Below, piece after piece: positions 1 through 37,832 of a stretch of 37,832 nt of DNA; position 1 is the first letter of the stretch, and every line of letters begins with the position of its first letter. This DNA comes from a virus, in the IMG/VR virus record IMGVR_UViG_3300020213_000503, positions 1 to 37,832 of that record, one strand, 5' to 3'. The translations under genes were made by a program, and so were the position numbers. The notes beneath the pieces are model-generated. The model saw only the letters and a program-made list of their open reading frames with translations, did not search any database and was not told the origin of the DNA.

Positions 1-2
1 AG

Positions 3-92
3 AAATTCCAACAGACAAGTGAAGCAGGTGCAGAAATTCGAGCGGATAGAATTGATCCGGAAACTGGACGACCAGTTTTAGATCAGCTTTAA
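3..92 (+). CDS. 3' end of an unidentified phage gene upstream of the capsid gene
   Basis: An open frame enters from the left edge and stops at TAA 90-92. The 29 visible residues end in RPVLDQL and are charged and Asp/Glu/Arg rich. The position just before the major capsid gene is where phages usually keep a scaffold, protease or portal-related gene, but the fragment is too short to decide. It could be the end of the portal gene if the genome is circularly permuted, though the partial portal at the right edge and this tail do not prove that. Confidence 0.6.
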   Translation, partial: KFQQTSEAGAEIRADRIDPETGRPVLDQL

Positions 93-111
93 AATGCTCT
101 AAAATACCCTA

Positions 112-141
112 TTGACAAAGAGATTTTAATTGTTTTATACT
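112..141 (+). promoter_or_regulatory. Sigma70-type promoter of the capsid operon
   Basis: A perfect -35 box TTGACA (112-117) is followed after 18 bp by TATACT (136-141). The predicted transcript starts near 148 and immediately enters the mini-hairpin and terminator that precede the capsid gene. This is one of the strongest promoters by consensus in the window. Confidence 0.85.
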
Positions 142-160
142 AATTACTAGATAGCGATAA

Positions 161-171
161 CTGAAAAACAG
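161..171 (+). promoter_or_regulatory. 5' mini-hairpin, AAAAA loop (copy A)
   Basis: CTG-AAAAA-CAG forms a 3-bp stem with an A5 loop about 13 nt from the predicted transcript start. Equivalent elements at 2667, 5941, 15080 and 34413 keep the loop and the closing G-C pair but change the outer pairs in a compensating way. It is directly followed by a terminator hairpin. Function is unknown; an antitermination or attenuation site is an inference. Confidence 0.55.
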
Positions 172-201
172 AGCGCGACCGATAAGGTCAGCGCTTTTTT
201 T
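172..201 (+). terminator. Intrinsic terminator in the capsid leader
   Basis: AGCGC-GACC (172-180) pairs with GGTC-(A)-GCGCT (186-195) around a GATAA loop, with one bulged A, and runs into seven T residues (195-201). It lies downstream of the promoter at 112-141 and 14 nt before the capsid ATG. Transcripts from that promoter must therefore read through it to express the capsid gene. Confidence 0.8.
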
Positions 202-215
202 ATTGCAAAAAATAT

Positions 216-1181
216 ATGGCCGATACAACTAGAACACAGATCCCAGAAGAAGTAGGAAATTTTTATGACCGCGTACTACTTGATAAAGCAGTACCGGCTT
301 TTGTTTACAATAGATTCGCTCAAGTACGCGACCTTCCAAGAAATGCAGGATCCCTAGATATTAAATTCCGAAGATACGGATTACTCGCAGCTCAAACAAC
401 TCCACTCTCAGAAGGTGTTACACCATCCGGAAAACAACTTTCAGTTACAGATCTTAATGCAACGGTTGCACAATACGGTGATTATGTTACTCTTACAGAC
501 GTAGTTCTTTTCAACACAATTGATCCAATTTTAACCGAAACAGCTGATATTCTCGGCGAGCAGGTTGGAGATTCTCTTGACCGCATGATGAGGGACGTTG
601 CAGCTGCAACAACCACAAAACAATATGCTTCAACGGCAACTTCAACCGGAACAGTTACTTCTACAATGAAAATCTCAAGAGCTGAGGTTAAAGAAGCAGT
701 AAGAACACTTCAAACGAACAACGCAAAACCAGTTACTTCCATGATTAACCCTTCAACCGGTTATAATACTGTACCAATTAACAGAGCTTATATCGGAATA
801 ATCTCAGAAGATACTCTTTATGATCTTGATGATGCTGCAGGATGGATTCCGGTTGAAAAATACGCAAACAAAGCAGATGTAATGCAGGATGAAGTAGGAT
901 CCCTTGCAGGAGTTAGATTCTTAATGACAACCAACGCTAAAGTTAGAACCGGTGAGGGTGGTTCAGGAATTGACGTTCATTCAACTTTGATCTTTGGAAT
1001 GCACGCTCTTGCTCAGTCAAGAATTTCCGGAGAAGCTTTGAAAAATATCGTTAAACCATTAGGATCAGCAGGAACAGCAGATCCATTAGATCAAAGATCA
1101 ACGTCCGGATGGAAACTTACTTTTGTCGGCACAATCTTGAATGATAATTTCATTCTTGATTTACAACACGCAGTAAGCTAA
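216..1181 (+). CDS. Major capsid protein, N4-gp56-like family
   Basis: This 321-residue protein should form the icosahedral shell. Family features visible are an N-terminal helix ending in FYDRVLLDKAVPAFVYNRFA, then a GSLDIKFRRYG strand, the LSEGVTP loop, and a block with ATVAQYGDYVTLTD followed by a long helix with LGEQVGDSLDRMMRD. This order matches the N4-gp56 capsid family (HK97 fold). No separate cleavage site is obvious. The ATG lies 14 nt after a T-run of a leader terminator and has no Shine-Dalgarno site. It heads the structural gene block, followed by a small capsid-associated protein. Confidence 0.88.
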   Translation: MADTTRTQIPEEVGNFYDRVLLDKAVPAFVYNRFAQVRDLPRNAGSLDIKFRRYGLLAAQTTPLSEGVTPSGKQLSVTDLNATVAQYGDYVTLTDVVLFNTIDPILTETADILGEQVGDSLDRMMRDVAAATTTKQYASTATSTGTVTSTMKISRAEVKEAVRTLQTNNAKPVTSMINPSTGYNTVPINRAYIGIISEDTLYDLDDAAGWIPVEKYANKADVMQDEVGSLAGVRFLMTTNAKVRTGEGGSGIDVHSTLIFGMHALAQSRISGEALKNIVKPLGSAGTADPLDQRSTSGWKLTFVGTILNDNFILDLQHAVS

Positions 1182-1201
1182 AATATTAATTAAATAAAAT
1201 T

Positions 1202-1528
1202 ATGGCAACATCAACACAATCAAAAGTACCAGCAAGCGTAAGTAATATAGCAGTAGGCCGATATGTAAATGGAGTAACAGCTGCAGCTTTCTTTATTACA
1301 ACCGGATTCAGACCAAGACACGTTAGAGTTGTAAACAATACTTCTCAGGATGAGGAATCATGGTTTGAGGGAATGGCTGATGCTTCTGCTCTTAAAAGAT
1401 TAGCAGCCGGTACAGCAACAGCAATCTCAACTCTCGGAGTAACACCTTCTGCAAACGGATTTACAGTAGGACTTGATACAGATATAAATGTACTAAGCGA
1501 ACAACTCTCCTGGATAGCGATTGGTTAA
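1202..1528 (+). CDS. Small capsid-associated (decoration-like) protein
   Basis: This is a 108-residue beta-rich protein with the pattern GFRPRHVRVVNNTSQDEESW, then an Ala/Thr-rich segment, then GFTVGLDTDINV near the C-terminus. The same order (GFxPRxVxVxN, aromatic-acidic turn, GFxVGxDxxxN) is common in small proteins encoded right after phage capsid genes, and I infer a capsid decoration or head-completion role. The gene follows the capsid gene by 20 bp with no clear Shine-Dalgarno site. Its stop codon lies inside the hairpin at 1525-1553. Confidence 0.6.
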   Translation: MATSTQSKVPASVSNIAVGRYVNGVTAAAFFITTGFRPRHVRVVNNTSQDEESWFEGMADASALKRLAAGTATAISTLGVTPSANGFTVGLDTDINVLSEQLSWIAIG

Positions 1529-1553
1529 ATCCAATCCTTTTGGGAGGATTTAA
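1525..1553 (+). promoter_or_regulatory. Hairpin overlapping a stop codon and the next ribosome binding site
   Basis: TTAAATCC (1525-1532) pairs perfectly with GGATTTAA (1546-1553). The 8-bp stem contains the TAA stop of the upstream gene on its left arm. The GGGAGG purine run (1542-1547), which would serve the next gene, straddles the loop and right arm. Opening of this stem by the terminating ribosome could couple translation of the two genes. There is no T-run, so it is not a terminator. Confidence 0.5.
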
Positions 1554-1562
1554 AATACCAAT

Positions 1563-1904
1563 ATGGCTAAAAATAGAACTCAATTAGAAAAAGAAGCAAT
1601 AGAATTAGAAATTGATTTTTCTGATTTTGAAACGAATGCAGAATTTTCCGAAGCTATTGAAGCTGCTAAGGCTGATGCAATTGCAGCTGCTAGCGCTGAT
1701 TCTGAGGATGAGGAACCAAAAGAAGGTAAAAGAAAGAATAAAAAAGCTGAGGAATTTACTCTCGAAACCACAAAATCAGTTTCTTTCACTATAAACGGTA
1801 AAAAACAGGAAGGCGTTAAATTCTCTTTTGAAAGCGCTGAGGTTTTTGAAGCAAGGAAACAAATGTTAATTGAGCGCTATGGCGCAGGAGTTATAAAAGA
1901 ATAA
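1563..1904 (+). CDS. Acidic and basic small structural-region protein, function unknown
   Basis: This 113-residue protein has an acidic, Ala-rich first half (many Glu/Asp to about residue 50), a short basic stretch EGKRKNKKAEE, and a compact C-terminal part SVSFTINGKKQEGVKFSFES. No known family is recognisable. GGGAGG lies about 15 nt upstream of the ATG, longer than usual, and partly within a hairpin. An ORF of 60 codons in another frame inside this gene is a shadow. A head-assembly role is guessed only from position. Confidence 0.7.
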   Translation: MAKNRTQLEKEAIELEIDFSDFETNAEFSEAIEAAKADAIAAASADSEDEEPKEGKRKNKKAEEFTLETTKSVSFTINGKKQEGVKFSFESAEVFEARKQMLIERYGAGVIKE

Positions 1905-1905
1905 T

Positions 1906-2067
1906 ATGCCTAATCCAATAAATTCATCAATGTTTAATGGGAATTACGAACTGGAAAAATATGTTCGTCAATTAAATATTACCGGGCCTACCGGTCCAAC
2001 AGGACTTACCGGACCTACAACGGGTGTAACCGGACCAACAGGTCCTACAGGCCCAACAGGTCCATAA
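1906..2067 (+). CDS. Short collagen-like peptide (53 aa)
   Basis: A non-repetitive 26-residue start (MPNPINSSMFNGNYELEKYV and a few more) leads into about nine Gly-X-Y triplets, mainly GPT and GLT, up to the last residue. It reads like a miniature of the large collagen-like gene at 3619. The ATG overlaps nothing and starts 1 bp after the previous stop. A trimerising stalk or head fibre is possible. The gene is short, but the frame and repeat are clean. Confidence 0.65.
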   Translation: MPNPINSSMFNGNYELEKYVRQLNITGPTGPTGLTGPTTGVTGPTGPTGPTGP

Positions 2068-2078
2068 TCTAAACTAAT

Positions 2079-2618
2079 ATGGAAAACAATCCTGATTCAT
2101 TCACTCCACTAGATGCTAACGGTTATCCTATTTCCGGAGATGCGCCATTTACAGTCCAAAAAGATCTTACAACTGATGCAAGTAATGCTACTGTTAATCC
2201 TCCAATTTTTACCATTATCGGATCTGTTTTAATTCAGCGTTTATGGGCGGAAATTATTACTGATTTAAGCTCAAATCATACTGCAGCTTCACTTAGAATA
2301 AACGATCAAACTGCGCAAGTTTATTTAACCGCGGTTGCCGGTACAGCTCTTTCAGCATTGAAAGCCGGAAGCCTTTTGCTGAAAACGGGGTTGGTCGCAA
2401 CCGCGATAGTAAAAGTTGACAATGTAGCCGGTGCGATTGCCGAGCCTGCAGCAACTCAAATGCACTTATTGACACCGGTTGCCATTATTAAAAAGACCGG
2501 AGCTTTAACTCAGATTGAATACAAATATACTTCAAGTAATACCCCTGCTACCGGAAAAATAAGATTCTATTGTTCTTATCTTCCACTATCCTCAGATGGA
2601 AAAGTTACTCCTGTTTAA
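2079..2618 (+). CDS. Virion structural protein, unknown family
   Basis: This 179-residue, Ala/Thr/Ile-rich and probably all-beta protein contains NPPIFTIIGSVLIQRLWAEI near residue 40 and a final segment IRFYCSYLPLSSDG. It has no signal peptide and no strong membrane segment. It is the last gene before a new promoter and leader. Its place between the short collagen-like peptide and the adaptor gene suggests a head or head-fibre component. I do not recognise the family. Confidence 0.65.
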   Translation: MENNPDSFTPLDANGYPISGDAPFTVQKDLTTDASNATVNPPIFTIIGSVLIQRLWAEIITDLSSNHTAASLRINDQTAQVYLTAVAGTALSALKAGSLLLKTGLVATAIVKVDNVAGAIAEPAATQMHLLTPVAIIKKTGALTQIEYKYTSSNTPATGKIRFYCSYLPLSSDGKVTPV

Positions 2619-2624
2619 TATTTA

Positions 2625-2654
2625 TAGACTTGTATATTCTTCTAGTGCTATAAT
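2625..2654 (+). promoter_or_regulatory. Promoter with extended -10 upstream of the adaptor gene
   Basis: TGCTATAAT gives an extended -10 (hexamer 2649-2654, TG at 2646-2647). A weak -35-like TAGACT (2625-2630) sits 18 bp upstream. The predicted start is near 2661, 6 nt before the mini-hairpin. Confidence 0.75.
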
Positions 2655-2666
2655 AGTTTTAGCTAA

Positions 2667-2677
2667 GGGAAAAACCC
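2667..2677 (+). promoter_or_regulatory. 5' mini-hairpin, AAAAA loop (copy B)
   Basis: GGG-AAAAA-CCC. The loop and position match copies A, C and D, while the stem changes from CTG/CAG and CGG/CCG to GGG/CCC with pairing retained. It starts about 6 nt after the predicted transcript start. Confidence 0.6.
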
Positions 2678-2678
2678 A

Positions 2679-2711
2679 GGCGCAGAGATGTATTTCTCTA
2701 CGTCTTTTTTT
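2679..2711 (+). terminator. Intrinsic terminator in the adaptor-gene leader
   Basis: GGCGCAGAGA (2679-2688) pairs with TCTCTACGTC (2695-2704) with one C/A mismatch and one G-T pair, followed by seven T residues (2705-2711). It lies between its own promoter and the ATG at 2723, repeating the architecture of the capsid leader. Confidence 0.78.
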
Positions 2712-2722
2712 GTAGCAAAAAT

Positions 2723-3436
2723 ATGACACCTGTACAATTCGCTGAATACGTAAGATTAAAAACTCGAACGAACAGTACCACTTTTACTGATGCTAATATT
2801 ATTTCTTTAATGCGCCAACGCCAGGATGAAATTGCCCAGGCGATTTTAAAAGCTGATGAAGATATACTTCTTATTCCTCAAACCGTAAATCTTGTCTTAA
2901 ATCAACGCGAGTACCCTTTCCCGGATGATATTTTATCCCGGATTAAAAGAGTTGAAGCAAAACTTGATGGCACGAATTGGATTAAATTAACTGAGGTTGA
3001 TTTAACTTCTGTAAAAACTCCTATTGCTTTGGAATCTGATATTACTAATCATTTCTCAAATATTGAAGGTGGGGCATTCTTTGATCTTAGGAGAAAATCT
3101 ATATTTCTTTTATCCGGATCTGTTACGGCAGTTACCGGTGGCCTCAAATTGTATTGCGATACTTATCCTACGGCTATAACGGATCTTACTAGCGGATCTG
3201 AAATGAATATTGATCCCTCAACTACAACTCACGGTGTGCCTCGGCCATTGCATAAGCTATGGGCCACGGGCACTATCATAGACTATAAGGAATCGCGCGA
3301 GAAGCCCATTCCATTGAGCGAACAGGAGTTAAACTATGAAAGATACCTACTCCGGGCAATTGAAACGCTTAAACACGGAAATTTAGATCGCGAGGTAGAA
3401 TCAAGCGTTCCATACAATGACGGATCGCAATATTAA
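2723..3436 (+). CDS. Adaptor / head-tail connector-like protein
   Basis: This 237-residue protein starts with a short helical domain (FAEYVRLKTRTN, then MRQRQDEIAQAIL) and continues with a beta segment containing REYPFPDDILSRIKRVEAKLDGTNW. It ends in a helical part with LWATGTIIDYKE and LNYERYLLRAIE. This layout is typical of short-tailed phage adaptors that sit under the portal, such as tail-tubular or gp4-like proteins, but I see no diagnostic motif. It is the first gene after a promoter, mini-hairpin and terminator leader. It has no evident Shine-Dalgarno site. Confidence 0.55.
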   Translation: MTPVQFAEYVRLKTRTNSTTFTDANIISLMRQRQDEIAQAILKADEDILLIPQTVNLVLNQREYPFPDDILSRIKRVEAKLDGTNWIKLTEVDLTSVKTPIALESDITNHFSNIEGGAFFDLRRKSIFLLSGSVTAVTGGLKLYCDTYPTAITDLTSGSEMNIDPSTTTHGVPRPLHKLWATGTIIDYKESREKPIPLSEQELNYERYLLRAIETLKHGNLDREVESSVPYNDGSQY

Positions 3437-3441
3437 ATATT

Positions 3442-3612
3442 ATGGCATATACAAAAGAACCGAAACCAAAAATGGTGGAATATCTAAAGAGGCAGCAAAA
3501 TGATTATATTTTATTGCAAAACGGGGGAAAAATAATATTAAGAAGATTATGGTCAGAATTGGCAAAGCCAATTGCGGTTTATACAAAAGAAGCTAAACCG
3601 GCGATACCTTAA
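3442..3612 (+). CDS. Small basic protein (56 aa), unknown
   Basis: The ORF starts 5 nt after the adaptor gene stop and ends 6 nt before the collagen-like gene. It is Lys-rich, beginning MAYTKEPKPKMVEYLKRQQN, with a central YILLQNGGKIILRRLW segment that could be two strands. Tight spacing on both sides supports it as a real operon member. No family is recognised. Confidence 0.6.
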   Translation: MAYTKEPKPKMVEYLKRQQNDYILLQNGGKIILRRLWSELAKPIAVYTKEAKPAIP

Positions 3613-3618
3613 AAATAT

Positions 3619-4800
<1,182 letters not shown>

Positions 4801-4813
4801 GGAGATATAAATT

Positions 4814-5917
4814 ATGAAAATGAGAAATTTTTTAATGCAATCAATGGCGAGGATAACCAAACATTCTCGTTATCATCCCGAAGATCAGGAATTAGACAAA
4901 AAAACACATTGGTCTAAAAACATTTGGGTTATAAATATTTTCAGAGCTTACGAATGGTTATTTGGTAGGGGATATGGAATAAGACCTGAATCTTCGATAA
5001 GTGCAGAAATTAGGAATGGGAAAGTATATATAGTTTATAAATTACATAGTTTTGAGGCAGTAGTTGCTCATATTGAATTTATAATTAGGTTAAATATAGG
5101 TTTAATATTTACTGCTTTAAAATCAATTTTAATGCTTAATTTTAATCCCAATGTAAATTACAGATCTGCATTTGTTACTTTTGGTATTTTAGGTTTTATA
5201 TTTTCTTTTAAAACCTCAACACAATTTCTTCCTTTATTTGGATTAGCAATTGCATTTGACGCAGCACATACCGGAGATACAACTGGAAACGCAAACTCCT
5301 TAACTTACTCTCATACAATTACGGGTTCTAATCCGATTTTATTTGATTTTGCCCATACTTACGTTAGCGGTTCCGGAGCTACAGGAGATATTATAACAGG
5401 AGTAACTTACAACGGTGTGACAATGACTTTTGTTGATAAGCAATTAACAACAGGTATTTATGCCAGATACCAATATCTATTTATACTTGTTAATCCTGCA
5501 ACTGGTGCGAACAATATTGTAATTAGTGCAAACACAGCTTCTTTTAGACTTATATCTTCATCTGCTTCCTATTCAGGGGCAAAGCAAACAGGACAACCAG
5601 ATGCTTCTGGTAAGAAAACTACGGAAGGTGTTACTTCGCAGGAATTATCAACTACAACTGTTGCAGATAATTGTTGGGTAGTAAGTGGAGGAGTGGCAGT
5701 ATTAGAGACGATTGCTGCAAGCACCGGTGTTACTTTAAGAAGCGGTGGAAACTCTTTTAATACTAGAGTTGGAGATAGTAACGGAGTAAAGACACCGGCA
5801 GGTGCATATAGTATGACTTGGACTACTTCATCATCAAGTCCTTTTAATGTAATTCAGGCATCTATTGCGCCTGCTGCTCCTCTAAATACGAGTGCTATGT
5901 TTGCAATGTTTAGATAA
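4814..5917 (+). CDS. Appendage / minor structural protein with hydrophobic centre
   Basis: 367 residues. The ATG follows AAGGAG at good spacing. Residues 1-80 are charged and helical. Residues ~80-155 contain two or three hydrophobic stretches (FIIRLNIGLIFTALKSI, FVTFGILGFIFSF, FLPLFGLAIAF). The remaining ~210 residues form a Ser/Thr/Gly-rich beta domain with GDIITGVTYNGVTMTFVDKQ and LFILVNPATGANNIVISA, a type common in environmental phage and cell-surface proteins. The first ~450 bp lack the CCGG tetramer that is frequent in the rest of the gene, so the gene may be a fusion. Receptor binding or display is a guess. Confidence 0.55.
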   Translation: MKMRNFLMQSMARITKHSRYHPEDQELDKKTHWSKNIWVINIFRAYEWLFGRGYGIRPESSISAEIRNGKVYIVYKLHSFEAVVAHIEFIIRLNIGLIFTALKSILMLNFNPNVNYRSAFVTFGILGFIFSFKTSTQFLPLFGLAIAFDAAHTGDTTGNANSLTYSHTITGSNPILFDFAHTYVSGSGATGDIITGVTYNGVTMTFVDKQLTTGIYARYQYLFILVNPATGANNIVISANTASFRLISSSASYSGAKQTGQPDASGKKTTEGVTSQELSTTTVADNCWVVSGGVAVLETIAASTGVTLRSGGNSFNTRVGDSNGVKTPAGAYSMTWTTSSSSPFNVIQASIAPAAPLNTSAMFAMFR

Positions 5918-5951
5918 TTTGCTATAGTTATATTATTGAACGGAAAAACCG
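5901..5951 (+). promoter_or_regulatory. Promoter plus mini-hairpin (copy D) of the sugar cassette
   Basis: The extended -10 TGCTATAGT (hexamer 5923-5928) has a -35-like TTGCAA (5901-5906) 16 bp upstream, inside the end of the preceding gene. Transcription should start near 5935. CGG-AAAAA-CCG follows at 5941-5951, then 4 nt to the ATG. Unlike copies A-C there is no terminator here, so the hairpin itself overlaps the ribosome entry region. Confidence 0.65.
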
Positions 5952-5955
5952 AAAT

Positions 5956-6852
5956 ATGATAAAAATATCCGCAGTTTTAATAGTCCAAAACGAAGAAGCA
6001 CTACTCCCCCGTTGTCTTGAATCAGTAAAAGGTCTTGACGAAATTATAATTGTTGATGGTGGCAGTATAGATAGAACAAAACAAATCGCCTCAGAATATA
6101 CCGATAAAATCTTTGATTTTCCCTGGTGTGATAACTTTGCAAAAAGTAGAAATGAGGCTAAATCCCATGCAACCGGTGATTGGATTCTAAGCATCGATGC
6201 AGATGAAATATTACATGATATTTCAAAAGTCCGGGAAGCGGTAGAACTTGCAGAGCAACGCAATGCTATTGCAGTTAATATTCAACTTCTTGCAGAGGAT
6301 AACGGGCAGAAAACTATTTATCCCCGGTTATTTAAGAACGTTCCTGAGGTTTGGTGGGAAGGTGCAATTCACAATCATTTATCAGTCTTAGGGGAAGATC
6401 TTGGAAATGTAAAAATAACTTATGGTTATTCCCCTGCTCACACTACGGATCCGGATCGCGCTTATCGTATTCTTAAAAAGGAAGTTGAAACAAGACCGGA
6501 TGCATATCGCGAAATGTTTTATCTTGGCCGCGAGCAATGGTACAGAAAAGAATATGAGGATTGTTTAAAAACTCTTGGTAAATATGTTCAAGGCTCAAGA
6601 TTTTTATCTGAAAAAGCAGAAGCGTTTTATATCATGGCCAGGGTTTATTGGGAAATGAAAATGGGAGAAGATGGCCGCGATGCTTGTTTGCAGGCTTTAA
6701 AAATTAATCCCAATTTTCGTGAAGCTGTATTGTTTATGGCAACTCTTTCCGGAGATGGAAAAGGAAATGAGAAGTGGCAGAAAAATGCGGATCAATGGAA
6801 AAAGATGGCTGAAACAGCAGACAATACAGACGTTTTATTTATAAGAGCATGA
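5956..6852 (+). CDS. Family 2 glycosyltransferase (WaaE/SunS-like GT-A)
   Basis: 298 residues. It shows the GT-A start VLIVQNEEALLPRCLESVKG, then EIIIVDGGSIDRT (residues ~30-42) and the metal-binding SIDADEIL (~79-86), followed by WWEGAIHNHL. The C-terminal ~110 residues are helical and repeat-like (YLGREQWYRKEYEDCLKTLGK), a TPR-like arm often fused to this GT2 subgroup. It should transfer a sugar from a nucleotide donor in the cytoplasm. It is the first gene of a surface-sugar cassette and overlaps the next gene by 4 bp. Confidence 0.85.
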   Translation: MIKISAVLIVQNEEALLPRCLESVKGLDEIIIVDGGSIDRTKQIASEYTDKIFDFPWCDNFAKSRNEAKSHATGDWILSIDADEILHDISKVREAVELAEQRNAIAVNIQLLAEDNGQKTIYPRLFKNVPEVWWEGAIHNHLSVLGEDLGNVKITYGYSPAHTTDPDRAYRILKKEVETRPDAYREMFYLGREQWYRKEYEDCLKTLGKYVQGSRFLSEKAEAFYIMARVYWEMKMGEDGRDACLQALKINPNFREAVLFMATLSGDGKGNEKWQKNADQWKKMAETADNTDVLFIRA

Positions 6853-7397
6853 AAATTTGGATTTCACCACATTCAGACGATGAAACGCTATACGGCGCAT
6901 TTACTTTGATGCGTGAAAAACCTCTTGTTGTTATTGTTACCGATAGTTATATTCAGCAAAACCGTGGAGAATCTATAACGCCGCAACAACGTTTTCAAGA
7001 AAGTGTTAATGCTATGAAGATTTTAGGCCTTCCAATTGTACGGTTAGGGATCCGGGATGACATTATTACAGAACTTGCAGTTATTGAGCGCCTTGCCTGG
7101 TTTAAAAACTTTGAAACGGTATATGCTCCGGCTTTGCAAGGTGGGAATCTGGCCCATGATATTATAGCACGGGCCTCCGAAAAGGTCTTTAAATCGAATC
7201 CTAGAGCCAAGTTTATACAGTATTCTACCTACTCTAAGGGTGAATTTTATACGCCAGGCACAAAACAGATTATTCCGGATTCTACAGAAATTGCAATAAA
7301 AAATGAAATGCTTGATTGTTATAAATCACAAATTGAATTACCGGCGACACTTCCGCACTTCGAAGCGGTGAAAGGAAAATCAGAATGGTACATTTAA
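6849..7397 (+). CDS. PIG-L family (LmbE-like) deacetylase
   Basis: 182 residues. The N-terminal ISPHSDDETLYGAF carries the zinc-binding SPHxDDE signature (residues ~5-12), followed by VVIVTD and RFQESVNAMKILGL. The expected later histidine is probably the one in NLAHDIIARAS near residue 103. The family removes acetyl groups from N-acetyl-glucosaminyl compounds, so a role in trimming a sugar made or moved by its neighbours is plausible. Start and stop codons overlap both neighbours, indicating translational coupling. Confidence 0.85.
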   Translation: MKIWISPHSDDETLYGAFTLMREKPLVVIVTDSYIQQNRGESITPQQRFQESVNAMKILGLPIVRLGIRDDIITELAVIERLAWFKNFETVYAPALQGGNLAHDIIARASEKVFKSNPRAKFIQYSTYSKGEFYTPGTKQIIPDSTEIAIKNEMLDCYKSQIELPATLPHFEAVKGKSEWYI

Positions 7398-8062
7398 CAG
7401 TTGGACTTGGAGAAGTAGGATCCGCAATTAAAAATATAGTAGGTGGTGTTTATGTAACTAGAAGCGCCGGGGATTGGGATGGTCGCGAAGTTGACGTTGT
7501 TCATATCTGTACTCCATATACAGAAGAAAAGGCTGCAGACTTTGAGGCAATGATTGAGCATTATAAGAAAAAATCTAAGCTAGTTATTGTTCATTCAAGC
7601 GTGCCGGTAGGAACTTGTGATGCTCTTGACGTTGTTCATTCTCCTATTCGCGGCATTCATCCGGAACTTGAAAAAGGAATCAGAACTTTTGTTAAATATT
7701 TTGGTGGTAAAAGAGCTGCGGAAGCCGCTAAAATCTTTTCGGATCTTGGTCTTAAAACACAAGTATTTTCAGATGCAAAAACAACTGAGGCATTAAAGCT
7801 TTGGGATACTACTCAATACGGTTATCTTATTATGCTTGAAAAAACGATTTATAAATGGTGTAGGGAACACGGAGTAAATTACGAAGATGTTTATATCAAG
7901 GCAAATAAAGATTATAACGAAGGATATGTAGAGCTTGGCCGGCCGGATGTTGTAAGGCCCTGGTTAAAACATATGCCCGGACCAATTGGCGGCCATTGTA
8001 TAATTCCAAACAGTAAATTATTAGGTTCTGAGTTTGAAATACCGGAGGATATAGATGGATAA
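7385..8062 (+). CDS. UDP-glucose/GDP-mannose dehydrogenase-like protein (short form)
   Basis: 225 residues, about half the length of a full nucleotide-sugar dehydrogenase. The N-terminus has the NAD-binding glycine motif GLGEVG (residues 7-12). HSSVPVGTCD (~72-81) and a region with ALKLWDTTQYGYLIMLEK resemble the dehydrogenase first and central domains. GPIGGHCIIPN (~200) matches the family's GGHCIP motif. The C-terminal UDP-binding domain is absent, and so are several catalytic residues that I would expect. Either it is a minimal enzyme or it acts on a non-nucleotide substrate. It overlaps the deacetylase gene by 13 bp. Confidence 0.7.
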   Translation: MVHLTVGLGEVGSAIKNIVGGVYVTRSAGDWDGREVDVVHICTPYTEEKAADFEAMIEHYKKKSKLVIVHSSVPVGTCDALDVVHSPIRGIHPELEKGIRTFVKYFGGKRAAEAAKIFSDLGLKTQVFSDAKTTEALKLWDTTQYGYLIMLEKTIYKWCREHGVNYEDVYIKANKDYNEGYVELGRPDVVRPWLKHMPGPIGGHCIIPNSKLLGSEFEIPEDIDG

Positions 8063-8111
8063 AAAAGTATATTTAGGAGCAGGAAAAGATCATCAAGCAG
8101 GCTATGTTTAG
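8055..8111 (+). pseudogene. Stump of a SAM-dependent methyltransferase gene
   Basis: Eighteen codons overlap the end of the dehydrogenase-like gene and stop at TAG 8109-8111. The peptide (KVYLGAGKDHQAGYV) strongly resembles the first strand and SAM-binding glycine loop of methyltransferases that start KLHLGCGKxYxxGYVNVD. It ends exactly where the body of the enzyme should begin. I infer an in-frame start left behind by a deletion that joined it to the next gene, 6 nt downstream. It could instead be a coincidental short frame. Confidence 0.45.
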
Positions 8112-8117
8112 GAAAGT

Positions 8118-8912
8118 ATGAAAAAAGTATTTGTTCTTACACAATTTGGGAAACCTCACGAGTGGACACAGAAATATTTTGAGAATATTAAGCGCTTGGG
8201 TCAATACGGTTGGTATTGGAAGATCTTTACTCCAAACAAATTTGAGAACGTTCCTTCAAACGTTGAAATAATCCCTATGACAATTGAGGAGTTTAATACG
8301 CTTATCGAAAAGAAAGTAGGCGTAAATCCTATGAATTTCATTACTGAAAAGGGTGTACCGGATAAAGCGGTAAGTGATTTTTACGTTGCAACCGGCGTTA
8401 TCTTCGAAGATTACCTTAAGGGTTATGATTTTTGGGGAATAACTAATTGGGACGTAGTTTTTGGTAGGCTTGATAATTATCTTCCGGATGAAATGCTTTC
8501 TGAGCTTGATGTATTTTCTGATGATGTAGGTATTATTAATGGAGTTTTCAGCCTGTTTAGAAATATTCCTAAAGTTAATAATCTTTTTAGAGAAATTCCG
8601 GGCATTGAAAATATGCTTACAGAACATAAACTTTTTGGAATAGATGAGTATTATTTAATTGATCCGTTAAAAAAGGCGGCAAAGAATGAAGCGCTTACCT
8701 ATATACATCCTCAATATTATCATCTTCACAGCTACGATAGGCTTGCACATCACGTTCCGGTCCCACAGCTTGAAATGCAACCGGACGGATCTTTGTGGGA
8801 GAAGTTTTGGGATGTTGCGCCGCCAATTGGTTATATTAATTTTCCAAAAGGGTATATTGCAAAAGAGATTATGTATTTTCATTTCAGTTATACTAAAAAG
8901 TGGCCTTTATGA
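8118..8912 (+). CDS. DUF6625-like putative glycosyltransferase
   Basis: 264 residues. The sequence follows the DUF6625 pattern found in capsule and LPS loci: EIIPMTIEEFNTLI, then AVSDFYVATGVIFEDYLKGYDFWG and NWDVVFGRLDNYLPDEML, and VFSLFRNIPKVNNLF. In relatives the FWG is followed by a D-x-D metal site; here that stretch reads FWGITNWDVVFG, so the first acidic residue seems replaced by Asn. The Shine-Dalgarno AGGAAAG lies just upstream of the ATG. Its stop overlaps the next start by 4 bp. It probably modifies a surface sugar. Confidence 0.65.
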   Translation: MKKVFVLTQFGKPHEWTQKYFENIKRLGQYGWYWKIFTPNKFENVPSNVEIIPMTIEEFNTLIEKKVGVNPMNFITEKGVPDKAVSDFYVATGVIFEDYLKGYDFWGITNWDVVFGRLDNYLPDEMLSELDVFSDDVGIINGVFSLFRNIPKVNNLFREIPGIENMLTEHKLFGIDEYYLIDPLKKAAKNEALTYIHPQYYHLHSYDRLAHHVPVPQLEMQPDGSLWEKFWDVAPPIGYINFPKGYIAKEIMYFHFSYTKKWPL

Positions 8913-9622
8913 AAGTAGCAATCATAGGAAAAAATGGGTTTATAGGATCAGCTCTTGCGAGAGCTTTTATTGCGCGTGGTTATGAAGTAACTTCTTTTCC
9001 TACTCCGGATATTAAGATCTTATTTCATTTTGGATCCCCGGTTCATCCGCCGTTTGAGCAAAATCCGGATTATCATATGCAGGAAATTCTTTCAAGCTTT
9101 ATGTATTTACTTCCTTATTGCCGTGATAACAATATTAAATTCGTTTATCCTTCAAGCGCGCTTGTATATGAGAAAGATACAATGTTTGCAAAGTCTAAAA
9201 AGATAATGGAGATGTATGCTTCTTGTTATCCGGATACTTTAGGGCTTAGGATTTTTCCGGTTTATGGTCCGGGGGAAAATAGAACCGCGATTGCTCAATG
9301 GTGTGAAGCAATGAAAAAAGGCGAGCAGCCTGTTATTTATGGGGATGGTACTCAAGAGCGTGATTTTATTTTTATTGGAGATGTTGTTACCCAAACAATA
9401 CAGCTTCTATCAGATAAAAAAACAGGGGTACATGATGTAGGGGCCGGCAATCCGGTGGCCTTTAACGCGATCGTAGAGGCAATCAACAGGGCGCTTGGAA
9501 CAAGTATCAAGCCAAAATACATAGATCAGCCTCAAGGATACTCAAAAGGAATTGTTTGTCAAAATCCCGGAAAGATTGATTTTTCCATAGAGGAAGGCGT
9601 TAGGAGGATGTTAAATGTTTGA
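8909..9622 (+). CDS. NAD-dependent epimerase/dehydratase-like protein (extended SDR)
   Basis: 237 residues from the ATG in the ATGA overlap (an upstream in-frame ATG at 8900 lies inside the previous gene). GKNGFIG (residues 7-13) is the dinucleotide-binding motif. FVYPSSALVYEKD carries the usual serine region, then RIFPVYGPGE and DFIFIGDVV follow as in sugar-nucleotide epimerases. The usual YxxxK pair appears as FAKSK (about residues 93-97), with Phe in place of the catalytic Tyr. The protein is shorter than the typical ~310 residues. Activity may be altered or lost. Confidence 0.75.
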   Translation: MKVAIIGKNGFIGSALARAFIARGYEVTSFPTPDIKILFHFGSPVHPPFEQNPDYHMQEILSSFMYLLPYCRDNNIKFVYPSSALVYEKDTMFAKSKKIMEMYASCYPDTLGLRIFPVYGPGENRTAIAQWCEAMKKGEQPVIYGDGTQERDFIFIGDVVTQTIQLLSDKKTGVHDVGAGNPVAFNAIVEAINRALGTSIKPKYIDQPQGYSKGIVCQNPGKIDFSIEEGVRRMLNV

Positions 9623-10160
9623 TTTTGAAAAAGAATATTGGAATGGTAGATATAAAAACGGAAATAATTCCGGATACGGTTCTTACGGTGAGCAATTAAT
9701 TAAGAAAATAGACTGGTTATCTTCTCTTGATATTAATTCAATTTCAGAAATTGGTTGCGGTGATATGAATTTTGCTCAAGCATTACTTAGACGTTATCCA
9801 AAAGCTTCTTACAATGGGCAGGATATTTCAGAATTTATCATTGAAGAAAACAGGAAGAAGTTTCCCGGTCTTAATTTTGTAAACAAAGTAGATAATTTGC
9901 CGGTTGCAGATCTTCTATTATGCGTTGATGTTCTTTTCCATATTATTCAGGATTCAGACGTTGAAGCGGTCTTAAAACAGATTGAGGCTAAATGGAGTAA
10001 CTATCTTGCGATTACTGCATACGAAAGAGATGAGGAGATGGGAGGCCATGTTAGGATACGTAAATTTGACTACAAGAGGTTCGGAGAACCGATTATAAGG
10101 CAAGTTGTGGAGGAAGATGGGGATTTGTATTTCTACCTCTTTAAAAAGGATTTGATTTAA
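9615..10160 (+). CDS. Class I SAM-dependent methyltransferase
   Basis: 181 residues. Motif I is SEIGCGDMNFAQALL (about 43-57), followed by the acidic strand end YNGQDISEFIIEENRKKF and motif IV-like LLLCVDVLFHI. The compact Rossmann domain lacks an obvious added target domain. It overlaps the SDR gene by 8 bp and closes the cassette's coupled series. O-methylation of a sugar is the natural guess from context, but the substrate is not visible in sequence. Confidence 0.8.
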   Translation: MFDFEKEYWNGRYKNGNNSGYGSYGEQLIKKIDWLSSLDINSISEIGCGDMNFAQALLRRYPKASYNGQDISEFIIEENRKKFPGLNFVNKVDNLPVADLLLCVDVLFHIIQDSDVEAVLKQIEAKWSNYLAITAYERDEEMGGHVRIRKFDYKRFGEPIIRQVVEEDGDLYFYLFKKDLI

Positions 10161-10180
10161 TATCAGTTATATGACATAAT
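10152..10180 (+). promoter_or_regulatory. Extended -10 promoter for the HNH gene
   Basis: TGACATAAT (hexamer 10175-10180) with TTGATT (10152-10157) 17 bp upstream. The ATG at 10187 begins 6 nt after the hexamer, so transcription is expected to start at or next to the start codon (leaderless mRNA). Confidence 0.6.
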
Positions 10181-10186
10181 TATATT

Positions 10187-10576
10187 ATGTCAGGAACTTT
10201 GATAGGAGCAAGGAAACATTGGTCTGAAGGATTACTAGAAAGATTTAATAAAAGGATTAATAAAACTGATTATTGTTGGATCTGGATAGGAAAATCTACT
10301 ACGGGAAAATCGCATGGAGAGTATGGTACTTTTTGGGATGGAAACAGGATTGTTCTGGCTCATCGTTTTAGTTTAGAGCAATCACTAGGTAGGGAACTTA
10401 AAAAAGGCATGAAAGTATTGCATCATTGCGATAATTCAATATGTGTGCGACCGGATCATCTTTACGAAGGAACTCAGGGGGATAATATGAAAGATGCTTA
10501 TAAAAGAAATAGGAGAAGTGGAAAAGAACAAAACAAAATGCTTATGAAAGCTCGTTTTGATAAACTTGGTTATTAA
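10187..10576 (+). CDS. HNH endonuclease (homing-type)
   Basis: 129 residues. The core is VLHHCDNSICVRPDHLYEGT (about residues 83-102), with the two His residues, Asn and His of the HNH beta-beta-alpha metal fold, followed by DNMKDAYKRNRRSG. The N-terminal TDYCWIWIGKSTTGKSHGEYG is typical of phage HNH homing enzymes. It has its own promoter and splits the methyltransferase from the next transferase gene. I see no flanking intron, so it is likely a free-standing selfish gene. CCGG occurs only once in it. Confidence 0.85.
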   Translation: MSGTLIGARKHWSEGLLERFNKRINKTDYCWIWIGKSTTGKSHGEYGTFWDGNRIVLAHRFSLEQSLGRELKKGMKVLHHCDNSICVRPDHLYEGTQGDNMKDAYKRNRRSGKEQNKMLMKARFDKLGY

Positions 10577-10578
10577 CT

Positions 10579-11139
10579 ATGATTGATTTAAAACAAGTAT
10601 CAGCTTGCCTAATTACTAAAAATTCGATATACCCTCCTGAAGTCTTAAGGCATACTTCAAGTTTTCCTTTCGGAGAGATATTAGTTCTTACAAATTGCGA
10701 TTCTCCGTATAGGAAGTATGAGTTATTTTTAAAAGCGAAGTATGATCTACTCTATTACAGTGACGATGATGCAATTTGCCCGATACCACAAATAAGGCAA
10801 CTTTCACATCCGGATAAAATAAATATAGCCATGAAGCCAGGACATTTTGAAGCTTACAAAGATCACAAAATGACAATGGGTCTAGGGTGGGGATCTATTT
10901 TTAATAAATCAGTTTTACAATCTTTGAAAAAATATACAGATGTTTACGGAGAAGATGATGTTTTCAAGCGTGAAACTGAGAGAATTTTAACTGCTTTAAA
11001 TTATCCTATTCAGAATCGTTTATCTTTAAATATTGTAGATTTACCCTCAGCAATGGCTCCGGATAGACTTTGGCGGCAACCGGGACACAATGAATCTGCA
11101 TTATTAGCAGAGGAAAGATGTAATTCTTTAGTGCTATAA
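10579..11139 (+). CDS. Putative glycosyltransferase, GT-A-like
   Basis: 186 residues. VSACLITKNSIYPPEVL and GEILVLTNCDSPYRKY resemble the first strands of a GT-A fold. LLYYSDDDAICP carries an acidic DDD likely to bind metal. GWGSIFNKSVL and YGEDDVFKRETERIL later in the chain fit an acceptor region. It is shorter than most GT2 enzymes. It begins 2 nt after the HNH gene stop, so it probably shares that promoter, and it contains the next promoter in its last codons. Confidence 0.65.
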   Translation: MIDLKQVSACLITKNSIYPPEVLRHTSSFPFGEILVLTNCDSPYRKYELFLKAKYDLLYYSDDDAICPIPQIRQLSHPDKINIAMKPGHFEAYKDHKMTMGLGWGSIFNKSVLQSLKKYTDVYGEDDVFKRETERILTALNYPIQNRLSLNIVDLPSAMAPDRLWRQPGHNESALLAEERCNSLVL

Positions 11140-11140
11140 T
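11132..11140 (+). promoter_or_regulatory. Extended -10 promoter for the tail-protein gene
   Basis: TGCTATAAT, identical to the boxes at 2646, 15049 and 36342, lies in the last codons and stop of the upstream gene. The ATG at 11147 is 6 nt after the hexamer, predicting a leaderless message. No recognisable -35 box. Confidence 0.7.
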
Positions 11141-11146
11141 GAATTT

Positions 11147-12619
11147 ATGCCTCGCAAAAATACAACAGAGGGATTAATACCAATAGGGAATTTTAATTTT
11201 GGTGGACTTGCAGATTCTAAATTCTCCGGTATTAAAAACTCGCTATATAAATTAATAGGATGGGATCTTCATTCTATCCCCGGACTTCTCCGCGTTGCGC
11301 AAAAAATGACTGCAGAAACAACCGGCGCGGAACCTACGGAGCTTTGTAAAGAAAGAATAGCCTGCTCGAATGGTATTCAATATTGGTTTTCGGCAACAAC
11401 CGGAAAAGTTTGGCAGAATAAAGCCGGTACATGGTCCCTGGTTGCAACATTAACAGCCGGGGCCGGAGGCGTTGCAATTCTTGGAGCTGCAGAATATCAA
11501 GGCTTTCTTTATATTGCTACAGAATCAAGAGTTCATAGAATTGCCGTATCTCTTGCTGATGGTGCCTCAGCATGGACCACAAATCTTGTTCTTAATTGGG
11601 CAACTTTCGGCATTACAAATGCTTCTTATCATCCAATGTTTGAAACACCCGGGCAAGTTCTTTATATTGGAGATGGAAACCGGGTTGCACAAATTGATGC
11701 TGGTGTATTTTCTGCAAATGCCCTGGATATTAAAACCCCTCTTATTATTAAATCCTTAGGTGGGTTTGGTACGGATCTTTTAATAGGAACAATTATTGAC
11801 GGGACCGTAAGTCCGGTTAATATTATCCGTTGGAATACCTGGAATACCGATACTTTTCAAAGTGATGATCCGATTCCCGAGGTAAGCGTTAATTCATTCT
11901 TACCGGGGGATAATATAACTTTTGCTCAATGCGGATATGCCGGCAGAATTTATGTTTATAACGGTGAAAAATGGGAATTATATAAAACAATTCCCGGCGA
12001 TTATTCTCCAACTGCCACAGCTGAGGTTTATCATTCCTCAGTTGCAAATCTTGGGGGCGATATTTATTTCGGTGTTTCAAACATTACCGGCAATCCTTGC
12101 GATCAGGGAGTATATAGGCTTGGCCGTTATTCAAAAGACTATCCATACATCTTAGATCTTCCCTATCCAATTTCCGAAAGATCCGGAAGTGACTTTGTTT
12201 TGACAGGTTTAAATATTGGTGGAATTCTTTTTGTAGGAAGTGTTTTGTATGCTTCTTGGAAGAATAACGCAGCGGCCGGAACTTATGGCGTTGATAAAGT
12301 TGACTATACTACAAAGCTAAACGGTGCTTATTGGGAAACCCGGGTAATGATTGTAGAGCGCGAAAAGTTTGCTAATTTTGCAATGGCAGTTGTTGCTTAT
12401 TTTTCTTTACCGGCAAGTTGCGATATTGATATGTATTTAGATCGCAATCATGCAGGAATGAGCGCAACGGCTTTAAATACGGTTCCGGATACTGATAGAA
12501 ATATCTTTCAATCCGTTGATGAAGGTATTGAATTCTCTACGCTGCGATTAAAAGTTAAGGCTACAACAAGCGTTAATACCGGTCCGGAAATTGAATCTGC
12601 CGGCATATTTACCAGATAA
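11147..12619 (+). CDS. Tail protein, beta-propeller-like (nozzle or stabilisation type)
   Basis: 490 residues with a beta-rich, repeat-like layout. The N-terminus is IPIGNFNFGGLADSKFSG followed by LYKLIGWDLHSIPGLLRV, a pattern common in short-tailed phage proteins that close or extend the tail. Blades are suggested by repeated units such as FLYIATESRVHRI, VLYIGDGNRVAQID, RIYVYNGEKWELY and LFVGSVLYASWKN. No enzyme motif. It follows a strong leaderless-type promoter and leads a run of fibre genes. Similar proteins sit where P22 gp10 or T7 gp12 do, but homology cannot be shown by eye. Confidence 0.55.
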   Translation: MPRKNTTEGLIPIGNFNFGGLADSKFSGIKNSLYKLIGWDLHSIPGLLRVAQKMTAETTGAEPTELCKERIACSNGIQYWFSATTGKVWQNKAGTWSLVATLTAGAGGVAILGAAEYQGFLYIATESRVHRIAVSLADGASAWTTNLVLNWATFGITNASYHPMFETPGQVLYIGDGNRVAQIDAGVFSANALDIKTPLIIKSLGGFGTDLLIGTIIDGTVSPVNIIRWNTWNTDTFQSDDPIPEVSVNSFLPGDNITFAQCGYAGRIYVYNGEKWELYKTIPGDYSPTATAEVYHSSVANLGGDIYFGVSNITGNPCDQGVYRLGRYSKDYPYILDLPYPISERSGSDFVLTGLNIGGILFVGSVLYASWKNNAAAGTYGVDKVDYTTKLNGAYWETRVMIVEREKFANFAMAVVAYFSLPASCDIDMYLDRNHAGMSATALNTVPDTDRNIFQSVDEGIEFSTLRLKVKATTSVNTGPEIESAGIFTR

Positions 12620-12623
12620 AGCT

Positions 12624-13016
12624 ATGAGTAATATTATTGAAGCCTTTAACGATATAGACAGCATACCCTTACTTCCTACAACGGGAATGGTTGCAGGCCA
12701 ATCACAATTGAACAACGTTAGGACCTTGCAAATTGGTAACGGGGTTCAGGCTTTTCATGGGGATCAAAGTGGGATTTGGCTTGGAGCTGAAAGGTTTGTA
12801 GATGCCCCTTTTAGTGTAGATATGTTAGGAAACGTTATTGCATCAAGTGGAACCTTCGGACAATATTTAACAAAAGCCGGTACTGCTCAAGCTTTTTCAG
12901 GATCTATAAATGTTGGGGTAGGTAATGTAAAAATAGATGGCGCAAATAAAAGAATACTTATTAATGATGGAACAAATGACCGGATTTTAATAGGATTCCA
13001 GAGTGCAGGGTTCTAG
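12624..13016 (+). CDS. Small tail-fibre-like protein
   Basis: 130 residues from ATG 12624; an upstream in-frame ATG at 12591 lies inside the preceding gene. The C-terminal half (PFSVDMLGNVIASSGTFG, then VGVGNVKIDGANKRILINDG) has the short Gly/Asn-turn beta repeats seen in central tail-fibre and tip proteins. There is no clear Shine-Dalgarno site, so coupling to the upstream stop is likely. Confidence 0.6.
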   Translation: MSNIIEAFNDIDSIPLLPTTGMVAGQSQLNNVRTLQIGNGVQAFHGDQSGIWLGAERFVDAPFSVDMLGNVIASSGTFGQYLTKAGTAQAFSGSINVGVGNVKIDGANKRILINDGTNDRILIGFQSAGF

Positions 13017-13040
13017 CAATCTGGTGGTTTTTAATATGAT

Positions 13041-13352
13041 ATGGCTGATTATGGAATTAAAATTTCAAAAGACGGGTTTGATGTATTAGCAGTTCCTACG
13101 GAAGCTACTAAAAAGAATTATATTATTCTTGATACAACCGCGGCGCATAAAGTTTTTTATAAAGGTTACGTAACGGCCGGAAGCTATACTCACGACTTAG
13201 TATACAAACCTATGTTTTTTGTTTTTCAAGTTGACAGTACGTCCTCTCCTACTTTCTTTAAACCTTACCGGCAAGCAAGATCTTCAACAACGCAGATCTT
13301 AAATATTCCGAATCCTTCTTACATTATTATTTTTTATGAAGGGTTAGCTTAA
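13041..13352 (+). CDS. DYGIKI-family virion protein 1 of 3
   Basis: 103 residues, starting MADYGIKISKDGFDVLAVPT. This N-terminal signature is shared with the two following genes and with small tail-tip proteins of diverse phages. The middle contains SYTHDLVYKPMFFVFQ, aligned with LGYKPMFYLLS and LGFFPVVLAFV in the paralogues. It is likely a small beta-sandwich displayed on the tail. It is the shortest of the three. Confidence 0.65.
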   Translation: MADYGIKISKDGFDVLAVPTEATKKNYIILDTTAAHKVFYKGYVTAGSYTHDLVYKPMFFVFQVDSTSSPTFFKPYRQARSSTTQILNIPNPSYIIIFYEGLA

Positions 13353-13353
13353 T

Positions 13354-13770
13354 ATGGCAGACTATGGAATTAAAATATCATTGCCGGGAAAAGATGTTTT
13401 ATCAGTAGGATTAAAAGATCTTATTTTCCATTCAAAATATCCGATGCTTAAGATTAAAGCTTCCGGATCCGGATCACTATCTTTTACAGACGGGGGCGCA
13501 GGCTTTGATGTTTTACTCTTAACTCACAGTCTTGGTTACAAACCAATGTTTTATTTACTCAGTACGTATTATGATTCTTTTTCTAATGCAATGGTTACAA
13601 GCTATGAAAGAATGCCATTCCGGGCAAGATCTGCAGGCGGAGTAATTCAATTAAATTATTTTCCCTCAGTAAGTACAACTGAATTTAGATATTCCGGATC
13701 AACTATGGGAGGCGATGGCGCTTCACATACGATAAACTATTATTGGTTCTTATATTACGAACCTGAATAG
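13354..13770 (+). CDS. DYGIKI-family virion protein 2 of 3
   Basis: 138 residues, starting MADYGIKISLPGKDVLSV 1 nt after the preceding stop. Shared motifs are LIFHSKYPMLKI (compare FVFWSKYQSLPL in copy 3), THSLGYKPMFYLLS and a final INYYWFLYYEPE. Tandem position and shared ends show that the trio arose by duplication and diverged strongly in the middle, as expected for variable receptor-contact proteins. Confidence 0.68.
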   Translation: MADYGIKISLPGKDVLSVGLKDLIFHSKYPMLKIKASGSGSLSFTDGGAGFDVLLLTHSLGYKPMFYLLSTYYDSFSNAMVTSYERMPFRARSAGGVIQLNYFPSVSTTEFRYSGSTMGGDGASHTINYYWFLYYEPE

Positions 13771-13774
13771 GAAT

Positions 13775-13792
13775 TTGTATAGTACGATACAA
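13775..13792 (+). promoter_or_regulatory. Near-perfect 18-bp palindrome upstream of DYGIKI gene 3
   Basis: TTGTATAGTACGATACAA reads as its own reverse complement except for one pair in the centre. It sits 4-21 nt after the stop of gene 2 and ends 8 nt before the ATG of gene 3. Too short and A/T-capped for a terminator; could be a protein-binding site or chance. Confidence 0.35.
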
Positions 13793-13800
13793 AAATAATT

Positions 13801-14244
13801 ATGGGAGATTACGGAATAAAAATAGCAAAGCCGACAAAAGATATAAGTTCATCAACACTTGATGATTTTGTGTTTTGGAGTAAATATCAATCACTTCCCT
13901 TGCTTTATAAGGTAACTACAGATATTACAGTCAATTCCGGAGGTTGTGCCGGTACTCATGTTTATACTCACAGTTTAGGATTTTTTCCTGTAGTCTTAGC
14001 GTTTGTCAATACAATATCCGGGGGCCGGCAGGCAATTCCTTTTATTCTTACTTCTCCCGGAAATAAATTTAATTGTGATGGAGATAATCTTTCAGAAGAT
14101 TTTGGGATGAAAATTAAAGCAAACACGGTTGAAATTATATATGATATTACTTGCATTATTCCTATGACTGGCAGTAGATGTATTGATGTTACAAAAGTTT
14201 ATAGCGTTGATCTTTATTTCTTTATGTTCGAATTAGGAAGTTAA
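13801..14244 (+). CDS. DYGIKI-family virion protein 3 of 3
   Basis: 147 residues, starting MGDYGIKIAKPTKDISSS. It shares FVFWSKYQSLPLLYKV, THSLGFFPVVLAFVN and a C-terminal VDLYFFMFEL with the second copy. It contains four Cys (GGCAGTH, FNCDGDN, DITCIIP, SRCIDV) not present in the other copies. The only gap in the trio is before this gene, where the palindrome lies. Confidence 0.66.
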   Translation: MGDYGIKIAKPTKDISSSTLDDFVFWSKYQSLPLLYKVTTDITVNSGGCAGTHVYTHSLGFFPVVLAFVNTISGGRQAIPFILTSPGNKFNCDGDNLSEDFGMKIKANTVEIIYDITCIIPMTGSRCIDVTKVYSVDLYFFMFELGS

Positions 14245-14245
14245 T

Positions 14246-14413
14246 GTGATAAATCAAATAATACAGGTTAAAATGGACGAAGTTGAGAGGGATCTGTTAA
14301 AATTAAGAAAAGCTCCACAAGATCCGGAAGGAAGGCGAAAGGTTGTTAAGGAAGTAGTCGGGGATGCGGAAATATATTTAACAAAGCTTTTAGTTTTCTT
14401 AAGAAGTTTATGA
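14246..14413 (+). CDS. Small charged protein (55 aa), GTG start
   Basis: Too short for most gene callers. GTG at 14246 follows AGGAAG by 5 nt, a better site than the internal ATG at 14273. The product contains VERDLLKLRKAPQDPEGRR and a C-terminal helix AEIYLTKLLVFLRSL. It ends in an ATGA overlap with the next gene, which supports real translation. No family is recognised. Confidence 0.6.
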   Translation: MINQIIQVKMDEVERDLLKLRKAPQDPEGRRKVVKEVVGDAEIYLTKLLVFLRSL

Positions 14414-15048
14414 GAATTATTTATAACAAAACTACCAATAAAGTAACCGGCATAATTGCAGAGCGCGTTACAGATTTTATTCCTCCTACTTTTTCCGGTG
14501 AAGATTCTACACATATTGATATAAGTTATAACAACAATGGCCTCAAAAGAAGTAGTCTTGCCCGGGTACTTGAGAAAGAAGGGGTTAATTTAATCGGAAA
14601 AATAATTCATATTGACGGTAAAAAAGTTTGGTTTGAAGAAGCCGGAGAAAAACAATATCAAGAAACTGTAATGGTTAATATTAATAATCCTAAGCTTCAT
14701 AAAGACGTTGAAATTTATTCTAAGAAAGGCCGCGATAAAGGTGCTACCGTTGAGATTGAGGATATTACAAGTGTTATCATGGTAAAAATTAAAGATAAAG
14801 ATCGGGTAGTTGGCGTTATTCGGCTTCAAAAGCGTGGTTGCTGCACATACGTTTATCAAGAAGGAAATGTTATTGACCGGGATTTTTATCCTCACTATGT
14901 AGGCTTTGAATCTATTATTAAATATTTAAAAGGGAAAGTTAAGTGGCTAGATATGGGCGGATTACTTTCAAAAGGAAAAGATGATGATCTAAATAAATTC
15001 AAAAAAAAGTGGGGAGAAACAAAACTTATAGAAGTAACTTGGCAATAG
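14410..15048 (+). CDS. Unknown protein with FemAB/GNAT-like C-terminal segment
   Basis: 212 residues. The first ~110 residues are beta-rich and unfamiliar (HIDISYNNNGLKR, IIHIDGKKVWFEE). The last ~60 (YVGFESIIKYLKGKVKWLDM, then GGLLSKGKDDDLNKFKKKWG) match the ending of FemAB and related GNAT-fold aminoacyl/acyl transferases, where a WLDLGGI strand is followed by a FKxxFG motif. A complete two-lobed FemAB fold would not fit, so this is a half-domain or a distant relative. It may attach a residue to a surface polymer. The last gene before the third leader element. Confidence 0.45.
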   Translation: MRIIYNKTTNKVTGIIAERVTDFIPPTFSGEDSTHIDISYNNNGLKRSSLARVLEKEGVNLIGKIIHIDGKKVWFEEAGEKQYQETVMVNINNPKLHKDVEIYSKKGRDKGATVEIEDITSVIMVKIKDKDRVVGVIRLQKRGCCTYVYQEGNVIDRDFYPHYVGFESIIKYLKGKVKWLDMGGLLSKGKDDDLNKFKKKWGETKLIEVTWQ

Positions 15049-15057
15049 TGCTATAAT
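15049..15057 (+). promoter_or_regulatory. Extended -10 promoter of the internal virion operon
   Basis: TGCTATAAT; the TG begins 1 nt after the upstream stop codon. No clear -35. Predicted start near 15064. Confidence 0.7.
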
Positions 15058-15079
15058 TAATTTGTAACTAAGCGTTAAA

Positions 15080-15090
15080 CGGAAAAACCG
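15080..15090 (+). promoter_or_regulatory. 5' mini-hairpin, AAAAA loop (copy C)
   Basis: CGG-AAAAA-CCG, identical in sequence to copies D (5941) and E (34413), directly followed by a terminator stem as in copies A and B. Confidence 0.6.
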
Positions 15091-15126
15091 AGCGCATTCT
15101 TGCAGTAGCAAGGGTGTGCTTTTTTT
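15091..15126 (+). terminator. Intrinsic terminator in the third leader
   Basis: A 13-bp uninterrupted stem (15091-15103 with 15108-15120, including G-T pairs) closes a 4-nt loop and ends in seven T residues (15120-15126). It is 11 nt before the ATG at 15138 and downstream of the promoter at 15049, the strongest of the leader terminators. Confidence 0.85.
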
Positions 15127-15137
15127 GTAAATAAAAT

Positions 15138-16469
15138 ATGGCAACATACTCACCGGAATCATTAAAAATAACAGCTGCAACAACAGGCGGAAAATTTCAG
15201 CAAGGGGCCTGGTATTCCGGCCGTCAATTTTGGAATGGAACCTTATCTGATCCCGGGACCATTCATCCTGAATCAAATCAGCAAGGGGCAGGAAAAGCAG
15301 TAAGCGCAGAAGTTATCGCGCAAACAAGTCCCGGAAACGTTGCTTATATTAATAAAGAACGAGCGAATGTTGGACTTGCTCCGGCTCCTCAAACTACTCA
15401 GCAAGTTACATCTCTCTTGAATGATTATCAATCCGGGCTTTTTGAAGGTAGCGGTCCTGAAACACGTGGAGTACAAACAGCCTCAGAGATTGCAGCAGAT
15501 CTTAAATCCGGCGGATTATTACCAGGCGGTGCGCCTCCTACTCCCCCATCCTTAGTTGAGCAATATGGCGCGCTTCGTCAAACAGCCGGAGTTGATGCAA
15601 TTCAAGGCTCAATTACGGATCTTAAGGGACAGCAAGATGCAATTGCTTCTCAACTTCAAGTAACAAAGACTGCAGAAAAAGGAAAACCGGTTGCACAAAA
15701 CGTTATTGAAGGCCGCGTATCCCAAGAGCAACAAACTGCCCAGGATCAATATGATTTTATAGGTAGACAGTTAGGCAGAAAACAAGAGGAATTAAATTCT
15801 GCTTTGACGAATATTCAAATGATAATGCAGTTTTCTCAAACTGATTATCAGAATGCTTCAACTGCTTATAATACACAGTTCGATCATGCTATAAGTACAA
15901 TTAATTTAATCCGGGGAATTCAAAACGATCAAAAGACAGATATTCAAAGAGCGCAAGATAATGCCCGGGCAAATGCTCAGATCATGGTTAATGCTATTAA
16001 AGACGGGAATCTTGATATTAATTCCCTGGATCCTGCCTCTCAAGCTCAACTTAATAAGCTTGAAGTACAAGCAGGGCTTCCAATCGGGCTTTTTCAATCA
16101 CTTCGAATGGATCCAAAAGCAAACGTTCTATTTACTAGTTCAAATAATGGAATAACTCAAGTTGGTATTAGGAATCCGGACGGATCTGTAAGTGTGCAAA
16201 GTTATGGAACGGCAACCGGCGGCGGAAGTGATGCAAAGGTTGGAAGTCCAGAATATCAAGCGACTGCCAGGAGTAACATAGTGCAAGGAATGGCTCAGGC
16301 TGCAAATTCATATGGAAACGTAAGTCCTCAAGTATGGGCTGCCGGATTGCAGGCATGGATTTCTGATACAGGAAAAGACAGACGATCATTTATTGATGCT
16401 TTCCGAGATTATGCTGATACTAACAGAGGGGATTTTGATAAAGTTTATTTTGATCGGGAAAAATATTAG
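15138..16469 (+). CDS. Virion-associated coiled-coil protein
   Basis: 443 residues. The N-terminal ~150 residues are Gly/Pro/Gln rich (FQQGAWYSGRQFWNGTLSDP, GNVAYINKERANVGLAP). Residues ~160-290 form a long Gln/Ala-rich helix or coiled coil. The rest is mixed, with VWAAGLQAWISDTGKDRRSF. No transmembrane segment or enzyme motif. It is co-transcribed with the giant polyvalent gene 12 bp downstream, so both may be inner or ejected virion proteins. Family not recognised. Confidence 0.6.
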   Translation: MATYSPESLKITAATTGGKFQQGAWYSGRQFWNGTLSDPGTIHPESNQQGAGKAVSAEVIAQTSPGNVAYINKERANVGLAPAPQTTQQVTSLLNDYQSGLFEGSGPETRGVQTASEIAADLKSGGLLPGGAPPTPPSLVEQYGALRQTAGVDAIQGSITDLKGQQDAIASQLQVTKTAEKGKPVAQNVIEGRVSQEQQTAQDQYDFIGRQLGRKQEELNSALTNIQMIMQFSQTDYQNASTAYNTQFDHAISTINLIRGIQNDQKTDIQRAQDNARANAQIMVNAIKDGNLDINSLDPASQAQLNKLEVQAGLPIGLFQSLRMDPKANVLFTSSNNGITQVGIRNPDGSVSVQSYGTATGGGSDAKVGSPEYQATARSNIVQGMAQAANSYGNVSPQVWAAGLQAWISDTGKDRRSFIDAFRDYADTNRGDFDKVYFDREKY

Positions 16470-16481
16470 GAGTAAATATGT

Positions 16482-19400
16482 ATGAGCCTATCAAGCGATT
16501 TTTACGAAGAACAAAGAAAAAAGAAAAAACCTTCTCAAGTAGCCGCAGATTCTCCTAGCGGTTCTGAGACTGCATCTCAAAGCTTTTTAAATACTGCAAA
16601 AAGTGGTGGATATAAAACAACTACAACGCCTTCTACTGCAAAACCTCAACCGGTTGAAGTTGCAAAGCCAAAAACTCCTAGTTTAATTGACAGGGTAAAA
16701 GGCGCGGTTGATTCTGTTGCTAAAGCTTTTCAGCCTCAAAAAATCATAGCTCCAATTCCGGAGAAAGATATTATTAAAACGGTCCCAAAAGAAAAAACTT
16801 TTTTAGAAAAGACTTTTGAAACTAATCAGCAATTTGGTGGCCCGGCAAATCCTATTGCAATTGCAATTAATACGATAAACATTATTGATGCCGCGTATAA
16901 AGGTTTGGATCAATTTATAGTAGGATCCCAGGATGCAATTTATAAATCTGCGTTAATTGAGGGAACAGATAAGGAAACTACCCGGGATCAAATTATACTT
17001 TCTATAGCAAAACCTCTTGCAGTTGCCCAAAAGAAAATTATTGAGCCGGTTCTTTTCAATAAGGCTACGGCTCCCATAATGAAGGGGTTTGCAGAAACTT
17101 ATCTTGGCGGATCAAAGCAGGTAATGGCTACTCTTGAAACAAAAATTCAGCCTACAAACAATCCACTTATGCAAGGCTATAATACGGTTGGGGAATTGAC
17201 CGGGGCAGTAATAGCATTTCTGGCAGGTGGGCAAGTTATAAAAGGCTTACAGCTTGGTAAGGCTACCCTTCCGGTTCTTTTCGGGACCATAGGACAAACT
17301 TCCGCAGCTCCGGATACTACGGTTATGCAGCGCCTTGAGAAATTACCGGTTGATGTAGTTGCCGGATGGTTGCTTTCAAAAGTTCCGGCCGCAAAAAAGC
17401 TTTTAAGTCCACAAGCATTAAAACAGGCAGGAATTGCCGCCGGAATATTAGGAGGTCAATCTTTAATTAATAGTTTAATTGTAGGTTTACCAAAAGAAAA
17501 AGCAGTTGAGGCCGCAGTAAAGATGGCAATAATTGCCGGGCTTTTCCATATTGGCGGAACTGCAACCGGGCTTTTCACGAATAAATTATTAACCAGTAAA
17601 TATGGCAGCGGAAAAATTGAATTAACTCCGGAACAGGCAAGAGTACAAATGAATGCTACCGATCTTTCAAAACCCGAAGCAGTTAAGGCTAGAAACGTAC
17701 TTGAAAAAGCTACCCTACAGGCTGAAAGAGAGGGTAAAAACTTATTGATCGATATAAACGTTACAGAAAAAAGCGCAGTAGCAAAATTATTTAATGCTAA
17801 AACTCCTCAAGGCCGCGCATTTACAATAGAACTTGTTGAGGCAAAACAAATAAAACTTATCGGTGAAGAAGGCGCGCCTTCAAAACCGGGTGCTCCCGTT
17901 CCTAAACCGGTTCCGGCTCCGGTAAGACAAACTGATGTGCCACCGGAGAATCTACCACCCGTAATTGCAAAAGAATTTGCTAAAAGAGAAGCTGAAAAGT
18001 CGGGGGACGCACCAACTACTATTCCTCAAGAACTTCAACCATTAGTAGAAGAAGCCAGGAAGTATAAGAGTGCGGAGGAGTTATTAAGAAATCAATTTGG
18101 TGATGTATTAACGCCAGTAAAACCAGTTGGTGATTTATGGAAAAGTAAAGACAATACAATTTTTGTAGAATCAAAACGCCCAGGAATGATAAACTGGTTA
18201 AGACAAAAAAAGAATGTAATTGAATCTGCCGATGAAGCTGGAAATAATATAATTAGAGTAGTAGTTAAAAAGGATTTAATCTCCACCCAAGCTACAGGAG
18301 GAGTAAAGCCAGTAGGAGAACCAATAACCGTTAAGGATACAGACGAGCTTTTAACATATATTGATCGCCAGGGATATAGAACTCCGGAACAGATTGCAAC
18401 GCTTAAAGCAGACATTATTAAAAATGGAATTAAATATCCGATTGAATTAATTGATAACGGGGATGGAACTTTCGAAATAAATGATGGTACTCACAGGATT
18501 CAGATTGCAAAAGATCTAGGAATTAAAGAATTGCCGGTTAAAATTGTTAAGACAAAAGGGAAAGTTGCACAACAACCAGTATTTCAGGAGTTTAAGATTG
18601 GTGATGTTCTTGATCCACAAGGAAATACTAATATGGTTGGTAAGGTAACAATAAGAGAAATAACAGGAAATACATTAAAGTTTGTTGATTCAAAAGGAAC
18701 TGAATTTGCTGGTATGCAACGCTCACTTGTTAGGGATCTTGTTAAGGGAAATAGTTGGAAACGTGTTCCAGTTAGTGATACCACTCCCCCACCGTCTAAA
18801 GAGGTCCCAAAGAAGCCCTCTCAGGCACAAAAAAAACAAGAGGGGATCGGTAGGGTAGGGGAGCCTATTATTAAATCTTTTGATAAAAAAGGCCGGGAAA
18901 TATCATCTGAGAAGAAAGGATCTTTCAGCACAAAAGGTGCTAAGGCAGCACAAGCCATATTCGTTGAGAAAATTGCTAAAATTGGTATTACCGCAAACAG
19001 CCAGGCGGAATTAATCGCTAAGGTTGAACCGTTTATTGATGAATCAATTGCAAACGCCGGCAATGATAAAGAAGTTTTAAGAGGACTTAGGACCGCGCTT
19101 AATAAAGAGATGTTTGGATATATTGGTTATTCCGGAAATTATAAAGCCGATTATGCAACACTCCGGACAATGATGGATTCTCCGGACATTGGTGATTACT
19201 TAGGAATTCTCGAAACTAAAATTGCAGAGATAGATAATATTTTAACAACCGGTGACGTTAGTTATTCTTCTTCGAAAGCTTCTATTGGTGATTACGCAGA
19301 GTTGCCAAATAGAACAACTGAAATTAAAGATGTGCCGGCAGTTGAATTTCCTGAAATGGTAAAGATTGCAAAAACATTGATGGGACAATATCCGATTGTT

Positions 19401-22400
19401 AGAACGCCGCGGTTTAGACCTTCACTTGGTGGTAGGCCAGGCGGAGTTTTCTTTGCAACACAAAACGGAAAGATAATTTTAAATCCTGAAATATTTAAAG
19501 ACCCTGTTCAAGCTGCAAAAACCTTAGCGCATGAATTAGGCCATTTAGCAGATTATCTTCCGGATAAAACATTGAGCCGGGGAAATTTACTAGGGCGTAT
19601 TGCTTCACTTAATAAGTACATGAAAACAATGCTTAGGGAATTTCCGGGATCTGAGGGCGAACTTTTAACAACAAAAGAAAGAGCAAAGATTAAAAGAGCT
19701 GCAGAAAAAGAAGGAAAAACTAATTATGAAATAATAACAAAAGAAATTGAAGTAGGAACAGAGCCTACAAATCCCGAGGAGATTCTATCTATATGGAGAG
19801 ATGCAACTGTCGGAATTAAGAATAAAGAGCTTCTAGCGTATATACAGGGCCTTTCCGATGCACAAAAAAAAGAGATTGCAATCAACGCCATGCGTGGCAA
19901 GATCCCGGAATGGGTAAATTTTGTTCATTCGATCAAGGAAACAATTACTCAAAAAGTCCTTAAAAATTCTCCTTCTGATATTCGAAAGATATATCAGCGC
20001 ATGGTTAAGGAAGAAATTGTTAAACGCCACTTCTTTGATCTTTTGACAATTAAAAGAGAGCTGCAAGTCTTATCTAATAAATGGAGGCCTGTAGATTTAA
20101 ACCTTGCTCCGGAGGGATACTTGACATACAGAAAAGATCCGGCCGAGCTTTACGCTGATGCAATCTCAGTTCTATTTAATGATCCGGTCCTACTAAAAGA
20201 AGAAGCTCCTACGTTCTGGAAAGCATTTTTTAATTACTTGGATGTAAAACCCGAGGTTAAGGATGCCCTATTCTCTACTTGGGATCTTCTTAATAAAGGT
20301 GAGGAAGCGGTTTTTCAATCAAGACAAGCTGACGTTGAGCAAATGTTTGACAATTCAGAGCAGCAATTTACAGTTAAGAATTTAGAAAAACAAAAACAAA
20401 AAACAAATTTTATCTATACTCTTAAGCTTCTTTTTGACAGCAAGAATACACCGCTAAAAAGAAAAGTAAATATTGCCAGGAAAAAAGGGAGTTTAATTGA
20501 CAGTAATCTTGATCCGGTTTTTGCATACGAAGGCTTAAGTTATATGGATGGTAAGCTTGAAAATCTTGTTCAACAGAATTATCAGCCTCTCTTTGAGAAT
20601 GCACAAAAAATATCTGATGATGGTTGGACAAAGCTTGGATCTATTCTTTTATACGAGCGCTCTTTGAATGAACGCGGCGAGTTGGCAAACCCTCTTGGAT
20701 ATAGTCCTAAGACCGCACAGGATCAACTAGCAGGCCTTGAAAAGTCAATGACCCCCCAGGACTGGAAAGCAATTCAAGAGGTCCTTAAATCGTTTAGAGA
20801 AGTGACACAGAAGATTGTAAAGATGGCAGATGAGGGAGAATTTTATCCCCCGGATCTTTTAAAGCAAATGAAAGCAAACGATTCTTATGCAACGTATCAG
20901 GTAATTGATTATCTTGATACTTATATTTCAGCTCATGTTAATAAATCTATCGGGACCTTAAAAGAAATTGCCAATCCTGCAACCTCAACCGTTATGAAAG
21001 GAATTTCAGTTGTTAAAGCAATTGAAAGAAATAATGCTAAAAAGATTGCAGTCAACTTTTTTAAAGCTAATTTCCCGGATGAAATTACCCCGGCTAAAAG
21101 TGTTTTTAAAGGAAAACGTATGGAGTTTATAGAATCAAAGGATATGGATCTTGCAATGGTTAAGCTCATTGAAAAAGGAAAAATGACAGCATACTACGTT
21201 GAAAAAGATCTTGCGGATAATATTAATAACACTTCAAACGAAACCATTATAAAAACTGCAAAAATAATGAGAGTATTAACAGCATCGGGAATTTACAGGC
21301 CTCTTTTTACCAGTCTTAATTTAGGATTTTCAACATTTAACTTTATCCGCGATTTTCAACGTTATTGGACCAACGTTCCGGATTATACCTTAGCTCAAGC
21401 TATAACTTCATTTCCGAGAGCTTTATATCGTTATGGGCAGGCAATACCGGCTGCAAAAGCAAGAGCAACAAATAAACTTCATCCGACAATTACAGCTATG
21501 AAAGAATTGAATATAATCGGCGCTTCTTATAACGGCGTATTCGAACACCAGGAAGTAAGTCCTGATGATATGCAGATTGAGCGCATTATGAAACAGTACG
21601 GGCTTTTGGATAAAACTAAGAAACGCCGGATATTTACTCCGATATATAACGTTTTAGATGGAATTGAAGCGTTCAATAATTTTATTGAAACGTTACCAAA
21701 GGTTGCAGGTTATAACGAGATTAAAGGCAGCGGCCGGATGACTGATCTTGAAATGGCAGATTTTATTCGTACTAAGGTTGGATCCCCTAACTTTAGATCA
21801 AAGGGGCAGCTGACACCTATAACAAATTCTATTCTTCTTTTCTCAAATGCCATAAAGGAAGGTATTAAATCTGATATACAGGTAGCGGCCGGGAAAGCAG
21901 GAAAACAATCAGCCGGCGGATTTTGGTGGAAAACAACTGTTTCAACATTTTTACCTACTATGCTTATGTTTGCTGCCGGCGCAGGACTTCTTGGCAAATG
22001 GCTTGAGGATCGCTTTAAAGATATTTCAGAGTATGACAAAACAAACTTTACTATTATTCCAACCGGAGTTGATAAGAACGGTAAAACAACTTATATAAGA
22101 GTTCCCCGGGCTGAAACTCAAAGATTCGTGGGAGGACTTTTTTATAAAATAATGAGAACCGCGGAGCGCAAGGATCTTAAGCTTGAAGATGTTTTTGATG
22201 TGTTTGATTATGGAGCCGGACAGCTGCCTAATATAACGCCTCTATGGTCCGGAGGCGGCGCTTTACTTTCCTATCTTTCCGGAAATAATCCATATGATTC
22301 TTTCCGTAATAGAAATATTATTCCGGAAATTGAATTTAATGCCGGCTTTAAGGATTCATTGCCTATATTTGTTGACTGGTTTGTTAAGAATCAAGGGGCA

Positions 22401-22937
22401 GGAATCATACTCCCCAGCTATGTAGACAAAAATCCTACTGATCTTCAAAAAAAACTAGCACTCCCTTTCATTTCAAACGTTGTGGGTAGATGGATAAAAG
22501 TTTCAGATTACGGTCAAACAGAAGCGAACAGAAGAATCACGGATAAAATTGAAAGTGAAGCTGCTAAGAAAACTCTTGATACAAGACAAAAGCTTGATGA
22601 TGCAATAAAAGAATATAAGGGTGGTACGCAATCTTATACAAGAAGAAAGCAAATTGAAAGGCAGCTTGTAAAAGATGTTGTTGGAACAGTAAGAACCTCA
22701 GATGAGAAAAGCGCAAAAACAAGGTTAATTAAAAAGTTTGAGATGGGACTTCTCCGGGGATCTGCGGATCCATTAACTGATTCCATTATTGATGCTAATA
22801 CAAATGGTGCAAAGGTTGAGCTGATCTATGCCGCGAAAGATAAACTTGGGTCCGGATATAAAGACTACATAAGGGAATTGAAACGCAAGAATGTTATTTC
22901 AGATGATGTTACGGCAAAGCTAAGAAGGAAAAAATGA
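16482..22937 (+). CDS. Giant polyvalent virion protein (ParB-like, HExxH peptidase, LPD38-like)
   Basis: 2,151 residues, the largest gene. AGGAG lies about 9 nt before the ATG. The visible order is a low-complexity Lys/Pro start; hydrophobic glycine-rich segments (~235-365); and a ParB/sulfiredoxin-like domain (~610-695) with YRTPEQIATLKADI and INDGTHRIQIAKDLG. A zinc-peptidase-like LAHELGHLADYLP follows at ~1014-1026, then long helical regions. A C-terminal part (~1600-1890) with FIRDFQRYW and a hydrophobic TFLPTMLMFAAGAGLLGKW resembles large polyvalent protein domain LPD38. Such proteins are packaged in virions and injected with the DNA. Domain names are by motif resemblance only. Parts around 18,010-18,370 and 18,545-18,890 lack CCGG and may be newer insertions. 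Confidence 0.72.
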   Translation: MSLSSDFYEEQRKKKKPSQVAADSPSGSETASQSFLNTAKSGGYKTTTTPSTAKPQPVEVAKPKTPSLIDRVKGAVDSVAKAFQPQKIIAPIPEKDIIKTVPKEKTFLEKTFETNQQFGGPANPIAIAINTINIIDAAYKGLDQFIVGSQDAIYKSALIEGTDKETTRDQIILSIAKPLAVAQKKIIEPVLFNKATAPIMKGFAETYLGGSKQVMATLETKIQPTNNPLMQGYNTVGELTGAVIAFLAGGQVIKGLQLGKATLPVLFGTIGQTSAAPDTTVMQRLEKLPVDVVAGWLLSKVPAAKKLLSPQALKQAGIAAGILGGQSLINSLIVGLPKEKAVEAAVKMAIIAGLFHIGGTATGLFTNKLLTSKYGSGKIELTPEQARVQMNATDLSKPEAVKARNVLEKATLQAEREGKNLLIDINVTEKSAVAKLFNAKTPQGRAFTIELVEAKQIKLIGEEGAPSKPGAPVPKPVPAPVRQTDVPPENLPPVIAKEFAKREAEKSGDAPTTIPQELQPLVEEARKYKSAEELLRNQFGDVLTPVKPVGDLWKSKDNTIFVESKRPGMINWLRQKKNVIESADEAGNNIIRVVVKKDLISTQATGGVKPVGEPITVKDTDELLTYIDRQGYRTPEQIATLKADIIKNGIKYPIELIDNGDGTFEINDGTHRIQIAKDLGIKELPVKIVKTKGKVAQQPVFQEFKIGDVLDPQGNTNMVGKVTIREITGNTLKFVDSKGTEFAGMQRSLVRDLVKGNSWKRVPVSDTTPPPSKEVPKKPSQAQKKQEGIGRVGEPIIKSFDKKGREISSEKKGSFSTKGAKAAQAIFVEKIAKIGITANSQAELIAKVEPFIDESIANAGNDKEVLRGLRTALNKEMFGYIGYSGNYKADYATLRTMMDSPDIGDYLGILETKIAEIDNILTTGDVSYSSSKASIGDYAELPNRTTEIKDVPAVEFPEMVKIAKTLMGQYPIVRTPRFRPSLGGRPGGVFFATQNGKIILNPEIFKDPVQAAKTLAHELGHLADYLPDKTLSRGNLLGRIASLNKYMKTMLREFPGSEGELLTTKERAKIKRAAEKEGKTNYEIITKEIEVGTEPTNPEEILSIWRDATVGIKNKELLAYIQGLSDAQKKEIAINAMRGKIPEWVNFVHSIKETITQKVLKNSPSDIRKIYQRMVKEEIVKRHFFDLLTIKRELQVLSNKWRPVDLNLAPEGYLTYRKDPAELYADAISVLFNDPVLLKEEAPTFWKAFFNYLDVKPEVKDALFSTWDLLNKGEEAVFQSRQADVEQMFDNSEQQFTVKNLEKQKQKTNFIYTLKLLFDSKNTPLKRKVNIARKKGSLIDSNLDPVFAYEGLSYMDGKLENLVQQNYQPLFENAQKISDDGWTKLGSILLYERSLNERGELANPLGYSPKTAQDQLAGLEKSMTPQDWKAIQEVLKSFREVTQKIVKMADEGEFYPPDLLKQMKANDSYATYQVIDYLDTYISAHVNKSIGTLKEIANPATSTVMKGISVVKAIERNNAKKIAVNFFKANFPDEITPAKSVFKGKRMEFIESKDMDLAMVKLIEKGKMTAYYVEKDLADNINNTSNETIIKTAKIMRVLTASGIYRPLFTSLNLGFSTFNFIRDFQRYWTNVPDYTLAQAITSFPRALYRYGQAIPAAKARATNKLHPTITAMKELNIIGASYNGVFEHQEVSPDDMQIERIMKQYGLLDKTKKRRIFTPIYNVLDGIEAFNNFIETLPKVAGYNEIKGSGRMTDLEMADFIRTKVGSPNFRSKGQLTPITNSILLFSNAIKEGIKSDIQVAAGKAGKQSAGGFWWKTTVSTFLPTMLMFAAGAGLLGKWLEDRFKDISEYDKTNFTIIPTGVDKNGKTTYIRVPRAETQRFVGGLFYKIMRTAERKDLKLEDVFDVFDYGAGQLPNITPLWSGGGALLSYLSGNNPYDSFRNRNIIPEIEFNAGFKDSLPIFVDWFVKNQGAGIILPSYVDKNPTDLQKKLALPFISNVVGRWIKVSDYGQTEANRRITDKIESEAAKKTLDTRQKLDDAIKEYKGGTQSYTRRKQIERQLVKDVVGTVRTSDEKSAKTRLIKKFEMGLLRGSADPLTDSIIDANTNGAKVELIYAAKDKLGSGYKDYIRELKRKNVISDDVTAKLRRKK

Positions 22938-23146
22938 CATTAATTACTGCCTACATAACTTTCGGGTTTTGTATCCTGAGTTTAATTTCATGGGGAATTG
23001 TACTTACGTATAGAAACGGTTTTTACACCGGGTGGTTTAAGAAAATGGTTGAAAGTAAATATGGGGATTTAATTCTACTTATTACAGGATTGATTGTTCT
23101 ATTCTCAATTTTCTTTTCTTATAGCCCGGACAGTTTTTGGTATTAA
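22934..23146 (+). CDS. Small two-span membrane protein
   Basis: 70 residues with two predicted membrane helices, about residues 3-25 (AYITFGFCILSLISWGIVL) and 45-65 (LILLITGLIVLFSIFFSY), joined by a basic loop. It overlaps the polyvalent gene by 4 bp. It begins the lysis-type cluster and could be a holin-like or ejection membrane component; nothing specific identifies it. Confidence 0.6.
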   Translation: MTLITAYITFGFCILSLISWGIVLTYRNGFYTGWFKKMVESKYGDLILLITGLIVLFSIFFSYSPDSFWY

Positions 23147-23169
23147 GAAATTTGATGTGATATTAAAAT

Positions 23170-23460
23170 ATGGATCCAATAACAACTTATTTTGCAACCC
23201 AGGGAATTTTAGGAGTAATTATACTCATGCTTATTGCCGTAGTTATTTATCAGCAAAGAAAAAATGATGCGCAATTTAAACAAATTACAGAACTTCAAGA
23301 TAAGCGAATTGCAGATGCGAATCAATATACTGCAAATTATATTGCTGTAGCAAAAGAGGTTGTTGAAACAAGCAAGGATCATTTAATTTCTTTGACCTTT
23401 TTACAAAAAGCGGTTGATTCTCTTGCAGTATCAATGCAAAAATTATTGGATAATAAATAA
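23170..23460 (+). CDS. Single-span membrane protein with coiled coil (XhlA/holin-associated type)
   Basis: 96 residues. One N-terminal membrane helix (GILGVIILMLIAVVIYQQ, about 12-30) is followed by a long charged helix with regular hydrophobic spacing. The layout resembles the small membrane proteins that accompany phage holins. It ends directly before the next start. Confidence 0.6.
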   Translation: MDPITTYFATQGILGVIILMLIAVVIYQQRKNDAQFKQITELQDKRIADANQYTANYIAVAKEVVETSKDHLISLTFLQKAVDSLAVSMQKLLDNK

Positions 23461-23461
23461 T

Positions 23462-23698
23462 ATGAATGTTTTAAATATATTTTTCGGTAAAAAAGAAAAA
23501 GAGCAGGCTGAAAGAAATGCTATGGTTGATAGGCTTGTGGATCAAAAAAAGAATAAATTTATAAAACAAATGGGTGAAATAAGAAAACAAGCCATACGAA
23601 CGCATAAAAGCACTAGGAAAGTACACGAGGATTCTGCTAAGCTTTTAATGGTGGTTGATGATATAACAATGCAAATTGACAAGGCTACCAGACTATGA
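23462..23698 (+). CDS. Small basic helical protein (78 aa)
   Basis: The ATG at 23462 comes 1 nt after the previous stop; a longer frame from 23414 would overlap that gene. The product is highly charged and helical (GKKEKEQAERNAMVDRLVDQ, then IRKQAIRTHKSTRKVHEDSA). No membrane segment. It overlaps the next gene by 4 bp. Unknown function within the lysis cluster. Confidence 0.6.
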   Translation: MNVLNIFFGKKEKEQAERNAMVDRLVDQKKNKFIKQMGEIRKQAIRTHKSTRKVHEDSAKLLMVVDDITMQIDKATRL

Positions 23699-24135
23699 AT
23701 ATTTTAAACGATTTTACAATATCTTTTAGCAACATCGGAATAATTCTATCTATTATTATAAGAATTATTACTTCTATTATTTTATTGTGGCTTGTTATTC
23801 CCCTTCAAATAAAACAAGCCCAGGTTAAGAATGGTTTAAAAACGCTTCGCAAAGCGCTTTTACTTTCAGGGCTTCTTTTATTTCTGATTGATACGGTTGG
23901 TCTTATTATTATTGTTATACGTCCGATCGCAAATTCGGCAACAATTAAACTTGTTATAGATATAGCTTCAATCATAAATAGTATTGGATTATTTTCTTTA
24001 GGGATATTATGGTTCTTAATCTATAAGCAGCAATTTACGGATAAAAATATTAAGCTCCATGAAAAGGTTGAAAAGCGGAAAAAAAAGGATGATATAGCTC
24101 AGGCCAAAGTTGACAAAAAAGCCTTAAAAGCCTAA
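23695..24135 (+). CDS. Membrane protein with three to four spans
   Basis: 146 residues. Hydrophobic segments lie near 12-37, 50-75 and 84-110, followed by a strongly basic, Lys-rich tail (EKVEKRKKKDDIAQAKVDKK). That topology with a charged C-terminal tail is seen in several phage holins, but the length is above the usual 70-120. It sits just upstream of the amidase. Confidence 0.6.
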   Translation: MNILNDFTISFSNIGIILSIIIRIITSIILLWLVIPLQIKQAQVKNGLKTLRKALLLSGLLLFLIDTVGLIIIVIRPIANSATIKLVIDIASIINSIGLFSLGILWFLIYKQQFTDKNIKLHEKVEKRKKKDDIAQAKVDKKALKA

Positions 24136-24144
24136 ACTATACAT

Positions 24145-24879
24145 ATGGCAAAGTTCATTGGATTACAAGCCGGCCACGAGAACGCCAAGAACAATTGCGT
24201 TCCGGCTCTAAGACCAGAGACAGGCGCTCCGGGAGAAGTTGAATTCACAGTTAGGATCCGCAATAGACTTTCTCAAATATTACTCTCAAAGAAAAATGCA
24301 GATGGCAGTAAAGCTTTTGCTGTTCAACTGGATGATGCAACCGCGAACTGTCAATCAAATACTACCGGAAAAAACTTCGATCTTTATTTAGTGCTTCACT
24401 ATGAATCAGATACCCACGGAAAAGACGGCGGAATGATTACAGCTCCGGATCCCTCAGTGGACGTAGTAAATGCAGAATCAAGAAGAATCTCAAAAGCTAT
24501 TGAATCAGAATATTTCAAAAACACCGGAATAATTAATCGTCCGGAATGGATTACTAACAATATGACTTTCTATTATATGTGGGCTTCCTTAACTGCTTCT
24601 ACACCATGCGTTTTGCTTGAATGCGGAGTAGGCCTCAATGCTCACGATAAAGTTATTCTTGCTGATACAGACCGCGTTGCAAATGCAATTGCCCGGGGAA
24701 TCTGTAAAGCTTTCAATGTTCCCTTCGATGCGCCAACTCCTCCGGTTCCAACTCCGCCTGCAGTAGATTTTCAGAAAAAATATAATGATGAAGTAAAAGC
24801 ACACAGCGTAACAAAAGAGGACCTTAAAAAGACCAATGACCGTATCAAGTCAATCAAAGACTTCACCGCAAGTACATAA
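24145..24879 (+). CDS. N-acetylmuramoyl-L-alanine amidase (endolysin)
   Basis: 244 residues. The Amidase_3 fold is indicated by IGLQAGHE (zinc His at residue ~10), LYLVLHYESD (His at ~86, replacing the usual SIHxN strand) and CVLLECGVG (catalytic or zinc Glu at ~160). It cleaves the bond between muramic acid and the stem peptide. No signal peptide is present, so release needs a holin. After a Pro-rich linker (APTPPVPTPPAVD, ~198-210) comes a charged ~30-residue tail. It overlaps the next gene by 1 bp. Confidence 0.85.
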   Translation: MAKFIGLQAGHENAKNNCVPALRPETGAPGEVEFTVRIRNRLSQILLSKKNADGSKAFAVQLDDATANCQSNTTGKNFDLYLVLHYESDTHGKDGGMITAPDPSVDVVNAESRRISKAIESEYFKNTGIINRPEWITNNMTFYYMWASLTASTPCVLLECGVGLNAHDKVILADTDRVANAIARGICKAFNVPFDAPTPPVPTPPAVDFQKKYNDEVKAHSVTKEDLKKTNDRIKSIKDFTAST

Positions 24880-25313
24880 TGTCAGATAAAGCTTTAGACA
24901 AAATTGTTGAACATCTCATTAAAACCGCAATCTCAGAGATTACGGATAGCCTTCCTGATATTGTAAAAAAGACTGTTTATCAGCAGCTTGAGCAGGTTTA
25001 TAAAACGCAGCAAGATCAATTAAAAGATCTTTCAGATATTAGAGATGATCTTAATGACTTCGATAAAAGATTTTCAAATATGCAAATTCTCCTTGACACA
25101 ATTGACAGCCGGACCATAGAAATTAAAAATACCCAGGATAAGGGACCTAAAAATATGGAAAAGCACGTAACAACTGCAGTCAATGAGGCCGTTGAAGCCT
25201 CGGTTCCGGAAGCAATGAAGTCGGTTGTTGAGCCTAAAAAACGAACGCTTATGCTTAAAGTACCTGAGCTAAAATGGTATCAAAGAGTAAAACATTTTAT
25301 AAAGAGGGGGTGA
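24879..25313 (+). CDS. Coiled-coil protein in the lysis cluster
   Basis: 144 residues, mostly helical with heptad-like spacing (LSDIRDDLNDFDKRFSNMQ, then LLDTIDSRTIEIKN). It has a basic end, YQRVKHFIKRG. ATG overlaps the amidase stop (TAATG). No membrane span. It could be an accessory factor or spanin-like spacer, but it lacks a signal or lipobox, so I leave it unassigned. Confidence 0.6.
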   Translation: MSDKALDKIVEHLIKTAISEITDSLPDIVKKTVYQQLEQVYKTQQDQLKDLSDIRDDLNDFDKRFSNMQILLDTIDSRTIEIKNTQDKGPKNMEKHVTTAVNEAVEASVPEAMKSVVEPKKRTLMLKVPELKWYQRVKHFIKRG

Positions 25314-25320
25314 AAATATT

Positions 25321-25566
25321 ATGGACTTAGGACAAATTAGTTTTATCGGATTAGTAGTAGTAACAATTGTTGGTGCATTAAAAGATCAGTTTCCTGCAAT
25401 GAAAGGAAATACAACTAGAGTTGCAGCTTTAGTGATTGGTGGAATTCTCGGAGCGCTTGCGCAAGGTGGTTTTCTTCCCGGAGTTAACGCAACTATAGTA
25501 ACCGGAATCATGGCAGGGATTGCCGCGGTTGGAACTGTTACGGTTATTGACAGAGTTAACTATTAA
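25321..25566 (+). CDS. Putative holin
   Basis: 81 residues with three closely spaced hydrophobic segments (~5-23, 34-54 and 58-76), glycine- and alanine-rich (LVIGGILGALAQGG, GIMAGIAAVGTVTV), and short charged turns. A strong Shine-Dalgarno GAGGGGGTGA lies about 8 nt upstream. Size, topology and position directly after the amidase module fit a phage holin that opens the membrane for the endolysin. Confidence 0.7.
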   Translation: MDLGQISFIGLVVVTIVGALKDQFPAMKGNTTRVAALVIGGILGALAQGGFLPGVNATIVTGIMAGIAAVGTVTVIDRVNY

Positions 25567-25603
25567 TTCACAAGTTATCAACATATTTATCACATATTCC
25601 CTC

Positions 25604-25633
25604 TTGACAAATCTTTATGACTATGAGTATACT
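25604..25633 (+). promoter_or_regulatory. Sigma70-type promoter for the zinc-ribbon gene
   Basis: Perfect TTGACA (25604-25609), 18-bp spacer, TATACT (25628-25633). ATG 25640 starts 6 nt later, so the message should be leaderless. The two hexamers are the same as at the capsid promoter. Confidence 0.85.
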
Positions 25634-25639
25634 TTAAAT

Positions 25640-25747
25640 ATGGATAACAAATGTTTGAAATGCGGATATAAATGGGCCTCGAGAAAAGAAAATCCTAAGG
25701 AATGCCCTTCTTGTAAATCACGTTATTGGAAAGAAAAGAAAAAATAA
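25640..25747 (+). CDS. Zinc-ribbon mini-protein 1 (35 aa)
   Basis: The start at 25640 is chosen because the promoter ends 6 nt before it; an upstream in-frame ATG at 25520 lies inside the holin gene. The product has CLKCGYKW and CPSCKSRYW, two CxxC knuckles 17 residues apart, followed by a basic KKK tail. It is a paralogue of the protein at 27621 (RKENPKECPSCK against RKESPKQCPNCK). Such ribbons bind nucleic acid or RNA polymerase; the role here is unknown. Confidence 0.7.
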   Translation: MDNKCLKCGYKWASRKENPKECPSCKSRYWKEKKK

Positions 25748-25767
25748 ACTGGCAGGTTTGCATTTTT

Positions 25768-25872
25768 ATGATTACGGGAATTAAAATAGTAAAACATTTT
25801 CACGATTCTTGGAGATTTAGAACAATCTTAAAGATAATTCATAAATTAGCTTGGGAAATGCAAAGTTTGTAG
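25768..25872 (+). CDS. Possible 34-aa peptide
   Basis: An ATG frame of 34 codons (MITGIKIVKHFHDSWRF then ILKIIHKLAWEMQSL) is amphipathic and helical, with poor upstream GGCAGG at 10-16 nt. Its last bases overlap the possible -35 of the following gene. I list it because the stretch would otherwise be empty, but it may be noise. Confidence 0.25.
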   Translation: MITGIKIVKHFHDSWRFRTILKIIHKLAWEMQSL

Positions 25873-25902
25873 AAAGTGTGGATAAGTAGTGTATAAATAA
25901 AC

Positions 25903-26058
25903 ATGGAAGAAACAAAAAAGGGTTATATGACTAACTTAAAAAACTTAACATCAATGGAATTACTTGTATTGGCAAGTGAAGTTAATTCTACCAATGACCG
26001 AGAATTTCTTAATGAAATAACCGATGAGTTTAAAAGGAGAAATGAGGAAAAGAAATAA
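25903..26058 (+). CDS. Small acidic protein (51 aa), probably leaderless
   Basis: TATAAA (25892-25897) lies 5 nt before this ATG, with TTGTAG (25867-25872) 19 bp further upstream, a weak promoter. The product is acidic and helical: NLTSMELLVLASEVNSTNDR then FLNEITDEFKRRNEEKK. The pattern looks like small phage early proteins. The gene overlaps the alternative early starts of the next ORF. Confidence 0.5.
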   Translation: MEETKKGYMTNLKNLTSMELLVLASEVNSTNDREFLNEITDEFKRRNEEKK

Positions 26059-26062
26059 AATT

Positions 26063-26224
26063 ATGAATAGGCATCAAAAAATCATTGTTAGAAAATATAA
26101 AAAGGAAATTAAAAACAACTGGAAGTATTATATCGGTGTTTTTCTTTTTGCTGTTTTTTTTGTTACAGCGTTAGGTCTTGCCGGGAAAGCAGATTATCAA
26201 GCTTGCTTACGGGATATGTGCTAA
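26063..26224 (+). CDS. Small single-span membrane protein
   Basis: 53 residues from ATG 26063. In-frame starts at 26024 and 26042 exist but overlap the previous gene and have Shine-Dalgarno sites that are absent or too close. A basic N-terminus (RHQKIIVRKYKKEIKNNW) precedes one membrane helix (YYIGVFLFAVFFVTALGLAG) and a short tail with two Cys. Basic residues inside suggest the C-terminus is outside. Function unknown. Confidence 0.5.
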   Translation: MNRHQKIIVRKYKKEIKNNWKYYIGVFLFAVFFVTALGLAGKADYQACLRDMC

Positions 26225-26228
26225 ATGT

Positions 26229-26390
26229 ATGGCAAGCGCAAGGATTCAGGTGGTAATAATAACGATACTCAGTTACCTCAAAAACGGGCAGGGATTAAAT
26301 GAGGTAATTGAAACAAGCAATATTACTCAAGCTGAATGTTTAGAAGCGGTTGACATAATAGAAAAAGCATTAAAGGAAAAGAAAATATGA
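26229..26390 (+). CDS. Small helical, HTH-like protein (53 aa)
   Basis: ATG 26229 follows the previous stop; the longer frame from 26178 overlaps it. The product (TILSYLKNGQGLNEVIETSN, then ITQAECLEAVDIIEKALKEK) has the spacing of a small helix-turn-helix or winged helix. It overlaps the next gene by 4 bp. Could be an early regulator. Confidence 0.5.
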   Translation: MASARIQVVIITILSYLKNGQGLNEVIETSNITQAECLEAVDIIEKALKEKKI

Positions 26391-26899
26391 AGCAAGCAGT
26401 TTTAAGCATTTATTACGTAGATAAAGCCGGGAAACGTCATCACGAACCCCAGGGGAAATTCTATTATCATCAAGGAAAACCAATTTACATTGCAGATGTA
26501 ACTCCTAATAAATGGTGGAGAAATTACGGAGGGTATTCTATATCAAGACAGATCCTCGATGCTTTCTCAAAAGTTAAGATCCGTCCGGCGATTATATACC
26601 GCGATAAGATCAAGGCGATGGTATATACCTCTAATATGACAAACTTCAAGAAGAAAGGCATCCTGGTCGCTTACGGGGGCCATTCACAGTACGTTCTACC
26701 AATTAACAGATGGGATGCAAAAAACATTCTGATTAAAGGGGAACCTTACAATCTTCCGGTTATAACCGTTGCCAATTGGATCAAGACTAAAAAGCCGGAT
26801 CCTAACGAACCACCGGCCCCGGAGGACTATGATTTTATAGGCAATACCGCAGTACTTAGGAAAAAAGAAAATATGGAGCAGGGAAATTTAGGGATTTGA
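26387..26899 (+). CDS. Hypothetical phage protein (170 aa)
   Basis: The frame is well formed and rich in aromatic and basic residues: GKFYYHQGKPIYIADVTPNK, a WWRNYGGYSISRQILDAFSK segment and RPAIIYRDKIKAMVYTSN. It ends in a Pro/Asp-rich linker (KKPDPNEPPAPEDYDFIG). No membrane segment or catalytic motif is obvious. The promoter at 26896 overlaps its stop. Confidence 0.65.
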   Translation: MKQAVLSIYYVDKAGKRHHEPQGKFYYHQGKPIYIADVTPNKWWRNYGGYSISRQILDAFSKVKIRPAIIYRDKIKAMVYTSNMTNFKKKGILVAYGGHSQYVLPINRWDAKNILIKGEPYNLPVITVANWIKTKKPDPNEPPAPEDYDFIGNTAVLRKKENMEQGNLGI

Positions 26900-26924
26900 C
26901 AAATTTATTAAAAGAGTTTATTCT
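26896..26924 (+). promoter_or_regulatory. Sigma70-type promoter for a structured leader
   Basis: Perfect TTGACA (26896-26901), 17-bp spacer, TATTCT (26919-26924). Overlaps the end of the preceding gene. Predicted start near 26931, at the beginning of a ~130-nt structured leader. Confidence 0.8.
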
Positions 26925-26930
26925 TTTAAT

Positions 26931-27059
26931 ACGTCCGGTTTAACCGGCACTCCTACGGTAAGAGGAGTAATTGTAAAATCTTAACCTGTTTTTGGTTCTG
27001 GCAAGGAAATTCTTGCCAAAGGTTTTACGACCTTGCTAGAACTAAGAACAGGTTTTTTT
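26931..27059 (+). promoter_or_regulatory. Structured leader with terminator abutting the ATG (attenuator candidate)
   Basis: The leader contains CCGG..CCGG (26935-26947) and a hairpin ACTCCT/AGGAGT (26949-26968). A long terminator stem follows: AACCTGTT (26983-26990) with AACAGGTT (27047-27054), extended by GGTTCT/AGAACT and GCAAGG/CCTTGC, about 20 pairs, then seven T residues (27053-27059) directly before ATG 27060. Inside the loop, GGCAA/TTGCC and AAGG/CCTT can form smaller hairpins that break the long stem. This is the classic layout of an attenuator or riboswitch platform. No known riboswitch core is recognised. Confidence 0.65.
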
Positions 27060-27257
27060 ATGACATTAAGCGCTAGACAACAACAGACCATAGAGAATTT
27101 AAAACGCAACGACCGCGCTGTTACACCTCAAGAGATAATTACATATTGTGAAGAACAAATGACACGCCCCGTTTATAATAAGGGATTAAAAAGGCCTGTA
27201 CGTCATCACGGAAAACAATACTTTAAAGATATAATTAAATTTTATAGAGGGATATAG
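27060..27257 (+). CDS. Small DNA-binding-like protein behind the attenuator
   Basis: 65 residues from ATG 27060; the in-frame ATG at 27033 lies within the terminator stem. The product is basic and helical (SARQQQTIENLKRNDRAVTP then EIITYCEEQMTRPVYNKG) with a His/Lys-rich end. It resembles small HTH-type phage proteins. No Shine-Dalgarno site: the T-run of the leader touches the start codon. Confidence 0.6.
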   Translation: MTLSARQQQTIENLKRNDRAVTPQEIITYCEEQMTRPVYNKGLKRPVRHHGKQYFKDIIKFYRGI

Positions 27258-27594
27258 AAGCCTGTAAAAAAGGCAAGCCGCGAACCGGCTAAGCAATGAT
27301 TGGTTTCATTGTGACCTACGGCAAGGACCGTTTGTAGGATCTGAAACAAGCCGTTTCCCGGATCTTAACTACAAATAGAATTTGAAAACGAACAGAGGGG
27401 ATAAAGTCCATCCGACCGTTTTTAAGTAAGGGCCTGGTGAAGTAAGAACTATCAACTAAGGAAAGAGATTGGATACAGTACAGCCTAAAGGCTTCCGGCT
27501 ATTATAAGGTATGGTTTGTCGTGGAAAAGTATAAAATTTCGGCGCAAAATCCTCGTTTTTAAACTGCCTCTTGATAAGTTATTATTATTATGAC
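27258..27594 (+). ncRNA. Candidate structured noncoding RNA (~340 nt)
   Basis: No convincing frame covers this stretch. It holds a series of local pairings: GCCT/AGGC (27270s), AGCCG/CGGCT, CAATGA/TCATTG, CCTAC/GTAGG, GAAAC/GTTTC within GATC/GATC, CTTAA/TTAAG enclosing AAAACG..CGTTTT and GGAT/ATCC, and AGCC..GGCT. Purine-rich internal loops (GAGGGGATAAAG, GGAAAGAGATTGG) are unlike coding DNA here. It follows the attenuated gene and could belong to the transcript from 26896. I cannot match it to RNase P, tmRNA, group I introns or other known classes. Confidence 0.5.
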
Positions 27595-27600
27595 TACAAT
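27571..27600 (+). promoter_or_regulatory. Promoter for zinc-ribbon gene 2
   Basis: TTGATA (27571-27576), 18-bp spacer, TACAAT (27595-27600). Start expected near 27607, leaving a 14-nt leader. A possible weak mini-hairpin TGG-AAAAA-CCA (27622-27632) overlaps the first codons. Confidence 0.55.
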
Positions 27601-27620
27601 GGATATGTAGCTTTGAATAT

Positions 27621-27752
27621 ATGGAAAAACCAAGTTTAAAGAAATATATTTTTATAAAGAATTGCCGGAAGTGTCAATACTCCTGGATCTCCCGTAAGGA
27701 ATCTCCTAAACAATGTCCTAATTGCAAGCGCATGGATTGGAATAGAAAATAA
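27621..27752 (+). CDS. Zinc-ribbon mini-protein 2 (43 aa)
   Basis: CRKCQYSW and CPNCKRMDW form two CxxC knuckles separated by 17 residues, as in the protein at 25640. The shared core is SRKESPKQCPNCK. It has a longer basic N-terminus (MEKPSLKKYIFIKN). Too short for default gene calling, but the paralogy and the promoter upstream support it. The next gene starts 1 nt after its stop. Confidence 0.7.
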   Translation: MEKPSLKKYIFIKNCRKCQYSWISRKESPKQCPNCKRMDWNRK

Positions 27753-27753
27753 T

Positions 27754-27921
27754 ATGATAAATTTACCTTTCATTTCTACCCTCGAAACATACGATAAGAA
27801 GAAAAATCTTGTTCAGCTTCTATTAATCAGAAAGCCAATTGTATCAAGGCGCAATAGGCGCTCCGCTTTGAAAAATATATTTAAGAGAATTCTACAAAAG
27901 AGAGGGGGTGAATTAATATGA
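27754..27921 (+). CDS. Small basic protein (55 aa)
   Basis: The frame begins 1 nt after the zinc-ribbon stop and ends in an ATGA overlap with the SSB-like gene. The product is very basic toward the end (RKPIVSRRNRRSALKNIFKR). No family is recognised. The last codons contain the strong Shine-Dalgarno GAGAGGGGGTGA used by the following gene, so translation of this peptide may be partly a coupling device. Confidence 0.55.
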   Translation: MINLPFISTLETYDKKKNLVQLLLIRKPIVSRRNRRSALKNIFKRILQKRGGELI

Positions 27922-28790
27922 ATGATGAAAAAAAAGGAATAGAAAAAGCCCGGGCAAAAGCCAATGAATTAAAGGCAGAAAAAGCAGAGGCAGATGCAAA
28001 GGCAGAAAGGAGTATGGAAGCGGTGAAAACACAATTGGAAACAATTGCTCAAAATAAAGATCTAGCTCAAATGTATGCTGAAAATGCGCAGGTTGGGGCA
28101 GAAAACATTGCAGGATCGCTTCCGCTTCTTAAAGTCCACCAGGTAGGTAAAAGTAAAAATACTTTGTCTAGTGGCGGAGAACCGGATAACGGAAACTTTT
28201 TCTATCAACAGACAGGAGAAGAATTTAAAGAAGTCTTGATCCATGTTTTAACTATCAGCCGCGGATTTAAAGCGCCTGGGTTAAATGGAGAAGGTGACGA
28301 TAAATTTAATCAGATCTTAGGTGGTTGCATAATTGAGGAAGGAAACTTCAAGCCTTTTATCATGTACTTTACTGGTAAAAAGCTTAAGAATTTATGGGAG
28401 TTTGGGAAAGAGGCAGCAAAATATACCCATAAAAAACCTTTACCAATTCCCATGTTCGCATTAACTGTTAAATTGACAAGTGAGAAAAAGGATAACAATT
28501 ATGGTTATTCTTTCGTTGTTAATTTCGAAATAGTTAAAAACGAGGATGGATCCCCAAGTCTTATAATGGATCCGGGAATATTTACATATATTCGGGATAA
28601 CGTTGAAGATGTAGCCGGAACAATTAATTCTTTAATAGCGGCCAAAGCAAGCGCTGAGGAAGCTGAGGAAGTAGTTATAGCCGGAAAAGTGGCGGATGTG
28701 CAGGATGAGGATCTTTATGATCCTTCTACGGAGCCGGAAGCTCCCGGAAGTAAAGAGGAAGAAGTCGCAGCAGAGGACATACCTTTTTAA
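27918..28790 (+). CDS. Putative single-stranded DNA-binding protein with SSB-type acidic tail
   Basis: 290 residues. A charged Lys/Ala/Glu-rich helix (1-70) precedes a beta-rich core (LPLLKVHQVGKSKNTLSSGG, FKEVLIHVLTISRGFKAPG, FKPFIMYFTGKKLKNLWEFG, YGYSFVVNFEIV). A disordered acidic tail ends in EDIPF, the typical last residues through which SSB proteins dock partner enzymes. The fold itself is not recognisable as a classic OB-fold by eye, but the same core pattern occurs in phage ssDNA-binding candidates. It has the best Shine-Dalgarno site in the region. With RusA, it is one of the few DNA-metabolism genes present. Confidence 0.55.
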   Translation: MNDEKKGIEKARAKANELKAEKAEADAKAERSMEAVKTQLETIAQNKDLAQMYAENAQVGAENIAGSLPLLKVHQVGKSKNTLSSGGEPDNGNFFYQQTGEEFKEVLIHVLTISRGFKAPGLNGEGDDKFNQILGGCIIEEGNFKPFIMYFTGKKLKNLWEFGKEAAKYTHKKPLPIPMFALTVKLTSEKKDNNYGYSFVVNFEIVKNEDGSPSLIMDPGIFTYIRDNVEDVAGTINSLIAAKASAEEAEEVVIAGKVADVQDEDLYDPSTEPEAPGSKEEEVAAEDIPF

Positions 28791-28795
28791 ACTTG

Positions 28796-28830
28796 CCGGT
28801 GGTTTCTATTCGCAAGGATAGAAGCCTCCG
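28796..28830 (+). promoter_or_regulatory. Intergenic hairpin before the small gene at 28845
   Basis: GGTTTCTAT (28801-28809) pairs with ATAGAAGCC (28818-28826), a 9-bp stem with one G-T, followed by the Shine-Dalgarno GAGAGG, not a T-run. CTTGC (28793-28797) and GCAAG (28812-28816) offer an alternative pairing. Could tune transcript stability or translation of the next gene. Confidence 0.4.
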
Positions 28831-28844
28831 AGAGGATTAAATAA

Positions 28845-29111
28845 ATGACAGACACAATAATATTTATCAAAGCAATAAAAAAAGCCAGGGCAAACGGGTA
28901 TGATTTTGATTACGTTTCTGGTTTGGCTATAGAGCCTATTATTTTTTCTCATGGTTTTGCAAAAGCATTTTGGGGAGAATTTCGGATTCTTGAAACAACA
29001 AAATATTTATTATCAGGAATAGAGGTTGAAAAACAGAAGGTATGGGAATATCATCTTCAACAAATGGTACTTAAAAAAAATCCGATTAAATATTTGGAGA
29101 AATTTTTATGA
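28845..29111 (+). CDS. Conserved small phage protein (88 aa)
   Basis: GAGAGG precedes the ATG. The residues FSHGFAKAFWGE near the middle and WEYHLQQMVLKKNPIKYLEK at the end match a small protein of unknown function that is widespread in phages of many hosts. ATGA overlap with the next gene. Confidence 0.7.
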   Translation: MTDTIIFIKAIKKARANGYDFDYVSGLAIEPIIFSHGFAKAFWGEFRILETTKYLLSGIEVEKQKVWEYHLQQMVLKKNPIKYLEKFL

Positions 29112-29482
29112 AATATTTTGTAATTTTTATAACACTATTTTTGTTAGCAGTTCCACAGGCTCAAGCCGGGGAATTATCCGGCAAAGCTTCCTATTACTCC
29201 CGGGCCGGGTGTTTGGGATGCTCTAAGACCTTCACAATGGCAAATGGAGAGGTCCTAGATGATTCAAAGCTCACTATTGCGCTTACTCCTCAAACGGTCC
29301 GGAAATATAAGCTTTTAAATGATTATGTAAAAGTGATTAACGTTAAAAACAAAAAGTGGATTATTGCAAAAGTAACTGATACCGGTGGGTTTGCTAAATA
29401 TAACAGGGTTGCAGATCTTGGCTTAGCAGTAAAAGAAGCTTTAGGTTGCAGCTCAATTTGTAATGTGATAATTATTTATTAA
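29108..29482 (+). CDS. Secreted RlpA-like double-psi beta-barrel protein
   Basis: 124 residues. A signal peptide (MKYFVIFITLFLLAVPQAQA, cleavage after AQA about residue 20) leads into GKASYYSRAGCLGCSKTFTM, ANGEVLDDSKLTIALTP and VTDTGGFAKYNRVADLG, the RlpA-like barrel pattern. In RlpA proteins this barrel acts on or binds peptidoglycan at division sites. Four Cys could make disulfides. No SPOR domain is present. GGAG lies upstream of the ATG. Exported phage proteins of this type could aid wall opening or modify the infected cell surface. It is the last gene before the CCGG-free cassette. Confidence 0.75.
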   Translation: MKYFVIFITLFLLAVPQAQAGELSGKASYYSRAGCLGCSKTFTMANGEVLDDSKLTIALTPQTVRKYKLLNDYVKVINVKNKKWIIAKVTDTGGFAKYNRVADLGLAVKEALGCSSICNVIIIY

Positions 29483-29509
29483 TGAAGAATTTACCAATAG
29501 CAGGAATGA

Positions 29510-29692
29510 GAAAGCTTTGAGAACGAGGGCGGTCTGATAGAGGGTAACCTGCCTGACTTATTCAAGGAGTTTAAGCCTATTAGAAGAAAAGATAACTTAC
29601 TTGCTAGGGTTAAAGAGGTTTGGAGAAGAAGAAAGGAGATTATGAAAATAGCAGATACAGAAAAGATATATGAAAATACTAAGTTTATTTGA
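29510..29692 (+). pseudogene. Gene remnant upstream of the methyltransferase
   Basis: An open frame runs from 29510 to TGA 29690-29692 with no start codon before 29642. It reads NEGGLIEGNLPDLFKEFKPI then KDNLLARVKEVWRRRKE, typical of a charged protein end, and then continues through a near-copy of the first nine codons of the gene at 32008 (MKIADTEKI against MKIADIEKI). I read it as a truncated 3' fragment brought in with the cassette. A short peptide from ATG 29642 could still be translated. A tiny frame at 29482 (12 codons) is probably noise. Confidence 0.5.
29630..29668 (+). repeat. 39-bp direct repeat, left copy
   Basis: The 39 nt starting AGAAAGGAGATTATGAAAAT recur at 31996-32034 with a single C/T difference. 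The repeat covers a Shine-Dalgarno site and the first codons of the gene at 32008. The left copy lies 2 nt before the methyltransferase ATG. Confidence 0.9.
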
Positions 29693-30884
29693 CGGAATAA
29701 GTTGTGCCAGAGTAGCCCTAGAACGAGCAGGAATACCTGTAGAAGCGTATTACGCCAGTGAAGTAGATAAGTACGCCATGCAAATCTCAGCAAAGAACTA
29801 CCCTGACATTGTGCAGTTGGGGAGTGTTACAAAAGTTGGGGTTTATTCTAGGACTGATGGGTGCTTGATTACAACACCAGACGACCAAGAGTATCATAAT
29901 ATTGACCTCCTGATAGGTGGCTCGCCTTGCCAAGACCTCTCAATAGCCAAGAAAGACCGTAAGGGATTAGACGGCGACCGTTCGGGTTTGTTCTGGGAGT
30001 ATGTGCGTATCTTAAAAGAAGTAAAACCAAAGTATTTTATTCTTGAAAATGTGAACTCAATGCCAAAAGAAGCAAAGGCAATCATTACAGAAGCTCTCGG
30101 AGTAGAGCCGATAATGATAAATGCCGCACTTGTTTCGGCACAGAACAGGAAACGATTATTTTGGACTAATATTCCCAATGTTATCCAGCCAGAAGATAGA
30201 GGGATATTGCTGAGAGATATTTTAGAACAAGATGTTGATGAGAAGTATTCTGTAAATGTTTCAGAAAAATATGGGCTAAAAGGATTATGTGAAGACAAGG
30301 CAAAATCATTGATAGCAAGTTCTTATAAAGGATATGGAAACGATGGTGTTTTAATAATTAGAGTTGGTCAAATCGGCAAAGGAGGACAAGGAGACCGTAT
30401 CTACTCACCAGAGGGCAAATCAGTAGGGCTATCAGCTCTCGGTGGTGGTAGGGGTGCAAAGACGGGGTTGTATGCAGTAGCACCAAATGGAAAGAGAATA
30501 GTGATAGAAAAAGAGGGACTGTTAGTTTTAGGAGAAAGACGGACAGAACTTGGTAAACAGTCAAGAAAAGAAATCAGAGAATCTACAGGGAGGGATAGCA
30601 CGTTAAGGAGTAAAGACCACAAAGAGTATTTTGCTATAGATGGAATAAAAGCGAACTGTATTACTACGGGACTGGGAATGGAGGGAACTATTGTAGAAGA
30701 TTACCAAATCCGCAAACTAACCCCTACAGAATGCGAAAGACTACAATCACTTCCTGACAATTACACAGAGGGAGTAAGCAACAGCCAGCGGTATAAAATG
30801 CTCGGTAACGCTTTTAATGTAGATGTGGTGGCACATATCCTCTCCTCCCTAGACAAACCATTATCAGAGAAGGAGAGCAAATAA
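29670..30884 (+). CDS. DNA (cytosine-5)-methyltransferase
   Basis: 404 residues with the C5-methyltransferase motifs in order: I (LSLFDGIS, 4-11), IV with the catalytic Cys (GGSPCQDLS, ~84-92), VI (LENVNSMP, ~125-132), VIII (QNRKRLFW, ~158-165), IX (RKLTPTECERLQSLPDNYTE, ~348) and X (YKMLGNAFNVDV, ~375). The target-recognition region lies between about 190 and 340. It methylates a cytosine in duplex DNA; the site cannot be read from sequence. No partner restriction gene is visible, so a protective role against host restriction is likely. Base composition differs from its surroundings. The Shine-Dalgarno site is poor. Confidence 0.9.
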   Translation: MKILSLFDGISCARVALERAGIPVEAYYASEVDKYAMQISAKNYPDIVQLGSVTKVGVYSRTDGCLITTPDDQEYHNIDLLIGGSPCQDLSIAKKDRKGLDGDRSGLFWEYVRILKEVKPKYFILENVNSMPKEAKAIITEALGVEPIMINAALVSAQNRKRLFWTNIPNVIQPEDRGILLRDILEQDVDEKYSVNVSEKYGLKGLCEDKAKSLIASSYKGYGNDGVLIIRVGQIGKGGQGDRIYSPEGKSVGLSALGGGRGAKTGLYAVAPNGKRIVIEKEGLLVLGERRTELGKQSRKEIRESTGRDSTLRSKDHKEYFAIDGIKANCITTGLGMEGTIVEDYQIRKLTPTECERLQSLPDNYTEGVSNSQRYKMLGNAFNVDVVAHILSSLDKPLSEKESK

Positions 30885-30885
30885 T

Positions 30886-31155
30886 ATGAAAACTAAAATT
30901 AAAAATATTATCGGCAAAGCATTTCCTGTGTTTCATTTTTGGGGTGATAAAGAATGGACAACACAAGAACTAACCATAACTGAAGCAATTGAGAAAGTCC
31001 TTAAAGAAATTACCGACCCGTTTGATAACTTCAAGGTAACTGAGCCGCCAGACTTACAAGGTATGGACGTGCGTAAGGCTTGGATTGCTGGACAGATGAG
31101 TATCCTGATTCAGATAAAACAATTGATAGACAAAATGACTGGACTGAAGGAATAA
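30886..31155 (+). CDS. Small protein in the cassette (89 aa)
   Basis: The ATG follows the methyltransferase stop by 1 nt, with GGAG about 15 nt upstream. Content: KNIIGKAFPVFHFWGDKEWT, a helix ITEAIEKVLKEITDPFDNF, and a final helix QMSILIQIKQLIDKMTG. No known motif. Confidence 0.6.
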   Translation: MKTKIKNIIGKAFPVFHFWGDKEWTTQELTITEAIEKVLKEITDPFDNFKVTEPPDLQGMDVRKAWIAGQMSILIQIKQLIDKMTGLKE

Positions 31156-31166
31156 CCTTTACTTAT

Positions 31167-31355
31167 ATGAAAAAACTAACTAAACAAAAACCAACCCGTT
31201 ACAAAATGTCACGGTTTGAGGATGAGGAACTTAAACCAACAGAGCCTCAGACAAATACTACTAATAAAATAGAAATTAGTAACAAATTAGTAGATGACAA
31301 TGACAGTACAACTAGTGCAAAAAATGCACAACATCAAGAGAAGGAGAATAAATAA
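31167..31355 (+). CDS. Small Thr/Asn/Lys-rich protein (62 aa)
   Basis: The ATG at 31167 is preferred over 31080, which lies inside the previous gene. The N-terminus MKKLTKQKPTRYKMSRFEDE is followed by a disordered Thr/Asn-rich tail. Its first 20 nt and upstream ACTTATATG are repeated at 31535, so the two genes share a duplicated start. It overlaps the next ATG by 1 nt. Confidence 0.5.
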   Translation: MKKLTKQKPTRYKMSRFEDEELKPTEPQTNTTNKIEISNKLVDDNDSTTSAKNAQHQEKENK

Positions 31356-31525
31356 TGGGAAGAAGTAATATTAAAGAGAGTTGTTCATGTGGGGCTATGC
31401 TTATCTTTGAAGAAGTGACTAGTGATTTTTGGGAGGAAAACACAAGTTCTCGGCAAAGAGATTTCCATAAAGAACATAAAGTTTGTCGTAATAAATTAAC
31501 GGAGTTATCAGCCCAGAAGAAATAA
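31355..31525 (+). CDS. Small zinc-binding protein, CxC...HxxxH type (56 aa)
   Basis: AAGGAG lies 8 nt upstream of ATG 31355. The sequence contains ESCSCGAMLIFEEVTSDFW and RDFHKEHKVCRN: a CxC pair and an HxxxHxxxC, a likely metal site. The protein at 33427 has the same C-x-C and HxxxH plan. Small proteins of this type are common in phage early regions, role unknown. Confidence 0.6.
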   Translation: MGRSNIKESCSCGAMLIFEEVTSDFWEENTSSRQRDFHKEHKVCRNKLTELSAQKK

Positions 31526-31534
31526 CTTACTTAT

Positions 31535-31681
31535 ATGAAAAAACTAACTAAACAAGAACAAAAAGCCGAGGCATATGAAGTCTATCGAGCAAAGCATAAG
31601 AAGATAGAGGGACAAAAGTACCAAGCATGGGAAGCGTACGATGCCAAGTGCAAAGAGATAGACGAACAGGATGAGGAATAA
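31535..31681 (+). CDS. Small charged helical protein (48 aa)
   Basis: MKKLTKQEQKAEAYEVYRAK then EGQKYQAWEAYDAKCKEIDE. One continuous amphipathic helix is likely. The beginning repeats that of the gene at 31167 (same upstream CTTATATGAAAAAACTAACT). Shared start regions suggest swapping of gene bodies behind a fixed translation signal. Confidence 0.5.
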   Translation: MKKLTKQEQKAEAYEVYRAKHKKIEGQKYQAWEAYDAKCKEIDEQDEE

Positions 31682-31687
31682 ATAAAT

Positions 31688-32011
31688 ATGAAAAACTATA
31701 CAAAAAAAAGATTAGAGGAGTTTGAGAAAATCCTAAGAGATGGACTAAGTGAAGATTGGTATGATAGAACGCCACTGGAAAAGCAAAGAGCCATTGATGC
31801 ATTATCCTCCACCTCAATCAACCAAGCAGTAGCAGAAGAGAGGAAGAGGATGGTTGAGGAGATAAAGAACACACCTATAGATACAGCGCATACTTATTCC
31901 AGTGAAAATGCAGACGAGTATAGAACATTTGACCATGGACAAGAGAGTTATAAACAAAGAGTTCTCTCCATCATAGACAAACCATTAGCAGATAAAGAAA
32001 GGAGATTATGA
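31688..32011 (+). CDS. Hypothetical protein (107 aa)
   Basis: Charged and helical: LEEFEKILRDGLSEDWYDRT, a WYDRTPLEKQRAIDALSSTS region and VAEERKRMVEEIKNTP. Typical of small accessory genes. It starts 6 nt after the previous stop and overlaps the next gene by 4 bp; its last codons contain the right copy of the direct repeat. Confidence 0.6.
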   Translation: MKNYTKKRLEEFEKILRDGLSEDWYDRTPLEKQRAIDALSSTSINQAVAEERKRMVEEIKNTPIDTAHTYSSENADEYRTFDHGQESYKQRVLSIIDKPLADKERRL

Positions 32012-32034
32012 AAATAGCAGATATAGAAAAGATA
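31996..32034 (+). repeat. 39-bp direct repeat, right copy
   Basis: Matches 29630-29668 at 38 of 39 positions. It contains AAAGGAGATTATG, the Shine-Dalgarno site and start of the gene at 32008, which is the intact version of the fragment found at the left copy. Confidence 0.9.
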
Positions 32035-32238
32035 CTAAGTTTCGATAATATAGAAATAGCTATGATTGAAGGTAATTGTTCTTTAATGAATACAACCAAA
32101 GCAACTAATTTAATTTTAGCTTTACACAATAAGGAGCTAACGAAGGAAAAAGATGAAGCATATTCACAAGGACATAAAGACGCTTTTAAGGTTATGGGAA
32201 TGAAAATACCTGATAATATAAAGATAGCTAAATTGTAG
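32008..32238 (+). CDS. Small protein (76 aa) at the right border of the cassette
   Basis: AGGAG lies 5 nt before the ATG. The product starts MKIADIEKILSFDNIEIAMI and continues with a helix containing LILALHNKELTKEKDEAYSQ. No motif is recognised. Its first codons occur a second time at 29642 as a remnant. Confidence 0.6.
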   Translation: MKIADIEKILSFDNIEIAMIEGNCSLMNTTKATNLILALHNKELTKEKDEAYSQGHKDAFKVMGMKIPDNIKIAKL

Positions 32239-32257
32239 CTAGTTTGGAGTAGAGAAT

Positions 32258-33415
32258 ATGAAGAAGATAAATAAGAAATTATACAGTTGGGCATCAATTA
32301 TTGATGAAATTACAATGCAACAGGCTATTATTGCAAGTAAAATGCCTTTTATCTTTCCTCATATTGCTTTAATGCCGGATGCTCATTTAGGGGCCGGGGC
32401 AACGGTTGGTTCTGTAATTCCTACTTTGGGAGCGATAATTCCGGCTGCTGTTGGAGTTGATATAGGTTGTGGAATGATAGCAGTTAAAACTCAATTCTTG
32501 GTAAAAGATATTAAGGGAAACCTAGCAGATTTAAGGCATTCTATTGAAAGAGGCATACCGCTTAGCGCAGGTCAATATAACCGGGACTTAACGGATACTG
32601 CAAAAGCTAGGGTTGATTTATTAAAGTCAAAAGCCAAAAAAGATTATTCTCAATTTGTTGGAAATTGGGAGCTTCATTTAGGTTCTTTGGGTTCCGGGAA
32701 TCATTTTATAGAAGTTAGCCACGATGAAGAATATAATGTTTGGTTATTTTTACATTCCGGATCAAGGGGTATAGGAAATAAAATAGCGCAGTTTCATATA
32801 AAGAAAGCTCAAGAACTATGTGAAAAGTTTTTTGTTCTTTTAGAAGATAAGGATTTAGCATACTTACCTCAATCAACTCCGGAATTTGGGGATTATATTT
32901 CAGATTTGAATTGGGCGCAGGAATTCGCTTTGCTGAACAGGGAAGAAATGATGGATCGTGTTATTAAAGATTTTTCTCATTTTATGGGAAGCGAAATTAA
33001 AGAATTGTTGAGAATAAATACTCATCACAATTTTACTCAAAAAGAACACCATTTCGGTAAAGACGTTTGGTTGTCAAGGAAAGGCGCTATAAGCGCTAAG
33101 AAGGGGCAATATGGATTAATACCGGGTTCAATGGGAACAGATAGTTATGTTGTTATGGGTAAGGGTAATCCTATGTCTTTTAATTCTTCTCCCCACGGGG
33201 CTGGTAGAAATTTCTCAAGAAGCCATGCTAGGAAAACGTTTAACATTGAGCAGTTAAGGGAGGCTATGAAGGGTATTGAGTATAATGATTCAGATGCTTT
33301 TTTAGATGAAATTCCGCAAGCTTATAAAGATATTAAGGTTGTTATAAAAGACAGCGCGGATTTAATAGATGTAGTTTATCAATTAAATCAATTGATAAAT
33401 ATTAAAGGAGATTAA
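32258..33415 (+). CDS. rtcB: RNA-splicing ligase RtcB family
   Basis: 385 residues, in the range of shorter RtcB proteins. Conserved metal and catalytic motifs are DAHLGAGATVGSVIPT (~40-55), GVDIGCGM with the metal Cys (~66-73), LGSGNHFIEV (~144), LHSGSRGIGNKIAQFHI (~165), NTHHNF (~251) and the catalytic-His motif HGAGRNFSR (~313). RtcB joins 2',3'-cyclic phosphate and 5'-OH RNA ends using GTP. In a phage it may repair tRNAs cut by host anticodon nucleases. GGAG precedes the ATG. CCGG reappears inside this gene, so it lies outside the imported cassette. No archease gene is visible beside it. Confidence 0.93.
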   Translation: MKKINKKLYSWASIIDEITMQQAIIASKMPFIFPHIALMPDAHLGAGATVGSVIPTLGAIIPAAVGVDIGCGMIAVKTQFLVKDIKGNLADLRHSIERGIPLSAGQYNRDLTDTAKARVDLLKSKAKKDYSQFVGNWELHLGSLGSGNHFIEVSHDEEYNVWLFLHSGSRGIGNKIAQFHIKKAQELCEKFFVLLEDKDLAYLPQSTPEFGDYISDLNWAQEFALLNREEMMDRVIKDFSHFMGSEIKELLRINTHHNFTQKEHHFGKDVWLSRKGAISAKKGQYGLIPGSMGTDSYVVMGKGNPMSFNSSPHGAGRNFSRSHARKTFNIEQLREAMKGIEYNDSDAFLDEIPQAYKDIKVVIKDSADLIDVVYQLNQLINIKGD

Positions 33416-33426
33416 TTTTTTGAAAC

Positions 33427-33567
33427 ATGGAAGTTAAACAAGAGTATAGTTGTAAGTGCGGAGAATCTATAAAACAGATTTACTCTATTAAAAAAGAAAA
33501 CGTGCATTGGCTCCGTAAGATATTATCTTTTTATGATATGCACAAACGTCATGGTTTTGAATTATGA
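33427..33567 (+). CDS. Small zinc-binding protein, CxC...HxxxH type (46 aa)
   Basis: EYSCKCGESIKQIYSIKKEN then HWLRKILSFYDMHKRHGF. The CxC and HxxxH pattern is the same as in the protein at 31355. The frame was below the usual size limit. It ends with an ATGA overlap with the next gene, supporting translation. Confidence 0.6.
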   Translation: MEVKQEYSCKCGESIKQIYSIKKENVHWLRKILSFYDMHKRHGFEL

Positions 33568-33773
33568 GATTACCACTTAATATAAAAATAACTACACACG
33601 GAGGATTCCCGGATCTTTCTTTAATTCAGCAGTCACTTGAAAAGGAAGGTTATATAAGTACTGCCGGTTATCAAATTATTATTCGTTTTATGGGTTCTGC
33701 CGGAACTGCGGATCCTATGGATTTTTTAACAATCGTTACGGTTCAAGACGTTAAACGTTTATTTAAAGAATGA
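33564..33773 (+). CDS. Small protein upstream of RusA (69 aa)
   Basis: MRLPLNIKITTHGGFPDLSL then EKEGYISTAGYQIIIRFMG. A compact alpha/beta fold is plausible. Overlaps of 4 bp on both sides place it in one translation unit with the zinc protein and the resolvase. Family not recognised. Confidence 0.6.
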   Translation: MRLPLNIKITTHGGFPDLSLIQQSLEKEGYISTAGYQIIIRFMGSAGTADPMDFLTIVTVQDVKRLFKE

Positions 33774-34126
33774 GAAGTTTCATCCTACCTATCCCTCCGG
33801 GAATTAATGCTACCTATAAAATAGGGCATAAAACTTTGATTAAATCTCAGGCCGCGAAAGATTGGGAAGAAGAATGCGGATATATACTTATCCGGGAGAA
33901 AAATAAAAAGCCGGAAAAAGGAATACTTCGAGTTGAAATAGATCTATATATACTCCGGGAACGGGATATTGATTCTGTAATTAAAATAACTCTTGACTTA
34001 CTCCAAAGAATGTTTATATTTAAAAATGATTCGCAAGTGCAGCAATTATTGGTGACAAAGCATTATGATTATCCAAAAGCGCAAATGATTGTAAAAGTAG
34101 GAAATGTCCGGGAAAAGTTCATTTGA
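33770..34126 (+). CDS. rusA: RusA-family Holliday junction resolvase
   Basis: 118 residues. IPPGINATYKIG at the N-terminus and the acidic core RERDIDSVIKITLDLLQ followed by FKNDSQVQQLLVTKHY match the RusA plan (D-x-D..K...D.L, then NDxxV). RusA cuts four-way junctions, which helps phages clear branched DNA before packaging. It is the last gene before the packaging block, which fits that use. Confidence 0.85.
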   Translation: MRSFILPIPPGINATYKIGHKTLIKSQAAKDWEEECGYILIREKNKKPEKGILRVEIDLYILRERDIDSVIKITLDLLQRMFIFKNDSQVQQLLVTKHYDYPKAQMIVKVGNVREKFI

Positions 34127-34405
34127 GGCTGTTTTTTGGGATTTGTGCCTAAAACGACCTCGTAGGATTCGATTTAAGGCCTGTTAAAAAAGTAAGTGGA
34201 CCAGTTCATCCTTTATTTTTATGCAGAAAATTATTAATAAAATTGACCGACCTAAATTTCGCTAACAAAGATTTATTGTATAGCGATTTTTATTAAGTCG
34301 GAATTTAAGAAGGCTTTGCTATTGGAGGATTGAAGGACTTTCCTGCCCTTCTTTTAAATGCTTACCCTAGTGAAGCTTTCTTTTTATTTGTGATATGATA
34401 ATTAT
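34127..34405 (+). other. Noncoding gap with hairpins before the terminase genes
   Basis: No gene is seen in these 279 nt. CCGAC (34247-34251) pairs with GTCGG (34297-34301) and CGCTA (34260-34264) with TAGCG (34281-34285), giving a long hairpin with AU pairs between. AAGAAGG (34307-34313) pairs with CCTTCTT (34347-34353), a possible weak terminator ending in TTTT. The terS promoter closes the gap. Regions like this often carry packaging (pac/cos) or a small RNA, but no specific signal can be named. Confidence 0.5.
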
Positions 34406-34423
34406 ATGCCAACGGAAAAACCG
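34391..34423 (+). promoter_or_regulatory. terS promoter with mini-hairpin (copy E)
   Basis: Extended -10 TGATATGAT (hexamer 34394-34399) with no clear -35. ATG 34406 is 6 nt downstream, so the message should be leaderless. CGG-AAAAA-CCG occurs at 34413-34423 within codons 3-6, 7 nt from the predicted start, the same offset as copies B and D. The coding constraint (TEKP) may explain it, so this copy is less certain. Confidence 0.55.
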
Positions 34424-34828
34424 AATGCTAAAAAGATTCAACCTCGCAAAGTTATAAAACGCTCCAAGAAGAAAAATAAGGGTGGTAGGCCTCAGAAGTT
34501 TACTGATGAATTAAAAAAATCTGCAATTGAATATGTAAAAGATTCCGGTTATTGGAAGGTGCGTTTAGCAAAATATTTAAGAATTAGCGTTGATACTCTT
34601 GATAGAAGGTTAAAGCGAGATAAAGGTTTTGCGGATGACCTTGAAGCTGCAGAATCGGATTTTATCCGTAAAACTATAAAAAGAGCAAAGCCCGAGTTTA
34701 TTTTGCGATCTAAATATAAAGATGAATTCCCTGAAAATAACTTTGATCCGGGAGCCGGCCAGGGTGGAGAAGAATTAGAAGCTGTTATTTTAAGAATCCG
34801 TAAGATCTTGCCGCCAAGCGGTCAATAA
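34406..34828 (+). CDS. terS: Terminase small subunit (TerS)
   Basis: 140 residues. A basic disordered start (PRKVIKRSKKKNKGGRPQKF) is followed by a helix-turn-helix type domain (FTDELKKSAIEYVKDSGYWK, VRLAKYLRISVDTLDRRLKR, DKGFADDLEAAESDFIRKTI). This is the DNA-recognition part of packaging motors. Position 2 nt before the large subunit gene supports the call. It probably starts on a leaderless mRNA. Confidence 0.82.
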   Translation: MPTEKPNAKKIQPRKVIKRSKKKNKGGRPQKFTDELKKSAIEYVKDSGYWKVRLAKYLRISVDTLDRRLKRDKGFADDLEAAESDFIRKTIKRAKPEFILRSKYKDEFPENNFDPGAGQGGEELEAVILRIRKILPPSGQ

Positions 34829-34830
34829 TT

Positions 34831-36324
34831 ATGGAAAACGTTTATAATAAAAAATACTACGATCCTAACTTACTTACATGGCATACTCCCCGGCCCCCCC
34901 GGAAGGAAACCGTTGAAGCTTTAAATCTCTATAATTTTACAGACAATTCAGATAAACCTATTGTTTGGACCCCCGGGCAGCTTGAGATAATTGATTGTAT
35001 TTTAAATCGCGGTTCACAACCCACAGGAGATCTTGGGCAAATTCTAAAACGTATTGAGATTATTGCTGCAACTCAGTACGGTAAGTCACTTGCGGTTGCT
35101 GCGGGTGTAGTAATACGGGCTTCTTCATTTCCGGAGCAATGGGCAATTGTTGCCGGAACAACTGAAAAAGCAAGGATTATCATGGAGTACGTTATTATGC
35201 TTGCCTTGAATAATCCTATTATCCGCCGGCAAATGAATGCTGATGATGCGCTGGATCGTATCCGGATGAAAAGATCTGTTGATAGGTTAGTTTTTAAAAG
35301 AAAAGGCGAGGTCCGCGTTTATACTGCTGATGCTTCAAGGGTAGCAGAAACTTCAAAAGCGCTCATGGGATTTGGTTCTCCTAACGTTATTGAGGATGAG
35401 GCAGCTTTAATTGGTGACGTGCTGCAGGCAACGGTTATGCGTATGCTTGGGGGTACAAAAGATAACTTCCTGGTTAAAATTGGTAATCCGTTTAACCGGG
35501 GCCATTTCCATAGGACCTGGGTATCCGGAACTTACTATAGAATCTTTATTGATTATCAAAGAGCTTTGGATGAGGGAAGATACACGAAAGAGTTTGTTGA
35601 CGAAATGGCAGCTGAGGCATTGTTTGAAATTCTTTATGGATGTAAATTCCCGGAGGAAGGAACTATTGATGCTAAGGGGTGGCTTTCTCTTTTGACATTA
35701 TCAGAAATTGAACGGGCAATTGTTGATGAAGATTATATATTGCCGGATCGAAGGCTTGGCGGAGATATTGCAGGAGGCGGCCGGAATTATTCTGTTCTTA
35801 CCTTGCGCGGTTATAACGTTGCAAAAAAGATTTATAAAGAAAATGAAAAAGATACTATGGTTTTTGCAGGAATGGTTGTTAAAAACGCTAACGATCTTGA
35901 AGTTAAGGAATCAGATATTTTTCTTGATGCTGTTGGAATTGGTAGGGGCGCTTCGGACCGCGTAAGAGAGTTGAAGCCTAAGGCAAATGGAGTACAGGCA
36001 GGAATGGCAGCCGGGGATGTAAAGAAGTTTGCAAACTTAAGAGCTGAGATGTATTGGCGTATGCGTGAATGGATCTTAACCGGGGGAAAATTATTCCGGG
36101 ATGATGATTGGAATCAACTCGGGGAAATAAAATACAAATTAGATTCCGGTGGAAAAATTAAGATAATGAGTAAAGAAGAAATGCTTAAGGAAGGAATTGA
36201 TAGTCCGGACGTTGCTGATTCCCTGGCTTTAACTTTTGCAAGAGCTGATGTTTCTCCTGCCCTTCGAGCGCAGCAAGAACAGACCCACGTTGAAGAAGAA
36301 GTTAATCCGGACCCTTACGATTGA
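34831..36324 (+). CDS. terL: Terminase large subunit (TerL)
   Basis: 497 residues. The ATPase domain shows a Walker A-type loop IIAATQYGKSLAVAAG (~78-92), a Walker B with acidic pair NVIEDEAAL (~184-192) and GNPFNRGHFHRTW (~220), the coupling motif region. The nuclease domain has GGDIAGGGRNYSVLTLRG (~308) and DIFLDAVGIGRGASDRV (~361), with the late Asp in SPDVADSLALTFA (~468). It pumps DNA into the capsid and cuts it. ATG lies 2 nt after the terS stop. Confidence 0.93.
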   Translation: MENVYNKKYYDPNLLTWHTPRPPRKETVEALNLYNFTDNSDKPIVWTPGQLEIIDCILNRGSQPTGDLGQILKRIEIIAATQYGKSLAVAAGVVIRASSFPEQWAIVAGTTEKARIIMEYVIMLALNNPIIRRQMNADDALDRIRMKRSVDRLVFKRKGEVRVYTADASRVAETSKALMGFGSPNVIEDEAALIGDVLQATVMRMLGGTKDNFLVKIGNPFNRGHFHRTWVSGTYYRIFIDYQRALDEGRYTKEFVDEMAAEALFEILYGCKFPEEGTIDAKGWLSLLTLSEIERAIVDEDYILPDRRLGGDIAGGGRNYSVLTLRGYNVAKKIYKENEKDTMVFAGMVVKNANDLEVKESDIFLDAVGIGRGASDRVRELKPKANGVQAGMAAGDVKKFANLRAEMYWRMREWILTGGKLFRDDDWNQLGEIKYKLDSGGKIKIMSKEEMLKEGIDSPDVADSLALTFARADVSPALRAQQEQTHVEEEVNPDPYD

Positions 36325-36350
36325 GAAAATACTTTAATTAGTGCTATAAT
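36321..36350 (+). promoter_or_regulatory. Extended -10 promoter after terL
   Basis: TTGAGA (36321-36326), 18-bp spacer, TGCTATAAT (hexamer 36345-36350). ATG 36357 starts 6 nt after the hexamer (leaderless prediction). Confidence 0.75.
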
Positions 36351-36356
36351 TTTATT

Positions 36357-36554
36357 ATGCCTACTCCATTTGTACCGCATAAACAGGAAGAAATGATCTT
36401 AGTTAAGATTACAAAGAAGGAAGCTGTACTCATTGAAAAACTCCGTAAATATGCTTTCGGACAATTTGTTATACACAAAATTGCTAACGTCTTGGTTAGG
36501 ATTGAAATAACAGATAGTCAAATGATCGAAGCCGATACAGAAGTTAATATATGA
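36357..36554 (+). CDS. Small phage protein (65 aa) between terL and portal
   Basis: QEEMILVKITKKEAVLIEKL then RKYAFGQFVIHKIANVLVRI. Helical first half and beta second half, as in small regulators found beside terminase genes of many phages. Probably leaderless. No family assigned. Confidence 0.65.
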   Translation: MPTPFVPHKQEEMILVKITKKEAVLIEKLRKYAFGQFVIHKIANVLVRIEITDSQMIEADTEVNI

Positions 36555-36560
36555 TAGAAT
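36552..36560 (+). promoter_or_regulatory. Extended -10 promoter inside the packaging block
   Basis: TGATAGAAT (hexamer 36555-36560) overlaps the stop of the upstream gene. ATG 36567 follows after 6 nt. No clear -35 box. Weaker than the others but with exactly the same geometry. Confidence 0.5.
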
Positions 36561-36566
36561 AAAACT

Positions 36567-36848
36567 ATGGCAGATAAAATGCACACACTTCAAGCTTCAA
36601 AAGGATCTATGATGGATGGTCCGTCAAGGATGTTACCCTCTTTTTCTCTTACCGTAAAAGATCTTCCGGAAATAAAGAACTGGTCCGTAGGTAATAAATA
36701 TACCCTGGTAATTGAAGTAGAACAAACATCAATGTCAAAATCTGAGTATATGCAGGATGAACCATTAACGGCGCGTTTTCGGATTACAAAAGTTAAATCG
36801 GAATCTGAAAATGAAGAAACTAAGAAAGCTAAGAAGGGATATGAGTAA
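36567..36848 (+). CDS. Hypothetical protein (93 aa)
   Basis: MADKMHTLQASKGSMMDGPS, then LPSFSLTVKDLPEIKNWSVG and YTLVIEVEQTSMSKSEYMQD. A small beta domain is likely, with a Lys/Glu-rich tail (SESENEETKKAKKGYE). Similar short beta proteins sit between terL and portal in several environmental phages. It overlaps the next gene by 8 bp. Confidence 0.6.
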   Translation: MADKMHTLQASKGSMMDGPSRMLPSFSLTVKDLPEIKNWSVGNKYTLVIEVEQTSMSKSEYMQDEPLTARFRITKVKSESENEETKKAKKGYE

Positions 36849-37182
36849 AGATTTAAAACCCAAAAATATTAAGAATAGAGTTAAATTACTCCGTGCAATG
36901 CGTTATAAAAATTGCATGGTTTATCTTCGAATGATTGGTACGGATCTTTTCTTGTGGGATCTTGTTTATAACAATGAGATTTATTCCGGCAATCTTGTTA
37001 TTACTCCCGGAAAAGGTAAAACAAAATTAAGTGACGTTGAAATACAACGATCTTCTGCTCTTGTTTGGGCCGGTGCGGTTGCAACGATTGATAGTTTACT
37101 TGGAGAATCTAGTCTTACCGGCAAAAAGAAAATAGCAGCTGAGGCAATAATTGCTGCAAATGATAAAGCAGCATCAAATTAA
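36841..37182 (+). CDS. Hypothetical protein before the portal gene (113 aa)
   Basis: Start 36841 is preferred over 36811 because AAGAAGGG lies just upstream and it limits the overlap to 8 bp. The product is basic and helical at the start (MSKDLKPKNIKNRVKLLRAM), then beta (NCMVYLRMIGTDLFLWDLVY), and ends with a helix SLTGKKKIAAEAIIAANDKA. Unknown function. Confidence 0.6.
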   Translation: MSKDLKPKNIKNRVKLLRAMRYKNCMVYLRMIGTDLFLWDLVYNNEIYSGNLVITPGKGKTKLSDVEIQRSSALVWAGAVATIDSLLGESSLTGKKKIAAEAIIAANDKAASN

Positions 37183-37183
37183 T

Positions 37184-37832
37184 ATGGCAAAAGATTATAG
37201 CGCAGCAGTCCGCGAAATGGGCGGCGACAATCGAAGAAAAAATCCCTGGGAAGGTTTGGAATCACAAATTCAAGCTGAGTATATGCTTGGATGGAAACAT
37301 CAAAAACCTAAGAAGGACGAATGGGAAGTACGCCTTAAGCTTTTAAATAATCAAAAGAGAGATAAAAAAGCAGTTGGAGATACTACTATGTTTTCAACGT
37401 TTCAAACTGTCTTGGCTTCTTTATATGACGATAGACTTGAAGCTATTTTTGGAGGTAAAGAACAAGGGGATGAGCAGGTTGCAGAAAATCTTAATGCTTT
37501 GGCTGAAAGTGATTACTTGGATATGGGCAAGGATGAAACTGATTTTTTCTGGGATTGGGATACTTGCTTTTTTGGCCGCGGACTTGTGGATATGCAGGAG
37601 TTTATCCGGGAACCTGATAAAAATATATTTCTTCCGGTTCCTCACAATTTAGATCCTATTACATTTATTAGGGATCCTTTCGCTTCTTCTGTTAATGGTG
37701 ACGTATTTCATCGCGGTTCTACCAGATTTCACGGTTACGAAGCTAAAATGAGAAAATTGGAATTTGAGGATAATCCTAACATCTTTGATGGAATTGATTA
37801 TAAAGAGTTAAATTATGGATCCGGATCAATGT
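37184..37832 (+). CDS. Portal protein, N-terminal part (cut by the window edge)
   Basis: 216 residues are visible and the frame stays open to the edge. It starts 1 nt after the previous stop. Typical portal features of short-tailed phages are KDEWEVRLKLLNNQKRDKKA, FSTFQTVLASLYDDRLEAIF and a region DTCFFGRGLVDMQEFI with FLPVPHNLDPITFIRDPFAS. The portal ring would sit at the capsid vertex, contact TerL and pass DNA to the adaptor. Position after the terminase genes supports it. Confidence 0.8.
   Translation, partial: MAKDYSAAVREMGGDNRRKNPWEGLESQIQAEYMLGWKHQKPKKDEWEVRLKLLNNQKRDKKAVGDTTMFSTFQTVLASLYDDRLEAIFGGKEQGDEQVAENLNALAESDYLDMGKDETDFFWDWDTCFFGRGLVDMQEFIREPDKNIFLPVPHNLDPITFIRDPFASSVNGDVFHRGSTRFHGYEAKMRKLEFEDNPNIFDGIDYKELNYGSGSM

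Follow-up and report, generated by a model that had tools for sequence, protein, structure and literature searches.

Phage proteins that combine several unrelated domains in one very large polypeptide have been described as polyvalent proteins, and they include fusions of an MPTase with ParB and LPDs (PMC5512222). In their phage-type MPTases, HExxH with an Asp three residues on (HExxHxxD) is the described form, an HExxxH variant is likewise described, and the structure reported for them by Iyer et al. 2017 is that of lethal factor (PMC5512222). DdrB of phage P1 carries ParB and MPTase domains and is processed before packaging (PMC5512222). The virion RNA polymerase of coliphage N4 (vRNAP, gp50) consists of an NTD with membrane helices, a payload, a C1 part with HExxH and a helical C2 part of about 1,100 residues; it is ejected and is self-regulated by its CTD (PMC12633501). 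Phage T7 ejects gp16, its largest protein and the product of its last internal-protein gene.

The protein analysed here, which we call the giant, is encoded in IMG/VR virus record IMGVR_UViG_3300020213_000503; the window is the whole record of 37,832 nt. The giant is probably a phage-type polyvalent protein, a kind already known (Iyer et al. 2017, PMC5512222) that phages are believed to inject along with their DNA, with at least two unrelated domains in one polypeptide (ParB/Srx-like, zincin and LPD38-like). It shares with the described proteins its very large size, its several unrelated domains, its late-gene position and its HExxHxxD motif. It differs from those proteins (PMC5512222) in that Pfam does not place its ParB/Srx-like domain in the DdrB type, and in that the MPTase and the LPD38-like part travel here as one module of about 1,150 residues while the front is exchanged. 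What is new is that, in over a hundred sequences from viruses, a contiguous rear module is kept while the front swaps. A strictly conserved rear with interchangeable fronts makes the polyvalent-protein idea testable.

Results

The giant gene and its neighbours

The coordinates of the features are collected in Table 1. As the preliminary description had claimed, the giant is one open reading frame that takes up more than 17% of the window (17.1%). The frame is uninterrupted for all of its codons, and the chance of meeting no stop over that length is about 10^-70 at the ORF's own base composition. The record is probably incomplete: one frame is still open where its 3' end is reached, and a search for end repeats in it found none.

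Table 1. Features of the giant gene and its surroundings in the window (residues are those of the giant)
Feature	Position	Strand	Details
Terminator-like hairpin	15090..15121	+	14 pairs, then T run; immediately ahead of the partner gene and the giant
Partner gene	15138..16469	+	443 residues, mostly helical; ends 12 nt before the giant
Ribosome-binding site of the giant gene, AGGAG	16468..16472	+	9 nt before ATG; read from the sequence
Giant gene ORF	16482..22937	+	2,151 residues, 238.5 kDa, pI 9.4
N-terminal region, residues 49-441	16626..17804	+	three hydrophobic stretches; common to L144 only
ParB/Srx-superfamily-like domain, residues ~629-701	18366..18584	+	motif DGTHR; profile matches; 35% to L101
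Module of ~63 residues, residues 700-762	18579..18767	+	73-75% identity to L111
Conserved C-terminal module, residues 935-2129	19284..22868	+	used for family alignment and AlphaFold model
Zincin-like metallopeptidase domain, residues ~954-1261	19341..20264	+	AlphaFold model; VIA-align Z 8.3 to 4dv8
HExxH zinc motif, H1017-E-L-G-H1021, then D1024	19530..19544	+	sequence and family alignment
E1222, proposed third zinc ligand (AELYADA)	20145..20147	+	invariant 39/39 and 75/75
Mostly helical C-terminal part, residues ~1262-2120	20265..22841	+	AlphaFold secondary structure; BFVD matches
LPD38-like stretch, residues 1842-1949	22005..22328	+	sub-threshold Pfam match

The partner gene and the giant are likely co-transcribed because they lie on the same strand with a gap of 12 nt and a strong terminator-like hairpin stands just before the pair. 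The giant had been described as transcribed with a virion protein; the transcriptional half of that statement is supported by the gap and the hairpin, while the partner has only the position of a virion protein, with no virion-protein match and no similarity to T7 gp15, N4 gp51 or Baldr gp19. An AlphaFold model of the partner was unusable (pLDDT 52.8). In 28 of 121 loci of the family the gene immediately before the giant belongs to the partner family, and in 104 it is some gene of 300-750 aa; over the 121 loci this preceding gene has a median length of 434 aa, and the median distance from it to the giant is 2 nt.

The giant stands among the phage late (virion) genes, on the same strand and in the same order in the window and in its relatives. 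In Pelagibacter phage Baldr, tail tubular A and then tail tubular B are followed by genes of 147, 60 and 607 aa, next by the giant and finally by the tail fibre; in T7 the order is gp11-gp12-gp13-gp14-gp15-gp16-gp17, and in N4, along the transcribed strand, gp54-gp53-gp52 (16.5 kDa)-gp51 (66 kDa)-gp50 vRNAP. The Baldr relative occupies the same position among its own virion genes as T7 gp16 and N4 gp50 do among theirs. The contigs of relatives L041 and L043 carry a T7-like head-tail connector above the cut-off together with a Baldr-like tail tubular B, and because of this pair of genes at least this branch is podoviral. A T7-like connector was searched for in the window and none was found; Tail_tube PF17212 matched nowhere, controls included, and is uninformative. 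The window's capsid protein belongs to PHROG 1357 and is 32% identical to the capsid protein of podovirus Y3, which is labelled N4-gp56 family. Since 6 of the 13 records tested have PHROG 1357 in common, the giant family probably spans more than one capsid type.

A contiguous rear module

A single-sequence search with the giant retrieved one metagenomic relative (L002) and a 2,329-aa protein of Baldr, the only relative that a sequence search detected in the annotated phage collection; the plasmid collection gave zero matches to the giant. A three-sequence profile then yielded 79 IMG/VR loci and five genome contigs, and a scan with a C-terminal 371-residue profile (A8) yielded 80 loci, five of them 5'-truncated. 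Pooled, the two scans amount to about 145 distinct IMG/VR viral contigs, to which the five genome contigs and Baldr are added. Wherever a contig of the first set is complete in this region, homology starts at about residues 919-955 and runs towards the end. The core measures 966-1499 residues (median 1154) and the N-terminus 467 to 2,872. Judged from these alignments, residues ~930-2120 are one contiguous module made of the predicted zincin and the helical LPD38-like part. In a tree of 89 cores, L004, L006, L102, L103, L007 and L110 form a group of full support together with the window.

The hypothetical protein of Baldr (EXVC032P) is homologous over the whole core (hhalign E 5e-148) and has HExxH and the third Glu as in the giant; its identity to the giant is 23% and its N-terminus is unrelated. 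A Pfam search of the Baldr front returned zero domains, and an SLT motif suspected there by eye was dropped because Pfam gave no match. The Escherichia podophage PTXU04 encodes a giant, gp25, after its late structural genes. The helical part of gp25 is homologous to the family core (A4 profile, hhalign E 2e-10), with a fold match in BFVD as well; the sequence alignment covers this helical part and not the zincin, where the motif of gp25 differs (HExxxH, RHEIIVH).

Zincin fold and active site

The HExxH motif announced in the preliminary description is present as AHELGHLADYLP at residues 1017-1021. In 39 aligned cores H1017, E1018, G1020, H1021, E1193, L1194, W1201 and E1222 are all invariant. 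We set aside the HExxH conservation of the first set as biased, as the search patterns included part of the motif, and replaced it with counts from the C-terminal scan, which is independent of the motif. Among the relatives found in this way (75 sequences, with the window's own included and one gapped row omitted), all 75 have H1017, E1018 and E1222, while 74 have H1021 and 74 have D1024; the lone exception at H1021 is L172, which has HELGQ (HExxQ). The surroundings of E1222, AELYADA, fit the gluzincin ExxxD pattern. Together, HExxH and the downstream Glu ligand give the giant the sequence signature of a zincin, and we infer from the sequence a zinc geometry formed by H1017, H1021 and E1222.

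The AlphaFold model of residues 935-2129 has a pLDDT of 81.5 and a pTM of 0.69. In this model the best structural match of residues 954-1261 is 4dv8, the lethal factor metalloproteinase (Z 8.3, 3.8 Å, 141 residues), and the top of the fold list consists of seven lethal factor chains, the next unrelated row having Z 6.4. Because a Z of 8.3 is modest, we accept a lethal-factor-type zincin fold for residues ~954-1261 on the predicted fold and the motif jointly. The protease is probably active, because each of H1017, E1018, H1021 and E1222 is present in at least 74 of the 75 relatives.

It may be asked whether the HExxH domain is a mere scaffold or zinc-binding structural element, the function residing in the helical part. 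The CTD of N4 vRNAP has HExxH, yet the preprint assigns it a regulatory role (PMC12633501), and L172 carries HExxQ. Nevertheless, 74-75 of 75 sequences, for all their divergence elsewhere, retain both histidines, the glutamate between them and the third Glu; the glutamate between the histidines is E1018, the general base, which zinc binding alone would not need. We consider a purely structural domain unlikely.

Helical rear and LPD38 likeness

The Pfam profile PF18857 (LPD38) matches residues 1842-1949 with E 0.015-0.021 and a score of 15.3-15.8 bits, below the curated cut-off of 27, and it matches 8 of the 39 cores (best E 5e-5). When the core model was compared with the BFVD viral models, 77 matches were obtained at E <= 0.001, the best at 7e-42. 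Many of them are named large polyvalent protein or LPD38, PTXU04 gp25 is among them, and the models named LPD38 match at E 1e-16 and 5e-15. These results bear out the LPD38-like part proposed earlier, and we describe the rear as a predicted LPD38-like fold and do not file it as a Pfam LPD38 member. A PDB fold search of the whole core, which covered chains up to 3,000 residues and leaves the N4 vRNAP structures outside, gave no confident match, and for the helical part no match at all. The C-terminal part had also been called hydrophobic, which the sequence contradicts: it has a sole, borderline hydrophobic stretch (1820-1838), and the clearer ones are all N-terminal.

Fronts exchanged on a stable rear

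The first ~915 residues of the giant are shared as a unit by no relative, and the pieces of its N-terminus match different relatives (L144, L101 and L111). Residues 49-441 are 27% identical to the distant relative L144 (E 6e-27), and the hydrophobic stretches of the front lie at 235-253, 318-336 and 341-366. The N-terminus alone as query found zero relatives, and a two-sequence N-terminal profile retrieved only L144's own contig. The module at 700-762 matches L111 with E 6e-27 (73%), yet identity falls to 41% in the core next to it. The L111 copy also directly precedes the zincin.

The ParB-like part claimed for the giant lies at ~629-701. PHROG ParB-like families match residues 632-696 (best E 5e-7 and 1e-5, profile search) and NCBIfam parB_part matches 629-692 (E 0.0019), while Pfam ParB_N at 634-691 stays below the cut-off (E 0.058). 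Compared with the PDB, the excised segment matches KorB (E 0.001), SbnI (E 0.026) and also Noc and sulfiredoxin chains. Because these are all one superfamily, a ParB/Srx superfamily fold can be assigned securely from the profile matches, as a statement about fold and not activity. The wording "DNA-processing-like" stands only as far as this fold, since the superfamily also includes kinases, sulfiredoxins and CTP-binding proteins. A Pfam search of the giant gave no match to the DdrB-like ParB PF18763.

Other members carry other fronts. An N6-methyltransferase (Eco57I) with SNF2 is found in L004, L006/L104, L107, L111 and L086, and an N6-methyltransferase with SNF2 also in L119, the close relatives of the window having this pair in the front position; SLT, MutS_I and DprA_WH in L051; RadC with a DEAD helicase in L019; DdrB-ParB in L082 (PF18763, E 4.6e-36); a sliding clamp in L065, L137 and L158; and a radical SAM domain in L054. 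We take the methyltransferase-helicase content of the close relatives to be DarB-like, a likeness to phage P1 that is by description only. When mapped on the core tree, the methyltransferase-SNF2 payload shows at least three supported changes (repeated gains or losses) and the clamp shows three. Because the lengths vary and payload changes recur on the core tree, the sequences indicate that fronts are exchanged on a stable rear.

Discussion

We consider it reasonably probable that the giant, as a polyvalent protein, is packaged into the virion and enters the cell along with the DNA, a reading that fits the gene order and the podoviral relatives. On this view residues 930-2120 at the rear would form the chassis, the helical LPD38-like part serving packaging and ejection, and the front (1-915) would be the payload that acts on entry. 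The payload starts with hydrophobic helices, for which insertion into the membrane is possible, followed by the ParB/Srx-like domain. The zincin, with H1017, H1021 and E1222 binding zinc and E1018 as the base, may cut the giant itself and release the domains of the front, either while the virion is being assembled or once the cell has been entered. Published precedents are the MPTase domains of polyvalent proteins and the processing of P1 DdrB (PMC5512222), as well as the ejected N4 vRNAP (PMC12633501). A counterargument to self-cleavage is that a protease kept by every member might have some other protein as its substrate.

In another account, the giant is a structural assembly protein kept in the phage-making cell and its zincin processes scaffold, capsid or internal proteins in the manner of prohead proteases, with nothing injected. 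The place of the gene among the late genes and the strictly kept active site would both suit such a role, which we nonetheless regard as improbable: SNF2, N6-methyltransferase, SLT, clamp and RadC cassettes are ill-suited to capsid maturation, and their domain types are those seen in anti-restriction and entry proteins that are injected (PMC5512222). We give still less credence to a tape measure protein with enzymatic domains that sets tail length, long and helical with hydrophobic stretches. No other gene of the window is as large as that of the giant, and the protein is mostly helical, as a tape measure would be, but a full-length relative is found in Baldr, which is podovirus-type with tail tubular A and B, other relatives are on contigs with a T7-like connector, and the core is near-constant in length whereas the front varies sixfold.

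Among proteins studied by experiment, N4 vRNAP comes closest to a virion-packed, injected giant, by analogy of layout and with no membership of the family implied. Both proteins have a front payload, then a C-terminal HExxH and then a long helical part; in N4 the payload is an RNA polymerase, unlike the front of the giant. The order upstream is also alike, the 16.5-kDa and 66-kDa virion genes preceding gp50. Compared with the giant family, the C-terminal region of N4 vRNAP gave no match by HMMER and a weak one by hhalign (P 0.083), collinear over ~1670-1815. T7 gp16 resembles the giant in size and position and, unlike it, has no zincin; homology is not indicated (hhalign P 0.11 over 44 columns, no match by HMMER). 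It is conceivable, if rather doubtful, that short-tailed phages generally use the zincin and helical module as a self-cleaving ejection chassis, of which N4 vRNAP would be a divergent case. If true, phages free to choose the payload of such a chassis could bring a wide range of enzymes into a cell on entry. Because it is the sole sequence-detectable relative in the annotated phage collection, Baldr, whose host is Pelagibacter, is a ready test bed for the rear-module family.

Fronts, distant relatives and partner of the polyvalent protein

In the polyvalent proteins of three viral contigs (L065, L137 and L158), domains resembling the sliding clamp (DNA polymerase III beta) are fused N-terminal to the zincin module, and these clamp-zincin fusions lie on three separate branches. 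Sequence comparison matched the family to the helical part of gp25, the giant protein of Escherichia phage PTXU04 (L099), which also carries an HExxxH motif.

Residues 1 to ~70 of the partner protein encoded directly upstream, which include AWYSGRQFWNGTLSDPGTIHPESNQQGAGKAVS, show 58–60% conservation versus the partner genes of two further viral contigs, L005 and L006, which diverge more from it beyond this segment. The conserved start is possibly a docking peptide.

Features of the window and of phage PTXU04
Feature	Position	Basis or annotation
Collagen-like protein, 393 aa	3619-4800	Matches to tail fibre families
Cassette: glycosyltransferase, nucleotide-sugar epimerase, methyltransferase, HNH endonuclease	5956-10576	
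Conserved start of partner protein	15138-15330	
C-5 cytosine DNA methyltransferase	29670-30884	Pfam match, E 1.7e-46
RtcB-like tRNA splicing ligase	32258-33415	PHROG match, E 2.5e-140
PTXU04 gp25	L099:22690-29283	Hypothetical protein

Other genes of the window

No tRNA gene was found on the ~38-kb phage contig that encodes the RtcB-like ligase, an enzyme that perhaps acts in repair, countering an anticodon-cutting defence. The sugar/methyltransferase cassette is flanked by structural genes.
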